In this document: positions 1 through 64,000 of the stretch, piece after piece
Layout of the letters: every line of letters begins with the position of its first letter
Numbering within the stretch: the stretch's first letter is position 1
DNA from: Alphaproteobacteria bacterium MarineAlpha9_Bin3
GTDB lineage: Bacteria; Pseudomonadota; Alphaproteobacteria; TMED109
Assembly (NCBI GenBank): GCA_002937655.1
Contig: PTKH01000001.1
Coordinates: 1 to 64,000 of the forward strand
Direction of reading: 5' to 3'
DNA length: 64,000 nt
Position numbers and translations under genes: made by a program
Notes under the pieces: generated by a model
The model's database searches: none
Seen by the model: the letters and a program-made list of their open reading frames with translations, nothing else
Told to the model about the DNA's origin: nothing

Positions 1-402
1 ACGGCATTAGTTGCATTCAGTCCAGTTGGCAGAACATTTTTAACAGATAAGCCTCTAACATATGATTTTGCTCAATCTTTAGACTTTACAAAAGTAAATC
101 CTCGTTTTAATAAGCCAAATTATGAGCATAATATTAGTATAACTAATAAATTAAGAAATTATGCAAAAGATATTGGTGTGCCTTCAGCAACGTTATCAAT
201 TGCATGGCTATTATCTCAAGGAAATCATATAATTCCTATTCCAGGAACACGCTCTTTAGAACACTTAAATGAATTAGTAGCTGCTATTGATTTTGATATG
301 ACAGATAGAATTAAAAATGAAATAGAAAATATGTTGCCATTAGGTTGGGCTTACGGTGATAGATATTCTGAATCTCAATGGATTGGGCCTGAACGTTATT
401 AA
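1..402 (+). CDS. aldo/keto reductase, C-terminal part (5' truncated by window edge)
   Basis: Frame 1 is open from base 1: TALVAFSPVGRTFLTDK...ATLSIAWLLSQGNHIIPIPGTRSLEHLNELVAAIDF; AKR C-terminal IPIPGTR motif. Confidence 0.88.
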   Translation, partial: TALVAFSPVGRTFLTDKPLTYDFAQSLDFTKVNPRFNKPNYEHNISITNKLRNYAKDIGVPSATLSIAWLLSQGNHIIPIPGTRSLEHLNELVAAIDFDMTDRIKNEIENMLPLGWAYGDRYSESQWIGPERY

Positions 403-509
403 ATATATTTATTTTAAATATTAATATTTTTTTTCTTTATTTAATAGATAGAATTTTAATTAAATATAATTTAAGATAATTATATATTTTTTAACAAAAG
501 GTAATAAAA

Positions 510-2678
510 ATGTCAGATAGAATTGAAAAAAATGGTCTTAGTATAGATGAAAAATTAGTAACTTTTATAGAGTCAGAGGCTATTCCAGGAACTGGAATAG
601 ATATTGAAAAATTTTGGCAGGGTTTCGCAAATATTATAAAAGAACTTGGTCCTAAAAATAAAATCCTTTTGAAAAAACGAGAAGATATGCAGTCTAAAAT
701 AGATGAATGGCATATTACACACAGAGGACAGGAAATAGATAAGGAGTCATACAAATCTTTTTTATTAGAGATAGGTTATTTAGTTGCAGAAGGAGAAGAT
801 TTTAAAATTGACACAAATAATGTAGATGTAGAAATAGCAGATTTATGTGGACCTCAATTAGTGGTTCCTATTATGAATGCTCGTTATGCATTAAATGCTG
901 CTAATGCAAGATGGGGAAGTCTATATGATGCTTTTTATGGAACTGATGCTATGGGAGATTTGCCTCCAGAGGGAGGTTATAGTAATGATAGAGGCGATAA
1001 AGTAATTTCTAATGCTAAGGCTCATCTGGACAAAGTAGCACCTCTAGATTCTTATAAATGGCATGAGGTTTCCAGAATAAAAATATTAGAGGGGCAATTG
1101 TGTTTATTCGTTAATGAAGAAGAGGTTTCATTAATCAATAAAAGTCAATTTATTGGTTATATTGAAAATAATAACACTGTAGAAGAAGTAATTTTATTAA
1201 AGAATGGCCTACACATACGTATTTTAATTGATCCTAACCATGTAATTGGAAAAATAGATAAAGCAAATATATCAGATATTATTTTAGAAGCTGCACTTAC
1301 TACTATAATGGATTGTGAAGATAGTGTGGCAGCAGTAGATGGAGAAGATAAAGTCTTAGCTTATAAAAATTGGTTAGGCTTAATGAAGGGAGATTTAACA
1401 GAGGATTTAGAGAAATCAGGTAAAAAAATTACTCGTAGACTTAATACAGACATAGAATATAAAAATTCTGATGGAAAAGTTTCTATTTTAAAGGGCAGAT
1501 CACTAATGCTAAATAGAAATGTTGGTCATTTAATGACGAACCCTTGTGTACGGGATATTTCTGGTAATGAGGTAGGAGAAGGTTTAATTGACGCAATTTG
1601 CACTACGTTGATAGCTATGCATGATTTATCAAAATCTGAGGGTATACGTAACTCTTTAAAAGGGTCAGTATATATAGTTAAACCAAAAATGCATGGACCA
1701 GAAGAAGTAGCATTTACAGATGAAATTTTTTCCCATGTTGAAAGAATATTAGGTCTGCCTTCAAATACAGTAAAAATAGGCATTATGGATGAGGAAAGAA
1801 GAACTAGTGCAAATTTAAAAGAATGTATTCGTTCAGCAAAATCAAGGGTAGCATTTATTAATACAGGATTCTTAGATAGAACTGGCGATGAAATACATAC
1901 TTCTATGGAGGCCGGACCGTTTTTAAGAAAAGGTGATATGAAAACTACTGATTGGATTAAGTCTTATGAGGAAAGAAATGTAGATATTGGACTTAACTGT
2001 GGACTACAAGGTAGAGCACAAATTGGTAAAGGTATGTGGGCAATGCCAGATCTAATGAAGGATATGTTAGAACAAAAAATAGCACATCCAAAAGCTGGAG
2101 CTAACTGCGCATGGGTACCAAGTCCCACAGCTGCAACACTTCATGCTATGCATTACCATATGATAGATGTTTTTGAAGTTCAGGATGAAATTATTAAAGG
2201 TGGCTCTAGAGGAACTTTGGATCAGTTACTAAGAGTACCAGTTGCTGATGGTCATAATTGGTCTAGTGAAGATATAAAACAAGAAATAGAGAATAATGCA
2301 CAAGGTATATTAGGTTATGTGGTTAGGTGGGTAGATCAAGGAGTAGGTTGTTCAAAAGTTCCTGATATCCATAATATAGGTTTAATGGAAGATAGAGCTA
2401 CATGTAGAATTTCGTCACAAGCCTTAGCAAATTGGCTTCACCATAACATAGTAACCGAAGAGCAGGTTATGGAGTCTATGAAAAAAATGGCAACAGTTGT
2501 AGATAAACAAAATAAAAATGATGGAAATTATATTTCTATGTCTCCATCATTTGATACTGTAGCATTTAAAGCGGCGTGTGATTTAGTGTTTAAAGGAAGA
2601 GTTCAACCATCAGGATATACAGAGCCAGTTCTGCATACCCGAAGATTAGAGCTTAAAAGTAAAGAAAATATTAATTAG
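510..2678 (+). CDS. glcB: malate synthase G
   Basis: 722 aa; [80 protein letters not shown] typical of MS-G. Confidence 0.96.
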
Positions 2679-2688
2679 TAAGTATATT

Positions 2689-4641
2689 ATGTCTTCAGAA
2701 ATTTTATGGACTCCTCAATCAGAAATTGCTGAAAAATCAGCCTTAAGTCAGTTTGCTAATAAATTAGGATTTGATAATAATTCTTATGAAGAATTTCATG
2801 CTTGGTCTGTTAAAAATAAAGGAGAATTCTGGAGGGCAGTGTGGGATTTTACCAATATTATTGGTGATCCAGGTACTATTAGTTTTATGCCAAATGAAAA
2901 ATTTCCAATGACAGGTGCCCAATTTTTCCCTGAAGCAAAATTAAATCTAGCAGAAAATCTGTTACAAGGTGATGATGATTTTATTGCAGTTATAGAAACG
3001 GATGAACAAGGTAGAAGACAGGATTTTTCAAGAAAAAAACTAAAAGATAAAGTTGCAAAAATAGCAAATGGTTTAAAAAAAATAGGAATAAAGCCTGGAG
3101 ATAGAATTGCAACTATATTACCTAATAGAATAGAAGCACTGGTAAGTCTTTTGGCTGCTTCTTCAATAGGAGCTATTTGGACATCTTGCTCGCCTGATTT
3201 TGGTACTAAGGGTATTATTGACAGAATTGGACAAACAAATCCTAAAGTATTATTTACAACATCTAATTATCGATACAATGATAAGGATTATGATTTTTCA
3301 TCAAGAATATCTGAAATTGTAGCTTCGTTAAAAGATTTAGAATCTATAATAATTGTAGATGATTTACAAATTAATAAATTAGATATAACTTATGATTATA
3401 TATTATTCGACCAATTTGGTTCTAAGTCTGAAATAGATTTTATAAGTCTTCCCTTTTCTCATCCATCATACATATTGTATACATCGGGTACAACAGGTGC
3501 ACCTAAAGCAATAGTTCATTCAATAGGGGGTACTATTCTACAACACTTTAAAGAACATAAATTACATAATGACCTTAGACCTCAAGATAAAATAATGTGG
3601 TATACTAATATTGCTTGGATGATGTATCACTGGGTAGTATCTTCTTTAGGTTGCGAAGCAACGCTGGTAATATACGATGGTGTTCCAATAATAAAAAAAA
3701 ATAATATTATGGATGGTTCACTATTATGGAAGGTTGCTGAAAAAGAAAAATTAACACATATGGGTATAAGTCCTAAATATATGTCAACTCTTGAAGATAT
3801 TAATGAAAGCCCCATAAATAAATATAATCTAAAAAATCTAAGATGGCTTATGGCAGCAGGTTCTCCTGTTGCGCCAAGTCAGTTTGATTGGATATATAAA
3901 AATATAAAAAATAATATGGGTTTTGCTTCAATATCAGGAGGTTCAGAGCTTCTTTCCTGTTTTATGTTGGGATCTCCTATACATCCAGTTAGAAGAGGAG
4001 AGTTAACTGTAAAGGGTTTAGGAATGGCTGTTGATATATATGACTCAAATAATAAATCATTAATCAATGAACCAGGAGATTTAGTGTGTACTCAACCTTT
4101 TCCATCAATGCCAATAACATTTTGGGGTAAGAACGGAGATGAACGATATAAAAAAACTTATTTTGAAGAAAGAGAAGAAATTTGGACACATGGTGATTTA
4201 GCTGAAATTAAGCCTCATGGTTCTGGAATTATTTATGGAAGAACTGACAATACATTGAACCCAGGTGGGGTAAGAATAGGTACTGCTGAAATATATAATG
4301 TATGTGAAACTTTAAAAGAAATTGATGATTGTTTAGTTTTTGGAAATAGAGTTGATAATGATGAAGAAATTATTTTGTGTATAAAATTTAATAATCCTTA
4401 TATTATAGATAAAAATTTTGCAAAATCACTAAGAGAAATGATAAGAAAAAATACTTCACCAAGACATGTTCCAAATAGAATTTATCAAGTAGAAGATATA
4501 CCATATACTATGAATGGAAAGCGAGTAGAAAGCGCTGTAAAATGGGTATTGTCAGGTAAAGAAGTTCCTAATTTATCATCTTTATCTAATCCAGAATGTT
4601 TAAAAGAATATGCATTATTAAATACTAAAAATAATTTATAA
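2689..4641 (+). CDS. acetoacetyl-CoA synthetase (acetoacetate-CoA ligase)
   Basis: 650 aa AMP-forming ligase; YILYTSGTTGAPKAIVHS; N-terminal ACS-type FWRAVWDF; overall acetoacetate-CoA ligase architecture. Confidence 0.92.
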   Translation: MSSEILWTPQSEIAEKSALSQFANKLGFDNNSYEEFHAWSVKNKGEFWRAVWDFTNIIGDPGTISFMPNEKFPMTGAQFFPEAKLNLAENLLQGDDDFIAVIETDEQGRRQDFSRKKLKDKVAKIANGLKKIGIKPGDRIATILPNRIEALVSLLAASSIGAIWTSCSPDFGTKGIIDRIGQTNPKVLFTTSNYRYNDKDYDFSSRISEIVASLKDLESIIIVDDLQINKLDITYDYILFDQFGSKSEIDFISLPFSHPSYILYTSGTTGAPKAIVHSIGGTILQHFKEHKLHNDLRPQDKIMWYTNIAWMMYHWVVSSLGCEATLVIYDGVPIIKKNNIMDGSLLWKVAEKEKLTHMGISPKYMSTLEDINESPINKYNLKNLRWLMAAGSPVAPSQFDWIYKNIKNNMGFASISGGSELLSCFMLGSPIHPVRRGELTVKGLGMAVDIYDSNNKSLINEPGDLVCTQPFPSMPITFWGKNGDERYKKTYFEEREEIWTHGDLAEIKPHGSGIIYGRTDNTLNPGGVRIGTAEIYNVCETLKEIDDCLVFGNRVDNDEEIILCIKFNNPYIIDKNFAKSLREMIRKNTSPRHVPNRIYQVEDIPYTMNGKRVESAVKWVLSGKEVPNLSSLSNPECLKEYALLNTKNNL

Positions 4642-4657
4642 TTATTTCATAAAAAAT

Positions 4658-5221
4658 ATGTGCGGTAGATTTACATTAAAAAATAAAAAGGCAGTTAAAG
4701 AAAAATTAGGTATTGATATAAAACCTAATTATAATATTGCCCCTTTGCAAAAAATTTTAATATTTGATGGGAAATTACTGTCATATATTAATTGGTCATA
4801 CTCCCCTGTATGGGCAAAGCGACCTATGAATTTGATAAATGCACGTAATGAAACACTCAATATAAAACCTTCTTTTAAAAATTGTAAAAAGTGTTTAATA
4901 ATTGCTGATGGATGGTATGAATGGCAGAAGATTGACAATAAAAAAATACCATTTTATCATTTTATTGCTAATAATTTTTTTTATATGGCTGGTATTTATA
5001 ATGAATTTGGTTGTGCTATAGTTACAACAAGTTCAGATAATAATATTAAGCACATTCATCATAGACAACCCTTAATACTAGATAAGGAAAATATATCTAA
5101 ATGGTTAAAAAATATAAATTTCTCCAAATTTATTAATAAAGAAAAAATTAATTATTATCAGGTAAGTTCATTTGTAAATTCTCCTCTAAATAATAATAAT
5201 TTGTGTATAGATAAAATTTAG
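4658..5221 (+). CDS. SOS response-associated peptidase (SRAP/HMCES/YedK family)
   Basis: Starts MCGRFTL (catalytic Cys2), INARNET, ADGWYEW, HHRQPLIL motifs. Confidence 0.92.
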   Translation: MCGRFTLKNKKAVKEKLGIDIKPNYNIAPLQKILIFDGKLLSYINWSYSPVWAKRPMNLINARNETLNIKPSFKNCKKCLIIADGWYEWQKIDNKKIPFYHFIANNFFYMAGIYNEFGCAIVTTSSDNNIKHIHHRQPLILDKENISKWLKNINFSKFINKEKINYYQVSSFVNSPLNNNNLCIDKI

Positions 5222-5259
5222 ACTTTTTAAAAATATAAAAGTATTATATTGTTTTTGTT

Positions 5260-6414
5260 ATGCATGAAATTAGACCTTATAAATTATCAATAACTGCTCA
5301 TGAGATAGAAGATCTTAATAGAAGGCTTGCCCACACGAGATTACCAGACCAGGCTCCTGGAGATCCATGGAAAACAGGGACTGATTTGGAATGGTTTAAA
5401 AATCTTTTAAATTATTGGAAATTAAATTTTGACTGGAAGAAATCAGAAAATGAGCTTAATCAGTTTCCACAGTTTAAAACTAAAATTTCTGGTATAGATC
5501 TTCATTTTATTCATTTTCAAGGCAAAGCAAAAAAAAATATACCATTATTATTAATGCATGGCTGGCCAGGATCAATTTTTGAATTTCTTGATATAATTCC
5601 TATTCTTATTGAGCCTAGTAAATATGGAATTGAATCAGATTTTGCTTTTACTATAGTTGCACCGTCTTTACCAGGATTTGGATTATCTTATAGGGCTTTT
5701 CAAAAAAGATTTGGAGTTGAAGAAATAGGAGAATGTTTTAAAAATCTTATGGTAGAGGTGTTGGGATATAATTCATTTTGTGTCCAAGGTGGTGATTGGG
5801 GAGCCATGATAGGAACAAGAATGGCTTATGCATATCCAAAAATAATAAAAGGCTTACACCTAAACATGTTAGCTTTGATAAGAGAATATGACTCAGAAAA
5901 AATTTTATTACCTGAAGAAAAAGATTATATAGCACAAATAAAAAAATGGAGACCAGAAGGTATGGGTTATCAGGCTATACAAGGATCAAGACCGCAAACT
6001 TTAGCTTATGGATTAACTGATTCTCCATCTGGACTAGCTGCTTGGATTTGTGAAAAATTCTATGAATGGTCAGATTGTAATGGGGCTCCAGAAAACTCAA
6101 TTAGTTTTGATAAAATGTTGGCTAATATATCCTTATATTGGTTTACTGGTGCTATAGGTTCATCTTTTTGGCCATATTATGCAAGAAATAGAAGACCATG
6201 GTTTGTTCCAGTAGGAGAGAAAGTAATCGTTCCTACAGGTTATTGTGAATTTCCTAAAGAAATGTTGAGGCCTCAAAGACAACTAGCAGAAAGAACATAT
6301 GTGGAAATTAAACGATGGAGTAAGATGAAACAAGGCGGACATTTTGCAGCGTTAGAAAATCCTACAAAATTAGCAAAAGAGATGTTTTTATTTTTTAATT
6401 CTTTAAAATTATAA
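5260..6414 (+). CDS. epoxide hydrolase family protein (EHN domain, alpha/beta hydrolase)
   Basis: LNRRLAHTRLPDQAPGDPWKTGTDLEWFKNLLNYW (EHN domain), LLMHGWPGSIFEFLDIIP, VQGGDWGAMIGTRMA, GGHFAALENP. Confidence 0.9.
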   Translation: MHEIRPYKLSITAHEIEDLNRRLAHTRLPDQAPGDPWKTGTDLEWFKNLLNYWKLNFDWKKSENELNQFPQFKTKISGIDLHFIHFQGKAKKNIPLLLMHGWPGSIFEFLDIIPILIEPSKYGIESDFAFTIVAPSLPGFGLSYRAFQKRFGVEEIGECFKNLMVEVLGYNSFCVQGGDWGAMIGTRMAYAYPKIIKGLHLNMLALIREYDSEKILLPEEKDYIAQIKKWRPEGMGYQAIQGSRPQTLAYGLTDSPSGLAAWICEKFYEWSDCNGAPENSISFDKMLANISLYWFTGAIGSSFWPYYARNRRPWFVPVGEKVIVPTGYCEFPKEMLRPQRQLAERTYVEIKRWSKMKQGGHFAALENPTKLAKEMFLFFNSLKL

Positions 6415-8487
6415 AATATTGTTTTTTAAACTAATTGCGAATGCATAATCCAGAGCAATCTCTTCAATTTGGCCATCTCTTCCTGATTTACCCCCATGCC
6501 CTGCTTCCATTTCAGTTTTTAATAATAATATATTTTTATCTGTCTTTAATTCTCTTAGTTTTGCTGTGTATTTTGTAGGTTCATCAAATAAAACTCTATT
6601 ATCGGAAAGACTTGTTGTCACTAGCATATTTGGGTAGTCCATTTTTTTAATATTATTATAAGGAGCATAAGAAAATATGTAATTAAAGTGTTTTTTATTT
6701 GCTTTTGCATTACCAAATTCCTTAAATTCTCCAATTGTTAATGGTAGAGAATGATCTAAATTAGTAGTTAAAGAGTCAACAAAAGGAACAGCCATTATAA
6801 TTCCTAGAAATAAATTAGGTTCTTGGTTTGCAACAGCACCCATTAAGAGTCCTCCTGCACTACCTCCCATTCCTATTATCTTCTTTTTAGAAGTATATTT
6901 ATTTTTAATAAGATAATTTGCAACAGCGATGTAATCATTGAAAGTATTTTTTTTATTCAACATTTTACCTTCTTTCCACCATTTCATTCCTTTTTCCATA
7001 CCTCCTCTAATATGTGCTGTGACCCAAATTATATTTCTATTTACTAAGCTTAATCTTGTTGAAGAAAAACCTGTCCCCATTGAGCTTCCATAGGAACCGT
7101 AACCGTATAATAAGACATTAGAAGAGCCATCGATTTTTGTTTTTTTATGCCTAAGAACTGTTAATGGTATTTTTCTTCCATCATTTGCAGTACATTCTAA
7201 TCTTTCAACAATATAATTATTACGATTATGTCCTGAAGGAATTTCTTGTTCTCTAATAAATTTTTTTGTTTTATTTTTCAAATCATAGGAATATACTCTT
7301 TCGGGTGTCTTAGGCGAATTATATGAGATATAAATTGAATCGGTATTTCTATCCTTTTGTTTAAGTGAAATACTGGGGCTATAAACTGTTTCATTAGTAA
7401 AAATCAGCTCTTCTTCATTATTATTATTTAAATTTCTTACATATAATTTTGGTAAAGCATTAATTGTTTCGGACCTTATCATCCAATTATTTAACATCGT
7501 AAAGCCTCCAACTAAAACCTCAGCTTTAGCAGGTATCAACTCTTCCCAAATAATTATATTTTTATGTGAACATTTACAAATTTTAAAATCTTCAGCTTTG
7601 TCATTAGTATGTATATAAAAATTTTTATTCCATGAGTTTACAGAGTAGATTATTCCTTCTTTAGCTTTTTTAAATAGTATTGGCTTAGCGTTAATTTCAT
7701 TGGTTGAAAAATAGTATATTTCACTTGTAGTATGGTCTCCAGAAGATATTAAAAAAAATTTTTCATCCGATGTTAAACTAATACTCACTGTAAAACGTGG
7801 GTTTTTTTCTTCATAAATAAGTCTATCATTTTTAATTGGAGTACCAATTTTATGTCTAAATATTTTTTTTGGTCTATGATTATCATCTAGCTTGGAATAA
7901 AAAATATATTTATCATCTAAACTAAAAGTGATGCTTCCAGAAGTCTCTTTAATTCTAGAAGACATAATTTTTTTATCTTTTAAACGTCTAATAAATATTG
8001 TGTAATATTCTGAACCTTTCAAATCTAAAGAATAAGCTAATAAATTATCGTTGTTACTTACATTGATATCTCCTATTCCAAAATAATTAGAATTAGATAA
8101 TTTAAATTCTTTATTGCCATCCCAATACGTTTCTATTTTATTTGTATTTATTTTTTTTCTAAGCTTAATTGCATAATTTCCTGACTTAGTGGTTTTACTC
8201 CAATATTCATATTGCTTATCCTTAAATGGAAGACTCTCATTATCTAATTTAATCCTACTTTTAATTTCTTTAAATAGAGTTTTTTGTAATTTTTTTGTCT
8301 TTTTTAGGTGGTATTCAGTATATTTATTTTCGGCTTCTAGGTAGTTTCTTACACGTTTATCAAGTTTTGAGCTATCCTTTAACACATCAAGAATATTATT
8401 TTGATGAATCCAACTATAGTTGTCTTCCCATCTCTTGCCATGACATTCTTTAATTTCTCTAATTTTTTTTAGTTTAGGTGCTTTCAT
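6409..8487 (-). CDS. ptrB: prolyl oligopeptidase family protein / oligopeptidase B
   Basis: 692 aa, S9 family; nucleophile motif GMGGSAGGLLMGA, DNRVLFDEPTKY, C-terminal AGHGGKSGR. Confidence 0.88.
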   Translation of the reverse strand: MKAPKLKKIREIKECHGKRWEDNYSWIHQNNILDVLKDSSKLDKRVRNYLEAENKYTEYHLKKTKKLQKTLFKEIKSRIKLDNESLPFKDKQYEYWSKTTKSGNYAIKLRKKINTNKIETYWDGNKEFKLSNSNYFGIGDINVSNNDNLLAYSLDLKGSEYYTIFIRRLKDKKIMSSRIKETSGSITFSLDDKYIFYSKLDDNHRPKKIFRHKIGTPIKNDRLIYEEKNPRFTVSISLTSDEKFFLISSGDHTTSEIYYFSTNEINAKPILFKKAKEGIIYSVNSWNKNFYIHTNDKAEDFKICKCSHKNIIIWEELIPAKAEVLVGGFTMLNNWMIRSETINALPKLYVRNLNNNNEEELIFTNETVYSPSISLKQKDRNTDSIYISYNSPKTPERVYSYDLKNKTKKFIREQEIPSGHNRNNYIVERLECTANDGRKIPLTVLRHKKTKIDGSSNVLLYGYGSYGSSMGTGFSSTRLSLVNRNIIWVTAHIRGGMEKGMKWWKEGKMLNKKNTFNDYIAVANYLIKNKYTSKKKIIGMGGSAGGLLMGAVANQEPNLFLGIIMAVPFVDSLTTNLDHSLPLTIGEFKEFGNAKANKKHFNYIFSYAPYNNIKKMDYPNMLVTTSLSDNRVLFDEPTKYTAKLRELKTDKNILLLKTEMEAGHGGKSGRDGQIEEIALDYAFAISLKNNIL

Positions 8488-8575
8488 AATATCTCATCTT
8501 TATTAATATAATATTTTAAAATAGTATAAATTATATTAATGTAAATATACTTTTTAATATTTATAAAGGTTCATT

Positions 8576-9310
8576 ATGAGATTAAGACAAATTGCTATAG
8601 CTAGTTATAATTTAAATGAATGTGAAAGATTAATTAATAAAGAATTAAAAATTAATACTGCTTATAGAGATGAAGAAGTAGAACAATATGGTCTTAATAA
8701 TATTGTTTGTCCCATTGGTGGTGAGTTTTTAGAAGTTGTTTCTCCTTTTACTACTAATACTACAGCTGGAAGATTTATTGATAAAAAAAAGGGACCTGCA
8801 GGATATATGACTATATTTCAATGTGCAGATTCTTTAGAGAGAAGAAATTTTATTGAAAGTAAGAGCATAAGATCTTTAAATTCTTTTGAAAATGGTAAAT
8901 ATAGTGATTTTATTATTAATCAATATCATCCAAAAGACTTGCCTGGAGCATTGGTGGAGATAGACTCAGTCAGAAATACCAATTATAAGGAAAAATACGC
9001 TGATTGGCCTCCAGCAGGAAAAAAATGGAGGCAATATATTAATGAAGATTATGTTACAGGTATCGTTGGAGCGACCATTGCTAATGATAACCCTGAAAAG
9101 TTAGCTGAAATATGGTCAGAAGTGCTGGACAGTGATTTAATTACCAAAAAGAATATACCCAATCTATTATTAGAAAATGCAAGTATTAAATTTGTTCAAT
9201 CTAAAAATAACTATAATGATTTAGTTGGTATTGATATTAAAGCATCAAAACAAAGGTTAAATTTAGGAAGAAATATAAAGTTATTAGGTTTAGATATTAA
9301 TTTTATATAA
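8576..9310 (+). CDS. VOC/glyoxalase-like domain protein
   Basis: MRLRQIAIASYNLNECERLINKEL...; two-half glyoxalase-like pattern, VGATIANDNPEKLAEIWSEVL. Confidence 0.7.
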   Translation: MRLRQIAIASYNLNECERLINKELKINTAYRDEEVEQYGLNNIVCPIGGEFLEVVSPFTTNTTAGRFIDKKKGPAGYMTIFQCADSLERRNFIESKSIRSLNSFENGKYSDFIINQYHPKDLPGALVEIDSVRNTNYKEKYADWPPAGKKWRQYINEDYVTGIVGATIANDNPEKLAEIWSEVLDSDLITKKNIPNLLLENASIKFVQSKNNYNDLVGIDIKASKQRLNLGRNIKLLGLDINFI

Positions 9311-9463
9311 CTATCTAGGTGTACATTTATTTGTAAAAACCTGAGTCAGCAAAGATTCCTTACATTTTTCCCAATCTGCTAATCCTTTATCAAATGGATC
9401 AAAATAACGAATGCTAATAAGTATAAATATAAGTATGCAAAGTATTATACCAATTTTAGACAT
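9311..9463 (-). CDS. small single-pass membrane protein, 50 aa, unknown function (absent from supplied ORF track)
   Basis: Manual translation: MSKIGIILCILIFILISIRYFDPFDKGLADWEKCKESLLTQVFTNKCTPR*; N-terminal TM helix, abuts stop of preceding gene. Confidence 0.55.
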   Translation of the reverse strand: MSKIGIILCILIFILISIRYFDPFDKGLADWEKCKESLLTQVFTNKCTPR

Positions 9464-9508
9464 ATTATAATTCCAATTCTAATTTTTAGTACTTAAGTTA
9501 TACATATA

Positions 9509-9850
9509 TTAAATACTTTTCAAATAACGGGATTCTATCCACTTAATAGTTTTTTCAAGAGAAGTAGAACTACGTACCTTATTGTTTTGATGATAAATAG
9601 TCCAAATTTTAAAGTTATTTGATTTTTTTTCATAAACTATTTTATAAACCGGAGTCTCAAAAGAATGTCTGTAGAAACAGAATATTATATTTTCTTTTTG
9701 TAGGGAGAAACTATAATCTTTCCATAAATTAGCCTTTAACATTCTTGAAAATAATGACATTATTTTTGTAAAATCGTTATTTTTAATATAAGAGGTTATA
9801 CTATTATTATAAGAATTATTTTTTTTAGTAATAATAAATTTATTTTTCAT
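9509..9850 (-). CDS. hypothetical protein
   Basis: 113 aa ORF filling the gap between neighbours; no recognised family. Confidence 0.45.
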   Translation of the reverse strand: MKNKFIITKKNNSYNNSITSYIKNNDFTKIMSLFSRMLKANLWKDYSFSLQKENIIFCFYRHSFETPVYKIVYEKKSNNFKIWTIYHQNNKVRSSTSLEKTIKWIESRYLKSI

Positions 9851-9971
9851 CTTAATTCAATACTTTCATTATTATAATATATTTTCTTATTTATTTAATA
9901 TATATATCAATTATTAACATTTAGGAAAATTAGTATATATATTAAATATTAATTTATAATAGGAGTGAAAT

Positions 9972-10613
9972 GTGAGTGATATTTTTCAAGAAGTAGATGA
10001 GGAATTACGTGAAGAGAAATATAAAAGTATATGGCGTAAATATAAATATTATGTAATAGGTGGTTTAACTCTATTTATATTAGGTATAGCTATTAATGCT
10101 TTTTGGAAAGATTATAGCTTAAAAGAAATTAACGATAGGTCCGAAAAATTTTTTGAAGCTATAGAAACTGCTCAAGAAGATAAGGTCGGTGCAATTACTT
10201 TGTTAGAAGAGTTTGCTAAGAAAGAAAAAAATGCTGAATATAATGTATTAATTGCAAAGTTTACAGAGGCAGCTATTAGAAGATCAGAAAAAGATTTTAA
10301 CGGTGCTTTAGATATATATGAAATACTTGCAAATAATAAAATATCTAATTTTTATGCAGACTACGCTAAATTATCTTCAGTTGAAATGCTTTTTGCTTTG
10401 AATAACAAAAAAGAGGCAAGAATTATACTAGATGATTTAGTAGTAAATTCATCTGAACTCAAATTTATTGCTATGGAATATTTAGGTTATTTAGAGGTAA
10501 ATGAAGGAAATATTTCAAAAGCACGCACTATTTTTAAAAATTTAGTTGAAGAAGCTGGTGTATCGGTAAATATGAAAAATAGATCGAATGAGGTATTATC
10601 AATTTTACCTTAA
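9972..10613 (+). CDS. YfgM-like membrane-anchored tetratricopeptide protein
   Basis: MSDIFQEVDEELREEKYKSIWRKYKYYVIGGLTLFILG... TM then TPR-like region; upstream of bamB and der as in other proteobacteria. GTG start. Confidence 0.8.
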   Translation: MSDIFQEVDEELREEKYKSIWRKYKYYVIGGLTLFILGIAINAFWKDYSLKEINDRSEKFFEAIETAQEDKVGAITLLEEFAKKEKNAEYNVLIAKFTEAAIRRSEKDFNGALDIYEILANNKISNFYADYAKLSSVEMLFALNNKKEARIILDDLVVNSSELKFIAMEYLGYLEVNEGNISKARTIFKNLVEEAGVSVNMKNRSNEVLSILP

Positions 10614-10632
10614 ATAGAGTTATAGAGAAGTT

Positions 10633-11982
10633 ATGTTATATAAATTAAGATTGTTATTTTTATTTATTACTGTTGGATTTTTTATTAATAGTTGTTCTAC
10701 ATTAAAATCTCTAGATGTTTTAAATCTATTAAGTTCACCAGATGAAAAAGGAATAGAAGGTAAAAGATTAGACATAAGTGTCTCATTAAAAGAAATTAAA
10801 ATAAATCCCGATGCAGCAAAAGTTCCAATTTCTCTGAATAAAACTATTAGAAACTACAATTGGAATCAAAAAGGTAAAAATAGTTATAATTCTCCTGAAA
10901 ATTTAATCGTTAATGAGAATACTAATTTATTATGGAAAAAAGATATTGGAGATGGTGAAGGTAAATATAATAAAATTTATGCTCAACCTGTTGGAAATAA
11001 ATCATTTATATATGCTTTAGATTCTGAAGGAAAATTAGTTTCTATAGATTTAACAAATGGAAATATTATTTGGGAACAAGAAATTTTTCCTGAAGAGGAA
11101 AGTATAAATTCTAATATAGATGGAGGATTAGCTTTATTTGAAGATAGTCTAATTATTTCTTCTTCTTATGGAGAAATAATAAAGATAAATGCAATTAATG
11201 GAAAAATTATATGGAAGAAAAATATATATAGACCTGTGCAAGGTGCTCCTACTATTAATAACGAATTGATATATCAAATGACCGTAAATAATGAGTTATA
11301 TGTATTAGATATTTTGACTGGAACTGAACTATGGAGATATAGTGCTTCACATGTATCTGCGATATCAAATGGGTCTTCGGCACCAGCAGTTAATAATGAT
11401 ATAGTTATATTTCCAAGTAATACAGGAGAGATTTTAGCTTTAGATCCTTTAACAGGCTCATTAATATGGAACTCATCATTAGTAATAGAGGGAGCAATAT
11501 CAGGATCCTTAGAATTAACTGATATTGATTCAGGTCCGGTAATAAATGATGGTTTAGTTTTTGCCTCTTCATTATCGGGAAAATTTGCTGTATTAGATTT
11601 AATAAGTGGGACTTTGCTCTGGGAAGTGCCCATAAAAACTTCAAGTGATGCTATAGTTAATGGTGATTCAGTTTTTATTACTAGTAATGATGGGAGAGTT
11701 ATAAATTTAATCAAAAATAGTGGTGAAGTTCGCTGGATTTCTAATATCTCTGAAACTATAAATCCAAAATCTGATGATACTCCCGTTTGTTCTACTCCTA
11801 TTTTAGCCAATGATAATATTATACTTACTTGTTATGATGGAAGCGTATTAAAAATAGACAGTAATAGCGGCGACTATATTAAATTATTTAAATTAGATTC
11901 ACCAATTTTTATATCTCCTATTATAATCAATGAGCATATAATTTTCTATACGGAAGATGCAGAAATAGTAGTTTATCGATAG
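10633..11982 (+). CDS. bamB: outer membrane assembly lipoprotein BamB / PQQ-binding-like beta-propeller
   Basis: Lipobox-like INSCS; repeated GxxxWxxx blades (NGNIIWEQEI, NGKIIWKKNI, TGTELWRYSA, TGSLIWNSSL, SGTLLWEVPI); upstream of der. Confidence 0.88.
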   Translation: MLYKLRLLFLFITVGFFINSCSTLKSLDVLNLLSSPDEKGIEGKRLDISVSLKEIKINPDAAKVPISLNKTIRNYNWNQKGKNSYNSPENLIVNENTNLLWKKDIGDGEGKYNKIYAQPVGNKSFIYALDSEGKLVSIDLTNGNIIWEQEIFPEEESINSNIDGGLALFEDSLIISSSYGEIIKINAINGKIIWKKNIYRPVQGAPTINNELIYQMTVNNELYVLDILTGTELWRYSASHVSAISNGSSAPAVNNDIVIFPSNTGEILALDPLTGSLIWNSSLVIEGAISGSLELTDIDSGPVINDGLVFASSLSGKFAVLDLISGTLLWEVPIKTSSDAIVNGDSVFITSNDGRVINLIKNSGEVRWISNISETINPKSDDTPVCSTPILANDNIILTCYDGSVLKIDSNSGDYIKLFKLDSPIFISPIIINEHIIFYTEDAEIVVYR

Positions 11983-11990
11983 GAATACTG

Positions 11991-13337
11991 ATGTTACCTA
12001 AAGTAGTTATTTTTGGACGGCCTAATGTGGGTAAATCCACTTTATTTAATAGGCTTATAAAGAGAAAAGCAGCAATTGTAGCTGATATACCTGGTGTCAC
12101 TAGAGATAATAAAGGTCTTAAAGCTAATTTAGGAAAATTAGAGTTTATGCTTTATGATACAGCAGGGTTTGACGAAGTAAATAATAAAAATGAGTTAAGT
12201 AAAGATATAACTGATAAGATAAAATCTATTATAAATATTGCAGATATTATTATATTTATGTTTGATGCTAGATCCGGAATAATGCCATTCGATTATTCCT
12301 GTGCAAGTATTTTAAGAAAGATTAAATGTCCTATTTTATTAGTTGGGAATAAAGTTGAATCAGAAACTCAAAAAAATCAAGCTTATGAGGCCATAAAATT
12401 AGGATTTGGTGATCCACTAATTATCTCAGCAGAACATGGGATAGGATTCGGTACATTAGAAGGCAATTTATCTGTATTAATGAAAAATATAAATAACTTT
12501 AGTGAAAAAAATAATATTAAAGACAATAATATAAGATTAGCTATAGTAGGTAGGCCCAATAGTGGAAAATCTACTTTAATTAATACCTTAATGGGTAAGA
12601 ATATTGTTTTAACTGGTAATCAACCAGGTGTGACTAGAGATTCAGTAATGATAGACTTTGATTGGAAAGGTTCAAATATTCAACTTATAGATACTGCAGG
12701 TATTAGAAAAAAAAGTAAGATAATTGATAAAATCGAGAAATTATCTGTAGAATCTTCAATTGATTCGGTAAAATATGCTCAAATAGTAATATTGGTTTTA
12801 GATTGTAATGAAGCATTATCTCGTCAGGATTTAGCTATAGCTAGTCATGTTATAGAGGAGGGTAGAGTTTTGATTATTGCCGCAAATAAATGGGATATTG
12901 TAATTAATAAGGAAGAAGTAAGAGCTGCATTAAGAAATAAATTAAATAAGACTTTATCCCAATTAAAAGGAGTATATTTAATAGAAATTTCAGCATTAAA
13001 TAAAAAAGGCATTAATAATTTGATGGAATCTGCAATGTCTATATATAAAAAATGGAATATAAAAATTTCTACTTCAAAATTAAATAAATGGCTAAATACA
13101 ATTCAACAAATAAATCCACCACCTTTAAAGTCAGGAAGAGTTATAAAAATTAAATATTGCACCCAGACAAGTATTAGACCACCTACATTTACTTTTTTTT
13201 CTAATTTAAATGGAGATTTTAATGATTCTTATCAAAGGTATTTATTAAATAATATTAGAGATGAATTTGATTTACAGGGTATTCCGATAAGACTTATTTT
13301 TAAAAATAGTAAAAATCCATTTATTCACGATTTATAA
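11991..13337 (+). CDS. der: ribosome biogenesis GTPase Der
   Basis: Two GTPase domains: GRPNVGKSTLFNRL and GRPNSGKSTLINTLMG, each with a DTAG motif; C-terminal KH-like domain. Confidence 0.97.
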   Translation: MLPKVVIFGRPNVGKSTLFNRLIKRKAAIVADIPGVTRDNKGLKANLGKLEFMLYDTAGFDEVNNKNELSKDITDKIKSIINIADIIIFMFDARSGIMPFDYSCASILRKIKCPILLVGNKVESETQKNQAYEAIKLGFGDPLIISAEHGIGFGTLEGNLSVLMKNINNFSEKNNIKDNNIRLAIVGRPNSGKSTLINTLMGKNIVLTGNQPGVTRDSVMIDFDWKGSNIQLIDTAGIRKKSKIIDKIEKLSVESSIDSVKYAQIVILVLDCNEALSRQDLAIASHVIEEGRVLIIAANKWDIVINKEEVRAALRNKLNKTLSQLKGVYLIEISALNKKGINNLMESAMSIYKKWNIKISTSKLNKWLNTIQQINPPPLKSGRVIKIKYCTQTSIRPPTFTFFSNLNGDFNDSYQRYLLNNIRDEFDLQGIPIRLIFKNSKNPFIHDL

Positions 13338-13999
13338 CTATTTTCTAAAATTTTAATAAACTTTGCTGAAGCTATTTCAGCAGTGTCAATATTTTCTTTA
13401 ATTTCTCCTGGAAAAGCACTATTTCTTAGTTTACTATTTATAGGCCCTGGATCATATACACTAGCCTTAATATTAGTTTTTGTAATTTCTTTTTTCCAAC
13501 TATTTATTAGAGATTCTATAGCATTACTACTTAAAGCGTATGAACTAAAATATGGTTCAAGATATGTCTTTTGTTTGCATATGAAAAAGTAAGCTCTTCC
13601 ATATTTTGAATATCTAAGTAGTGGGTCTAATGATCTAATTAGTTGCCAATTAGCTGTTATATTAATATTAATTATTTTGTTAAATTCCTTTGGTAATATG
13701 TGATTAATTGGGCTTAGTTTAGGATAGAATGAAGAGCAGTTAATAAGTATATCTAATTTTTTATATTTATCAAAAATTACACCACCTAATTTATCTATAG
13801 ACCTACTATGATTAAGGTCTAGGGGTACTATTTTTGGTCTTAATAAAGCTTTATCTATTATTTCTTCATATAGCTTTTCTAATCTATCAGAATTATTAGC
13901 CACTAATATCAATTGAATATTTTTAGAAATTAAATTTTTAGTTATAGCTTTACCGAGTGTTCCAGTTGCTCCTACAACTAGTGCAATTCGTTTAACCAT
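13325..13999 (-). CDS. SDR family oxidoreductase
   Basis: MVKRIALVVGATGTLGKAITKNL; Rossmann TGxxxGxG-type; downstream of purF as in many alphaproteobacteria. Confidence 0.82.
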   Translation of the reverse strand: MVKRIALVVGATGTLGKAITKNLISKNIQLILVANNSDRLEKLYEEIIDKALLRPKIVPLDLNHSRSIDKLGGVIFDKYKKLDILINCSSFYPKLSPINHILPKEFNKIININITANWQLIRSLDPLLRYSKYGRAYFFICKQKTYLEPYFSSYALSSNAIESLINSWKKEITKTNIKASVYDPGPINSKLRNSAFPGEIKENIDTAEIASAKFIKILENSYKS

Positions 14000-14010
14000 T
14001 CACAATTACC

Positions 14011-15444
14011 CTACTTATCATTTAATAGAGATAATTGATTTTTTAAAGCTCCGTCATCCCTGTCTACTAGCTTGGTAGGATAATCTCCTGTAAAGCAATG
14101 GTCTGTATATTGAGGATTTTTATTATTTCTATTTTTGTGCCCCATAGATTGGTAAAGCCCTTTCAAAGACAGAAAGTGCAAACTATCAAGTTTTAACATT
14201 TTTCTAATTTCTTCAGTGGAATTTTGAGAAGCTATTAATTCACTTATACTAGGTGTATCAATACCATAAAAATCAGGATATTTAATTGGAGGACTAGAAA
14301 TTCTCATATGAACCTCTGAAGCTCCAGCATTTCTCATCATTTCAACAATTTTTATGGCTGTAGTACCTCTAACTATAGAGTCATCTATTAACACAATTTT
14401 TTTATTTTTAATAATTGATCTATTTGCATTATGTTTTAATTTAATTCCTAATTGTCTAATTGTTTGTGTGGGTTCTATAAAAGTTCTACCTACATAGTGA
14501 TTTCTGATTATTCCAAGGTTAAATGGAATTTTAGACGCTTCTGAATAACCAAGTGCAGCTGGTACTCCTGAATCTGGAACTGGAATCACTAAATCTGCAT
14601 CAGTTTTAAGTTCTAAAGCTAATTGTCGTCCCATTTTTTTTCTACAATCATATATATTTTTTCCATTCATAACACTATCTGGTCTTGCAAAATATATGTA
14701 TTCAAAAATACATGGTCTCGCGGAAATTTTATTAAATGGCTTATAAGATTTAACGCCATTTTTGTCCATCACAACAATTTCTCCATTATCAATGTCTCTT
14801 ATATATTTAGCACCTATAATATCTAATGCGCATGTTTCAGAGGCTATAATTTTAGCTCCCTTTAATTCTCCCATTACCAATGGTCTAATTCCAAGAGGGT
14901 CTTTTATTGCTATTAATTTTTTATTTGTTAAAAGTCCAATACTATACGCGCCTTCTAATTCAAACAAAGCATCAATTATTTTTTTTATCATTGTTGATTT
15001 TTTACTTTGGGCTATCAGGTGCAAAAGGGCTTCTGTATCTGTAGTAGATTGAAATATAGCACCTTTTTTAACTAAATTTTTTCTTAGTTCTATTCCATTT
15101 GTAAGGTTGCCATTATGCGAACATGCGATACCACCTCCAATTAAATCAGCAAATAAAGGTTGAATATTTTTTAGAGAGGTATTACCTGTGGTAGAATATC
15201 TAACATGTCCTAATGCTGAATTTCCCGGAAGTCTATCTATTACTGATGCCTTTGTGAAATGATCTCCTACTAATCCCATATAAGGCTCATTATTAAAGTT
15301 TTTGCCATCAAAAGACACTATACCTGCACTTTCTTGTCCGCGATGTTGAAGAGCGTGTAAACCTAAAGCAGTAAGTGCTGCTGCATCTGGATGTCCAAAG
15401 ACACCAAATACTCCACATTCTTCTTTAAGTTTATCATCACACAT
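14011..15444 (-). CDS. purF: amidophosphoribosyltransferase
   Basis: ECGVFGVFGHPDAA, LHALQHRGQESAGI, VLIDDSIVRGTT (PRPP-binding). Confidence 0.97.
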   Translation of the reverse strand: MCDDKLKEECGVFGVFGHPDAAALTALGLHALQHRGQESAGIVSFDGKNFNNEPYMGLVGDHFTKASVIDRLPGNSALGHVRYSTTGNTSLKNIQPLFADLIGGGIACSHNGNLTNGIELRKNLVKKGAIFQSTTDTEALLHLIAQSKKSTMIKKIIDALFELEGAYSIGLLTNKKLIAIKDPLGIRPLVMGELKGAKIIASETCALDIIGAKYIRDIDNGEIVVMDKNGVKSYKPFNKISARPCIFEYIYFARPDSVMNGKNIYDCRKKMGRQLALELKTDADLVIPVPDSGVPAALGYSEASKIPFNLGIIRNHYVGRTFIEPTQTIRQLGIKLKHNANRSIIKNKKIVLIDDSIVRGTTAIKIVEMMRNAGASEVHMRISSPPIKYPDFYGIDTPSISELIASQNSTEEIRKMLKLDSLHFLSLKGLYQSMGHKNRNNKNPQYTDHCFTGDYPTKLVDRDDGALKNQLSLLNDK

Positions 15445-15512
15445 AGGTATTAATATTCTCTATTTAATTTATATTTATTTTGTACTATTAAATTATTTAT
15501 ACTTTCCAAAGT

Positions 15513-16202
15513 CTAATCTTTATTATTTGTATCAATTGTTTCAATATTATTTAATCTATTCATCTGTTCTCTTTCTGCAGGTGTATAACTACTTTCATTT
15601 TCAATGCCTTTATATAATTCAGGTTCATTAAATAACTTATTTTTATCTATTAATTCATTTATGTTAAGTTTTTGTATATCTATTGCCTTTATGTCTATAG
15701 CAAAAAATTCATTAGGCAAAATATTTTTTAAATTATTAGTAATAGATATAACTATTGGATAGCTATATGATTCATACATCCATTTAGGTATTGTATTATT
15801 TACCCATATTGTCTGATTACCAGCTATAAATAATACTACAACTAAGATAATGGCTCTTATTACACCAAAAATCATTCCCAATAATCTATCTAGTGGAGCT
15901 AGTAATGAATTTTTAATATTTTTAGAAATAAAATTAGATAAAAATGTCAGGGTAATAATAGATAACAAGAATAATATACCAAAAGAAATTGCATCAGCTA
16001 CAATATTAGAATCTATATATTCTATAGTAATAGAATTTAAGTCAGAGTAATATTTAAATGCAATCCAAGCTGCTAATAACCAATTTATAATTGAAAGAGT
16101 TTCTTTTGCAAAACCTCTACTATATCCAATAACTAAAGAAACCAGCATACTTACAAATAATACTATATCTAGTAAATTGATATTTATATTATTAAATTCC
16201 AT
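15513..16202 (-). CDS. cvpA: CvpA family protein
   Basis: LLDIVLFVSMLVSLVIGYSRGFAKETLSIINWLLAAWIAFKYY; upstream of purF. Confidence 0.9.
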   Translation of the reverse strand: MEFNNININLLDIVLFVSMLVSLVIGYSRGFAKETLSIINWLLAAWIAFKYYSDLNSITIEYIDSNIVADAISFGILFLLSIITLTFLSNFISKNIKNSLLAPLDRLLGMIFGVIRAIILVVVLFIAGNQTIWVNNTIPKWMYESYSYPIVISITNNLKNILPNEFFAIDIKAIDIQKLNINELIDKNKLFNEPELYKGIENESSYTPAEREQMNRLNNIETIDTNNKD

Positions 16203-16261
16203 TATAAAAAATTTCTTATTAATTTATATTTTATGAATACTTTATACTCTTTTAATTATAA

Positions 16262-17401
16262 TTATACGATTATTTTAGGAATATTCTTACCCATATTACA
16301 CAATATTTCATAAGGTATCGTTTTATTCTCCTTAGCAAATTTTTCTAAACTTCTATTTGGTCCAAAAATTTCTACCAAATCTCCAGTTCTTACTTCATCA
16401 TATTTTAATTTGCTAATATCGATAACTGTAAGATCCATTGATACTCTGCCTAATATAGTTATTTTTTTATTTCCTATATATACTGACCCTTTATTAGATA
16501 AAAGTCGTGAGAAGCCATGTGAGTAACCTATCGAAATAGTAGCTATTATACTATCTTGTTTCATTTTTACTGTTTGTCCATAACCTATTGATGAATTTTT
16601 AGATATTTTTTTTATTTGAGTTATTTGTGCATAAAGGGAAACAGCTTCTTTCAATGGGTTTTGTTTTGTATTATGAGGATTAATTCCCCAAAAAGCAGCT
16701 CCTGGTCTCACAACATCTAGTATATATTTTGAACCGAGCCATAGTCCTGAGGAGTTACATATACTAGATTTAATAGAACATTCTGAAATTTTACTAAGAA
16801 TTTTTGTACATTTTTTAATTTCTTTTAATTGCTTGAAGTTTAACATATTTTTTGTATCTTCAGCACAAGCTAAGTGAGTCATTACATATTTTATATTTAA
16901 TTTATTAAATAATACTTCATTTTTTTTATCTAATATTTCTGTATAAGAAATGCCTAATCTATTCATTGCTGTATCAATATGTAAAATACAGCTATCCTTT
17001 TTTGTACTATTTTTTATCCATATTTTTATTTCTTCTAATGAGTTAATGACTGGAATTAAATTATATTTTTTTAAGATTTTAACGTTAAATGGTTTTCCTA
17101 TATTTAATATGAAAAGTTCAATATTTTTAAATTTTTTTCTTAATTTTATCCCTTCAGCTATATTTGCTAAAAACATCTTTTTATAACCTAATTCTATTAA
17201 AATACTTGTAATTGATAAAACTCCCATTCCATAAGCATCGGCTTTAATAACAGGGCTTATTACTGCATTTTTAGATTTTTTTGAAATAATATTAGAGTTG
17301 TATTTTATATTTTTTTTACTTATTAAGAACAAATTACCATTTTGAAATAAATATTTTTTATATTTATTTTTGATATTCTTACTAGCCTTATTAATTTCCA
17401 T
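16262..17401 (-). CDS. alr: alanine racemase
   Basis: PVIKADAYGMGV (PLP Lys), HIDTAMNRLG, RVSMDLTVIDI. Confidence 0.95.
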   Translation of the reverse strand: MEINKASKNIKNKYKKYLFQNGNLFLISKKNIKYNSNIISKKSKNAVISPVIKADAYGMGVLSITSILIELGYKKMFLANIAEGIKLRKKFKNIELFILNIGKPFNVKILKKYNLIPVINSLEEIKIWIKNSTKKDSCILHIDTAMNRLGISYTEILDKKNEVLFNKLNIKYVMTHLACAEDTKNMLNFKQLKEIKKCTKILSKISECSIKSSICNSSGLWLGSKYILDVVRPGAAFWGINPHNTKQNPLKEAVSLYAQITQIKKISKNSSIGYGQTVKMKQDSIIATISIGYSHGFSRLLSNKGSVYIGNKKITILGRVSMDLTVIDISKLKYDEVRTGDLVEIFGPNRSLEKFAKENKTIPYEILCNMGKNIPKIIV

Positions 17402-18881
17402 TATCTTTCCTATAATCTTCTGCCAAATCAGAAAATTTAGTTAATGCAGGCTCAAAATGAAGCTTTATATTACCAATTGGACCGTGACGCTGTTTTGCCA
17501 CTATCACATCAGCAGTATTTTGCACTTTTTCAAGAGTTTCTTGCCATTCAAGATAACGATTATGAAATTTTTCATCTGTTTCTGTGCTAGTTTTTCTTGG
17601 TTCAGCTCTTTCTTCATAATACGATTGTCTATAAACAAACATTACAACATCTGAATCTTGCTCAATAGTTCCTGATTCTCTTAAATCAGCTAGCTGTGGT
17701 CTTTTATCTTCTCTTTGCTCCACAGCTCTTGACAATTGACTTAATGCAACAACTGGAACATTTAGCTCCTTTGCAATAGCTTTTAGGCCTTGGGTGATTT
17801 CAGAAATTTCTTGCACTCTATTATTAGATATATTTATGGCGCTCATAAGTTGTAAATAATCTAATATAATCAATTTTAAGCCACCATGGATTCTTTTTAT
17901 TCTTCTAGCTCTTGTTCTTAATTGGGGAACAGATAAAGCAGGAGTTTCATCTATAAACAATTTTCTTTCCTGAATATTTTGACTAGCTCTCACTAAATTA
18001 ATAAATTCATCATTACTGAGTTGGCCTCTTCTAATTTTTTCAGAGGATATTTTTGCTTCTTCCGCTAAAATTCTATTAGTGAGTTGTACGCTAGACATCT
18101 CAAGAGAACAAAAAAGAATAGGGTTATCTTTTTCATTTTTAACTTTCTTAGCTGCTTGAAAAGCTATATTTGTTGCTAAGGCAGTTTTTCCCATACTTGG
18201 TCTTCCAGCCACTATTATCAAATCCGAGTTATGTAATCCTCCTAAAAGTTCATCCATAGATTTTAAACCAGTAGTTATACCAGATAATTTTCCATCCCTA
18301 TTATGAGCAGTTTCTGCGCTAGAAATTGCTTCAGCTATCGAATCTGAGAAAGACAAAGGGCCTTTATTTGTTTCTCCTGTCTCAGCAAGAGTAAATAATT
18401 TACTTTCGGCCATTTCAATCTGAGAATTAGCACTTTCATCAATACTAGGACTAGATGCTTTTGACGCCACTTCATGGGCAAGTCTAATTAATTCACGTCT
18501 TAAAGATAAATCGTATATTAATTTTGCGTAGTGTTCTGAATTTGGTGCTATATCTGATGCTTCGCTTAGCTTAATTAAATAGTTAGTTCCTTCTATTTCT
18601 ATAAGGGCAGGATCTTTTTCAAAATATTGATCAAGTGTAATAGAATCTGCAACTTGCCCATTATTTATTAATTTTTGAATAGCCTCAAAAATTCTCCCAT
18701 GAACAGGGACAAAAAAATGTTCACTTTTTAATGAAAGATCATATGTAATTCTATTATATATTTCATTATCAACTAATATAGATCCTAATAATGTTTCTTC
18801 TGCCTCTATAGAATGAGGTAAAGAATTTATATTTTGGTTCCTACTATTAGGGCTATTGAGATTTTCAATATTATTCAACAT
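17391..18881 (-). CDS. dnaB: replicative DNA helicase
   Basis: LPHSIEAEETLLGSILVD, VAGRPSMGKTALATNIA Walker A, LIILDYLQLM, VALSQLSRAVEQREDKRPQLADLRESGTIEQDSDVVMFVYR; no intein. Confidence 0.98.
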   Translation of the reverse strand: MLNNIENLNSPNSRNQNINSLPHSIEAEETLLGSILVDNEIYNRITYDLSLKSEHFFVPVHGRIFEAIQKLINNGQVADSITLDQYFEKDPALIEIEGTNYLIKLSEASDIAPNSEHYAKLIYDLSLRRELIRLAHEVASKASSPSIDESANSQIEMAESKLFTLAETGETNKGPLSFSDSIAEAISSAETAHNRDGKLSGITTGLKSMDELLGGLHNSDLIIVAGRPSMGKTALATNIAFQAAKKVKNEKDNPILFCSLEMSSVQLTNRILAEEAKISSEKIRRGQLSNDEFINLVRASQNIQERKLFIDETPALSVPQLRTRARRIKRIHGGLKLIILDYLQLMSAINISNNRVQEISEITQGLKAIAKELNVPVVALSQLSRAVEQREDKRPQLADLRESGTIEQDSDVVMFVYRQSYYEERAEPRKTSTETDEKFHNRYLEWQETLEKVQNTADVIVAKQRHGPIGNIKLHFEPALTKFSDLAEDYRKDNGN

Positions 18882-19013
18882 GCATAATTAATATCATAAA
18901 AATATTAAACTATAAAATGTGGATTACGTTAATTGTCTTAATTATGTGAATAATTATTTTACTTAATTTATAATTATAATTTAACTATTTATTAGAAGTC
19001 AGTTTTATTCTTT

Positions 19014-19634
19014 TTAATCATCTTTTAATTTTTTTTCAGCTAAAGATTCGGTGCTTTTAGCATCAGCACTTTTCCCTGATAAATTTTCATCATCTTTTGG
19101 TTTATCTTCAGTAAAAGACTCAGCACTTTTCTTTGTAACGTTTTCCTCTGCTAAGTTTTCAATCTCTTCAGCTTTAAAAGTAAGTTCCTCTAATGTTCGT
19201 CCGATATTTACCTTAATATTAATGATATGTTCTGGATGAATTACTACTCTGACTTCATGTTGTCCTACAGTTTTAATTACTGACTTAAGAACTATTTGCC
19301 TTTTTTCAATTTTATGTCCTTGATTATTTAGTTCATCTGAAATATCCCTAGTACTAACAGAACCATATAACTGTCCTGAATCACTGGCTTGTTTTATAAT
19401 ATTGATACTTACATCTTTCATATTTGATGCTATTTTTTCTGCAGCTGAGAGTTTTTCTTTATTTAGTTTTTCATATTTTTCTTTTTCTTTTTCGTATACG
19501 GAAAGGTTTTCTTTATTTGCACGAAGAGCTTTATTTTGGGGAAGCAAATAGTTCCTAGCAAAGCCATCCTTTACCTTTACTACATCACCTAATTTTCCTA
19601 TTTTTTCAATTCTCTCTAAAAGAATAACTTCCAT
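19014..19634 (-). CDS. rplI: 50S ribosomal protein L9 with charged C-terminal extension
   Basis: MEVILLERIEKIGKLGDVVKVKDGFARNYLLPQNKALRA; tail after about residue 155 is Lys/Asp/Glu/Ser-rich. Confidence 0.96.
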   Translation of the reverse strand: MEVILLERIEKIGKLGDVVKVKDGFARNYLLPQNKALRANKENLSVYEKEKEKYEKLNKEKLSAAEKIASNMKDVSINIIKQASDSGQLYGSVSTRDISDELNNQGHKIEKRQIVLKSVIKTVGQHEVRVVIHPEHIINIKVNIGRTLEELTFKAEEIENLAEENVTKKSAESFTEDKPKDDENLSGKSADAKSTESLAEKKLKDD

Positions 19635-19683
19635 TTTTTACTCCTAATAATAATTTTTAAAAGACTTTATACTAATTATTCAT

Positions 19684-20574
19684 CTAATCAATGTTTCTAT
19701 TAACTTTTTTAAATTTTAAATCTCTAAAATTGTATACAGATTCTAGAACTCCAATTGCCGTTATTATTGGAAGCGCTATTGGTACCAGAAAAATTACACT
19801 ATAAAATGTATAAATAAAAAAATCACTTATTTTTTTATTTTTAAAGAATACATGCATTACTCCTAGCCCTTGAATAGTAACAGGTATAGAATAAATTAAT
19901 GTTAAGGATCTAAATAATACTCCATTCTCATTATTAATTAAAGAAGCAGGTATCAAGAAAATAATAAATAATGTTATCATCCATTTTTGTAATTTTAAGT
20001 CTATCAATTTGTCTGAAAAATTAGTCGATTTGTTAAAGAATTTAATTAATATTGTTCTTGATAGCATTAAATTCACTATTAAAACTATATTCCAAGAAAA
20101 TATCATAATTGAAGGGGCTAAATCTAAAATTGATTGATCAATAATAATATTACTATTTAAATTTTGATTTAAATGATCTGTTATGCTTTGCGTAATATTT
20201 TTAATTTTATCTTTATAAGTAAAACTAAAGATAATAAAAAATACTGAATTGATAAGAGTAATTTTAGATATAAAATTAAGATAACTAAGCTTATTTTTTG
20301 CTTTTTCAAATATTATTAAAGTAACAGGTAGTATATTTGTAATAAAAAATAATATTCCAACATAAAAAGATGTAATAGAGGTTATTATGAAAATACTACA
20401 TATTGAGGTTAAAAATATTCCAGCTGACCCAAAATAAAAAGCAGAAATAAATATTGGTAAAGATGAAAAATAAGATAAAACTATTAAATAGATTCCTAAA
20501 TATTTAAAGCCAACAGCAAATAAACATGATATTAAACTTGCTATTAAAGAATTTAATATAGCCTTAAACGGCAT
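19684..20574 (-). CDS. DUF2232 family membrane protein
   Basis: Multi-TM protein located between rpsR and rplI, the usual alphaproteobacterial DUF2232 position. Confidence 0.75.
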   Translation of the reverse strand: MPFKAILNSLIASLISCLFAVGFKYLGIYLIVLSYFSSLPIFISAFYFGSAGIFLTSICSIFIITSITSFYVGILFFITNILPVTLIIFEKAKNKLSYLNFISKITLINSVFFIIFSFTYKDKIKNITQSITDHLNQNLNSNIIIDQSILDLAPSIMIFSWNIVLIVNLMLSRTILIKFFNKSTNFSDKLIDLKLQKWMITLFIIFLIPASLINNENGVLFRSLTLIYSIPVTIQGLGVMHVFFKNKKISDFFIYTFYSVIFLVPIALPIITAIGVLESVYNFRDLKFKKVNRNID

Positions 20575-20596
20575 TAAACAATCCTATATAAAAACT

Positions 20597-20863
20597 TTAT
20601 CTTTCAAGATATGGAATAAGAGCTAAAACTCGAGCTCTTTTAATAGCTTGTGCTAGTTTTCTTTGCTTGGGTGCGGAAACAGCACTTATCCTAGCTGGAA
20701 TAATTTTACCTCTTTCGGACACAAATTTACTTAATGTTCTAGTATCTCTAAAGTCTATAGGTATTCCTTCTGGACCACTAAATGGACAAGTTTTTTTTCT
20801 TCTAAAAAAAGGCTTAGATCCAGTAGAATCGTTATCCTCAAATTTTTTATTATCTTTTTGCAA
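20597..20863 (-). CDS. rpsR: 30S ribosomal protein S18
   Basis: [50 protein letters not shown]. Confidence 0.98.
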
Positions 20864-20896
20864 AATACTACTCCTATAATTCCTACTATAATTTAA

Positions 20897-21229
20897 TTAA
20901 TTTTCCGATGATTTTTTTGCTAAAATAGAAGGCTCAGTATTTATTTCTTCTGTTTTTAAAGATAAATACCTTATTATATTTTCATCTATTCTCATATTTC
21001 TTTCTAATTCTTGTATTGCTAAGCCATTACCATCAATTTTTAAGACTACATAATGTCCTTTCTTATTTTTTTCAATCTTATATGCTAAATTTCTTAATCC
21101 CCATGACTCTGTATCAACTAAATTAGCATCATTTTTTTCTAAAATATTTTTAAAATTATCTACAGTGTTTTCTAATTCTTTTTCGCCTAGTTCTTGTCGT
21201 GCAATAAATATACTTTCATAAAATGCCAT
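20897..21229 (-). CDS. rpsF: 30S ribosomal protein S6
   Basis: MAFYESIFIARQELGEKELENTVDNFKNIL...WGLRNLAYKIEKNKKGHYVVLKIDG. Confidence 0.97.
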   Translation of the reverse strand: MAFYESIFIARQELGEKELENTVDNFKNILEKNDANLVDTESWGLRNLAYKIEKNKKGHYVVLKIDGNGLAIQELERNMRIDENIIRYLSLKTEEINTEPSILAKKSSEN

Positions 21230-21395
21230 GTTTTGTCTTTCTCATTCAAATTTAACTTATATGGAGAGTTTACGTAACCTAAAATTACTATTTAGGCAAG
21301 CTTTCTTATGAATAAGTTATAAAAAAAAGTATAAAGATAACAATAATTAGTTTAAAATTTTATCAATACTTAAATATTTTTTAAAGGATTTACTT

Positions 21396-22346
21396 ATGAC
21401 TAATGCATTTATTTTCCCTGGCCAAGGATCACAAAGGGTTGGAATGGGAAAAGATTTATATGATAATTTCCAAGTTGCTAAAGAAGTATTTCAAGAGGTT
21501 GATGATGCTTTATCTATTAATTTATCTCGTATTATATTTAATGGTGATGAAGAGGAATTAAAATTAACAATAAATACTCAACCAGCTTTAATGACTGTTT
21601 CTTTTGCTATAGTAAGAGTGATAGAAGACATGCTTGGTAAGAATTTATCAGAAATTGGTAAATTTACTGCTGGGCATTCTCTAGGGGAATATTCAGCTTT
21701 AGTTAGCGCGAGATCTATTAGACTTAGAGATGCAGCTATAATATTAAGATTAAGAGGGGAATTTATGCAGAATGCTGTTCCAGTAAATATTGGAGCCATG
21801 GCTGCTTTAATTGGTGTAGATATCAATATAATTGAAGAAATTAGATCTATTTATGTAAAAAATGATGAGATTATTGATATTGGGAATGACAATGCACCTG
21901 GACAATTTGTAATTTCTGGACATAACACTGTTGTTGATAATGTAATTAATGATCATAAGTCTTTAGGAATAAAAAGAGCAATCAAATTGCCAGTTAGTGC
22001 CCCTTTTCATTGTAGATTAATGGAAAAAGCAAAAGAAAATATGGAAAAATTTATTAACGACCTAGAAATAACAAGTCCAAAATTAATTTTAATTAATAAT
22101 GTTTCTGCGGCACCATTAACTGAGATAAATAAGATAAAAGTAAGTCTTATAGAACAAATTACTAGCACAGTAAGATGGAGAGAAAGTATTAATAAAATGT
22201 GCGATTTAGGAGCAGAAAATTTTATAGAACTAGGTTCAGGTAATGTTTTATCAGGTTTAGTAAAAAGAATTAATAAATCAGTGAATTCTAACTCAATTCA
22301 AAATATAGCTAATATTGAAAATTATATTAATATTCTTGAGAGTTAG
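21396..22346 (+). CDS. fabD: malonyl-CoA-ACP transacylase
   Basis: FIFPGQGSQRVGMGKDLY, TAGHSLGEYSALVSA. Confidence 0.97.
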   Translation: MTNAFIFPGQGSQRVGMGKDLYDNFQVAKEVFQEVDDALSINLSRIIFNGDEEELKLTINTQPALMTVSFAIVRVIEDMLGKNLSEIGKFTAGHSLGEYSALVSARSIRLRDAAIILRLRGEFMQNAVPVNIGAMAALIGVDINIIEEIRSIYVKNDEIIDIGNDNAPGQFVISGHNTVVDNVINDHKSLGIKRAIKLPVSAPFHCRLMEKAKENMEKFINDLEITSPKLILINNVSAAPLTEINKIKVSLIEQITSTVRWRESINKMCDLGAENFIELGSGNVLSGLVKRINKSVNSNSIQNIANIENYINILES

Positions 22347-22371
22347 ATGAATTTAATATATACAAAATTTA

Positions 22372-23109
22372 ATGTTCAATTTAGAAAATAAAACTGCGCT
22401 TGTAACGGGGGCCTCTGGAGGAATTGGAGAGGCTATAGCTTTTGCTTTAAATAAACAAGGAGCAAAAGTATGTATCACTGGAACTAATGAGGATAAATTA
22501 AATAATATTAATAAAAAATCCTCTATGTCTTATAGTCAGGTTATATGTAACTTAAAACAAAGAGAAGACTTAAAGAATTTAGTAGGCAATGTAGAAAAAG
22601 AAATTGGTAATATAGATATTTTAGTTAATAACGCCGGTATAACTTACGATCAACTTGCTATGAGAATGTCAGAAGAGATGTGGGATGACGTATTAGCTAC
22701 TAATTTGTATGCATCATTTTTTCTATCTAAATCTGTAATGCGTAATATGATGAAAAAAAAATTTGGCAGAATCATTCAGATAAGTTCTGTAGTTGGTTTT
22801 ACAGGTAATCCAGGTCAATCTAATTACGTTGCGTCAAAAGCAGCGTTAGTAGGTATGACCAAATCATTGGCTTTAGAAGTAGCTAGCAGAAACATTACTG
22901 TAAATTGCATAGCTCCTGGTTTTATTAAAACTTCGATGACTGATGCATTAAATGAAGATCAAAAAAATGCATTACTAGAAAAAATTCCTTCAAGAAAATT
23001 TGGTCTGCCAGAAGATATTGCAGCGGCAGCAGTTTATTTATCTTCTGATGAAGCATCTTATATAAACGGTTCCACAATTCATTTAAATGGTGGTTTAGCT
23101 ATGATCTAA
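22372..23109 (+). CDS. fabG: 3-oxoacyl-ACP reductase FabG
   Basis: ALVTGASGGIGEAIA, NNAGIT, SNYVASKAALVGMTKSLALE, in fab cluster. Confidence 0.96.
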   Translation: MFNLENKTALVTGASGGIGEAIAFALNKQGAKVCITGTNEDKLNNINKKSSMSYSQVICNLKQREDLKNLVGNVEKEIGNIDILVNNAGITYDQLAMRMSEEMWDDVLATNLYASFFLSKSVMRNMMKKKFGRIIQISSVVGFTGNPGQSNYVASKAALVGMTKSLALEVASRNITVNCIAPGFIKTSMTDALNEDQKNALLEKIPSRKFGLPEDIAAAAVYLSSDEASYINGSTIHLNGGLAMI

Positions 23110-23130
23110 AAAGTATAGATATATTATTAT

Positions 23131-23150
23131 TTTTTAATTATTATTAAAAA
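23131..23150. terminator. possible AT-only hairpin between fabG and acpP
   Basis: TTTTTAAT-TATT-ATTAAAAA, perfect 8-bp stem, 4-nt loop; weak AT stem. Confidence 0.25.
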
Positions 23151-23234
23151 GAAAAAAAATACTTGAATATATATAAATAATTTGTGAGAACATAAATAAT
23201 TATAGTTTTATAACTTAAATGAGGAATACAATAA

Positions 23235-23471
23235 ATGAGTGACATTTCTGAAAGAGTAATTGATATAGTAATGGAACATCTAGGTGTTGAAAAAGATAAA
23301 ATTACTGAAAATTCTAGTTTTATAGATGATTTAGGAGCTGATAGCTTGGACACAGTTGAGCTAGTTATGGCATTTGAAGAAGAATTCAGTATTGAAATAC
23401 CAGATGATGCTGCAGAAACAATTACTACTGTAAAGGACGCTATAAGCTTTATAGAGAGTCAAAATTCTTAA
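23235..23471 (+). CDS. acpP: acyl carrier protein
   Basis: 78 aa with [23 protein letters not shown] phosphopantetheine site. Confidence 0.99.
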
Positions 23472-23499
23472 TCTTTAGTTAATTGGGAGATTTATTTTT

Positions 23500-24762
23500 A
23501 TGAGAAGAGTAGTTGTTACTGGTTTAGGACTAGTTACTCCTCTTGCAGGATCCGTTAATAAATCTTGGGATAAGCTAATAAGTGCTGAGTCTGGTATTAG
23601 TAAGATAGAAGGCTTTGATGTTGAGGATTTACCTGCAAAAATAGCTGGACATGTACCTAGTGCAGAACAAGAGGATGGTTTTGATCCTAACAGGTGTCTT
23701 GAATTAAAAGAGCAAAGAAAAGTTGATAGATTTATCTTATTTGCTATTGATGCTGCTGATCAAGCCATTAAAGATAGTAAATGGGAAGCAAAAAGTGACG
23801 AAGATTCATTCAGATCAGGAGTTTTAATAGGTTCTGGTATTGGAGGACTTTCTACTATTGAGCAAGCCACATTAGTTCTAAAAGAAAAAGGACCAAGAAG
23901 ATTAAGCCCTTTTTTCATCCCTTCATGTTTAATAAATTTAGCTTCTGGGCAAGTATCGATTAGAAATAAGTTTAAAGGTCCAAATTTATCGGTTGTTTCT
24001 GCTTGTTCTACTGGGGCTCATGCAATTGGAGATGCTACTAGATTAATTAGAGCTAATGAAGCAGATGTTATGGTGGCAGGAGGATCAGAGGCTGCTATTA
24101 CGCGTTTAGGTATTGGTGGTTTTGCTGCAGCAAGAGCTTTATCAACTAGTTATAATGAAAATCCTACATCTGCATCTCGACCTTGGGATGAAGGAAGAGA
24201 TGGATTTGTTATGGGTGAAGGAGCTGGCTGTGTAGTTTTAGAGGATTACGAGCATGCAAAATCTAGGGGAGCAAAAATTTATGCTGAAATATTAGGTTAT
24301 GGTTTATCTGCCGACGCTTATCATATTACTGCTCCTGCCGAAGATGGAGATGGTGGATATAGAGCTATGCAAGCTGCAATCATAAACGGAGGTTTAGTTA
24401 TAAATGAAATAAATTATATTAATGCTCATGGAACATCAACACCTTTAGGGGATGAAATAGAGTTAGGAGCTGTAAAAAAATTATTTCAAGAGAATATTTC
24501 AAATTTGTCTATCAGTTCTACAAAATCCTCTGTAGGGCATATGTTAGGCGCTGCTGGCGCCGTAGAAGCAATATTTTCTATACTTAGTGTATATAACGAT
24601 ATAATACCTCCTACGCTCAATTTAGAGAATCCTTGTAGCGGTGCTAATGGTATTGATTTGGTTCCTCTTAAGGCAAAAGAAAAAAAAGTTAATATGGCAT
24701 TATCTAATTCTTTTGGTTTTGGAGGTACAAATGCTTCTTTAATTGTAGGTAAGGTTAAATAA
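23500..24762 (+). CDS. fabF: beta-ketoacyl-ACP synthase II
   Basis: RRVVVTGLGLVTPLAG, SVVSACSTGAHAIGDA, NAHGTSTPLGD, SSVGHMLGAAGAVEA. Confidence 0.97.
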   Translation: MRRVVVTGLGLVTPLAGSVNKSWDKLISAESGISKIEGFDVEDLPAKIAGHVPSAEQEDGFDPNRCLELKEQRKVDRFILFAIDAADQAIKDSKWEAKSDEDSFRSGVLIGSGIGGLSTIEQATLVLKEKGPRRLSPFFIPSCLINLASGQVSIRNKFKGPNLSVVSACSTGAHAIGDATRLIRANEADVMVAGGSEAAITRLGIGGFAAARALSTSYNENPTSASRPWDEGRDGFVMGEGAGCVVLEDYEHAKSRGAKIYAEILGYGLSADAYHITAPAEDGDGGYRAMQAAIINGGLVINEINYINAHGTSTPLGDEIELGAVKKLFQENISNLSISSTKSSVGHMLGAAGAVEAIFSILSVYNDIIPPTLNLENPCSGANGIDLVPLKAKEKKVNMALSNSFGFGGTNASLIVGKVK

Positions 24763-24766
24763 TTTA

Positions 24767-25738
24767 ATTAAAAAGTTTAAGATAATAAAATATAAATTTT
24801 TAATAATTTCAATTATTGTATTTTTATGTATATTTTTGTTAAAATTAGTCCTTTTATATCCAAATGAATATTCTAATTTAAAGAAAAATATTACTATTGA
24901 AATACCTAAATCAAGTTCATTATTTGAAATTGTCAGTATTTTAGAAAATAGTAATATTATAAATAACAAATACGCCTTTATAGTTTATTCTTTTCTTTCT
25001 GGTAAATCAAAATCACTTAAGGCAGGAGAATATTTATTTAATTCAGAAACTACCAATAGAGATATTTTAGATAAGCTATATAAAAATTATGTAAAATTAT
25101 ATAAAATTATTATTCCTGAGTGTTATTCAAATAAACAAATTCATTCTTTGCTGCAAAAATATTTTCCCGATTTTAAAAGTCTTGATAACTATGAAGAAGG
25201 TGATTTTTTTCCCAGTACATACTTTATATCTAAAGATACCAAAATCAAAAATCTTTTAGAAATTATGAAGAATAAAGCTAATGAGGAATATAGCAAAATA
25301 TATGCAGAATATAAGGGGAAAACAAATAAAGTTCTTAATAGTCAAAAAGAAGTGCTTATTTTAGCATCAATAGTAGAAGCAGAAGCAAAATTAAGTAAAG
25401 AAAAACCTAAAATAGCCTCTGTATTTTTAAATCGATTAAAAATAAGGATGAAGATACAATCTGATCCAACAGTAATTTATGGAATAAATAAAACTGTTTA
25501 TAAAGAAAAACCATTACAAAAAAGTGATTTATTAATTAGCCACAAATGGAATACATATATAATTTATGGCTTGCCACCCACTCCAATATGTAATGTCGGT
25601 ATAGAATCATTTTATGCAGTATTGTACCCTGAAAAAAGTGAAAACCTTTATTTTGTGGCAGATGGCAATGGAGGTCATCTCTTTTCAGAAACTTATAAAG
25701 AACATTTAAAAAATATTAAAAGAGTATATAAAAAATAA
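24767..25738 (+). CDS. mltG: endolytic transglycosylase MltG (proposed ATT start; ORF track starts at TTG 24836, inside the TM anchor)
   Basis: LASIVEAEAKLSKEKPKIASVFLNRLKIRMKIQSDPTVIYG and YIIYGLPPTPICNVG; in-frame upstream codons from 24767 give IKKFKIIKYKFLIISIIVFLCIFLLKLVLLYP, the expected membrane anchor. Confidence 0.88.
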   Translation: MKKFKIIKYKFLIISIIVFLCIFLLKLVLLYPNEYSNLKKNITIEIPKSSSLFEIVSILENSNIINNKYAFIVYSFLSGKSKSLKAGEYLFNSETTNRDILDKLYKNYVKLYKIIIPECYSNKQIHSLLQKYFPDFKSLDNYEEGDFFPSTYFISKDTKIKNLLEIMKNKANEEYSKIYAEYKGKTNKVLNSQKEVLILASIVEAEAKLSKEKPKIASVFLNRLKIRMKIQSDPTVIYGINKTVYKEKPLQKSDLLISHKWNTYIIYGLPPTPICNVGIESFYAVLYPEKSENLYFVADGNGGHLFSETYKEHLKNIKRVYKK

Positions 25739-25776
25739 AATTGTTTAATTATCGTTTTATATTTATAGTAAATTAA

Positions 25777-26412
25777 ATGAAAACCCTAAGAAAAAATAAA
25801 GGCGTAATGTTGGTTTTATCTTCCCCTTCAGGAGCTGGGAAGAGTTCCATATGCAAAGTATTACTAAATTTAGATAAAAATTTATCTTTGTCAATTTCCA
25901 CCACTACAAGAAAAAAAAGACCCAATGAAATTTCTGGTATAGATTATAATTTTGTTTCAATAAATGAATTCCATAATAAGTTAAATAAAAATGAATTCAT
26001 AGAGCATGCTAAAGTCTTTGATAATTATTATGGTACTGATAAATCGCTAGTAGAAACTAAAATTAATGAAGGTAAAGATTTATTATTTGATATTGACTGG
26101 CAAGGAGCTCAGCAGCTTAGAGAGAAAATGGGCGAGGATATTGTTTCTGTTTTTATATTGCCTCCATCTAAACAAGAATTAGAAAGTAGATTAAAAAAAA
26201 GAGGCCAAGATTCTAACGAGATAGTTAAAAAAAGAATGGGAGAAGCAACTTCAGAAATAACTCATTGGGCAGAATATGATTATGTTATAATTAATGAGGA
26301 TTTAAATGCAAGCGTGAAGACTGTTTTAGGTATACTTCATTCTGAAAGGATGAAAAGGATAAGGCAAATTGGTTTGGGAGAGTTTGTTAGAACTATAAGT
26401 CTTGATAATTAG
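25777..26412 (+). CDS. gmk: guanylate kinase
   Basis: VLSSPSGAGKSSICKVLL, STTTRKKRPNEISGIDYNFVS, LLFDIDWQGAQQL. Confidence 0.97.
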   Translation: MKTLRKNKGVMLVLSSPSGAGKSSICKVLLNLDKNLSLSISTTTRKKRPNEISGIDYNFVSINEFHNKLNKNEFIEHAKVFDNYYGTDKSLVETKINEGKDLLFDIDWQGAQQLREKMGEDIVSVFILPPSKQELESRLKKRGQDSNEIVKKRMGEATSEITHWAEYDYVIINEDLNASVKTVLGILHSERMKRIRQIGLGEFVRTISLDN

Positions 26413-27256
26413 ATATTATGTAGGCGAGCTTTTCATAATTTTTTAGTGTTAATTCTTCTGGCCTTTGATTTGGTTGTATATTTAATAAATTACATATTTT
26501 AATTGGATCACCAAATTTAGATAAGGAAGATTTAATTTGTTTTCTTCTTTTATTGAATAATATTTGAGTAATTTTTTCTAAAATTATTTTATCAAAATGT
26601 TTATTTAACTTTTTTTGTTTTATTTGAATAATTGAAGAACTTATTTTTGGTTTTGGTTTAAAGGCTGAAGGTGAAATATTCATTAGAATTTTAGAATCAG
26701 TCATTATACCTAATAGTATAGATAGTCTTCCATATTTTTTAGAACCAGGTTTTGCAACAATTCTTTCGGCCACCTCTTTTTGAAACATTAATGTCATTTT
26801 ATTAATTCCTTTTGGAAAAGGTATCCAGTTTAAAAGTAGTTTAGTAGCTATTGAGTAGGGCAGATTAGCAATTATTTCTGCTTGATTTACATCATGTTTT
26901 TTCATTAATAGTTTAAAATTCATCTTAAGTGCATCTGTATTCTCTATAAATACCCTATTATTGGAAGCAGTATTTAATATTTCGAGAGCATTCAAAAATC
27001 TTTTATCTTTTTCTATAACAATTACTTTTTTTGCTCCGTTTAAAAGTATTGACCTAGTTAACGCTCCTGGCCCTGCTCCTATCTCAATTATTGTATTATT
27101 TTTAACACTGCTACTTAATCTTACTATTTTATTAGTTAAATTCATGTCTAAAATAAAATTTTGACTAAGTTTTTTTTTAGCAATTAAATTATATTCTTTT
27201 ATAGTAGAGGAGATGCTAGGAAGTTCATTAATAGCTCTAAATATTTCTGTATTCAT
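26393..27256 (-). CDS. rsmA: 16S rRNA (adenine1518-N6/adenine1519-N6)-dimethyltransferase
   Basis: KKKLSQNFILDMNLTNKIV, EIGAGPGALTRSILL, IIANLPYSIATKLL. Confidence 0.96.
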   Translation of the reverse strand: MNTEIFRAINELPSISSTIKEYNLIAKKKLSQNFILDMNLTNKIVRLSSSVKNNTIIEIGAGPGALTRSILLNGAKKVIVIEKDKRFLNALEILNTASNNRVFIENTDALKMNFKLLMKKHDVNQAEIIANLPYSIATKLLLNWIPFPKGINKMTLMFQKEVAERIVAKPGSKKYGRLSILLGIMTDSKILMNISPSAFKPKPKISSSIIQIKQKKLNKHFDKIILEKITQILFNKRRKQIKSSLSKFGDPIKICNLLNIQPNQRPEELTLKNYEKLAYIISNYQDL

Positions 27257-27259
27257 AAA

Positions 27260-28531
27260 CTAAATTCTAACATCTATAAGGGCTTTTCTATTTAGGTCTA
27301 ATAAGTACCTCTCTCTTAAAATAGAGGTAGATCTATCTCTAATATTATCTTTAATCATTTCTTTTATTGCAAATTCTTGATTCAATTTTTTATTATATTT
27401 ACAAATCATAGTTACATAAATTCCGTCGCTGGCTATAATAGGTTTGCTTGGTTGATTAATATTTAAGGATTTTAATTCTTCAATGAAATAAGTAGGTAAA
27501 TTCTTTAATAAAATTTTTCCTAAGTATTTACCTCTTTTATTTCCATGAATTTTAGAAATCTCAGTCATTTCATCACAAGTCTTTAAATTTTCTGTTATTC
27601 CTCTTATATCTTCAACTACTAAATTAGTTTTATTCTTATTAATTGGCAGATCGAAACTAATAAAAGCAATATCAGTTACCGTATGTGATAGCTCGGGTAT
27701 TTTAAATTGTCTTTTACCAACAACCTTTATAATTGAAACCCCTGTATTAGTTATTACTAACTCTGAAATTTCATTTTTTTCTAAATTATTTATGTTTAAA
27801 AATATATCTTTATTTATTTTATTAATTAATTTCCAATCATTGTTTTTATATGTTCCCGTTCCGTTTTCTTGAATTCTTTTACCTATCATATCAAAATTAT
27901 CTTCTTCAATAATTTTTTTTCTTATTTGGTTAGCAATTAAAATTATTTCTTCCTTTTTTGATAATGATGAAAACTTAAAAGATATTTCAGAAAATTGATA
28001 TTCTATTTTACCATCATTAGCTAATAAATTATTATATTCATTATTTACTTCATTATTATTTATAATTACTTTTGGTCTTATAATATTTTGTAATAGCTTT
28101 TGCATTATTAAATTAGATTTTAATCTAATAGGAAGTGCTGATTTAGGAACGCCACTATTAAATAAAGTTTCAATTAATTGATTTTCTTCCATATTATTTT
28201 GTTGTTCAATAAACCTTATATTATTTTGAATTTCTTGATCTGTTACTCTAATTCCTAATTTTTTGGCTTCTTGATGTTGAAGTCTTTCACTAATTAATGA
28301 TTGGAGGACTTGACCAGATAAGTTGTTTCTTGTTTCTAAATTATTGGGTAAATTAGAAGAAACAATAATAAGCCTTAATCTAGCGTCTAGGTCCATCATA
28401 GTAATTGGCTCATCATTTACTATTGCAACAATACTAAGTAAATTATTTGCTTCATCTAAAACTTGAGATATTGATTCTTTACTATAAAAATTAAGTATAA
28501 AAATAATTAGTAAAAAAAATTTTATTAACAT
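27260..28531 (-). CDS. surA: peptidylprolyl isomerase / SurA-like chaperone
   Basis: Signal peptide, VAIVNDEPITMMDLDARLRL (SurA N-domain); position rsmA-surA-lptD. Confidence 0.88.
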   Translation of the reverse strand: MLIKFFLLIIFILNFYSKESISQVLDEANNLLSIVAIVNDEPITMMDLDARLRLIIVSSNLPNNLETRNNLSGQVLQSLISERLQHQEAKKLGIRVTDQEIQNNIRFIEQQNNMEENQLIETLFNSGVPKSALPIRLKSNLIMQKLLQNIIRPKVIINNNEVNNEYNNLLANDGKIEYQFSEISFKFSSLSKKEEIILIANQIRKKIIEEDNFDMIGKRIQENGTGTYKNNDWKLINKINKDIFLNINNLEKNEISELVITNTGVSIIKVVGKRQFKIPELSHTVTDIAFISFDLPINKNKTNLVVEDIRGITENLKTCDEMTEISKIHGNKRGKYLGKILLKNLPTYFIEELKSLNINQPSKPIIASDGIYVTMICKYNKKLNQEFAIKEMIKDNIRDRSTSILRERYLLDLNRKALIDVRI

Positions 28532-28549
28532 GCAAATCTTCCTAAAAAT

Positions 28550-30718
28550 CTAAAAACCAATTAGATTAAAACTAATAGAATATTCAGTTGTATCAGGGAT
28601 ATCAATTAAATTTTGATGTTTTCTTGAAGCTTCTAATCTTACAATTATGCATTCATTAAAAAATTCAATAAAACCAAAGCTATTAATGGCATTACCCCAA
28701 TTGCTATCTCTTAAATCTCTGCTCTGACTTATATTACTTCTCCAATTATCATTAATTTTCCATGTCAAAGATATCCTAGCTTGTTCCGATAATATTGTCT
28801 GTGTCATTACTGGATCATCACGAATCATAGTATAATCAATATTTGCAATTATAGGACTGGTGTTTAATTCAACATTTAATGTATCTCGTTGAGATCTGAA
28901 GTTTAAGCCATCTCGTCTAAAGTGGTATCCTAGAAATAAAGTTTTTTGATAATCATATATAATATTTCCCACGATATTAGATAGTTTTTTGTTTAGCCCA
29001 GTTCCTGATATATATTCATTTTGAGGATTAAGTGAATTCCATGATCGTCCTATTAAACTATTAAACTCACCTAGTTCATTTAAGTCAAAATTAGATTTAA
29101 CACCAATATTAATTTTACTTCCTTCTTCTACTCTATCTAAGCCAGGAAATCTATTTGAAGAAAATAAATTATGATCGCTTAATTCAAGATCAATACTATC
29201 CAAGTTATGAATATTATCAGGATTACCTCCTTTAGGAGCTATAATTCCTTGAACAATAGGTTCAATTAGAAACGAATTATTTTTATAATAACTAATTACA
29301 GGGAAACTAAGCATAGTTTCAAATTTAGGAATTGCTCTAAAACTAGTGTGAGTCCCTGATTTTCCTATAATTCTAGAATTATCTGTTTTTTTATTTCTGT
29401 AAATATCTGCGCGAGTAGAAAATTTAGATTTTATAATATACCCATCTGCGCTTATTTTGTTCTTACTCCAAGATGATTTTAAAGACAGTTTTTGTGCATT
29501 TGATGCATCTGGTTTGTATAGCATATTGCTATCAAAGCTAATGTTTCTTAAAACTCCATTATCATAAGTTTTATTCCATAGCATTTTTATATTTGGTAAA
29601 ATAAGTGGAATATTTCTATTACTTTTAAAAGCATCAAGTGGTTGAAAATACATTCCCTCTATTTTAGTATAAAAATCTTTATTACTTCCTGTTAAATATA
29701 TTCTCTGATTAAGGTGTAAATCACTCTGATTTCCCATTCTATATCTTTGCATATATGAAAAATCACTTGCTCTGGTAGCATTAATTCCTATTACCCATTT
29801 AGTATTTAGTCTTTCAGCAATTTTTACATCAAAATGTCCTCTAAACTTATTACTTTCTTTACCATCAATATTAGTATGACTTCCTCTTGTAAAACTTGCT
29901 TTTATATCACTGGAACCTCTTTTTCTAAGAGATCTATAATGAGACTCAATAATAGGACCTTCATTACTAGTTAATGTAGGAGTTAAAGTTAGATCTTTAT
30001 GTTTTGATAAAGAAAAATAATAAGGCTGAGAATAGCTTAATCCGAATGTAGTATTATTTTTGAATTTTGGACTTAATAATCCAGATGAAATTTTTTTGGA
30101 TGGATCTGCATGACTTAAATAAGGAACATATAAAATGGGAAGACCATATAAGTCAAAAAGCATATTTTCATAACTAATAATTCCCTCATTAATATTTCTT
30201 TTAGATTTTAATGCTCTTATTTGCCAAATAGGAGATTGATTTTCATCTTGTTCGCAAATTTTACATCTTGTATATCTAACTTTTTCAAGTCTATCTCCAT
30301 TCTCTTCATCCCTTATTATTATGCTTGCTGATAATAGTGACCCATCGCTCAGAACTGAATTAAAATTTTTAATAACTCCTTTTTTTAAATCTCCTTGAAG
30401 CTCCATTCTTTCTGAGAAATAAATATTATTTTTTTCATCATTTAGGCTTACATTTCCCTCTGCTAAGATATAGTCTTTATTAGAATCATAGGTTAACTTA
30501 TCTGCCTTTAAAACCTGAGTACCGTTGATTATTTCAACATCTCCAATTGCCGATATTAATGATAAATCTTCATGATATTTTATAGTATTAGCCGTTAAAA
30601 AACTATTTTTAGTTTCTATCTGATCTGCAACTGAAGTAGAAATAATAAAAATTTGAAATATTATTATGAAAAAAAATTTAATATAATTATATTTTAGACT
30701 CAATTTATATTTATCCAT
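28550..30718 (-). CDS. lptD: LPS assembly protein LptD
   Basis: 722 aa; OstA-like N-terminal domain (LTANTIKYHEDLSLISAIGDVEIINGTQVLKADKLTYD), beta-barrel C-terminal; adjacent lptG/lptF. Confidence 0.93.
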   Translation of the reverse strand: MDKYKLSLKYNYIKFFFIIIFQIFIISTSVADQIETKNSFLTANTIKYHEDLSLISAIGDVEIINGTQVLKADKLTYDSNKDYILAEGNVSLNDEKNNIYFSERMELQGDLKKGVIKNFNSVLSDGSLLSASIIIRDEENGDRLEKVRYTRCKICEQDENQSPIWQIRALKSKRNINEGIISYENMLFDLYGLPILYVPYLSHADPSKKISSGLLSPKFKNNTTFGLSYSQPYYFSLSKHKDLTLTPTLTSNEGPIIESHYRSLRKRGSSDIKASFTRGSHTNIDGKESNKFRGHFDVKIAERLNTKWVIGINATRASDFSYMQRYRMGNQSDLHLNQRIYLTGSNKDFYTKIEGMYFQPLDAFKSNRNIPLILPNIKMLWNKTYDNGVLRNISFDSNMLYKPDASNAQKLSLKSSWSKNKISADGYIIKSKFSTRADIYRNKKTDNSRIIGKSGTHTSFRAIPKFETMLSFPVISYYKNNSFLIEPIVQGIIAPKGGNPDNIHNLDSIDLELSDHNLFSSNRFPGLDRVEEGSKINIGVKSNFDLNELGEFNSLIGRSWNSLNPQNEYISGTGLNKKLSNIVGNIIYDYQKTLFLGYHFRRDGLNFRSQRDTLNVELNTSPIIANIDYTMIRDDPVMTQTILSEQARISLTWKINDNWRSNISQSRDLRDSNWGNAINSFGFIEFFNECIIVRLEASRKHQNLIDIPDTTEYSISFNLIGF

Positions 30719-31808
30719 CTTCCAAATAAAGCAATAAACTTGTACTTAGTAATATTGGCACAAAAGCAGGAAGCCAAGCAGCTAGTAAGGCGGGTGCTTG
30801 AGAACCTTGTCCTAAAGCGGCTATGACATCATTTAAGAAAAAGATAACAAATGCTATGATTATAGCAATAAATAATCTTTTACCAATCCCATGTCTGCCT
30901 ATTGGCTTAACACAAAAGACTACTCCTAGAAGCACCATACCTATAAAAAATATAGGAGAAGATATCATTTTATGAAAATAAATTACATGTTTCCTTGAGT
31001 TAAAACCTGCTTTATCTATAATTTCAATAAATTTTAAAGTATCCCAAAATGATATTGTTTCGGGTCTAGCAAAACTCTCTTTTATTTGCGAGCTGGTAAG
31101 TTGAGTAGGAAGTTGTAGCTCTATAAATTGAGAGGTTTTAAGATTATTATCAGTCTTAATACCCTTATCAATTTTCCAATACCCATCTTCAAGTTTAGTA
31201 GTTTCTCCATCTATTCTTTCAATAAATTTATTATCTTTAGTATATCTAAAAATTATTACATTATTTAAAGTCATATTTTTAGGGTCTATTCTATCTGCAT
31301 GAATTATAGCTGTTTTATTCTCTTCTTTTTGATAAAGCCAAAAACCACCTCCAGATAATTGAAGGTTATTATTATATTTATTAAGATATTCACTTTCAAG
31401 TTGAGATAATTTTTTTTGGGTTACAGCTGTAATTGAGCTGAATACTGTAATACTAAATATTCCTATTAAAAAAGCTAATATGACATGAGGTAAGCAGCAA
31501 TACCATATATTTAAACCTGAAGCTCTCGCTATAGTTAGCTCAGAGTTTTTTGATAGTCTGATTAGTGACATCATGGAGCCAAAAAAGAAAGCATAAGGAA
31601 GTAAATTTTGTATGTTTATTGGCAATTTATATAATGTCATTTTAACACAAATATAAAATGAGTTATCTAATAAATTAGGTATTTGCTTAGTATATTCTAC
31701 AAGTTCACTTAATGAAGCTATTAAACATAATATTGCTAGAACTGTTATAAAATATAAAAATGCATGTTTTGTAAAATAATACATTAATGGAGATAAAATA
31801 AAATTCAT
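30711..31808 (-). CDS. lptG: LPS export ABC transporter permease LptG
   Basis: YjgP/YjgQ-type permease; 8-nt overlap with lptD. Confidence 0.92.
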   Translation of the reverse strand: MNFILSPLMYYFTKHAFLYFITVLAILCLIASLSELVEYTKQIPNLLDNSFYICVKMTLYKLPINIQNLLPYAFFFGSMMSLIRLSKNSELTIARASGLNIWYCCLPHVILAFLIGIFSITVFSSITAVTQKKLSQLESEYLNKYNNNLQLSGGGFWLYQKEENKTAIIHADRIDPKNMTLNNVIIFRYTKDNKFIERIDGETTKLEDGYWKIDKGIKTDNNLKTSQFIELQLPTQLTSSQIKESFARPETISFWDTLKFIEIIDKAGFNSRKHVIYFHKMISSPIFFIGMVLLGVVFCVKPIGRHGIGKRLFIAIIIAFVIFFLNDVIAALGQGSQAPALLAAWLPAFVPILLSTSLLLYLEDG

Positions 31809-32923
31809 AAAGTCATCCTATCTTTATAAAGTATTTTATTTTTAAATATTTTTATGCTGTCGGAAACAAAACATAATAAAATAAAGTATAAAATAAATAT
31901 TGAAATATAAATCAGTAACGATGCATTAGAATATTGCATTATTATTTGTGGAGATACAATTAAATATATTTGCATAGCTAAAGCTGCAGCAATCGGGTAG
32001 AACATTCTTTTTGCTGAAGTTTTTCGATCAAATTTTCCAATTATTGAGGTCATTGCTCCAATTAAAACCATTATAATAATTACTAAAGGTGTATAAATTC
32101 TTTTATGAGCTTCCGCTAAAAATTCTTTTTTGTAAATTTCATTGATATCTTCGTTTGGTTTAATTAATTCACTAAATTTTCTTTCACTGGCTTCTCTAAA
32201 TCTTGACGTATTATTTTTGTTATAATTTTTTATATTTAGTGTGTATTGATCAAAATATAATATTGAAATATTTTGATTATTATTTATCGTTTGTCTATTA
32301 CCGTTTATAAGTAAAAAACGTGCACCAATTGGCGTAGAGACTATTTTTCCTTGTTCCGCATTGATACTTATTTTTTCATTTTTATCTCTTGCATCATGAA
32401 TCATTATTCCTTCTAAATTTCCTAGTTGATCTCTTTCTTTAATGAATATTGTAAGTCCTTGAATAGGAGAAGAAAATACTTTTTCTTGAAATAAAGTAGA
32501 TATATAATTATTTCTAATTTCATATTGTAAATTTTTAAATTTGTTATAGGCATAAGGAGATCCAAAGTTTTCTAAAAATAAAGCAAGTATTCCTAAGCAT
32601 ATGCCAAATATTAATGCTGGTGATATAATTTTAAAATTATTAATTCCAGCAGATTTCATTGAAATTATTTCCGAGTCGTTATTAAGTCTTAAATAAGTAA
32701 TTAAAGATGCTAAAAAGCCAATGAAGGGTATAATTGTTACTAATAATTTGGGAATGATTAAAATAGTTAGATTAATAAATATTTCTATTGGAAGTCCTTT
32801 TATTACAATTAAGTCAATGAACCTTAGTGATTGTGTTAACCATACAATTCCTGTCATAGCTACCATTATTAAGAAGAATGGACCAATTAATTGTCTGAAT
32901 ATATATAAAATGAATAGATTCAA
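31805..32923 (-). CDS. lptF: LPS export ABC transporter permease LptF
   Basis: YjgP/YjgQ-type; DNDSEIISMKSAGIN; 4-nt stop/start overlap with lptG. Confidence 0.92.
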   Translation of the reverse strand: MNLFILYIFRQLIGPFFLIMVAMTGIVWLTQSLRFIDLIVIKGLPIEIFINLTILIIPKLLVTIIPFIGFLASLITYLRLNNDSEIISMKSAGINNFKIISPALIFGICLGILALFLENFGSPYAYNKFKNLQYEIRNNYISTLFQEKVFSSPIQGLTIFIKERDQLGNLEGIMIHDARDKNEKISINAEQGKIVSTPIGARFLLINGNRQTINNNQNISILYFDQYTLNIKNYNKNNTSRFREASERKFSELIKPNEDINEIYKKEFLAEAHKRIYTPLVIIIMVLIGAMTSIIGKFDRKTSAKRMFYPIAAALAMQIYLIVSPQIIMQYSNASLLIYISIFILYFILLCFVSDSIKIFKNKILYKDRMTL

Positions 32924-33039
32924 ATTTTCTAACCTGTAAATATTTTATTAGATTAATTTTAAAAATATGTTAGTTCTAAAATAAATATATATCATATTTT
33001 GATTTATAAGAATAATTAATACATTTGAAAGGAAATTAT

Positions 33040-34536
33040 ATGACGTTTAAAGTATCTTTTAACTCTGAAATAAAATCTAATACGGGTTTAATATTAATTA
33101 TTTTGGATGATTCTTTACAGTTAACAGATCATATAACTAAATTAGATAAAAAATATGACGGTATTTTATCTGATGCAGTAAAATTAGAAACATTAAGCAA
33201 AAAAGGTGGTTCTAAAAGTTTATATTATAAAAAAGGAAAAGAAGTAAAAGAAATATTGCTATATAATATTGGTAATTTAACGGAACTAAGTATTGATAAT
33301 ATAGACATAGTTGGTGGAGAAATTTTTTCTTTATTATCTAATTCTGTCAAAAGTATAACAATCTGCTGCAGTATTAATAAAAAATTAAAAATGATACAGG
33401 AAGAATTTGCTACGAAAATATTGCATGGAATTAAATTAAGGTCCTATACCTTCTACAAATATAAATTAAAAAGCAAAAATAAGTTTAAAAGTTCACTAAC
33501 TGAGGTTGAATTAATAGTTAAAGATATAAATTCAGCCAAAAAATATTATAACCCTTTAAAAGCTCTTGAGGAAGGAGTATTTTTAACTCGTAATTTAGTT
33601 TCTGAGCCAGCAAATATATTAACACCAAAGACTTTGGCAGAGGAGGCAGAAAAGTTAAAAAAATTGGGTGTTAAAGTTGAAGTTTTAAAGTTAGCTCAAA
33701 TAAAACGTTTAAAAATGGGAGCTTTGTTAGGTGTTGCCATGGGAAGTGCGAATGAACCTAGAGTTGTAAGCATGTCATGGAATGGTACAAAAAATAAAAA
33801 AAGCAAACCAGAGGTATGCTTTGTTGGTAAGGGTGTTACTTTTGATACTGGTGGTATTTCAATAAAACCATCAGGAGGTATGGAAGATATGAAATGGGAT
33901 ATGGGAGGTTCTGGAGTAGTAATTGGTTTAATGAAAGCGTTAGCTGGACGAAAAGCTAATGTTAATGTTACAGCAGTTGTAGGTTTAGTAGAGAATATGC
34001 CCTCAGGAAAAGCCCAAAGACCTGGTGATGTAGTTATTGCTTCTTCAGGGCACTCAATAGAGGTTATTAATACGGATGCAGAAGGAAGATTAGTTTTAGC
34101 AGATGCTGTAACATATGCAATTAGAAAATTTAAGCCCAAAAGACTAATAGATTTAGCGACATTAACTGGAGCCGTAATTGTTAGTCTCGGTCCTCAAAGG
34201 GCAGGTGTATTTAGCAATAATGATGAATTAGCATCAAATATATTTGATTCTGGAGAAAAGACTGGAGAAAAAGTATGGAGAATGCCTGTCGGGAAAGAAT
34301 ATGATGATGACATAAAGTCACCTATCGCAGATATGAAGAATGTTGGTTCTGGAAGAGGAGCAGGAGCTACGTCAGGTGCTAAGTTTATTGAACAATTTGT
34401 AAAAGATATTCCATGGGCTCACATAGATATTGCTGGAGTGACTTGGTCAAAGAGTAATTCTAAATTATTTCCAACTGGAGGAACAGGATTTGGAGTTAGA
34501 TTATTAAATACTTATGTTAAAGATTTTATTGAATAG
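33040..34536 (+). CDS. pepA: leucyl aminopeptidase (M17); start moved to ATG 33040
   Basis: [50 protein letters not shown]-like GAAAGGA just before ATG at 33040. Confidence 0.96.
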
Positions 34537-34547
34537 GAGAAAATTCT

Positions 34548-34964
34548 ATGGAAAGAACATTATCTATAATAAAGCCAGATGCAACTAGAAGATCTATTAC
34601 CGGTAAAATAAACTCTATGATTGAAGAAGCAGGGTTATGTATTATTGCACAAAAACGTATTTTACTTTCAGAATTAGAAGCAGAAGAATTTTATGGTGTG
34701 CATAAAGAAAGACCATTTTTTAGAGATTTAGTTAAATTTATTACTTCAGGACCAGTTGTTGTTCAAGTTCTAGAAGCAGAAAATGCAATATCTCTATATC
34801 GAAAAACAATGGGTGCAACGAACCCTAAAGAGGCTGAAGTAGGAACTATTAGAGAGGCTCATGCAGAATCTATAGAAGCTAATTCTGTTCACGGCTCTGA
34901 TAGTGCAGAAAATGCTATAAAAGAAATAAATTTTTTCTTCGAAGAAAAAGAAATAGTAGGATAA
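34548..34964 (+). CDS. ndk: nucleoside diphosphate kinase
   Basis: [42 protein letters not shown]. Confidence 0.98.
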
Positions 34965-34978
34965 TCTAAAATAGATTA
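34932..34978. repeat. inverted repeats at ndk/purM convergent junction
   Basis: 18-bp palindrome TTTTTCTTC|GAAGAAAAA (34932-34949) and TAATCTA-AAA-TAGATTA (34962-34978), the latter bounded by both genes' stop codons. Confidence 0.5.
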
Positions 34979-36064
34979 ATTTATCCACATTTTATTTTCA
35001 TTAATAATAGTTATTTTGCTATTTTCAGAATTAGTTTTAAGCTCTCCAATAATAGCTGCTTCTTCGCCTTGTTCAATAAAATTATTTATTACTTGATCAG
35101 CTTTGGAGGGTTCTACAATAACGCACATACCTATACCACAATTGAATGTTTTAAGCATTTCACTACTTTTAATATTACCTATATTTTTTAACCATCTAAA
35201 AATAAAATTAGGTTTTATTTTTTCTCCATATATTACAGAAGTTAAATCATTTGGTATTACTCTAGGTAAATTATCTATTAAGCCTCCACCAGTTATATGC
35301 GCACAGGCTTTAATATTATTTAGCTTATGTTCATTTAAAATTGATTTTACATATATTTTTGTAGGTGTGAGTAAATTTAGTCCTATAGAATTTTCTTTAA
35401 AATCACTTATTTTTTCAGTCATTTTTATATTATTTTCTTGAAGGACTTTTCTAACTAGGGAAAATCCATTTGAATGTATGCCTGAACTTTGTAAGCCTAT
35501 TATAAGGTCACCAGTTTTAATAGTATTTTTTGGTAAAATATTTTTTTCTTCTACAGCTCCTAACGCAAAACCTGCTAAATCATAATTATTATCAGAATAT
35601 ATGTCAGGTAATTCAGCTGTTTCTCCACCTAATAATGCACAATTGGCAAGTTTTACTCCATGAGTAATACCTTTAATTATTTCTTTTGCTATTTTTAGTT
35701 TTAATTTACCTGTAGCAAAATAATCTAGAAAAAAAAGAGGTTCTGCTCCTTGAACCACTATGTCATTTACACTCATCGCCACCAAATCTATTCCAATAGT
35801 ATCATGCTTATCTATTTCTTCAGCTATAAGTAGTTTTGTTCCTACTCCATCTGTAGCGGAAACTAATATCGGATTTTTATAACCACATTTAGAAAGATTG
35901 AATAATCCACCAAAGCCTCCAATTGAACCCATCACTCCTGATCTTTCTGTCTCTTTGACAAGAGGAGCTATTTCTTTAACAAAATTATTTCCTGCTTCAA
36001 TATCAACTCCCGCATCTTTATATGTTATATTCTTTAAAGTATTATTTTTTATTTTGTTAACCAT
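34976..36064 (-). CDS. purM: phosphoribosylformylglycinamidine cyclo-ligase
   Basis: TYKDAGVDIEAGNNFV, LVSATDGVGTKLLIA, NDIVVQGAEPLFFLDYFATGKL, ALLGGETAELPD. Confidence 0.98.
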   Translation of the reverse strand: MVNKIKNNTLKNITYKDAGVDIEAGNNFVKEIAPLVKETERSGVMGSIGGFGGLFNLSKCGYKNPILVSATDGVGTKLLIAEEIDKHDTIGIDLVAMSVNDIVVQGAEPLFFLDYFATGKLKLKIAKEIIKGITHGVKLANCALLGGETAELPDIYSDNNYDLAGFALGAVEEKNILPKNTIKTGDLIIGLQSSGIHSNGFSLVRKVLQENNIKMTEKISDFKENSIGLNLLTPTKIYVKSILNEHKLNNIKACAHITGGGLIDNLPRVIPNDLTSVIYGEKIKPNFIFRWLKNIGNIKSSEMLKTFNCGIGMCVIVEPSKADQVINNFIEQGEEAAIIGELKTNSENSKITIINENKMWIN

Positions 36065-36141
36065 GGTTTACTATATTCCTGATTTAATAATTTACTATGA
36101 CGATACTAGATATAAATAGATTTGCAATTAAATGGTTCATT

Positions 36142-36903
36142 ATGAAAAAAAATATAAAACAACTTATACATATTTTCAAAAGACTTAATAATGTTTTTGT
36201 GTTTATTTGTGTAAATTTTATACATTATCAAGCTTACTCTAGTGATTTTTTTGAAGTTCAAAATATAAGTATTGATATTATTTATGAAGATATTAGTTTA
36301 GCAAGAAATGAAGCTAATAATAAAGCAATTCTTATTGGCTTTGATAGGCTTCTCTCTTGGAAATTAGATAACAATGATTTCACGTATATAAAAACTATAT
36401 TAAATAAAGATGAAAAAATTCCAAATTTAAAAGATTTTATTGCTGGATACAAAATTCATTATGAAAAAATATCTGATATAAAATATCAAGCAGAGTTTTC
36501 TATATTATTTAATATAGCTAATATTAGAAAATGGCTAAATTCAAATGACATCTATTTCTATGAAAATTTAAATTCAAAGATAATAATTTTAAATGCTAAT
36601 TTTAACAGTTTTAAGAATTGGAGGTTGATAGTTGATCATATTGAAGGAATTAGAGAAATATTAGATTTCAGAGTATTATCGTTAACTTATAATGGTTCAT
36701 TAATTCAAGTTTCAATTAATATTGAAAATGAGACTTCTTTATTTAATATCTTTAATAAATCTAGAATAGATATACAAAAAAGATTAAATACAAATAACGA
36801 ATACAATATTAGTTTAATCGATTACAATAAAACAATTATGGATTCATTTGATGCAGATGATAAAAATACTAAAAAAGATTCTTTAATTTTACTAACTGAG
36901 TGA
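36142..36903 (+). CDS. DUF2066 domain-containing protein
   Basis: Signal-peptide N-terminus from ATG 36142; divergent from purM and upstream of a PerM-type permease, the usual position of DUF2066 in alphaproteobacteria. Confidence 0.65.
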   Translation: MKKNIKQLIHIFKRLNNVFVFICVNFIHYQAYSSDFFEVQNISIDIIYEDISLARNEANNKAILIGFDRLLSWKLDNNDFTYIKTILNKDEKIPNLKDFIAGYKIHYEKISDIKYQAEFSILFNIANIRKWLNSNDIYFYENLNSKIIILNANFNSFKNWRLIVDHIEGIREILDFRVLSLTYNGSLIQVSINIENETSLFNIFNKSRIDIQKRLNTNNEYNISLIDYNKTIMDSFDADDKNTKKDSLILLTE

Positions 36904-36928
36904 TAAGATTTTTGATAATGGAGTTTTA

Positions 36929-37939
36929 ATGTTAAATAATAAAAATAATTTTATAATTATATCTATTGTATTTTTACTGATATTCTTGTGGTTGGCTTCT
37001 TCTATACTATTACCTTTTTTAATGGGCATAATATTAGCTTATGTATTAAACCCATTAGTTATCAAATTAGATAAAATAGGAATAAGCCATTTCTTGTCAG
37101 TATTTATTGCTCTCTTAATAAGCATATGTTTTTTTCTTGGGGGGTTCATATTTTTAATACCTGTATTACTAGAACAATTGAATGATATTTTTACTAAAAT
37201 ACCAATAATTTATGAAAAATTATTATATTTTATTGAAAATAATTTTAGAGGTCTTATTAACTATGATAATTATTTAACTTCAATAAATAGTATGCTTTCA
37301 AACAAAAGTGGCGAGTTAATAAGTATTATTGTAACTATTCTTAATGGAGCTTTTTTAAAGGGTAAGGCATTTATTACAATTATTGGTCTTTCAATTATTA
37401 CTCCAATAGTAACAAGTTATATTTTATATGATTGGGAAAAAATTAAAATATATTTAACCAACCTAATACCAAAAAAACATAAAATATCTTTCAGTAAAAA
37501 AATTATAAGAATAGACCACGTTCTATCATCTTTCTTTAGAGGTAAGTTTATAATTTCTTTATTTCTAATTTTGTATTACAGCGGTTTATTATCATTGATA
37601 AATATTGATGGAGCTTTGAGTATAGGAGCAATTATAGGTGTTTTATCATTTATTCCATACCTAGGGACTATCTTAGGATTATTATTAGCTCTATCATTTA
37701 GTATTTTACAAGTAGGATCTTTTATTAGTGTATTTTATGTTATTTTAATATTTATTCTTGGACAAATTATTGAATCTTATATTTTAGAACCAAAATTTAT
37801 ATCAAAAAGTGTAGGATTACATCCACTAATTGGAATGTTTGCTATTTTAGCGGGTGGCGCTGCATTTGGTGTTATTGGAGTTTTATTATCTATTCCTATA
37901 ACTGCAATTATAGCTGTTATTTTTTTTGAGAAAGAATAA
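36929..37939 (+). CDS. AI-2E transporter family (PerM) protein
   Basis: LLPFLMGIILAYVLNPLVIKLDKIGI, FIPYLGTILGLLLAL, ILEPKFISKSVGLHPLIGMFAILAGGAAFGVIGVLLSIP. Confidence 0.93.
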   Translation: MLNNKNNFIIISIVFLLIFLWLASSILLPFLMGIILAYVLNPLVIKLDKIGISHFLSVFIALLISICFFLGGFIFLIPVLLEQLNDIFTKIPIIYEKLLYFIENNFRGLINYDNYLTSINSMLSNKSGELISIIVTILNGAFLKGKAFITIIGLSIITPIVTSYILYDWEKIKIYLTNLIPKKHKISFSKKIIRIDHVLSSFFRGKFIISLFLILYYSGLLSLINIDGALSIGAIIGVLSFIPYLGTILGLLLALSFSILQVGSFISVFYVILIFILGQIIESYILEPKFISKSVGLHPLIGMFAILAGGAAFGVIGVLLSIPITAIIAVIFFEKE

Positions 37940-37950
37940 GAGCTTTTGAA

Positions 37951-38619
37951 TTGAATAACAATTATAGTAAACAGTTGATTTTAAATCTTAGAACTTTACC
38001 TTCAATGGGCAGAGGAGATTATATAGTTAGTCAAATAAATGAGGAGGCTGTTGCTTGGCTTGATACTTGGCCAAAATGGCCATCTTTAGGATTAATAATT
38101 TGTGGCCCTTATGGTTGTGGAAAAAGTCATTTAGCATCAGCACTACAAACTATATCCAATGGTTTTATTATTGAAGCACAAAATTTAACTGAAAGTAAGC
38201 TAAGAAAACTTGTAGAAAATAAATGTTTAATTATAGAGGATATTCATAAATATAAATCTGAAAGATTATTATTTCATATATATAATATGATGGTTGAGAG
38301 GAATCATAATTTAATGTTTACTTCAAATATATCAGTTTCTGATATTGATTTTAAATTACCAGACTTAAAATCAAGATTATTATCTATGCCTCGCATTAAT
38401 ATTGGACTACCAGATGATGATTTATTAAAAAGTTTAATGCTAAAACAATTTTCAGATAAAGGAGTATTAGTAGATTTTGAAGTAGTTGATTACCTTATTA
38501 AAAGAATAGATAGATCATTTGAGTCTATTATAAAAATGGTTTCTGAAATTAATAACCATTCATTGGAAAAATCTAAAAAAATTACTATACCTTTTATAAA
38601 AAAAGTACTTAAATTATAA
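37951..38619 (+). CDS. hdaA: DnaA regulatory inactivator-like AAA protein (HdaA)
   Basis: Walker A GPYGCGKSHLASAL, DnaA-like domain III, downstream of PerM; TTG start. Confidence 0.83.
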   Translation: MNNNYSKQLILNLRTLPSMGRGDYIVSQINEEAVAWLDTWPKWPSLGLIICGPYGCGKSHLASALQTISNGFIIEAQNLTESKLRKLVENKCLIIEDIHKYKSERLLFHIYNMMVERNHNLMFTSNISVSDIDFKLPDLKSRLLSMPRINIGLPDDDLLKSLMLKQFSDKGVLVDFEVVDYLIKRIDRSFESIIKMVSEINNHSLEKSKKITIPFIKKVLKL

Positions 38620-38643
38620 AAAATTAATAAGGAGAGTTTAGAA

Positions 38644-39423
38644 ATGGAAATGGGTATTAAAGGTAAAAAAGCAATAGTTTGTGCATCTAGCAGAGGTTTA
38701 GGAAAGGGATGTGCATTAGCATTGGCAGAAGAAGGTGTAGAATTAGTAATTAATGGAAGGAATGAAGAAGTCTTATCCTCTACTGCAAATGAAATAAGAG
38801 AAAAATTCGGAGTTAATGTTACAGAGTTTTGTGCCGATATAACTATAAAGGATCAACAAGATAAACTTATAGAGCTCTGTCCAAATCCAGATATTTTAGT
38901 TAATAATGCCGGAGGGCCACCTCCAGGAGATTTTAGGGATTGGGATAGAGATGATTGGACAAATGCTTGTATAGCAAACATGTTTACTCCAATTGAATTA
39001 ATTAAGGCCTATGTTGATGGAATGCAAGATAGAAAATTTGGCAGAATTATTAATATTACTTCTAGTTCTGTAAAGGCTCCTATTGATATCTTAGGTTTAT
39101 CCAATGGAGCAAGAAGTGGATTAACTGGTTTTGTAGCTGGTATTGCTAGAAAAACAGTAATAAATAATGTTACTATTAATTCTATTTTGCCAGGGCCATT
39201 TGATACAGATAGATTAAGAAATAGTTTTAAATTTGTATCTGATAAAACAGGAAAAAGTATTGAAGAAGTAAGAAATGCCAGAGCAGCTGAAAACCCATCC
39301 GGTAGATTTGGTACTCCAAGTGAATTTGGTGCTGCATGTGCTTACCTGTGTAGTATTCATGCTGGATATATAACAGGTCAAAACTTATTAATCGATGGAG
39401 GAGGATATCCTGGTACTTATTAA
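38644..39423 (+). CDS. SDR family oxidoreductase
   Basis: IVCASSRGLGKGCALALAEEG, LVNNAGGPPPGDF, Rossmann SDR. Confidence 0.9.
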   Translation: MEMGIKGKKAIVCASSRGLGKGCALALAEEGVELVINGRNEEVLSSTANEIREKFGVNVTEFCADITIKDQQDKLIELCPNPDILVNNAGGPPPGDFRDWDRDDWTNACIANMFTPIELIKAYVDGMQDRKFGRIINITSSSVKAPIDILGLSNGARSGLTGFVAGIARKTVINNVTINSILPGPFDTDRLRNSFKFVSDKTGKSIEEVRNARAAENPSGRFGTPSEFGAACAYLCSIHAGYITGQNLLIDGGGYPGTY

Positions 39424-39430
39424 AAGTTAT

Positions 39431-40561
39431 TTAATCTATAATTACTGCTCCATTTTTAATTTTAAGACTAAGTTTGCCTTCCATTAATTCTAGGGCTGCA
39501 GAGCCAAATATTTTGTGTCGCCAGCCTTTAAGAGACTTTACATCTTTTTCACCTAGAGCTATTTGTTTTATGTCTTCTTTATTAGCTATGAGAAGGGGTG
39601 AGATATTGTGTTTTTCAGCACAACTTTGTAATATAATTTTTAAAATATCGGTTATAGCTTTTGAAGGCGTATTAGCATTATTATTAATACTTTTTTTATC
39701 TTTATTATTTTTTCCTACCTTAATACTTTTTAAGATTAAATTTTTATAAGAATTATCAATATTTTTTATATTTATTCCCCTTAAATTATCAAAATTTTTA
39801 ATATTAATGGGAGGGTTTTTAGATAATTTTATTACAATATCATCTCTAAATATTTTATTTCTGGGTAAATTATATTTTTTTGCAATTTCTTCTCTTAATT
39901 TTGCAATTTCTTTAAAAATTGACATAGTTTCAATATTGGAACTATAAAACTTTATTCTTTTCCAAGCATTATTAGAGTTTATTTTATATAAATTCAAATC
40001 GTTAAACTTATTTAATTCTTCTTTTATCCAGTTTGTTCTTTTATTTTTTTCCATATTGGCTTTTAAATATAAATATATTTTAGAAAGATGAGTTACATCA
40101 GAAATAGCATAGTTTATTTGTTTTTTATTTAATGGACGATTTTCCCAATTTGTAAAACGAACACTTTTATCCAATTTAATTTTTACTATTTTATTAACTA
40201 AAGACTCATAACTTGCTGAGTCACCATATCCACATGTCATAGCAGCAGATTGGGTATCAAATATAGGTTTAGGTATTGTTTTTAAAATATTAAAAAATAT
40301 TTCAAAGTCTTGTCTTGGAGAATGTAATACTTTTAATATTTTTTTATTTAGAAACAAGTCAAATATTGGGTTTAAGTTAATATTATCTGCTAATGGATCT
40401 ATCGCCCATCCATTACCTTTTGAGTCTCCAATTTGTATTAAACATAATTTTGGATAATAATATTTTTCTCTAATAAACTCAGTATCTACACATATAAATT
40501 TTTCATCCTGTAGTTTTTTACAGAGATCTTCTACATCATGCGATTTAGTTAAAATAGTCAT
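39431..40561 (-). CDS. rnd: ribonuclease D; start moved to internal ATG 40561
   Basis: FICVDTEFIREKYYYPKLCLIQIG, LKVLHSPRQDFEIFF, C-terminal HRDC-like region. Confidence 0.94.
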   Translation of the reverse strand: MTILTKSHDVEDLCKKLQDEKFICVDTEFIREKYYYPKLCLIQIGDSKGNGWAIDPLADNINLNPIFDLFLNKKILKVLHSPRQDFEIFFNILKTIPKPIFDTQSAAMTCGYGDSASYESLVNKIVKIKLDKSVRFTNWENRPLNKKQINYAISDVTHLSKIYLYLKANMEKNKRTNWIKEELNKFNDLNLYKINSNNAWKRIKFYSSNIETMSIFKEIAKLREEIAKKYNLPRNKIFRDDIVIKLSKNPPINIKNFDNLRGINIKNIDNSYKNLILKSIKVGKNNKDKKSINNNANTPSKAITDILKIILQSCAEKHNISPLLIANKEDIKQIALGEKDVKSLKGWRHKIFGSAALELMEGKLSLKIKNGAVIID

Positions 40562-40672
40562 TTCTATAGAAATAACATTAGAAACGTATATTATCAACAT
40601 AACTAAATACATTTTGGTTTGAAATTTTTATAATTTTGTCTAAAAGGTATATTATTATATAACAATTAACTT

Positions 40673-42466
40673 ATGAAGGATACTTATATGCATCTTTATC
40701 GCTCACATAATTGTGGAGAGCTTACTTCTAATAATGTCGATAATATTGTTAAATTATCTGGATGGGTTGATAGAAAAAGAGACCATGGAGGCTTACTATT
40801 TATTGATTTAAGAGATCACTTTGGAATCATTCAAATAGTTATAGATAGCGATAATAAATTTTTTAAATTATGTGAAGATACTAGGTTAGAAAGCGTGATT
40901 ACAGTTACAGGAAAAGTTGTTAAGAGGACAGAGGATTTAATTAATAAAAAACTTTCTACTGGAGAAATAGAGGTATCTGTAGAAGATTATATTATTGAGT
41001 CTTCATCTGATGTATTACCTATGCCAGTATCCGGAGAACACGACTTAGGAGAAGAAGTAAGGTTAAAGAATAGATTTCTCGATTTAAGAAGGTCTTCAAT
41101 GCAAAATAATATGATTTTGAGATCAAAAATTATATCTTCTATCAGAAAAAAAATGACGGCCTCAGGATTTCATGAATTTCAAACTCCAATTTTAACTGCA
41201 TCCTCTCCAGAGGGTGCAAGAGATTTTTTGGTGCCATCACGTTTAAATCCAGGAAAGTTCTATGCCTTACCCCAGGCTCCTCAGCAATTTAAACAACTAA
41301 TAATGGCATCCGGGTTTGATCGATATTTTCAAATTGCCCCCTGCTTTAGAGATGAGGATGCCAGAGCTGATAGAAGTCCGGGAGAATTCTATCAATTAGA
41401 TATGGAAATGGCTTTTGCTACTCAAGAGGATGTATTTAGTACAATTGAACCTGTATTGTCAGAAGTTTTCAAAGAGTTTTCAGACTGGGATATAACTTCT
41501 AATCCATTTCCAAGAATTACTTATAAAGATGCAATGTTAAAATATGGTACAGATAAACCAGATTTGAGAAATCCATTAATAATATGTGATGTTACAGAAG
41601 CCTTTTTACATGAAGGAGTAACTTTTAATGCATTTAAAGAGCAGATTAATAAGGGGGCAGTAGTAAGAGCTATTTCTGCTTTTAATGTGTCTGATAAACC
41701 TCGATCATTTTTTGATAAATTAAATTCTTGGGCACAAGGAGAGTCTCAGCCAGGTCTAGGTTATATATTATTAAGTGATGGAGAGGCTAAAGGGCCTATT
41801 GGTAAATTTTTATCTGAAGATGCTATTGAAATTATAAAAGATAAAGCTAATGCAAAAGATGGAGATGCAGTATTTTTTGTTTGTAATAAAGTTAGAGAAG
41901 CAGAGAGCTTTTCTGGTAAGGCAAGAATGAAAATAGCAGAAGATCTGGATATAATTGAAAAAAATGTTTTTAAATTTTGTTGGACTGTAGACTTTCCTAT
42001 GTATGAAATGGATGAGTCAACAAATTCAATCATATTTAGTCATAATCCTTTCTCTATGCCTCAAGGAGGAATGGAAGCTCTTAATAATAAAGATCCATTA
42101 GATATTTTAGCATGGCAGTATGATATTATTTGCAATGGTATTGAGTTATCTTCAGGAGCTATTAGAAATCATAGACCTGATATAATGGAAAAGGCTTTTA
42201 GTATAGCAGGTTATTCGCCAGAGGATTTAAAAAGTAGATTTGGAGCTCTTTATAACGCTTTTAAGTATGGGGCACCTCCACATGGAGGAATAGCCCCTGG
42301 AATAGATAGAATAGTTATGCTTTTAGCAAATGAGCCTAATATTAGAGAAGTAATAATGTTTCCAATGAACCAACAAGCCCAAGACTTATTAATGGATGCT
42401 CCTTCTACAATTAGTAATGATCAATTAAAAGAACTTTCATTAAAACTAAGTAAATTAGGTAAATAA
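40673..42466 (+). CDS. aspS: aspartyl-tRNA synthetase
   Basis: [65 protein letters not shown]. Confidence 0.98.
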
Positions 42467-43474
42467 TTATTCTGAAACTTTTATTAGTAATTTACCAAAG
42501 TTTTTTCCATTCATAAGTCCAATAAATGCTTTAGGAGCATTTTCAAGACCTTCTACAACATCTTCTTTATATATAATTTTACCTTCATTAATCCATTTTG
42601 CCATTCTCTCAATGGCAATATGATATTTTTGAGCGAATTGAAATACTAAAAACCCTTCGGTTGTTGATTGATTAGTAAGCATTGCTCTATGAGTTCTTAA
42701 GCCAGGCTCAGGAGCTGTTAGATTATACTGAGAGATAACCCCACAAACAGCAACTCTCGCATAATTAGCAAGTTTGTTTATTACTGAATCAGTAATACTT
42801 CCTCCAACGTTATCAAAATAAACATTTACGCCTTTGGGACAGTACTTATCAAGCATATCGTCAACGTTTTCATTTTTGTAGTCAATAGCGGCATCAAAAT
42901 TAAGAGTGTTTAATAAAAAATCACATTTTTCTTTTCCTCCAGCTATTCCCACCACATGGCACCCAGCGATTTTAGCAATTTGTCCAACTAGTTGTCCTAC
43001 TGCTCCAGAAGCTGCTGATACTACAACAGTATCTCCTGGAATTGGTTTGCCTACATGTAAAAGTCCAAAAAATGCAGTCATGCCTGGCATACCCAAAACA
43101 CCTACTGCAGTTTGGATAGGAGCTAAATCTGGGTTTATTTTTCTTATAGAAGCAGGAGTTGCAATAGCATATTCTTGCCATCCTAGCGTAAAACCTTCAA
43201 CTATATCGCCTTCTTTGTATTCGGTATTTTCTGATTTCACTACTCTTCCTACTGCTCCACCTATAATTACATCACCTTCATTTAATGATGCAGCATAACT
43301 TTTTGCTTTACTCATTCTACCTCTCATGTAAGGGTCTAGCGATAACCATAGTATTTTAATTAGTATCTCTCCATGTCTGATATCCGGAATAATACTTTCT
43401 ATAATTTCGAAGTTTTCTAATTCAGGCATTCCTACAGGTCTGGTTTTCATTATAATTTGTTTATTTACACTCAT
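42467..43474 (-). CDS. NADP-dependent oxidoreductase (CurA/PTGR-like MDR); start moved to internal ATG 43474
   Basis: LSLDPYMRGRM, VSAASGAVGQLVGQIAKIAGC, GVNVYFDNVGG; SD-like AAGGAA upstream of MSVNKQ. Confidence 0.92.
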   Translation of the reverse strand: MSVNKQIIMKTRPVGMPELENFEIIESIIPDIRHGEILIKILWLSLDPYMRGRMSKAKSYAASLNEGDVIIGGAVGRVVKSENTEYKEGDIVEGFTLGWQEYAIATPASIRKINPDLAPIQTAVGVLGMPGMTAFFGLLHVGKPIPGDTVVVSAASGAVGQLVGQIAKIAGCHVVGIAGGKEKCDFLLNTLNFDAAIDYKNENVDDMLDKYCPKGVNVYFDNVGGSITDSVINKLANYARVAVCGVISQYNLTAPEPGLRTHRAMLTNQSTTEGFLVFQFAQKYHIAIERMAKWINEGKIIYKEDVVEGLENAPKAFIGLMNGKNFGKLLIKVSE

Positions 43475-43524
43475 TTTAAATTTCCTTTCATCCATATGTT
43501 ATTAGTTTTATTTCTTTAAATTTT

Positions 43525-44517
43525 TTAAAAATCTTTTATTGGAGAGCTAGCCTTTGCTATTATATTTTTTTCCATTCTTCCAGATATGTATGCATTTCTT
43601 CCAGAAATAACGGCTTGTTTCATGGCCTCTGCCATTAGTATAGGATTACGAGCTTTAGCTATGGCTGAATTTACTAAAACACCATCACACCCCATTTCCA
43701 TCGCAATACATGCATCAGATGCTGTGCCAAGACCAGCATCAACAATAACTGGTACTGAGCAATTATCTATTATAATTTTAATATTTAATTTATTTTGGAT
43801 CCCTAAACCTGATCCTATAGGAGAACCTAAAGGCATTATAGCTGAGCAACCATTTTCTTCTAACTTTTTTGCTAGAATAGGGTCATCAGTGCAATAAGCC
43901 ATAACTTTAAATCCTTCTTTAACTAGAATTTTTGAAGCTTTAATAGTTTCTATCATATTGGGATAAAGTGTTTTATCATCTCCAAGAACTTCAAGCTTTA
44001 CTAAATTCCAGCCTCCTGCCTCGCGTGCTAAATTTAAAACTCTTATAGCCTCTTCAGCATTATAACAACCTGCTGTATTTGGTAAATAAGTATATTTATT
44101 TGGGTTTATTATATCAGTTATCATTGGTTCATTAGGGTCGGATATATTAGTCCTTCTGACCGCAACAGTAATAATTTCTGACTCAGCTATTTCCAAAGCT
44201 TTAAGGTTTTCCTCAAAGCTTTCAAATTTTCCACTTCCCATGATTAATCGAGATTTATACTCTTTACCAGCTATTATAAGAGATTCTTTAGTGTTGATGT
44301 GATTTCCTCCACCTATAAAGTTTACTATTTCAATTTGATCATTAGCTTCTATTATGTGTGAATGATAGTCTGATTTATTAATTATTACTCTATTTATCTC
44401 AATTGCAATATTCTTTTTATTTAATTTAAGTAAATGAAGCAGTTTTTCAATGGATTGAGAAGTCTGTATTTTTTTAACTTCGCCGTTAATATGTATATTT
44501 ATTTCTTTTGCAGACAT
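43525..44517 (-). CDS. thiG: ThiS-ThiG fusion (sulfur carrier protein + thiazole synthase)
   Basis: Residues 1-71 ThiS-like ending VNFIGGG; then [45 protein letters not shown] and C-terminal ThiG barrel ([31 protein letters not shown]). Confidence 0.94.
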
Positions 44518-44624
44518 ATTATATTTTTTTCATTTCTTTTTTATTTATATTTATAATGTATATTATTAAGGAATAAATATATATTAAATGGATATATTTA
44601 TAAATACTATTATAAGGATATTTT

Positions 44625-45080
44625 GTGAATAATATAAAGAAAATTTTAGTTCTAAATGGGCCCAATTTAAATTTACTAGGAAGAAGAGAGCCTAAAATAT
44701 ATGGTAATATAAGTTTAAGTGAAATAGAAAATAATTTACTTAGTTTACAAAATAAATTATCTGTTAAAATTGATTGTATTCAAAGCAATAATGAAGGAGA
44801 ACTTATCAATATAGTTCAAGAAGCTAATGAGAAATATTCTGGTATGATTATAAATGCTGGAGGTTATTCGCATACTTCTATTGCCTTAATGGACGCTTTA
44901 AAATTTTTTGGAAGACCTATTATAGAAGTCCATATGTCAAATATATATATAAGAGAAAATTTTAGACATATATCCTACATTTCTAAAGTTGCAAATGGAA
45001 GTATATGCGGGTTTGGAGCAGAAGGGTATGAAATGGCAATAAATTGTATTATAAAATTAATAGATGTAGATTATAATTAA
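44625..45080 (+). CDS. aroQ: 3-dehydroquinate dehydratase, type II
   Basis: VLNGPNLNLLGRREPKIYG, INAGGYSHTSIALMDAL, EVHMSNIYIRENFRHISYIS; GTG start. Confidence 0.97.
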   Translation: MNNIKKILVLNGPNLNLLGRREPKIYGNISLSEIENNLLSLQNKLSVKIDCIQSNNEGELINIVQEANEKYSGMIINAGGYSHTSIALMDALKFFGRPIIEVHMSNIYIRENFRHISYISKVANGSICGFGAEGYEMAINCIIKLIDVDYN

Positions 45081-45095
45081 TGTTAGGAGAATTGC

Positions 45096-45551
45096 ATGGG
45101 CAAAATATCTATAGATAAATCATTAATCAAAGATCTTTCAGATCTCATAAATGAAAATAATTTATCTGAAATTACTGTAACCCAAGGAAGAAATTCAGTT
45201 AAGGTAGCAAGAAATATTATTTCTAGCGGTCCTATTGTGAGTCATTCAAATATTGTTCAATCTGATGATGATATAAATAATAAAGTAATTAAAGAAACAA
45301 ATTTAGATCATCCTGGTACTGTAAAGTCCCCAATGGTAGGTACTATATATTTAGCTTCTTCTCCAGAAGCTAAGCCATTTATAACAGTTGGGCAAAGTGT
45401 TAAAGAGGGTGATCAACTATTTATAATTGAGGCTATGAAAACTATGAATCCAGTCAAATCTCCTTTTGCTGGTACAGTTAAAGAAATAATTGTAAAAAAT
45501 GAAATGTCAGTTGAATTTGATGAAGCTCTAGTAATAATAGATATTAGTTAA
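45096..45551 (+). CDS. accB: acetyl-CoA carboxylase biotin carboxyl carrier protein
   Basis: FIIEAMKTMNPVKSPFAGTVKEI biotinylation site. Confidence 0.98.
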   Translation: MGKISIDKSLIKDLSDLINENNLSEITVTQGRNSVKVARNIISSGPIVSHSNIVQSDDDINNKVIKETNLDHPGTVKSPMVGTIYLASSPEAKPFITVGQSVKEGDQLFIIEAMKTMNPVKSPFAGTVKEIIVKNEMSVEFDEALVIIDIS

Positions 45552-45562
45552 AGTATAATATT

Positions 45563-46906
45563 GTGATAAAGAAAGTTTTAATAGCTAATAGGGGTGAAAT
45601 AGCTCTAAGAATAATTAGGGCGTGTAAAGAATTGAATTTAAGAACTGTTGCGGTACATTCTACAGTAGATTCAAATGCAATGCATGTAAGGCTTGCTAAT
45701 GAAAGTGTTTGTATTGGCCCTCCTTCAGCTTCTAAAAGTTATTTAAATATTGCTGCAATTCTCTCGGCTGCAGAAGTAAGTGGGGCGGACGCAATACATC
45801 CTGGATATGGTTTTCTATCAGAGAATGCTAAATTTGCAGAAATAGTTAATGAACATGGTCTAATATTTATTGGACCTAAATCTGAGCATATTTCTGAAAT
45901 GGGAGATAAGGTATCTGCAAGAACTGCCATGCAAAAACTTGGAATTCCTCTTGTTCCAGGCTCAGATGGGGCTATTAAAGATTTAAAGGAGTTAAAAAAA
46001 GTAGCAAAAGAAGTTGGTTTTCCAATTTTAATTAAAGCTGCTTCAGGTGGAGGTGGTAAAGGGATGAAAGTAGCTGAAAGACCTGCGGATTTAGAAGAGG
46101 CCTGGAATTTAGCTCGTTCAGAAGCTAAATCTGGATTTGGGGATGATACTGTATATCTTGAGAGGTATTTAGCAAATCCTAGACATATAGAATTTCAACT
46201 TTTTGCGGATTCCTATGGAAATGTAGTACATTTTGGGGAGAGAGATTGTTCATTACAAAGAAGACACCAAAAAGTTTTAGAAGAAGCTCCTTCTCCTGCG
46301 CTTAAAAAAGAAGAAAGAGATAATATTAGTAAAATTATTGTAAAAGCTGTTAAAAAATTGGGCTATCTTGGAGCAGGAACCTTTGAAATGCTTTATGAAA
46401 ATGGAGAATTTTTTTTTATAGAAATGAATACCAGAATACAAGTTGAGCATCCTATAACTGAAATGATAACAGGTTTTGATTTAGTAAAAGAGCAGATTAA
46501 TGTAGCAAGTGGAAAAAAGCTCTCTATTAAGCAAAAAGATATAAATATTAAGGGGCATTCAATAGAATGCAGAATTAATTCTGAAGATCCAAACACTTTT
46601 ATACCTAATGCGGGTACTATAAATAATTATCATACACCTGGTGGCCTTGGAATTAGAATAGACTCCGCTTTATATTCTGGTTATAAGGTTCCTCCAAACT
46701 ATGACAGCTTAATCTCTAAATTGATTGTTTATGGTAAAAATAGAGAAGAAGCTATTTTAAAATTAAAGATAGCTTTAGAAGAGTATGTGATAGATGGTAT
46801 AGACACTACTTTATCTTTACATGATAAGATAATAAGAGAAGAAAAATTTATAACTGGTGATTATGATATTAGGTGGTTAGAAAATTTTTTAGATATTAAT
46901 GACTAA
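45563..46906 (+). CDS. accC: acetyl-CoA carboxylase biotin carboxylase subunit
   Basis: KVLIANRGEIALRIIRACKEL, DAIHPGYGFLSENA, IKAASGGGGKGMKV, EMNTRIQVEHPITEMITG. Confidence 0.98.
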   Translation: MIKKVLIANRGEIALRIIRACKELNLRTVAVHSTVDSNAMHVRLANESVCIGPPSASKSYLNIAAILSAAEVSGADAIHPGYGFLSENAKFAEIVNEHGLIFIGPKSEHISEMGDKVSARTAMQKLGIPLVPGSDGAIKDLKELKKVAKEVGFPILIKAASGGGGKGMKVAERPADLEEAWNLARSEAKSGFGDDTVYLERYLANPRHIEFQLFADSYGNVVHFGERDCSLQRRHQKVLEEAPSPALKKEERDNISKIIVKAVKKLGYLGAGTFEMLYENGEFFFIEMNTRIQVEHPITEMITGFDLVKEQINVASGKKLSIKQKDINIKGHSIECRINSEDPNTFIPNAGTINNYHTPGGLGIRIDSALYSGYKVPPNYDSLISKLIVYGKNREEAILKLKIALEEYVIDGIDTTLSLHDKIIREEKFITGDYDIRWLENFLDIND

Positions 46907-47573
46907 TAATCTTCCTCATAATTTTGCTAAAATAGAGTATAAAAATATATTAGATGCTTATCTCCATGGAATATTTCCCATGGCAGAAAGTTTAGATAGC
47001 TTAGATGTGTTTTGGGTTAAGCCTGTAAAAAGAGGAGTAATAGATCCATATAAAGTAAGTATCAGAAAAAAACTAAAAAGATTCATAAATACAAATCCAT
47101 TTCAAATTAAAGTCAATACTGACTTTATTGGAGTTATAGAAGGGTGTGCTGAAATTACTAATAATAGAGAAAATACTTGGATCAACCCTAGTATAAGAGA
47201 CGTTTTTATAGAGCTGCATTATAAAGGTTATGCTCATAGCATAGAATGTTACTCTAATAATATACTAGTTGGAGGATTATATGGAGTTGCGATAGGCGGA
47301 ATGTTTTTTGGTGAGAGTATGTTTAGTAGGAAGCCAAATGCAAGTAAAGTAGCTTTGTTACATTTGATAGATCGACTAAAAGTAGGAAACTTCATTTTGC
47401 TTGATACCCAATTTATAACTGATCATCTTAAAACATTGGGAGCCTTCGAAATTACTCAGGAAAAATTCATACTTATTTTAAAAAAAGCAATAAAAGTGAA
47501 TGCTGATTTTTATAAAATTGGTAATTCTGGGAATTTAGATATAAATTTATATCCTAAGTCTTCAAACTATTAA
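46899..47573 (+). CDS. aat: leucyl/phenylalanyl-tRNA-protein transferase
   Basis: GIFPMAES, WINPSIRDVFIELHYKGYAHSIECY, GGLYGVAIGGMFFGESMFSRKPNASKVALLHL, LLDTQFITDHLKTLGA. Confidence 0.96.
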   Translation: MTNNLPHNFAKIEYKNILDAYLHGIFPMAESLDSLDVFWVKPVKRGVIDPYKVSIRKKLKRFINTNPFQIKVNTDFIGVIEGCAEITNNRENTWINPSIRDVFIELHYKGYAHSIECYSNNILVGGLYGVAIGGMFFGESMFSRKPNASKVALLHLIDRLKVGNFILLDTQFITDHLKTLGAFEITQEKFILILKKAIKVNADFYKIGNSGNLDINLYPKSSNY

Positions 47574-47579
47574 ATAAAT

Positions 47580-47948
47580 TTAAAAGCAGTTTAACAGCTT
47601 AATATTATAAATAGAATGAGAAACTTGGGATAAACTTGTATTTTTAGATAAAATCCAACCTTTAAATATAAATTTATCTTTTTTCCTATCTTTTAATATG
47701 AGGTATGCAGCATAACTATTGTAATCTTGATTATCCTTAATACATTTTTTAATTAAAATATCTAAATTCTTAAATATTAAAGTACTATTTTTTGAAACTT
47801 CAATTACGTAATATTTACTAGAAATTTTATCGATAATTTTTAAAGAAGTTTTTAGATTTTCATTAGCTTTTATTTCAAAAGAAATAAATAAAAAAAATGA
47901 GAGAAGTATAATTAAATAATTAATTTTATTAAAAGAAAATATTAGAAT
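47580..47948 (-). CDS. DUF2155-like secreted protein, proposed ATT start (absent from ORF track)
   Basis: Manual translation: (I/M)LIFSFNKINYLIILLSFFLFISFEIKANENLKTSLKIIDKISSKYYVIEVSKNSTLIFKNLDILIKKCIKDNQDYNSYAAYLILKDRKKDKFIFKGWILSKNTSLSQVSHSIYNIKLLNCF*. Signal peptide plus DUF2155-like C-terminus (FKGWILSKNTSLSQVSHSIYNIKLLNC); lies between aat and NDUFA12. No ATG/GTG/TTG anywhere in this frame. Confidence 0.75.
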   Translation of the reverse strand: MLIFSFNKINYLIILLSFFLFISFEIKANENLKTSLKIIDKISSKYYVIEVSKNSTLIFKNLDILIKKCIKDNQDYNSYAAYLILKDRKKDKFIFKGWILSKNTSLSQVSHSIYNIKLLNCF

Positions 47949-48157
47949 TTTTTTGCTTCCAATGTTTTAATAATAACTTCAATAACTTGTTTAGGGTCTG
48001 CTCCCATTAAAATTGCATCCTCTAAAGCATCTTCTGTAATTTGATTGATTTCAATAATATTTTCATTCAAAATCTTAATTTTTTCTGAACATGATATGTT
48101 TTCATCATTGGAACCTTTCCAAATTTTTGGAAGTATATTTTTTTGATTATCGGTCAA
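47942..48157 (-). CDS. small conserved-looking protein of unknown function
   Basis: 71 aa, MTDNQKNILPKIWKGSNDENISCSEKIKILNENIIEINQITEDALEDAILMGADPKQVIEVIIKTLEAKKF; between NDUFA12 and DUF2155. Confidence 0.65.
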   Translation of the reverse strand: MTDNQKNILPKIWKGSNDENISCSEKIKILNENIIEINQITEDALEDAILMGADPKQVIEVIIKTLEAKKF

Positions 48158-48496
48158 TTATTTCTCTCTTTTATTAGGCGACCAGGAATTATAAGAAGAT
48201 GTTTCATTATTTATTTTTTCATTACTTTTATTTAAAATATAATTTATTCCTGTACTATTTGGTTTATGTTGAATTTGCCATTTCTTTTTGTTATCTTTTT
48301 TATTTGGAGTATCTTTAACTGTATGAGTAAGCCAAGCTTGCCATTCTGGTGGAACAGAGGACGCATCATTATTTTTAAAATATAAAACCCATCGCTTATT
48401 ATTTTTATTTATATAATAAATATTGCCAAAATTATCTTCACCTATTTTTTTACCAAATAATAATGTAGTAATAGTTGTTCCAATATTGTTTAACAT
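48158..48496 (-). CDS. NADH:ubiquinone oxidoreductase subunit NDUFA12 homologue
   Basis: FGKKIGEDNFGNIYYINKNNKRWVLYFKNNDASSVPPEWQAWLTHTVKDTP. Confidence 0.93.
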   Translation of the reverse strand: MLNNIGTTITTLLFGKKIGEDNFGNIYYINKNNKRWVLYFKNNDASSVPPEWQAWLTHTVKDTPNKKDNKKKWQIQHKPNSTGINYILNKSNEKINNETSSYNSWSPNKREK

Positions 48497-48534
48497 GGCT
48501 TTCTTTCTAAATTTGTCATAATAATTTTAATATA

Positions 48535-49281
48535 TTAACTATCATTCATTCTTTCATTTATGATAGATTTTAATTTATTTAGCTCTAGGGCCCCTGCATA
48601 TAGTTTGCCATTAATTATAAAAGTTGGAGTACCTCTTATATTTAATTTTCTTGCTAAATCTTCATTTTCTTGCAAGATTTGTTCAATATCCATTTTATTC
48701 ATATCTTCTTTTAATTTATTTATATTAATTTCTAAATTACTTGCAGCTTTAAATATTTTATCTTCATTAAGATTCCCTTGCATACTCATTAAAGCTGAGT
48801 GCAATGCAAAATATTTTCCCTGTTTTTTTGCAGCCAATGCTGCTTTAGCCGCAGTTCTACTTGATGGAGATAATATAGGGTACTCTCTAAACGAAACTTT
48901 TAAATCAAATTCTGATCTTAATAATTCTGTAATAGCATCTAAAGATTTTTTACAATATCCACAATTATAGTCAAAAAACTCAATAATTATAACTTTAGGT
49001 TTATCTGAGCCCATAAAAGGAATGCTATTATTATTGGCCATTTCTATAAAGTTTTCTTTTAAGAATTGATCATCCACAGCTGAGTTTTCTTGCATTTTTT
49101 GTCTTAATTTATCGACAGACTCTAAAATTACTTCAGGGTTTTCCATAATATAGTCGTATATATATTTATCCAATTCTTCTTTAGATAATTTATCTTCAGA
49201 ATATGCTGCTGATAAATGCAAATTAAATAATACGAACAAAAGAGTTATATTAGTTAATAATTTTTTTAAAGTTACAATCAT
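48535..49281 (-). CDS. DsbA family protein (periplasmic thiol-disulfide oxidoreductase)
   Basis: Signal peptide; IIEFFDYNCGYCKKSL active site CGYC; RGTPTFIINGKLYAGA. Confidence 0.93.
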   Translation of the reverse strand: MIVTLKKLLTNITLLFVLFNLHLSAAYSEDKLSKEELDKYIYDYIMENPEVILESVDKLRQKMQENSAVDDQFLKENFIEMANNNSIPFMGSDKPKVIIIEFFDYNCGYCKKSLDAITELLRSEFDLKVSFREYPILSPSSRTAAKAALAAKKQGKYFALHSALMSMQGNLNEDKIFKAASNLEININKLKEDMNKMDIEQILQENEDLARKLNIRGTPTFIINGKLYAGALELNKLKSIINERMNDS

Positions 49282-49316
49282 AGGTTTACCCGATACTATT
49301 TTTATTTAATTAGATA

Positions 49317-50723
49317 CTAATTATTATTCATTTCAGCTAATTTTTCCTTTGAAAAGAATATTATATCTAGGGCCCTTATATCACTAGGACTATTTTTTTT
49401 AAATGAAATTTTTGCTTTTTCTGCAAATTGTATAGCTAGACTATATCTACCCATTAAAAAATATGATTCTGCAGATGCTAATTGAGCAAGATTTATATTA
49501 TTATTTCTTGCTTCAGCAATAGATAATAATTTCCAGGCTGCGATATTTTTAGGAATAATTTTCAAAATTCTTTTTAAATTTAGTATTGCTTCATTATTTT
49601 CTTTACTTTTTCCATACTCTATCTGAGATCTGGCTAAAGATAATAATATTATTGGATTATTTGGTAAGAGATCTGAAGATATTTTAAGTTGTTCAATAGA
49701 TTTAAATATTTGGCCATTTTCGAATAACATCTGTCCTAGAACTTCTGGAAAAAAAGGGTCATTTTTATCTAAATTAATTAACTCTTTTATTTCTCTAATT
49801 CCTTTCTCTAAATCTGGTAATCTCAGATAAGCTATTGCTCTAGCATATTTTGCGTCTATTTGGGATGAATTTTTGGGATAAAGTAATAATGTTTTTCCAG
49901 GGCTATTAGTAAAAGCTACAATTTTGGCAACTATTCTTTTAAATTTAATATCATCTAATGATAAGTCCCTTTGCTCATTTATGCTAATATTTTTTGTAGC
50001 TTCCATAATATCATATATTCTTTCTTGAGATATAGGATGAGTTCTTAAGTATGGGTCTTGTCTATTTTCATGTAATAATTCCTGTTTACCAAGAGTTTTA
50101 AGTAGATCGGTGAGTGGGATACAGGAGCGATTTACAGAAGTCATATATTTTATTGCTGCTGCATCAGCATATTTTTCATTTTGTCTGGTATTTTTATAAA
50201 AATTTCTTTCTGCTATGCTTGGTCCAAGTGTGGCTAATTTAGCTAAACCAGCTGGTGTATCTAACCCTGCCGCCTTTGAAGCTGCCATAAGACCTGCAGT
50301 CAAAATAGTTGCTATAGTTACAGTTTCTTGTGCTTTTTTCATAGAGTTTACAGTTCTATTTAAGTGTCCTCCAGCAATATGACCAATTTCATGTGCTAAC
50401 ACACCTATTAGTGCATTTACTTCTTTTGCAGCAAGAATTAAACCTGTATTTATAAAAATGTTTTGTCCCCCTGCGACAAAAGCATTAATAGTCTTATCAT
50501 TAACTATATATATATTTACAGAATTGGGGCTTAAACCTGCTACTTTTAATATGGGATCAACCCAACCTCTAATGTACAGTTCTATTTCAGCATCCTGAAT
50601 TAGACTTATATTTTGTGCTTTAACTACTTTGTAAGTAGAAGAAAATAATAGTAAAATAAATAAAATTAAATATATAGTGTATGATTTAATATATTTAACT
50701 AGTATAGTAATTATTTTTAGCAT
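49317..50723 (-). CDS. M48 family metalloprotease with TPR region (BepA-like)
   Basis: GVLAHEIGHIAGGHLNRT (HExxH), FINTGLIL, C-terminal TPR-like repeats, signal peptide. Confidence 0.92.
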   Translation of the reverse strand: MLKIITILVKYIKSYTIYLILFILLLFSSTYKVVKAQNISLIQDAEIELYIRGWVDPILKVAGLSPNSVNIYIVNDKTINAFVAGGQNIFINTGLILAAKEVNALIGVLAHEIGHIAGGHLNRTVNSMKKAQETVTIATILTAGLMAASKAAGLDTPAGLAKLATLGPSIAERNFYKNTRQNEKYADAAAIKYMTSVNRSCIPLTDLLKTLGKQELLHENRQDPYLRTHPISQERIYDIMEATKNISINEQRDLSLDDIKFKRIVAKIVAFTNSPGKTLLLYPKNSSQIDAKYARAIAYLRLPDLEKGIREIKELINLDKNDPFFPEVLGQMLFENGQIFKSIEQLKISSDLLPNNPIILLSLARSQIEYGKSKENNEAILNLKRILKIIPKNIAAWKLLSIAEARNNNINLAQLASAESYFLMGRYSLAIQFAEKAKISFKKNSPSDIRALDIIFFSKEKLAEMNNN

Positions 50724-50823
50724 TAATATCCATTTATAAAATTTTTAGATAAATATAAATAAATTATATATAAAAATTTACTACATATATAATTAATTAT
50801 TTAAAATTAGGAGTATCTTTCTG

Positions 50824-51975
50824 ATGTTGAATTCAAAAAGGTCAAATATAGCACCATTTTTAGCAATTGATATGCTTACAAAAGCAAATAACTTAAAGTT
50901 AAAAGGGCAAGATATTATTCATATGGATGTTGGAGAACCTGGTGTTAGTACACCAAAACATATTTTAAAATATGCAAAGGAAATAATAGGTAATAAAAAA
51001 ATAGGATATACTGAATCAATTGGAATTCCAGAATTAAGGCAAAAAATTTCTGGTCATTATAAATCTTGGTATGATCAAGAAGTTAATTCAGATTGTATTG
51101 CAGTTACTTCAGGCGCCTCGGGTGCTTTTGTTCTTGCTTTATTGGCTATGTTTGATCCTGGAGATAAAATTGTAATGATGACTCCCTATTACCCTGCTTA
51201 TGTGAATGCAATAAAAGCATTAAATTTAGATATTATTTTTATAGATGGGGAAATAGATACTGGCTATCAACCGACAGAGGATAAATTACAGAAAGTAAAG
51301 AACAATATTAAGGGTATCGTTGTTGCATCTCCTGCAAACCCCACAGGTAGCAGCTTAAAAAATAGTACTTTAAAACAGATTGCTAAATGGTGTATGAAGA
51401 ATAATAAAGTTATAATATGTGACGAGATATATCATGGAATAGAATATGTTCAGAAGTCTAATACTATACTTCGCTATAATAAAGATGCAATTATAATTAA
51501 CTCTTTCTCTAAGTATTTTTGTATGACCGGTTGGAGATTAGGATGGATTATTGCCCCTAAAAATATTATAAATGTCATCGAAAAATTATCAATGTCTTTA
51601 TTTTTGTGTCCGTCAACAATTGCTCAAATAATAGCAACGAAGGCATTTGATGATTATGATATTCTGAATCAAAATGTATCAATTTACGGTAAAAATAGAG
51701 AATTATTAATTAATTTCTTCGAAGATAAAGGATTAAATAAGTATGCTCCAGCGGATGGCGCCTTTTATTTATATATAGATATATCTAATATAAGTAATAA
51801 CTCTGATAGTTTAGCTAACAGATTATTGACAGAGATTGGTGTATCTGTAACTTCAGGAAAAGATTTTGATTATAAATTTGGTGAAAAATTTATAAGAATT
51901 TCTTATGGAGGAAGTAATAAAAGTGTTATTGAAGCAATAAAAAGGATAGGTAGCTGGATAAAGTTAAAAAACTGA
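50824..51975 (+). CDS. pyridoxal phosphate-dependent aminotransferase (class I)
   Basis: DVGEPGVSTPKHI, VASPANPTGSSLK, CDEIYHGI, SFSKYFCMTGWRLGW. Confidence 0.93.
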   Translation: MLNSKRSNIAPFLAIDMLTKANNLKLKGQDIIHMDVGEPGVSTPKHILKYAKEIIGNKKIGYTESIGIPELRQKISGHYKSWYDQEVNSDCIAVTSGASGAFVLALLAMFDPGDKIVMMTPYYPAYVNAIKALNLDIIFIDGEIDTGYQPTEDKLQKVKNNIKGIVVASPANPTGSSLKNSTLKQIAKWCMKNNKVIICDEIYHGIEYVQKSNTILRYNKDAIIINSFSKYFCMTGWRLGWIIAPKNIINVIEKLSMSLFLCPSTIAQIIATKAFDDYDILNQNVSIYGKNRELLINFFEDKGLNKYAPADGAFYLYIDISNISNNSDSLANRLLTEIGVSVTSGKDFDYKFGEKFIRISYGGSNKSVIEAIKRIGSWIKLKN

Positions 51976-51977
51976 GA

Positions 51978-54011
51978 TTAAGTTTCTAATTTATTCCACC
52001 AGCCCTTTTTTATAGGCCCTTTTTTCTTAGGTTTTGCCGCTTTAGTATTTTTTTTAACTTTTTCTTCAGTAACTTTGTCTTCTTTTTTTAAGGAGTCAGA
52101 CTTTTTTTCTTTAGTACTTGACTTCTTTGCTTTCTTTTCAGATGAAGATAAAGATTTATTTGAAGATTTTTTATTATTACTATTCTTCTTAATATCAATT
52201 TTAGTATTTTTTTCTTTCTTAATTATATCTTCATTCTTATTATTTATACTTTCATTATTTGTATTTTTACTTTCATTTTGGTTAATACTTTCATTATTTT
52301 CGTTATTTTTAGCATTATGTCTTTTATACTTACCTTTATTATAAGGACGTTTCGTTTTACTAGAATTTTTATTGGCATTATCTTTTTTATTATTTATGCT
52401 AGCTTTTGAATCATTAGTATTTTCATTCTCATATATAATTTCTTCATATTTCATTTCAGGATCAGGTAATATATTAATAATGATATTTCTTTTTTCTTCA
52501 ATATTAGATAATTCTTTTCTTTTATTATTGAGTATATGTAAGGCTGTCTCTTCAGGTATTTTTATTGATAGAGATTTGTCATTATAATTTGTAGCTTCTT
52601 TTTCAATTTTATGAAGAGCTTTTAATGTAAGAGATTCTAAAGATCTAATTCTTCCATGCCCTGAACAATGATTACAAGTTATAAATTCAGCTTCATAAAT
52701 ACTAGGCCTTAGTCTTTGTCGTGACATCTCTAATAGCCCAAAGTTTGAAATATTACCTACTTGAATTTTTGCTCTATCAGAGTGTAGTTTTTGTTTTAAT
52801 ATATTTTCAATAAATCTATTATTTTTACTTAGAAGCATATCTATGAAATCTACAACAATTAAACCAGATAAATCTCTAAGTCTAAGTTGAATTGCTAATT
52901 CTTCTGCTGCTTCTTTATTAGTTTGTAATGCAGTTTCTTCTATGTTTCTTTCTTTAGTTGCTTTACCAGAATTAACGTCAACAGCAACAAGGGCTTCTGT
53001 TTGATTTATTACTATATATCCACCACTTTTCAAAGTTGCTATAGGGCTATGAATTTTTTCTAATTTTGTATCTATATTATATTTTTGCAACAAGGGAGTT
53101 TTTTCATTATATTCTTTTAAAATCTTAATTTTACTTGGCATTAAAGTTTTCATATAAGTTTTTGCTGCTTTAAAAGCCTCATTTCCTTGAACAATTATTT
53201 CTTCAATTTCAGGAGTAAATAAATCTCTTATGCCTCTTTTAATAATATTATTTTCTTCATGAATAAGAGATGGAGATACTGATTTAAGCGTATTTTTTTT
53301 AATTTTTTCCCAAGTTTTATTTAAAAAATTATAATCTCTTTTAATTTCCACTTTAGATCTTTTAGAACCAGCAGTTCTAATAATTACTGCCATATTATTA
53401 GGTACATTTAAAGATTCTATAATAGACCTTAATTTTTTTCTATCGTTAGAATGTGTAATTCTTCTGCTAATACCACCTTTTCTTATGGTATTTGTCATAA
53501 GAACACAATATCTTCCTGCTAATGAAACAAAAGTAGTAAGGGCAGCACCTTTATTGCCTCTCTCTTCTTTAGTTACTTGAACTAGAACAATTTGTCCCTT
53601 TTTTATGACTTCTTGGATTTTATATCTATGGTAAAATTTAATTTTAGTTTTAGTTTTTTTAATAGAATTGTTATTTGATTCCGATTCTTCAATATTTTCA
53701 TCTAAAATGTCATTTTCATCTATATTAGAAACTTCTTCATTAATAATATTCTCCTTATCTGCGATAGGAATTTGAAAATAATCTGGGTGTATTTCACTAA
53801 ATGCTAAAAATCCATGTCTTTCATTACCATAATCAACAAAAGCCGCTTGAAGCGAAGGCTCTACTCTAGCTATTTTAGCTAAATATAAATTACCTCTATT
53901 TTGTTTTTTTGTTGTAGTTTCATGGTCAAAATCTTCAATATCATTTTCATTGGTAACTACTACACGAGTTTCTTCTAAGTATTCGGCGTCTATCAGTATA
54001 CGCTTTGTCAT
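51978..54011 (-). CDS. rne: ribonuclease E/G family protein
   Basis: MTKRILIDAEYLEETRVVV, NRGNLYLAKIARVEPSLQAAFVDYGNERHGFLAFSEIH, LIVVDFIDML, CNHCSGHGRIR; Lys/Asn-rich C-terminal tail. Confidence 0.95.
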   Translation of the reverse strand: MTKRILIDAEYLEETRVVVTNENDIEDFDHETTTKKQNRGNLYLAKIARVEPSLQAAFVDYGNERHGFLAFSEIHPDYFQIPIADKENIINEEVSNIDENDILDENIEESESNNNSIKKTKTKIKFYHRYKIQEVIKKGQIVLVQVTKEERGNKGAALTTFVSLAGRYCVLMTNTIRKGGISRRITHSNDRKKLRSIIESLNVPNNMAVIIRTAGSKRSKVEIKRDYNFLNKTWEKIKKNTLKSVSPSLIHEENNIIKRGIRDLFTPEIEEIIVQGNEAFKAAKTYMKTLMPSKIKILKEYNEKTPLLQKYNIDTKLEKIHSPIATLKSGGYIVINQTEALVAVDVNSGKATKERNIEETALQTNKEAAEELAIQLRLRDLSGLIVVDFIDMLLSKNNRFIENILKQKLHSDRAKIQVGNISNFGLLEMSRQRLRPSIYEAEFITCNHCSGHGRIRSLESLTLKALHKIEKEATNYNDKSLSIKIPEETALHILNNKRKELSNIEEKRNIIINILPDPEMKYEEIIYENENTNDSKASINNKKDNANKNSSKTKRPYNKGKYKRHNAKNNENNESINQNESKNTNNESINNKNEDIIKKEKNTKIDIKKNSNNKKSSNKSLSSSEKKAKKSSTKEKKSDSLKKEDKVTEEKVKKNTKAAKPKKKGPIKKGWWNKLET

Positions 54012-54365
54012 TGATCAAATTACTCCAAGCTAATAATAATTTATTAAACTGTTCATTAAACTTAATATTAGCATTAATTATTGGTCTGATTATTATATTT
54101 TTCAGACGTAAGTTTTTAAAAAAATAAGCAATAAATGACTTTCTGTTTAGCTTTGCAGATGAGCTAATATTTATATTTATATTTTTGATTTCTAAAACCA
54201 TTTAATCGCCTATAAGAAAATTCTAAATATTTTATACTTTTTATGTATTAATTATATTTTTTACTTCACTAAAATCATTATTTATATTGTATATGTTTAT
54301 AACAATGTAAACATTTTGTAAAATAGCTAATTAAAATAAATTTTTAATTATTATAGGAAAATTAG

Positions 54366-55460
54366 ATGCATACTTATTTAAAGTTGTTATATATAATAGT
54401 TTTTTTTACTATTCTTATTTTTATAAATTCAATCTTTATAAACGTATATGCTGAAAATATTAATATTTATAGTTTTGAAAAAGATAATTCTATAAGGTTA
54501 CTATTATCAAGTGAAAAAAAAATATTATCTAATTCTTTTATATTAGAAGATCCTCCTAGACTAGTAGTTGATGTAGAAAATATAAATAAATTTTCTAAAA
54601 ATAATTTTGAATATAAATATATTAAAAAGATTAGAGCATCAAAATCTAATAATAAAGCAAGATTAGTCTTTGATTTGAAAATTCCTGCTAAAAACTTTAA
54701 GAAAAAAATATTTTCTGAAAATATTAGTGGAGCACATGTTTTATTAATAGATTTAAATTTATTTGCTACACAGAAAATTATTAATAAGAACGTAATAGTA
54801 ATTGACGCGGGTCATGGTGGACCTGATCCAGGAGCTATTAGAAGTAATATTAAAGAAAAAGATTTAACTTTAATGGCTGCTAAGATACTTAGAGAAGAAC
54901 TTTTAAAGAGAAATTTTATAGTTTATTTAACGAGAAGTTCAGATAGATATATTAAATTAAGGAATAGAGTAAAATATGCTAGAAATAAATCTGCAGACCT
55001 TTTTATTTCTATTCATGCAGATTCAACCAAAAATAAAAATACTAAAGGAACAAGTATATATTCTTTATCTGAAAAAGCTTCAGATAAATTATCTCAAGCT
55101 TTGGCGGATAGAGACAATAAATCTGATTTAATAGCAGGTTTAGATTTAGATGATTTAGATAAAGAAGTTTCTGATATTTTAATTGATTTAAGCAGGCGTG
55201 AAACTAAGAATAGTTCTATAAGTTTTGCGGAACTATTTATAGATCATCTAGAAAAACAAAATTTTAATTTATTAAGAAGGCCACATAGACAAGCAGGTTT
55301 CGCTGTTTTGAAAGCCCCTGATGTGCCATCCGTATTAATTGAAATGGGCTTTATATCAAATAATTCTGATTTTAAAAAATTAACTGATCCTAATTTTCAA
55401 GAAAAGCTTATGAAAAATACAGCAAATATTGTGGAAATATATTTTAATTCAATAAAATAA
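54366..55460 (+). CDS. N-acetylmuramoyl-L-alanine amidase with AMIN-like domain
   Basis: VIVIDAGHGGPDPGAIRSNIKEKDLTL, FISIHADSTKNKNTKGTSIYSLS, VPSVLIEMGFISN. Confidence 0.95.
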   Translation: MHTYLKLLYIIVFFTILIFINSIFINVYAENINIYSFEKDNSIRLLLSSEKKILSNSFILEDPPRLVVDVENINKFSKNNFEYKYIKKIRASKSNNKARLVFDLKIPAKNFKKKIFSENISGAHVLLIDLNLFATQKIINKNVIVIDAGHGGPDPGAIRSNIKEKDLTLMAAKILREELLKRNFIVYLTRSSDRYIKLRNRVKYARNKSADLFISIHADSTKNKNTKGTSIYSLSEKASDKLSQALADRDNKSDLIAGLDLDDLDKEVSDILIDLSRRETKNSSISFAELFIDHLEKQNFNLLRRPHRQAGFAVLKAPDVPSVLIEMGFISNNSDFKKLTDPNFQEKLMKNTANIVEIYFNSIK

Positions 55461-55467
55461 ATATTTA

Positions 55468-56073
55468 TTATTTTTTAGTTAAAATAAAAATACCTTCTGT
55501 AGATAATAAATTATTTAAGTAACTTTTCGGCTTTTTAATTATTTTAATATTATCTTTAGTATTTCTGTAAGCTTCATTAATCGATATATTTAAATGTTCG
55601 CATAAATTTATGAAGTCTTTAATTGTGCATAAATGAATGTTAGGTGTAGAGTACCAAGGTTCTGACAAGGTTTTTGCTACTGGCATTACTCCGTGAAATA
55701 AAATTTGTAACCTATATTTCCAATATCCAAAATTAGGAATACAAATAATACATTTTTTTCCTATTCTAAGCATTTGCTCCAAAACTTCTTTAGGTTTGTG
55801 GGTAGCTTGTAAAGTATCACTTAAGATTACAATGTCAAAAGTACTATCCGGGAAGTTTATTAGATCCTCATCAGCATCTCCTTGGATTACGGATAGGCCT
55901 TTTGAAACTGATTCTTTCACTCCTACGTGACTAATTTCAATTCCTTGTCCTTGGATATTTTTAGTTTTTTCTAAAAAATACAGTAATTCTCCACTACTGC
56001 ATCCTATGTCTAAAACCTTGTCATTATCAGATATTAGTGAAGATATTAAGTTTTGGTTTATAAGATTAGTCAT
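55468..56073 (-). CDS. metW: methionine biosynthesis protein MetW
   Basis: VLDIGCSSGELLYFL, LEQMLRIGKKCIICIPNFGYWKYRLQI, MPVAKTLSEPWYSTPNIHLCTI; adjacent to metX. Confidence 0.96.
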   Translation of the reverse strand: MTNLINQNLISSLISDNDKVLDIGCSSGELLYFLEKTKNIQGQGIEISHVGVKESVSKGLSVIQGDADEDLINFPDSTFDIVILSDTLQATHKPKEVLEQMLRIGKKCIICIPNFGYWKYRLQILFHGVMPVAKTLSEPWYSTPNIHLCTIKDFINLCEHLNISINEAYRNTKDNIKIIKKPKSYLNNLLSTEGIFILTKK

Positions 56074-56083
56074 ATTTGCCTTC

Positions 56084-57214
56084 TTATAAGTTTAATTTTC
56101 GTGCTACTCCAGTTATAAAGCCAGAAAGTATATCATAAAAGTCTTTTACTTCAAGTAAGAAGCTATCATGACCTTTATCAGATTCTATTTCTATGTAGCT
56201 TACATCAGAAGCAGTTTTATTTAGAGCCTTTACTAGTGATTGACTTTCTGAACTAGGAAATAGCCAATCGCTTGTGAAGGATACTATAAGAAATTTACAT
56301 TTAGTTTTTTTGAATGCGTGATCTAGATTTCCTTTATATTTATTTGTCAAATCAAAATAATCCATTGCTCTAGTAATATATAAATAACTATTTGCATCAA
56401 ATCTATCTACAAATGATGTTCCTTGGTGTCTTAAATAGCTCTCTACTTGGAAGTCTGCATCAAAGCCCCAAGAGAGAACTTTACTTTGCATGTCTCTTCC
56501 AAATTTTTTTTGGAATGCTCCCTCAGATAAATAAGTTATATGTGCAATCATTCTTGCTACAGACAGCCCATGACGTGGTTTGTTTCCTTGATTGTAATAA
56601 TTACCTTTATGCCATTCTGGATCGTTCATTATAGCTTGTCTTCCTACTTCATGGAAAGCAATATTTTGAGCAGAGTGACGATATGAAGTTGCAATTGGAA
56701 TGGCAGAATATAGCATATTAGGATAACTGGCAGCCCATTCTAACACTTGCATGCCTCCCATAGACCCGCCAATAACTGAAAATAATTTTTTTATACTTAA
56801 ACTTTTAATTAATTCAAGTTGTAAGTTGACCATATCCTTTATAGTAAAGATTGGAAATTCCATGCCATAAGGTTTAGATGTAGCTGAATTAATAGAAGAA
56901 GGTCCCGTTGTTCCCATGCAACCTCCTAATACATTCGTGCAGATAATAAAATATTTATTCGTATCCAAAATTTTATTTGGCCCTACTAAATTATCCCACC
57001 AACCTTTTCTTTTAGTAATAGGATTCTTACCAGTTACAAATTGATCCCCTGTCAATGCGTGACATACTAATATAGCATTTGATTTTTCAGTATTTAGTTT
57101 ACCCCAGGTATTATATGCTAAAGTAGTTTTTTTTAATAAATGTCCACCTTCTAGTTGTAATTCTATAGGTCCTAAAGTCTTATTAAATATTTTTTTATTA
57201 TCAGTTTTATTAAT
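56084..57214 (-). CDS. metX: homoserine O-acetyltransferase (proposed ATT start; ORF track starts at TTG 57055)
   Basis: Upstream in-frame translation supplies the conserved N-terminus: INKTDNKKIFNKTLGPIELQLEGGHLLKKTTLAYNTWGKLNTEKSNAILVCHALTGDQFV; then IGGSMGGMQVLEWA, LYITRAMDYFDLT. 376 aa from ATT 57214. Confidence 0.93.
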   Translation of the reverse strand: MNKTDNKKIFNKTLGPIELQLEGGHLLKKTTLAYNTWGKLNTEKSNAILVCHALTGDQFVTGKNPITKRKGWWDNLVGPNKILDTNKYFIICTNVLGGCMGTTGPSSINSATSKPYGMEFPIFTIKDMVNLQLELIKSLSIKKLFSVIGGSMGGMQVLEWAASYPNMLYSAIPIATSYRHSAQNIAFHEVGRQAIMNDPEWHKGNYYNQGNKPRHGLSVARMIAHITYLSEGAFQKKFGRDMQSKVLSWGFDADFQVESYLRHQGTSFVDRFDANSYLYITRAMDYFDLTNKYKGNLDHAFKKTKCKFLIVSFTSDWLFPSSESQSLVKALNKTASDVSYIEIESDKGHDSFLLEVKDFYDILSGFITGVARKLNL

Positions 57215-57339
57215 TTTTAAATCTCTTCATTTTTTTAAAATATATAAATAATATTTACAATTATGACATGCTAATGGTTTTTTTCATATTAATAATATAT
57301 ATATAATTTATTATTATAAAAAATAATTTGGATGTAAGT

Positions 57340-58206
57340 ATGCCATTAAAAAACACTTCTATTAAAACAAAAGTAAAAAAAATTAATAAAAATAAACAGC
57401 CTTTGTTTATAATTAGAAAAAAAATAGATAAAATAGATAATAAAATACATGATTTATTAATTGAAAGAGCTGAGTTAGTAAAGGATGTAATAAATGAAAA
57501 ACGAAAAGAAAGTAATAGTGGTATTATTATCTACAGGCCAGCACGAGAGCATGAAATCTTATTAAGGTTAATAAAAAGACATAAAGGAATTATATCTGTC
57601 ACATCATTAATATCTATATGGCGAAAACTTATTTCTACATATATATCTATTCAAGGATTATTTAAAGTAACTTTTGCAGGGAATATAGATGAGATAGTAA
57701 ACCACCATTTTGGTTCTGATATCAAGAAAATAAAAAATAAAAGTAGCATTAGTTGTTTAAATAAATTAGCAAATAATTTATGTAATATTGCAATTTTACC
57801 TTTTCCTAGTAAAAAAAATGATTGGTGGATTAAATTAACTAATTATTCAAATATTTCTGTTGTAGGAAGTTTGTGTGATAGTGTAAGTGGAGATATAGAG
57901 GCATTAGTTCTGAGTACACAAAAAATAGAATATGCGTCAAATAATATTTCCTTATACACTTCTAAAATAACTTCAAAAAACTTAAAAAAATATTCTGATT
58001 TTCTAACTTGTAATGGATTTATAATAATATGTAAAAAATTACTTACGTCTAAATCATATATAATTTTATTTTATACTAAAATTTATTCCGAATTAGAAAA
58101 TAAAGGCAAGTTAAGAATTATAGATAGCTATAAGTTCGATGATAATATTCAAACAAGATTAGTTGGAGTTTTTTCATCAATTGATAAGGAAATTATAAAT
58201 GGATAA
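57340..58206 (+). CDS. chorismate mutase with alphaproteobacterial C-terminal extension; ATG 57340 or TTG 57328
   Basis: IIRKKIDKIDNKIHDLLIERAELVKDVINEKR chorismate mutase helix; upstream of prephenate dehydrogenase. Confidence 0.85.
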   Translation: MPLKNTSIKTKVKKINKNKQPLFIIRKKIDKIDNKIHDLLIERAELVKDVINEKRKESNSGIIIYRPAREHEILLRLIKRHKGIISVTSLISIWRKLISTYISIQGLFKVTFAGNIDEIVNHHFGSDIKKIKNKSSISCLNKLANNLCNIAILPFPSKKNDWWIKLTNYSNISVVGSLCDSVSGDIEALVLSTQKIEYASNNISLYTSKITSKNLKKYSDFLTCNGFIIICKKLLTSKSYIILFYTKIYSELENKGKLRIIDSYKFDDNIQTRLVGVFSSIDKEIING

Positions 58207-59077
58207 GTTTGGTAAGGTTTCATTCATAGGTTTTGGTTTAATAAACTCATCTTTAGCTCATATATTTAAATTAAAAAAATTAGCTAATAAAACTTCTGCT
58301 TTTTCAAGACGAATAGAAACACGTGATAAGATTAGAAGCTTAAATATAGTTGATATAGTAAATGATGATATAGAGGACTCCGTAAAAGACTCAGATTTGA
58401 TAGTTTTAGGAGTTCCTGTTGGAGCTATGGAAAGTGTTATTAAGAAAATTTTACCTTATTTAAAAAAAGGAGTTATTATTACCGATGTAGGTTCTATAAA
58501 AAAGAAACTTGTTGATACTCTTGTACCATTACTTCCTAAAGATGTTTACTTTATTCCAGGGCATCCTATAGCAGGAACAGAAAAATCAGGTCCTGAGTCT
58601 GGCTTTCCTGAACTTTTTAACGGCAGGTGGTGTATACTTACTCCTTATTCAGATACTTCTCAAAAAGCCAGAGATAAAATAAAATTTATGTGGGAACAAG
58701 CAGGAATGAAAGTAGCAATAATGGATGCAGAATATCATGATCGAGTCTTAGCAATTACATCACATATTCCTCATTTAGTAGCATTTTCCATCGTAGGAAC
58801 AGTAACAGAATTAGAAGATCAGCTTAAAACAGAAGTCATAAAATATTCTGCTGGTGGGTTTAGAGATTTTACTAGAATAGCGGCGTCTGACCCTGTAATG
58901 TGGAGAGATGTATTTTTAAACAATAGTGATGCTGTTTTAGAAATGTTGGGCAGATTTATAGAAGATTTAACAGCTTTACAAAAAAGTATTAGATGGCAAG
59001 ATGGAGAATCTTTAGAGAAATTATTTATAAAGACTAGAGAGATTAGAAAAGGCATAATTTCTGAAGAGCAGGATTAA
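58199..59077 (+). CDS. tyrC: prephenate/arogenate dehydrogenase
   Basis: VSFIGFGLINSSLAHIFK, GVPVGAMESVIKKILPYLKKGVIITDVGSIKK, PGHPIAGTEKSGPESGFPELFNGRWCILTP. Confidence 0.95.
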   Translation: MDKFGKVSFIGFGLINSSLAHIFKLKKLANKTSAFSRRIETRDKIRSLNIVDIVNDDIEDSVKDSDLIVLGVPVGAMESVIKKILPYLKKGVIITDVGSIKKKLVDTLVPLLPKDVYFIPGHPIAGTEKSGPESGFPELFNGRWCILTPYSDTSQKARDKIKFMWEQAGMKVAIMDAEYHDRVLAITSHIPHLVAFSIVGTVTELEDQLKTEVIKYSAGGFRDFTRIAASDPVMWRDVFLNNSDAVLEMLGRFIEDLTALQKSIRWQDGESLEKLFIKTREIRKGIISEEQD

Positions 59078-60018
59078 TTAGGATTTAATATTTTTAAATT
59101 TGGTATATTTATTATTTTTATGCCCATTAAGCTTAGGTATCCATTTTGAATATTTATAGAGAATTTTGGAATATTACTAGAAGATATTTCTATTGCTTTA
59201 ATTATTATATTTAATGTTTCAAATAAGCTTTTAGTTATAACATTTTCATTTTTTAAAATCATTATTAATTTATCTAATTCATTGGTTTCTATAGATATAG
59301 AACTTTGTATATCTAAATTCTCATCTAAGCCTAGAAAAGCATTTCCTTTAATCAATATTTTGTCTATATTTAAGCTAAAATTATCAATATCTAAGCCTCC
59401 TTGGCTTGAAAACCAATCATAAAATTTATTAATATTGAAGTCTTTATAATTAATTAATTCTCCATTAATTAATAAATTTCTTATCGAATTTTTCTCCATA
59501 AAAGAGGGATAAAAAAATAATTCCTTAATTGTTATTGAATATTCTAGATTACTATTTTCTTGCTCTCTTATATAAATTTCAGGCTTACTTATTTCATTTA
59601 TATTTTTATCAATTATAACTTGAATTTTTTCAAAGTTAAATGAAACTCTTTTTTCGTTATTTTCATTCAAGACTATAGATCCTAAAATATCAGGAAAAAT
59701 AATAATGCTGTTATTCATGTGAGTAATATCAATTTTTTCAGAAGTTTTAATAAGTATATGTTTTATATTCCAAGGTTGATAAATTATATCTAAGCTCTTT
59801 AAGAATATGTCTGTATTATTAATTTTAATTTCTACGGATTTTAATTTATTTACAATTCTATATGGAAACCCTGATTTATCGACATTTTTCCATGAAAAAT
59901 TTATGTTATTTTCATGTAGTTGATTTTGAAATGTTATTAAATGTTTTTCTGTTAACTTTTCAATTTTAAAATAAAAAAAATAATATAAAATTATAAAAAA
60001 TATAAAAATAATCAACAT
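59074..60018 (-). CDS. DUF2125-like membrane-anchored protein
   Basis: N-terminal TM; FSWKNVDKSGFPYRIVNKLKSVEI characteristic of DUF2125; start could lie further upstream. Confidence 0.7.
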   Translation of the reverse strand: MLIIFIFFIILYYFFYFKIEKLTEKHLITFQNQLHENNINFSWKNVDKSGFPYRIVNKLKSVEIKINNTDIFLKSLDIIYQPWNIKHILIKTSEKIDITHMNNSIIIFPDILGSIVLNENNEKRVSFNFEKIQVIIDKNINEISKPEIYIREQENSNLEYSITIKELFFYPSFMEKNSIRNLLINGELINYKDFNINKFYDWFSSQGGLDIDNFSLNIDKILIKGNAFLGLDENLDIQSSISIETNELDKLIMILKNENVITKSLFETLNIIIKAIEISSSNIPKFSINIQNGYLSLMGIKIINIPNLKILNPN

Positions 60019-60081
60019 AAAATAAATAAATTTAAGTCCAGGTGCTCTATTATTTTTTTTAATATTGATTTTTATCTTCCG

Positions 60082-61536
60082 TTAACTATTTTTTATCATA
60101 GATACGAGTTTAGTAGTACTATGATTTTTTGTGAGGTTGATCCTTATTACAGAGCCACCATTTTTTTTTATAAAGTTAGCTCCAACAATTTCTTTTATTT
60201 TGTAATCAGCTCCCTTAAAAAGAATATTTGGATTAATTTGTTTTATCAATTTAATAGGTGTATCTTCCTCAAAACTAATAACAAAATCTACCATCTCGAG
60301 AGATCGTAAAATTTTTTTTCTTGCCTCTAGATTTAAAATTGGTCTTTTATTACCTTTAAGCTTTTTTATAGATTTATCACTATTTACTGCAACAATAAGT
60401 TTATCGCATGATTCAGCCGCTTTTTTTAACATATCTATATGTCCAGCATGTATTAAATCAAAGCAACCGTTTGTAAAACCAATAGTATATTTATTTGCTC
60501 TCCATTCATTTAAATTATTTAACAAACTACTAGAAGAAAGAGTTTTAGATTTTAAAAATTTTCTAAAAACTTCCAATATTTCATCTTGACTCACGGAAGA
60601 AGTTCCTAGCTTTTTTACGGCAATACTAGCCCCTAAATTAGCAAAATGTGCTGATTCAATATTATTATTTGTTATCGATAAAGCAGCAGAAAATAGAGCA
60701 ATTACAGTATCTCCAGCACCTGTTACGTCAAAAACTTCTTCAGCGTTAGATTTTAAATGATAGGTGTTCTTTTTTTGTATTATTGATAAGCCATTTTCAC
60801 CTCTTGTTAAAAGTACATTTTGTGCCCATTTTTGTTGAATAATATACTGTCCACACTTCTCTACTAATTTGTTATCTTTGGGATCAATAAATGTAGCATT
60901 GGATGCTTCTTTTGTATTAGGCGTAATGAAATATGACCCTTTATATTTTTCAAAGTAGTCTCCCTTAGGATCGACAATAACTTTTTTCTTTTCTTTAGTT
61001 GCATATTTTATAAGCTTTTGGCAAAAATTTTCTTCTATAAATAGCGCTTTACCGTAATCAGAAAAAATAATAATATCTGATTGCTTTATAAAAAGTTTAA
61101 AATATTGAAAAGTCTTTTTCTTTAAAATAGAGCTCAATGGAGATATTGTCTCCTCATCAGTTCTGAATAGTTGTTGACCGTTAGCAATATACCTAGTTTT
61201 CAGCGTTGTTTTTCTGTTACTATCTTGCAAGAGAGCGTACTCTATATTTTTAAGTTTTTTAAAGTGTGTTTTTAAAAATTTACCAGAAGAGTCGTTGCCA
61301 ATTATTGATATAAAAGAAGTTTTTATATTTAATGAGTTTAAATTTTTTATTACGTTACCTGCTCCCCCTGCCAATAATTTAGTATTTTCCACATTAATAA
61401 CGGGGATTGGAGCTTCTGGGGAAATTCTTCTTACAGAACCAAAAACGTATTTATCAAGCATAATATCGCCAATAACTAAAACTTTTTTACTTTGAATGTT
61501 AGTAATAATATACTCAAGTTTTGATTGGTTAATCAT
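60082..61536 (-). CDS. hldE: bifunctional heptose-7-phosphate kinase / heptose-1-phosphate adenylyltransferase
   Basis: PfkB domain (LAGGAGNVIKNL, DVTGAGDTVIA) plus cytidylyltransferase-like domain (GFTNGCFDLIHAGHIDMLKKA). Confidence 0.96.
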   Translation of the reverse strand: MINQSKLEYIITNIQSKKVLVIGDIMLDKYVFGSVRRISPEAPIPVINVENTKLLAGGAGNVIKNLNSLNIKTSFISIIGNDSSGKFLKTHFKKLKNIEYALLQDSNRKTTLKTRYIANGQQLFRTDEETISPLSSILKKKTFQYFKLFIKQSDIIIFSDYGKALFIEENFCQKLIKYATKEKKKVIVDPKGDYFEKYKGSYFITPNTKEASNATFIDPKDNKLVEKCGQYIIQQKWAQNVLLTRGENGLSIIQKKNTYHLKSNAEEVFDVTGAGDTVIALFSAALSITNNNIESAHFANLGASIAVKKLGTSSVSQDEILEVFRKFLKSKTLSSSSLLNNLNEWRANKYTIGFTNGCFDLIHAGHIDMLKKAAESCDKLIVAVNSDKSIKKLKGNKRPILNLEARKKILRSLEMVDFVISFEEDTPIKLIKQINPNILFKGADYKIKEIVGANFIKKNGGSVIRINLTKNHSTTKLVSMIKNS

Positions 61537-61553
61537 TTAATATTTAAACCCAT

Positions 61554-62249
61554 TTATGTTTGTTTGGAATTAGCAATATCTTCAAATAAGTTATTTATAT
61601 CTTCATTATCAAGATCAGTATCTGAGTTTTCAATATGGTCTTCTTTCCTCACTAGACCATATTTTATTCCAGAATCACTATTATTATCCTTATTAATTTC
61701 TGAATTTTTTTGCATTTCCTTCCACCTAGATGATCTTCGTGCTTTCGCTATAGCCGCAGCTAAATCATTTTGTTTACATAAACCTAGCATTACCGGATCT
61801 TTAGCTGATACATTTGCAATATTCCAATGAGTTCTGTCTCTTATTTGGTTTATGGTAAACTTAGTAGTCCCAATTAATTTAGAAATTTGACCATCTGACA
61901 TTTCAGGATGAAATTTTAAGACCCAAGATATTGCATTTGGTCTATCTTGTCTTCTTGATAAGGGCGTATAACGTGGTGATTTTTTCTTTTTTGATGAAAC
62001 AGTTGTAGTTGATTTGGCAAGAATGAGAGATTTTTTTTCATCTTTTTCACATTCTTGAATATTCTCAATTGTTAGCTCACCGCTAGCAATAGGATTTTTA
62101 CCTTTTATTCCTGTTGCTACTTCTTCGTCCGCTATACCTTGAACCTCTAAGACATGAAGTCCACAAAAATCTCCAACTTGTTGGAAAGATAATGATGTAT
62201 TTTCTACAAGCCAAACTGCAGTTGCTTGAGGCATTAAAGGAATTGTCAT
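61554..62249 (-). CDS. trcR: TrcR/DUF1013 family cell-cycle transcriptional regulator
   Basis: MTIPLMPQATAVWLVENTSLSFQQVGDFCGLHVLEVQGIADEEVATGIKGKNPI; RQDRPNAISWVLKFHPEMSDGQISKLIGTTKFTINQIRDRTHWN. Confidence 0.93.
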   Translation of the reverse strand: MTIPLMPQATAVWLVENTSLSFQQVGDFCGLHVLEVQGIADEEVATGIKGKNPIASGELTIENIQECEKDEKKSLILAKSTTTVSSKKKKSPRYTPLSRRQDRPNAISWVLKFHPEMSDGQISKLIGTTKFTINQIRDRTHWNIANVSAKDPVMLGLCKQNDLAAAIAKARRSSRWKEMQKNSEINKDNNSDSGIKYGLVRKEDHIENSDTDLDNEDINNLFEDIANSKQT

Positions 62250-62287
62250 AATTTATCTCCTAATTTGAATTCATATTAGCGCATAAT

Positions 62288-63283
62288 TTAGATAGTTAGT
62301 ATAATTTTTCCTATATGTTGACTAGATTCTACTAAAGTATGTGCTTTATTTGCATCTTTTAAGTTGTAACTACCATAAATTTGAGGTAATACCACTTTTT
62401 TTTCTATTAATGGCCATACTTTTTCATATAATTTTTTTGCAATTAATCCCTTTTCTTCTATTGACCTTGGTCTTAGAGTAGAGCCAGTAACAGTTAACCA
62501 TTTTGTTAAAATTGGTAATAAGTTTAATTTATTCTCATATCCACCTTGAAAAGCTATAATGAGTAATTTTCCATTTTTTGATAATATATTTAAATTTTTA
62601 TCAAAATAATTTGCACCTATTATATCTAAAATAATATTTATACCTTCATTATTAGTATATTCGTTAATGACCTTCTCAAAGTCATGATTATTATAGTTAA
62701 TAGCTAATTCTGCACCAAGTTTTTTCATTTTAATACATTTTTCATCAGAGCCAACTGTAGTAAAGACTTTAGCTCCAAAACTTCTAGCTAATTGTATGGC
62801 TGTAGTTCCAATCCCACTTGCTCCTCCATGAATTAAAATTTTATCATTTTTTTTTAATTGTCCTCTATCAAATACATTCGCCCATACTGTAAAGAAAGTT
62901 TCGGGAATTGCAGCTGCTTCAACATAAGATAACCCTTTAGGAATAGGCAATGTTTGTTTAATAGGAGCAACACAATAATTAGAATAACCTCCTCCAGATA
63001 CTAATGCACAGACCTTATCTCCAATTTTAAAATTATTATCACTTGGATTTATTGCAACTACCTCTCCTGCCACTTCTAGCCCAGGGATATCACTTGCACC
63101 AGGAGGAGGAGGATAAAGTCCTTGTCTTTGCATAATATCTGGACGATTTACGCCTGCTGCTTTAACTTTAATTAATAATTCATTTTTTTTTATTTTAGGA
63201 GTAACTCTTTTTGTTATTACTAAATTTTCTGGTCCTCCAAACTTTGTAATTTCTACACAATCAATTTCTTTAGGTATTATCAT
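62288..63283 (-). CDS. NAD(P)H quinone oxidoreductase (zeta-crystallin-like MDR)
   Basis: AGVNRPDIMQRQGLYPPPPGASDIPGLEVAGEV, LIHGGASGIGTTAIQLAR. Confidence 0.95.
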   Translation of the reverse strand: MIIPKEIDCVEITKFGGPENLVITKRVTPKIKKNELLIKVKAAGVNRPDIMQRQGLYPPPPGASDIPGLEVAGEVVAINPSDNNFKIGDKVCALVSGGGYSNYCVAPIKQTLPIPKGLSYVEAAAIPETFFTVWANVFDRGQLKKNDKILIHGGASGIGTTAIQLARSFGAKVFTTVGSDEKCIKMKKLGAELAINYNNHDFEKVINEYTNNEGINIILDIIGANYFDKNLNILSKNGKLLIIAFQGGYENKLNLLPILTKWLTVTGSTLRPRSIEEKGLIAKKLYEKVWPLIEKKVVLPQIYGSYNLKDANKAHTLVESSQHIGKIILTI

Positions 63284-63365
63284 AATGTTAAATCCTTTTT
63301 AATTTATAGATTTATAATAAACATTGTATAAAATATGAAGTAAATATATTGTAAAGGTGTAAATA

Positions 63366-63551
63366 ATGGACGAAGAAGATTATAAAAAACCCAAGAAAGC
63401 TATAGAAATAGGCGCTAACATAGATAATTTATCTTTAGATGAATTATCAAATTACATAAACCTTTTGAAGCAAGAAATAAATAGGGTTGAGAATATTAAA
63501 CATGAAAAATATAAAGCTTTAGAATTAGCAAAAGATTATTTTAAAAATTAA
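63366..63551 (+). CDS. DUF1192 domain-containing small protein
   Basis: 61 aa: IGANIDNLSLDELSNYINLLKQEINRVENIKHEKYKALELAKDYFKN. Confidence 0.85.
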   Translation: MDEEDYKKPKKAIEIGANIDNLSLDELSNYINLLKQEINRVENIKHEKYKALELAKDYFKN

Positions 63552-63566
63552 AAAGGTAAAATATAA

Positions 63567-64000
63567 ATGTCAGATTTATGGCCACCAGTTAATCCTATGA
63601 GAAAAGATTATATTTGGTGGTGTGATTATGCTACTAGGTGGAGTGATAATGACATATATGGGCATGTAAATAATAACGTTTATTATTCTATGTTTGATAC
63701 TGTTGTTAATTATTTTTTAATTAAACATGCTAATTTTGATCCATTAAAATCGGATTCTATTGGAGTTACTCCAGAAACAAGATGTAGATATTATAAATCA
63801 ATAAAATATCCTGAGACAGTTAATGTAGGAATAAACATAAAAAAACTAGGTACTTCAAGTATTAGATATGAAATAGGTGTATTTAAGCAAGGTGAGGAAG
63901 AACCGTGTGCAGTTGGATATTTTGTACATGTTTATGTGAATAGAGTTAATCAGCAGAAAATAGAACCTATACCATTAAATATATATAAAGCTTGTGAAAA
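63567..64000 (+). CDS. hot-dog acyl-CoA thioesterase family protein (3' truncated by window edge)
   Basis: Manual translation: MSDLWPPVNPMRKDYIWWCDYATRWSDNDIYGHVNNNVYYSMFDTVVNYFL...; RWSDNDIYGHVNNNVYY is 4HBT-type. Confidence 0.88.
   Translation, partial: MSDLWPPVNPMRKDYIWWCDYATRWSDNDIYGHVNNNVYYSMFDTVVNYFLIKHANFDPLKSDSIGVTPETRCRYYKSIKYPETVNVGINIKKLGTSSIRYEIGVFKQGEEEPCAVGYFVHVYVNRVNQQKIEPIPLNIYKACE

Follow-up and report, generated by a model that had tools for sequence, protein, structure and literature searches.

The window, a stretch of 64,000 nucleotides from Alphaproteobacteria bacterium MarineAlpha9_Bin3 (contig PTKH01000001.1), carries on its minus strand a DUF2155 gene whose start is overlapped by an ORF of 71 amino acids (Table 1). 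The frame (positions 47580 to 47966) is open for 128 codons and contains no ATG, GTG, or TTG; as the initial annotation had claimed, it escapes ORF callers and is absent from the standard ORF list. The product matches profile PF09923 with an E value of 1.2e-16 and 61.1 bits (cut-off of 27) over profile positions 2 to 89 of 89, and this score above the curated cut-off places it in the DUF2155 family. The annotated order of a signal peptide followed by a DUF2155-like domain also agrees with the data. The N-terminus is hydrophobic in the window's species and in four congeners (best 14-residue Kyte-Doolittle mean, 1.9 to 3.1), and the AlphaFold model (pLDDT, 82.6) has a helix at residues 6 to 25 followed by a beta domain; both features predict export. 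Alternative frames over this region are interrupted by stops, leaving the hydrophobic N-terminus in the DUF2155 frame only. Cleavage probably follows the residues IKA. A comparison of the model with the PDB returned nothing at an E value of <0.001 and, therefore, no hint of function.

Table 1. Features of the DUF2155 locus and of other genes with candidate near-cognate starts (window positions, or contig and positions in the window's genome, G000)
Feature	Location	Strand	Remarks
DUF2155 coding sequence	47583..47948	-	122 codons from proposed ATT; stop TAA at 47580-47582
Proposed start codon ATT (ATA in G001 and G005)	47946..47948	-	Alignment; near-cognate column shared between species
SD-like GGAAG	47956..47960	-	Sequence; 7-nt spacer to ATT; weak
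A7 run	47948..47954	-	Just upstream of and overlapping the proposed start codon
Signal-peptide-like N-terminus (ILIFSFNKINYLIILLSFFLFISFEIK)	47868..47948	-	27 codons; hydropathy and model
71-aa ORF, TTG start	47942..48157	-	Directly upstream; stop overlaps DUF2155 start (ATTCTAA)
NDUFA12 gene	48158..48496	-	PF05071, E 1e-19; beyond 71-aa ORF
aat (leucyl/phenylalanyl-tRNA-protein transferase)	46899..47573	+	PF03588, E 1.6e-62; convergent neighbour
mltG-like gene	24749-25738	+	ATT after AAGG, also in G003; no canonical start before transmembrane segment
Frame with conserved N-terminus	59074-60081	-	ATC here, ATT in G003, after (A)GGA; no earlier canonical start
mfd	G000 C5:6415-9879		Conserved ATT start
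hisC	G000 C4:19168-20265		Conserved ATT start
miaA	G000 C6:23835-24788		Conserved ATT start

The gene had been placed between aat and NDUFA12. The first of these is indeed the adjoining, convergent neighbor, but NDUFA12 is not the immediate upstream gene, because the 71-aa ORF sits between. This ORF is kept within the genus and the family, and searches with Pfam and NCBIfam profiles assigned it to no family above cut-off. Its TAA stop is contained in the junction sequence ATT CTA A. In several other alphaproteobacteria (loci L018 and L021), an mlaD-like gene adjoins DUF2155 at this place.

Conservation of the DUF2155 frame

Sixty related genomes were searched. The window's genus belongs to the TMED109-type marine Alphaproteobacteria and includes MAGs such as Alphaproteobacteria bacterium TMED109. 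Four congeners (G006, G003, G001, and G005) likewise carry the gene without a usable canonical start, the one early TTG of G006 falling midway through the hydrophobic core. The distance from AT(T/A) to the stop is exactly 122 codons in all five species, and the missing start, the position of AT(T/A), and this length are shared with the four other species beyond what chance would give. Pairwise dN/dS values among the five are 0.14 to 0.27 for the whole gene and 0.05 to 0.26 for the mature part, and the Cys and Trp residues are invariant.

Neither decay nor a frameshift was found in these relatives. A non-canonical start and a fast-evolving signal peptide are what a gene decaying after the loss of its start, with no protein made, might display, but the equal lengths, the selection on the mature part, the invariant residues, and five reading frames undisturbed by stops or frame-breaking indels make this extremely improbable. 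The chance that an ordinary start was erased by an assembly or sequencing error is just as slight: a homopolymer lies at the start and the source is a MAG, but the five species come from separate assemblies, several of them with different sequencing-project accessions, and none has a usable ordinary start at either length of the A-run. The missing start is thus not explained by an indel in the run.

A fifth congener, G002, has an ATG, which visual inspection places one codon ahead of the homologous ATA (AAT ATG ATA CTA AAA versus AAA AAA ATA CTG AAA), and the search of the sixth, G004, whose genome is 61% complete, gave no match. In other genera, most DUF2155 genes have ATG at the start and two have GTG. 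The five species probably descend from an ancestor that had already lost an earlier AUG.

Position and use of the candidate start codon

Signal-peptide codons evolve fast (dN/dS of about 0.2 to 1.7), so conservation of amino acids alone cannot fix the start, but three independent lines of evidence point to AT(T/A), the first being the constant 122 codons between it and the stop. The A-run with its preceding base is one base longer in G000, G006, and G005 than in G003 and G001. This is the only interspecies indel near the start; it displaces the stop of the 71-aa ORF by a few bases and leaves the DUF2155 frame, which is never broken downstream, unchanged, which places the start at or after the A-run. 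In G001, an in-frame TGA lies only four codons ahead of codon 0, just before AAG AAA AAA ATA CTG, so that translation there must begin at or after these codons. Codon 0 reads ATT, ATT, ATT, ATA, and ATA in the five species and, in a scan from codon -4 to +44, is the one position ahead of the mature domain that holds a near-cognate codon in all five. In each of them, a signal-peptide-like sequence of about 27 residues begins there. ATT and GGAAG, with their 7-nt spacer, are located as first annotated; the A7 run had been assigned to 47949-47955, one base off its actual position (Table 1).

The ribosome-binding context is modest. A GGA core is also present in G006 and G003, with GAAAG instead in G001 and G005, and in G000 and G003 this SD-like GGA, a weak, three-base core, lies 8 to 9 nt before codon 0. 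The fetched DNA did not include the 16S tail, and the anti-SD sequence was taken as standard, an assumption that agrees with the peak of G seen at positions -8 to -12 relative to ordinary starts. The locus nevertheless combines two features of near-cognate (AUH) start genes, namely, no canonical start and a conserved AUH position in a ribosome-binding context. The comparison supports AT(T/A) at codon 0 as the putative DUF2155 start, in line with the annotated reading of a near-cognate ATT start.

Two other products of the junction were considered. Slippage of the ribosome or RNA polymerase on A7/A8 could yield a protein begun at an upstream TTG or a fusion with the 71-aa ORF: the run sits right at the ORF junction, a slip of +1 A (or -1 by the ribosome) in G000 would bring TTG GAA GCA AAA AAA ATT CTA into frame, and a genuine poly-A frameshift exists in the same genus, in trmB, with a conserved A9/A10 run and the same slip in seven genomes. 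However, the slip needed at DUF2155 varies: G000, G006, and G005 would require +1 A, whereas G003 and G001 would require -1 A (or +2), and the ORFs do not keep the constant frame relation across species of a programmed frameshift. In addition, the upstream codon is TTG in three species but CTG in G001 and G005, the signal peptide would become internal in a fused product, and other genera have two separate genes, mostly with ATG at the DUF2155 start. Given that the required slip differs among species, slippage or fusion was not adopted as the main explanation, and we consider it improbable. Initiation at another nearby non-AUG codon is slightly less probable still. The codon after codon 0 is CTG in G003, G001, and G005, and a second ATT lies five codons upstream in G000 and G006 (47961-47963 in the window), but the former is CTA in G000 and G006, while the latter is replaced by CAT or TGG in G003 and falls beyond a stop in G001; AT(T/A) alone is common to the five species.

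The locus is thus very probably functional, encoding a periplasmic DUF2155 protein that is translated from a near-cognate AUU (AUA in two sister species). A normal initiator tRNA could read AUU or AUA as methionine by pairing at two positions, aided by the weak SD-like GGAAG 7 nt ahead and by the unstructured A-run. Ribosomes finishing the overlapping 71-aa ORF may also reinitiate at AUUCUAA, coupling the two genes. The weak start might have been retained because a small amount of protein suffices or because levels of IF3 regulate its use.

The initiator-tRNA anticodon stem GGGCTCATAACCC is absent from all 41 related genomes. An initiator-tRNA-type anticodon stem, AGGCTCATAACCT, with an A-U first pair, is present in 22 of the 41, including G001, and was not found in the sequence of the window's own genome; its spread across the class indicates nothing special to the genus. 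An initiator tRNA with this class-typical stem, as found in G001, would be the likely decoder of AUU and AUA. Alignment of the genome's IF3 with a solved IF3 revealed no obvious loss of fidelity residues. Such an ordinary-looking IF3 would be expected to hold DUF2155 expression low, by analogy with work on E. coli and Streptomyces (PMC2268962; PMC5472188).

Candidate near-cognate starts elsewhere in the lineage

Comparison of 1.22 Mb of the window's genome with 1.46 Mb of G003 (1118 orthologous frames) revealed about nine further genes with a conserved N-terminus not preceded by a canonical start in at least one of the two genomes, with an SD-like motif and AT(T/A/C). These are infC (AUA), mfd, hisC, miaA, a PBP, mltG, a PSRP kinase, a lipoprotein, and an unnamed gene. 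For infC, whose near-cognate start is a known oddity and serves as a positive control, ATA follows AGGAG in the window's genome and is found across the genus and family, and most other readable class members have an AUH-type codon.

DNA of additional relatives settled three cases. For mfd, seven genomes from three genera share ATT CTT and, two codons earlier, an in-frame stop. In hisC, TGGAG is followed at nearly fixed spacing by ATT (ATC in G004) in seven congeners; ATT is also present in G007, so that AUU/AUC is kept in eight genomes, and in G001 an in-frame TAG separates the SD from ATT. For miaA, four congeners have ATT, and G007 has ATG. The PBP, mltG, the frame at 59074-60081, the small lipoprotein, and the PSRP-type kinase follow the same pattern in two genomes. 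An upstream TTG is also present for the kinase in the window's genome, and the frame at 59074-60081 has an ATG downstream of its conserved N-terminus there.

Two genes differ between the genomes. Near the N-terminus of metX (homoserine O-acetyltransferase; window positions 56084-57226, minus strand) there is no canonical start; in G003, an ATG follows the homologous ATT after a few codons. A gmhB/HAD-type phosphatase gene (G000 C2:3917-4546) has an in-frame ATG in G003; the G000 sequence differs by 12 bases, so that its sole candidate starts are ATA/ATT after AAGGA.

Two candidates were removed. The first, prfB, has the standard RF2 frameshift. The second, trmB (G000 C8:6306-6926, outside the window), resembles DUF2155 in its junction homopolymer and in a main frame without an in-frame canonical start, but differs in having an ATG-started N-terminus (MYKTLHGRRIGRKLGKKK) in another frame, which joins the main frame across the conserved A9/A10 run by a -1 ribosomal frameshift or +1 A slippage. 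This slip, counted by eye, is shared by seven genomes belonging to two genera (also at loci L211, L213 to L215, L218, and L222).

Across the ten genes (infC included), an SD-like match of at least 3 bases lies 5 to 12 nt before AT(T/A/C) in 10 of 10 per genome, whereas random internal windows give an expectation of 3.0 (P of about 4e-6); the length of the search window was set by the author for each gene and the AUH codon was picked within it, in the null likewise. Matches of at least 4 bases were found in 6 and 7 of the 10, against 1.4 expected. A codon-agnostic start caller applied genome-wide, which was noisy and often took the codon before ATG, detected no enrichment of ATT/ATA (ratios of 0.95 and 0.76), indicating that near-cognate starts are a small minority.

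These genes raise the possibility of a relaxed start rule in this family of TMED109-type marine Alphaproteobacteria, under which about 1% of genes, including mfd, hisC, and miaA, would be stably started at AUU, AUA, or AUC, kept over genus-level and partly family-level divergence, and either expressed at low levels or tuned by IF3; we regard the arguments for and against this rule as evenly balanced. If true, near-cognate-start genes would be unusually abundant here for a bacterial lineage. AUU-type starts are usually regarded as one-gene exceptions, whereas this AT-rich (29% GC) marine lineage has about ten candidates. Callers limited to ATG, GTG, and TTG drop DUF2155 here and would shorten the others, mfd by some 70 residues or more and hisC by about 21 to 37. 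The genes also form a natural set for asking whether such starts reflect drift in genes of low expression or an IF3-controlled set.

Comparison with known systems

DUF2155 appears to be a new and well-conserved case of a near-cognate start. Single cases are known (infC, pcnB, and pncA of Borrelia); a limited literature search found no description of a lineage in which about ten genes make recurrent, conserved use of them, and the new part would be this recurrence and conservation. As proposed for DUF2155, infC starts at a near-cognate AUH that follows an SD and is retained across distant relatives. The start codon of infC serves autoregulation of IF3, whereas we know of no loop of this type for DUF2155 and expect none.

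The infC gene uses AUU/AUC, and IF3 represses non-canonical starts (PMC5472188); the near-cognate start of infC has proteomic support in Xanthomonas (PMC5559785). Borrelia burgdorferi pncA (BBE22) has an experimentally supported AUU start and is truncated in databases (PMC13398362). That is one gene in one organism, whereas the present genes number about ten in several species and their starts are deduced from genome comparison. In Streptomyces, the GTC start of sigR is repressed by IF3, which tunes expression relative to the operon neighbor (PMC5472188); sigR, too, has a non-canonical start, but a GTC with experimental proof, whereas AUU/AUA is the predicted start of DUF2155. As in other Alphaproteobacteria with PF09923, the gene described here encodes a signal peptide and a DUF2155 domain and lies near aat and NDUFA12. 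Those genes differ in having ATG, GTG, or TTG in frame and, in several cases, an mlaD-like gene immediately upstream, where this lineage has the 71-aa ORF.
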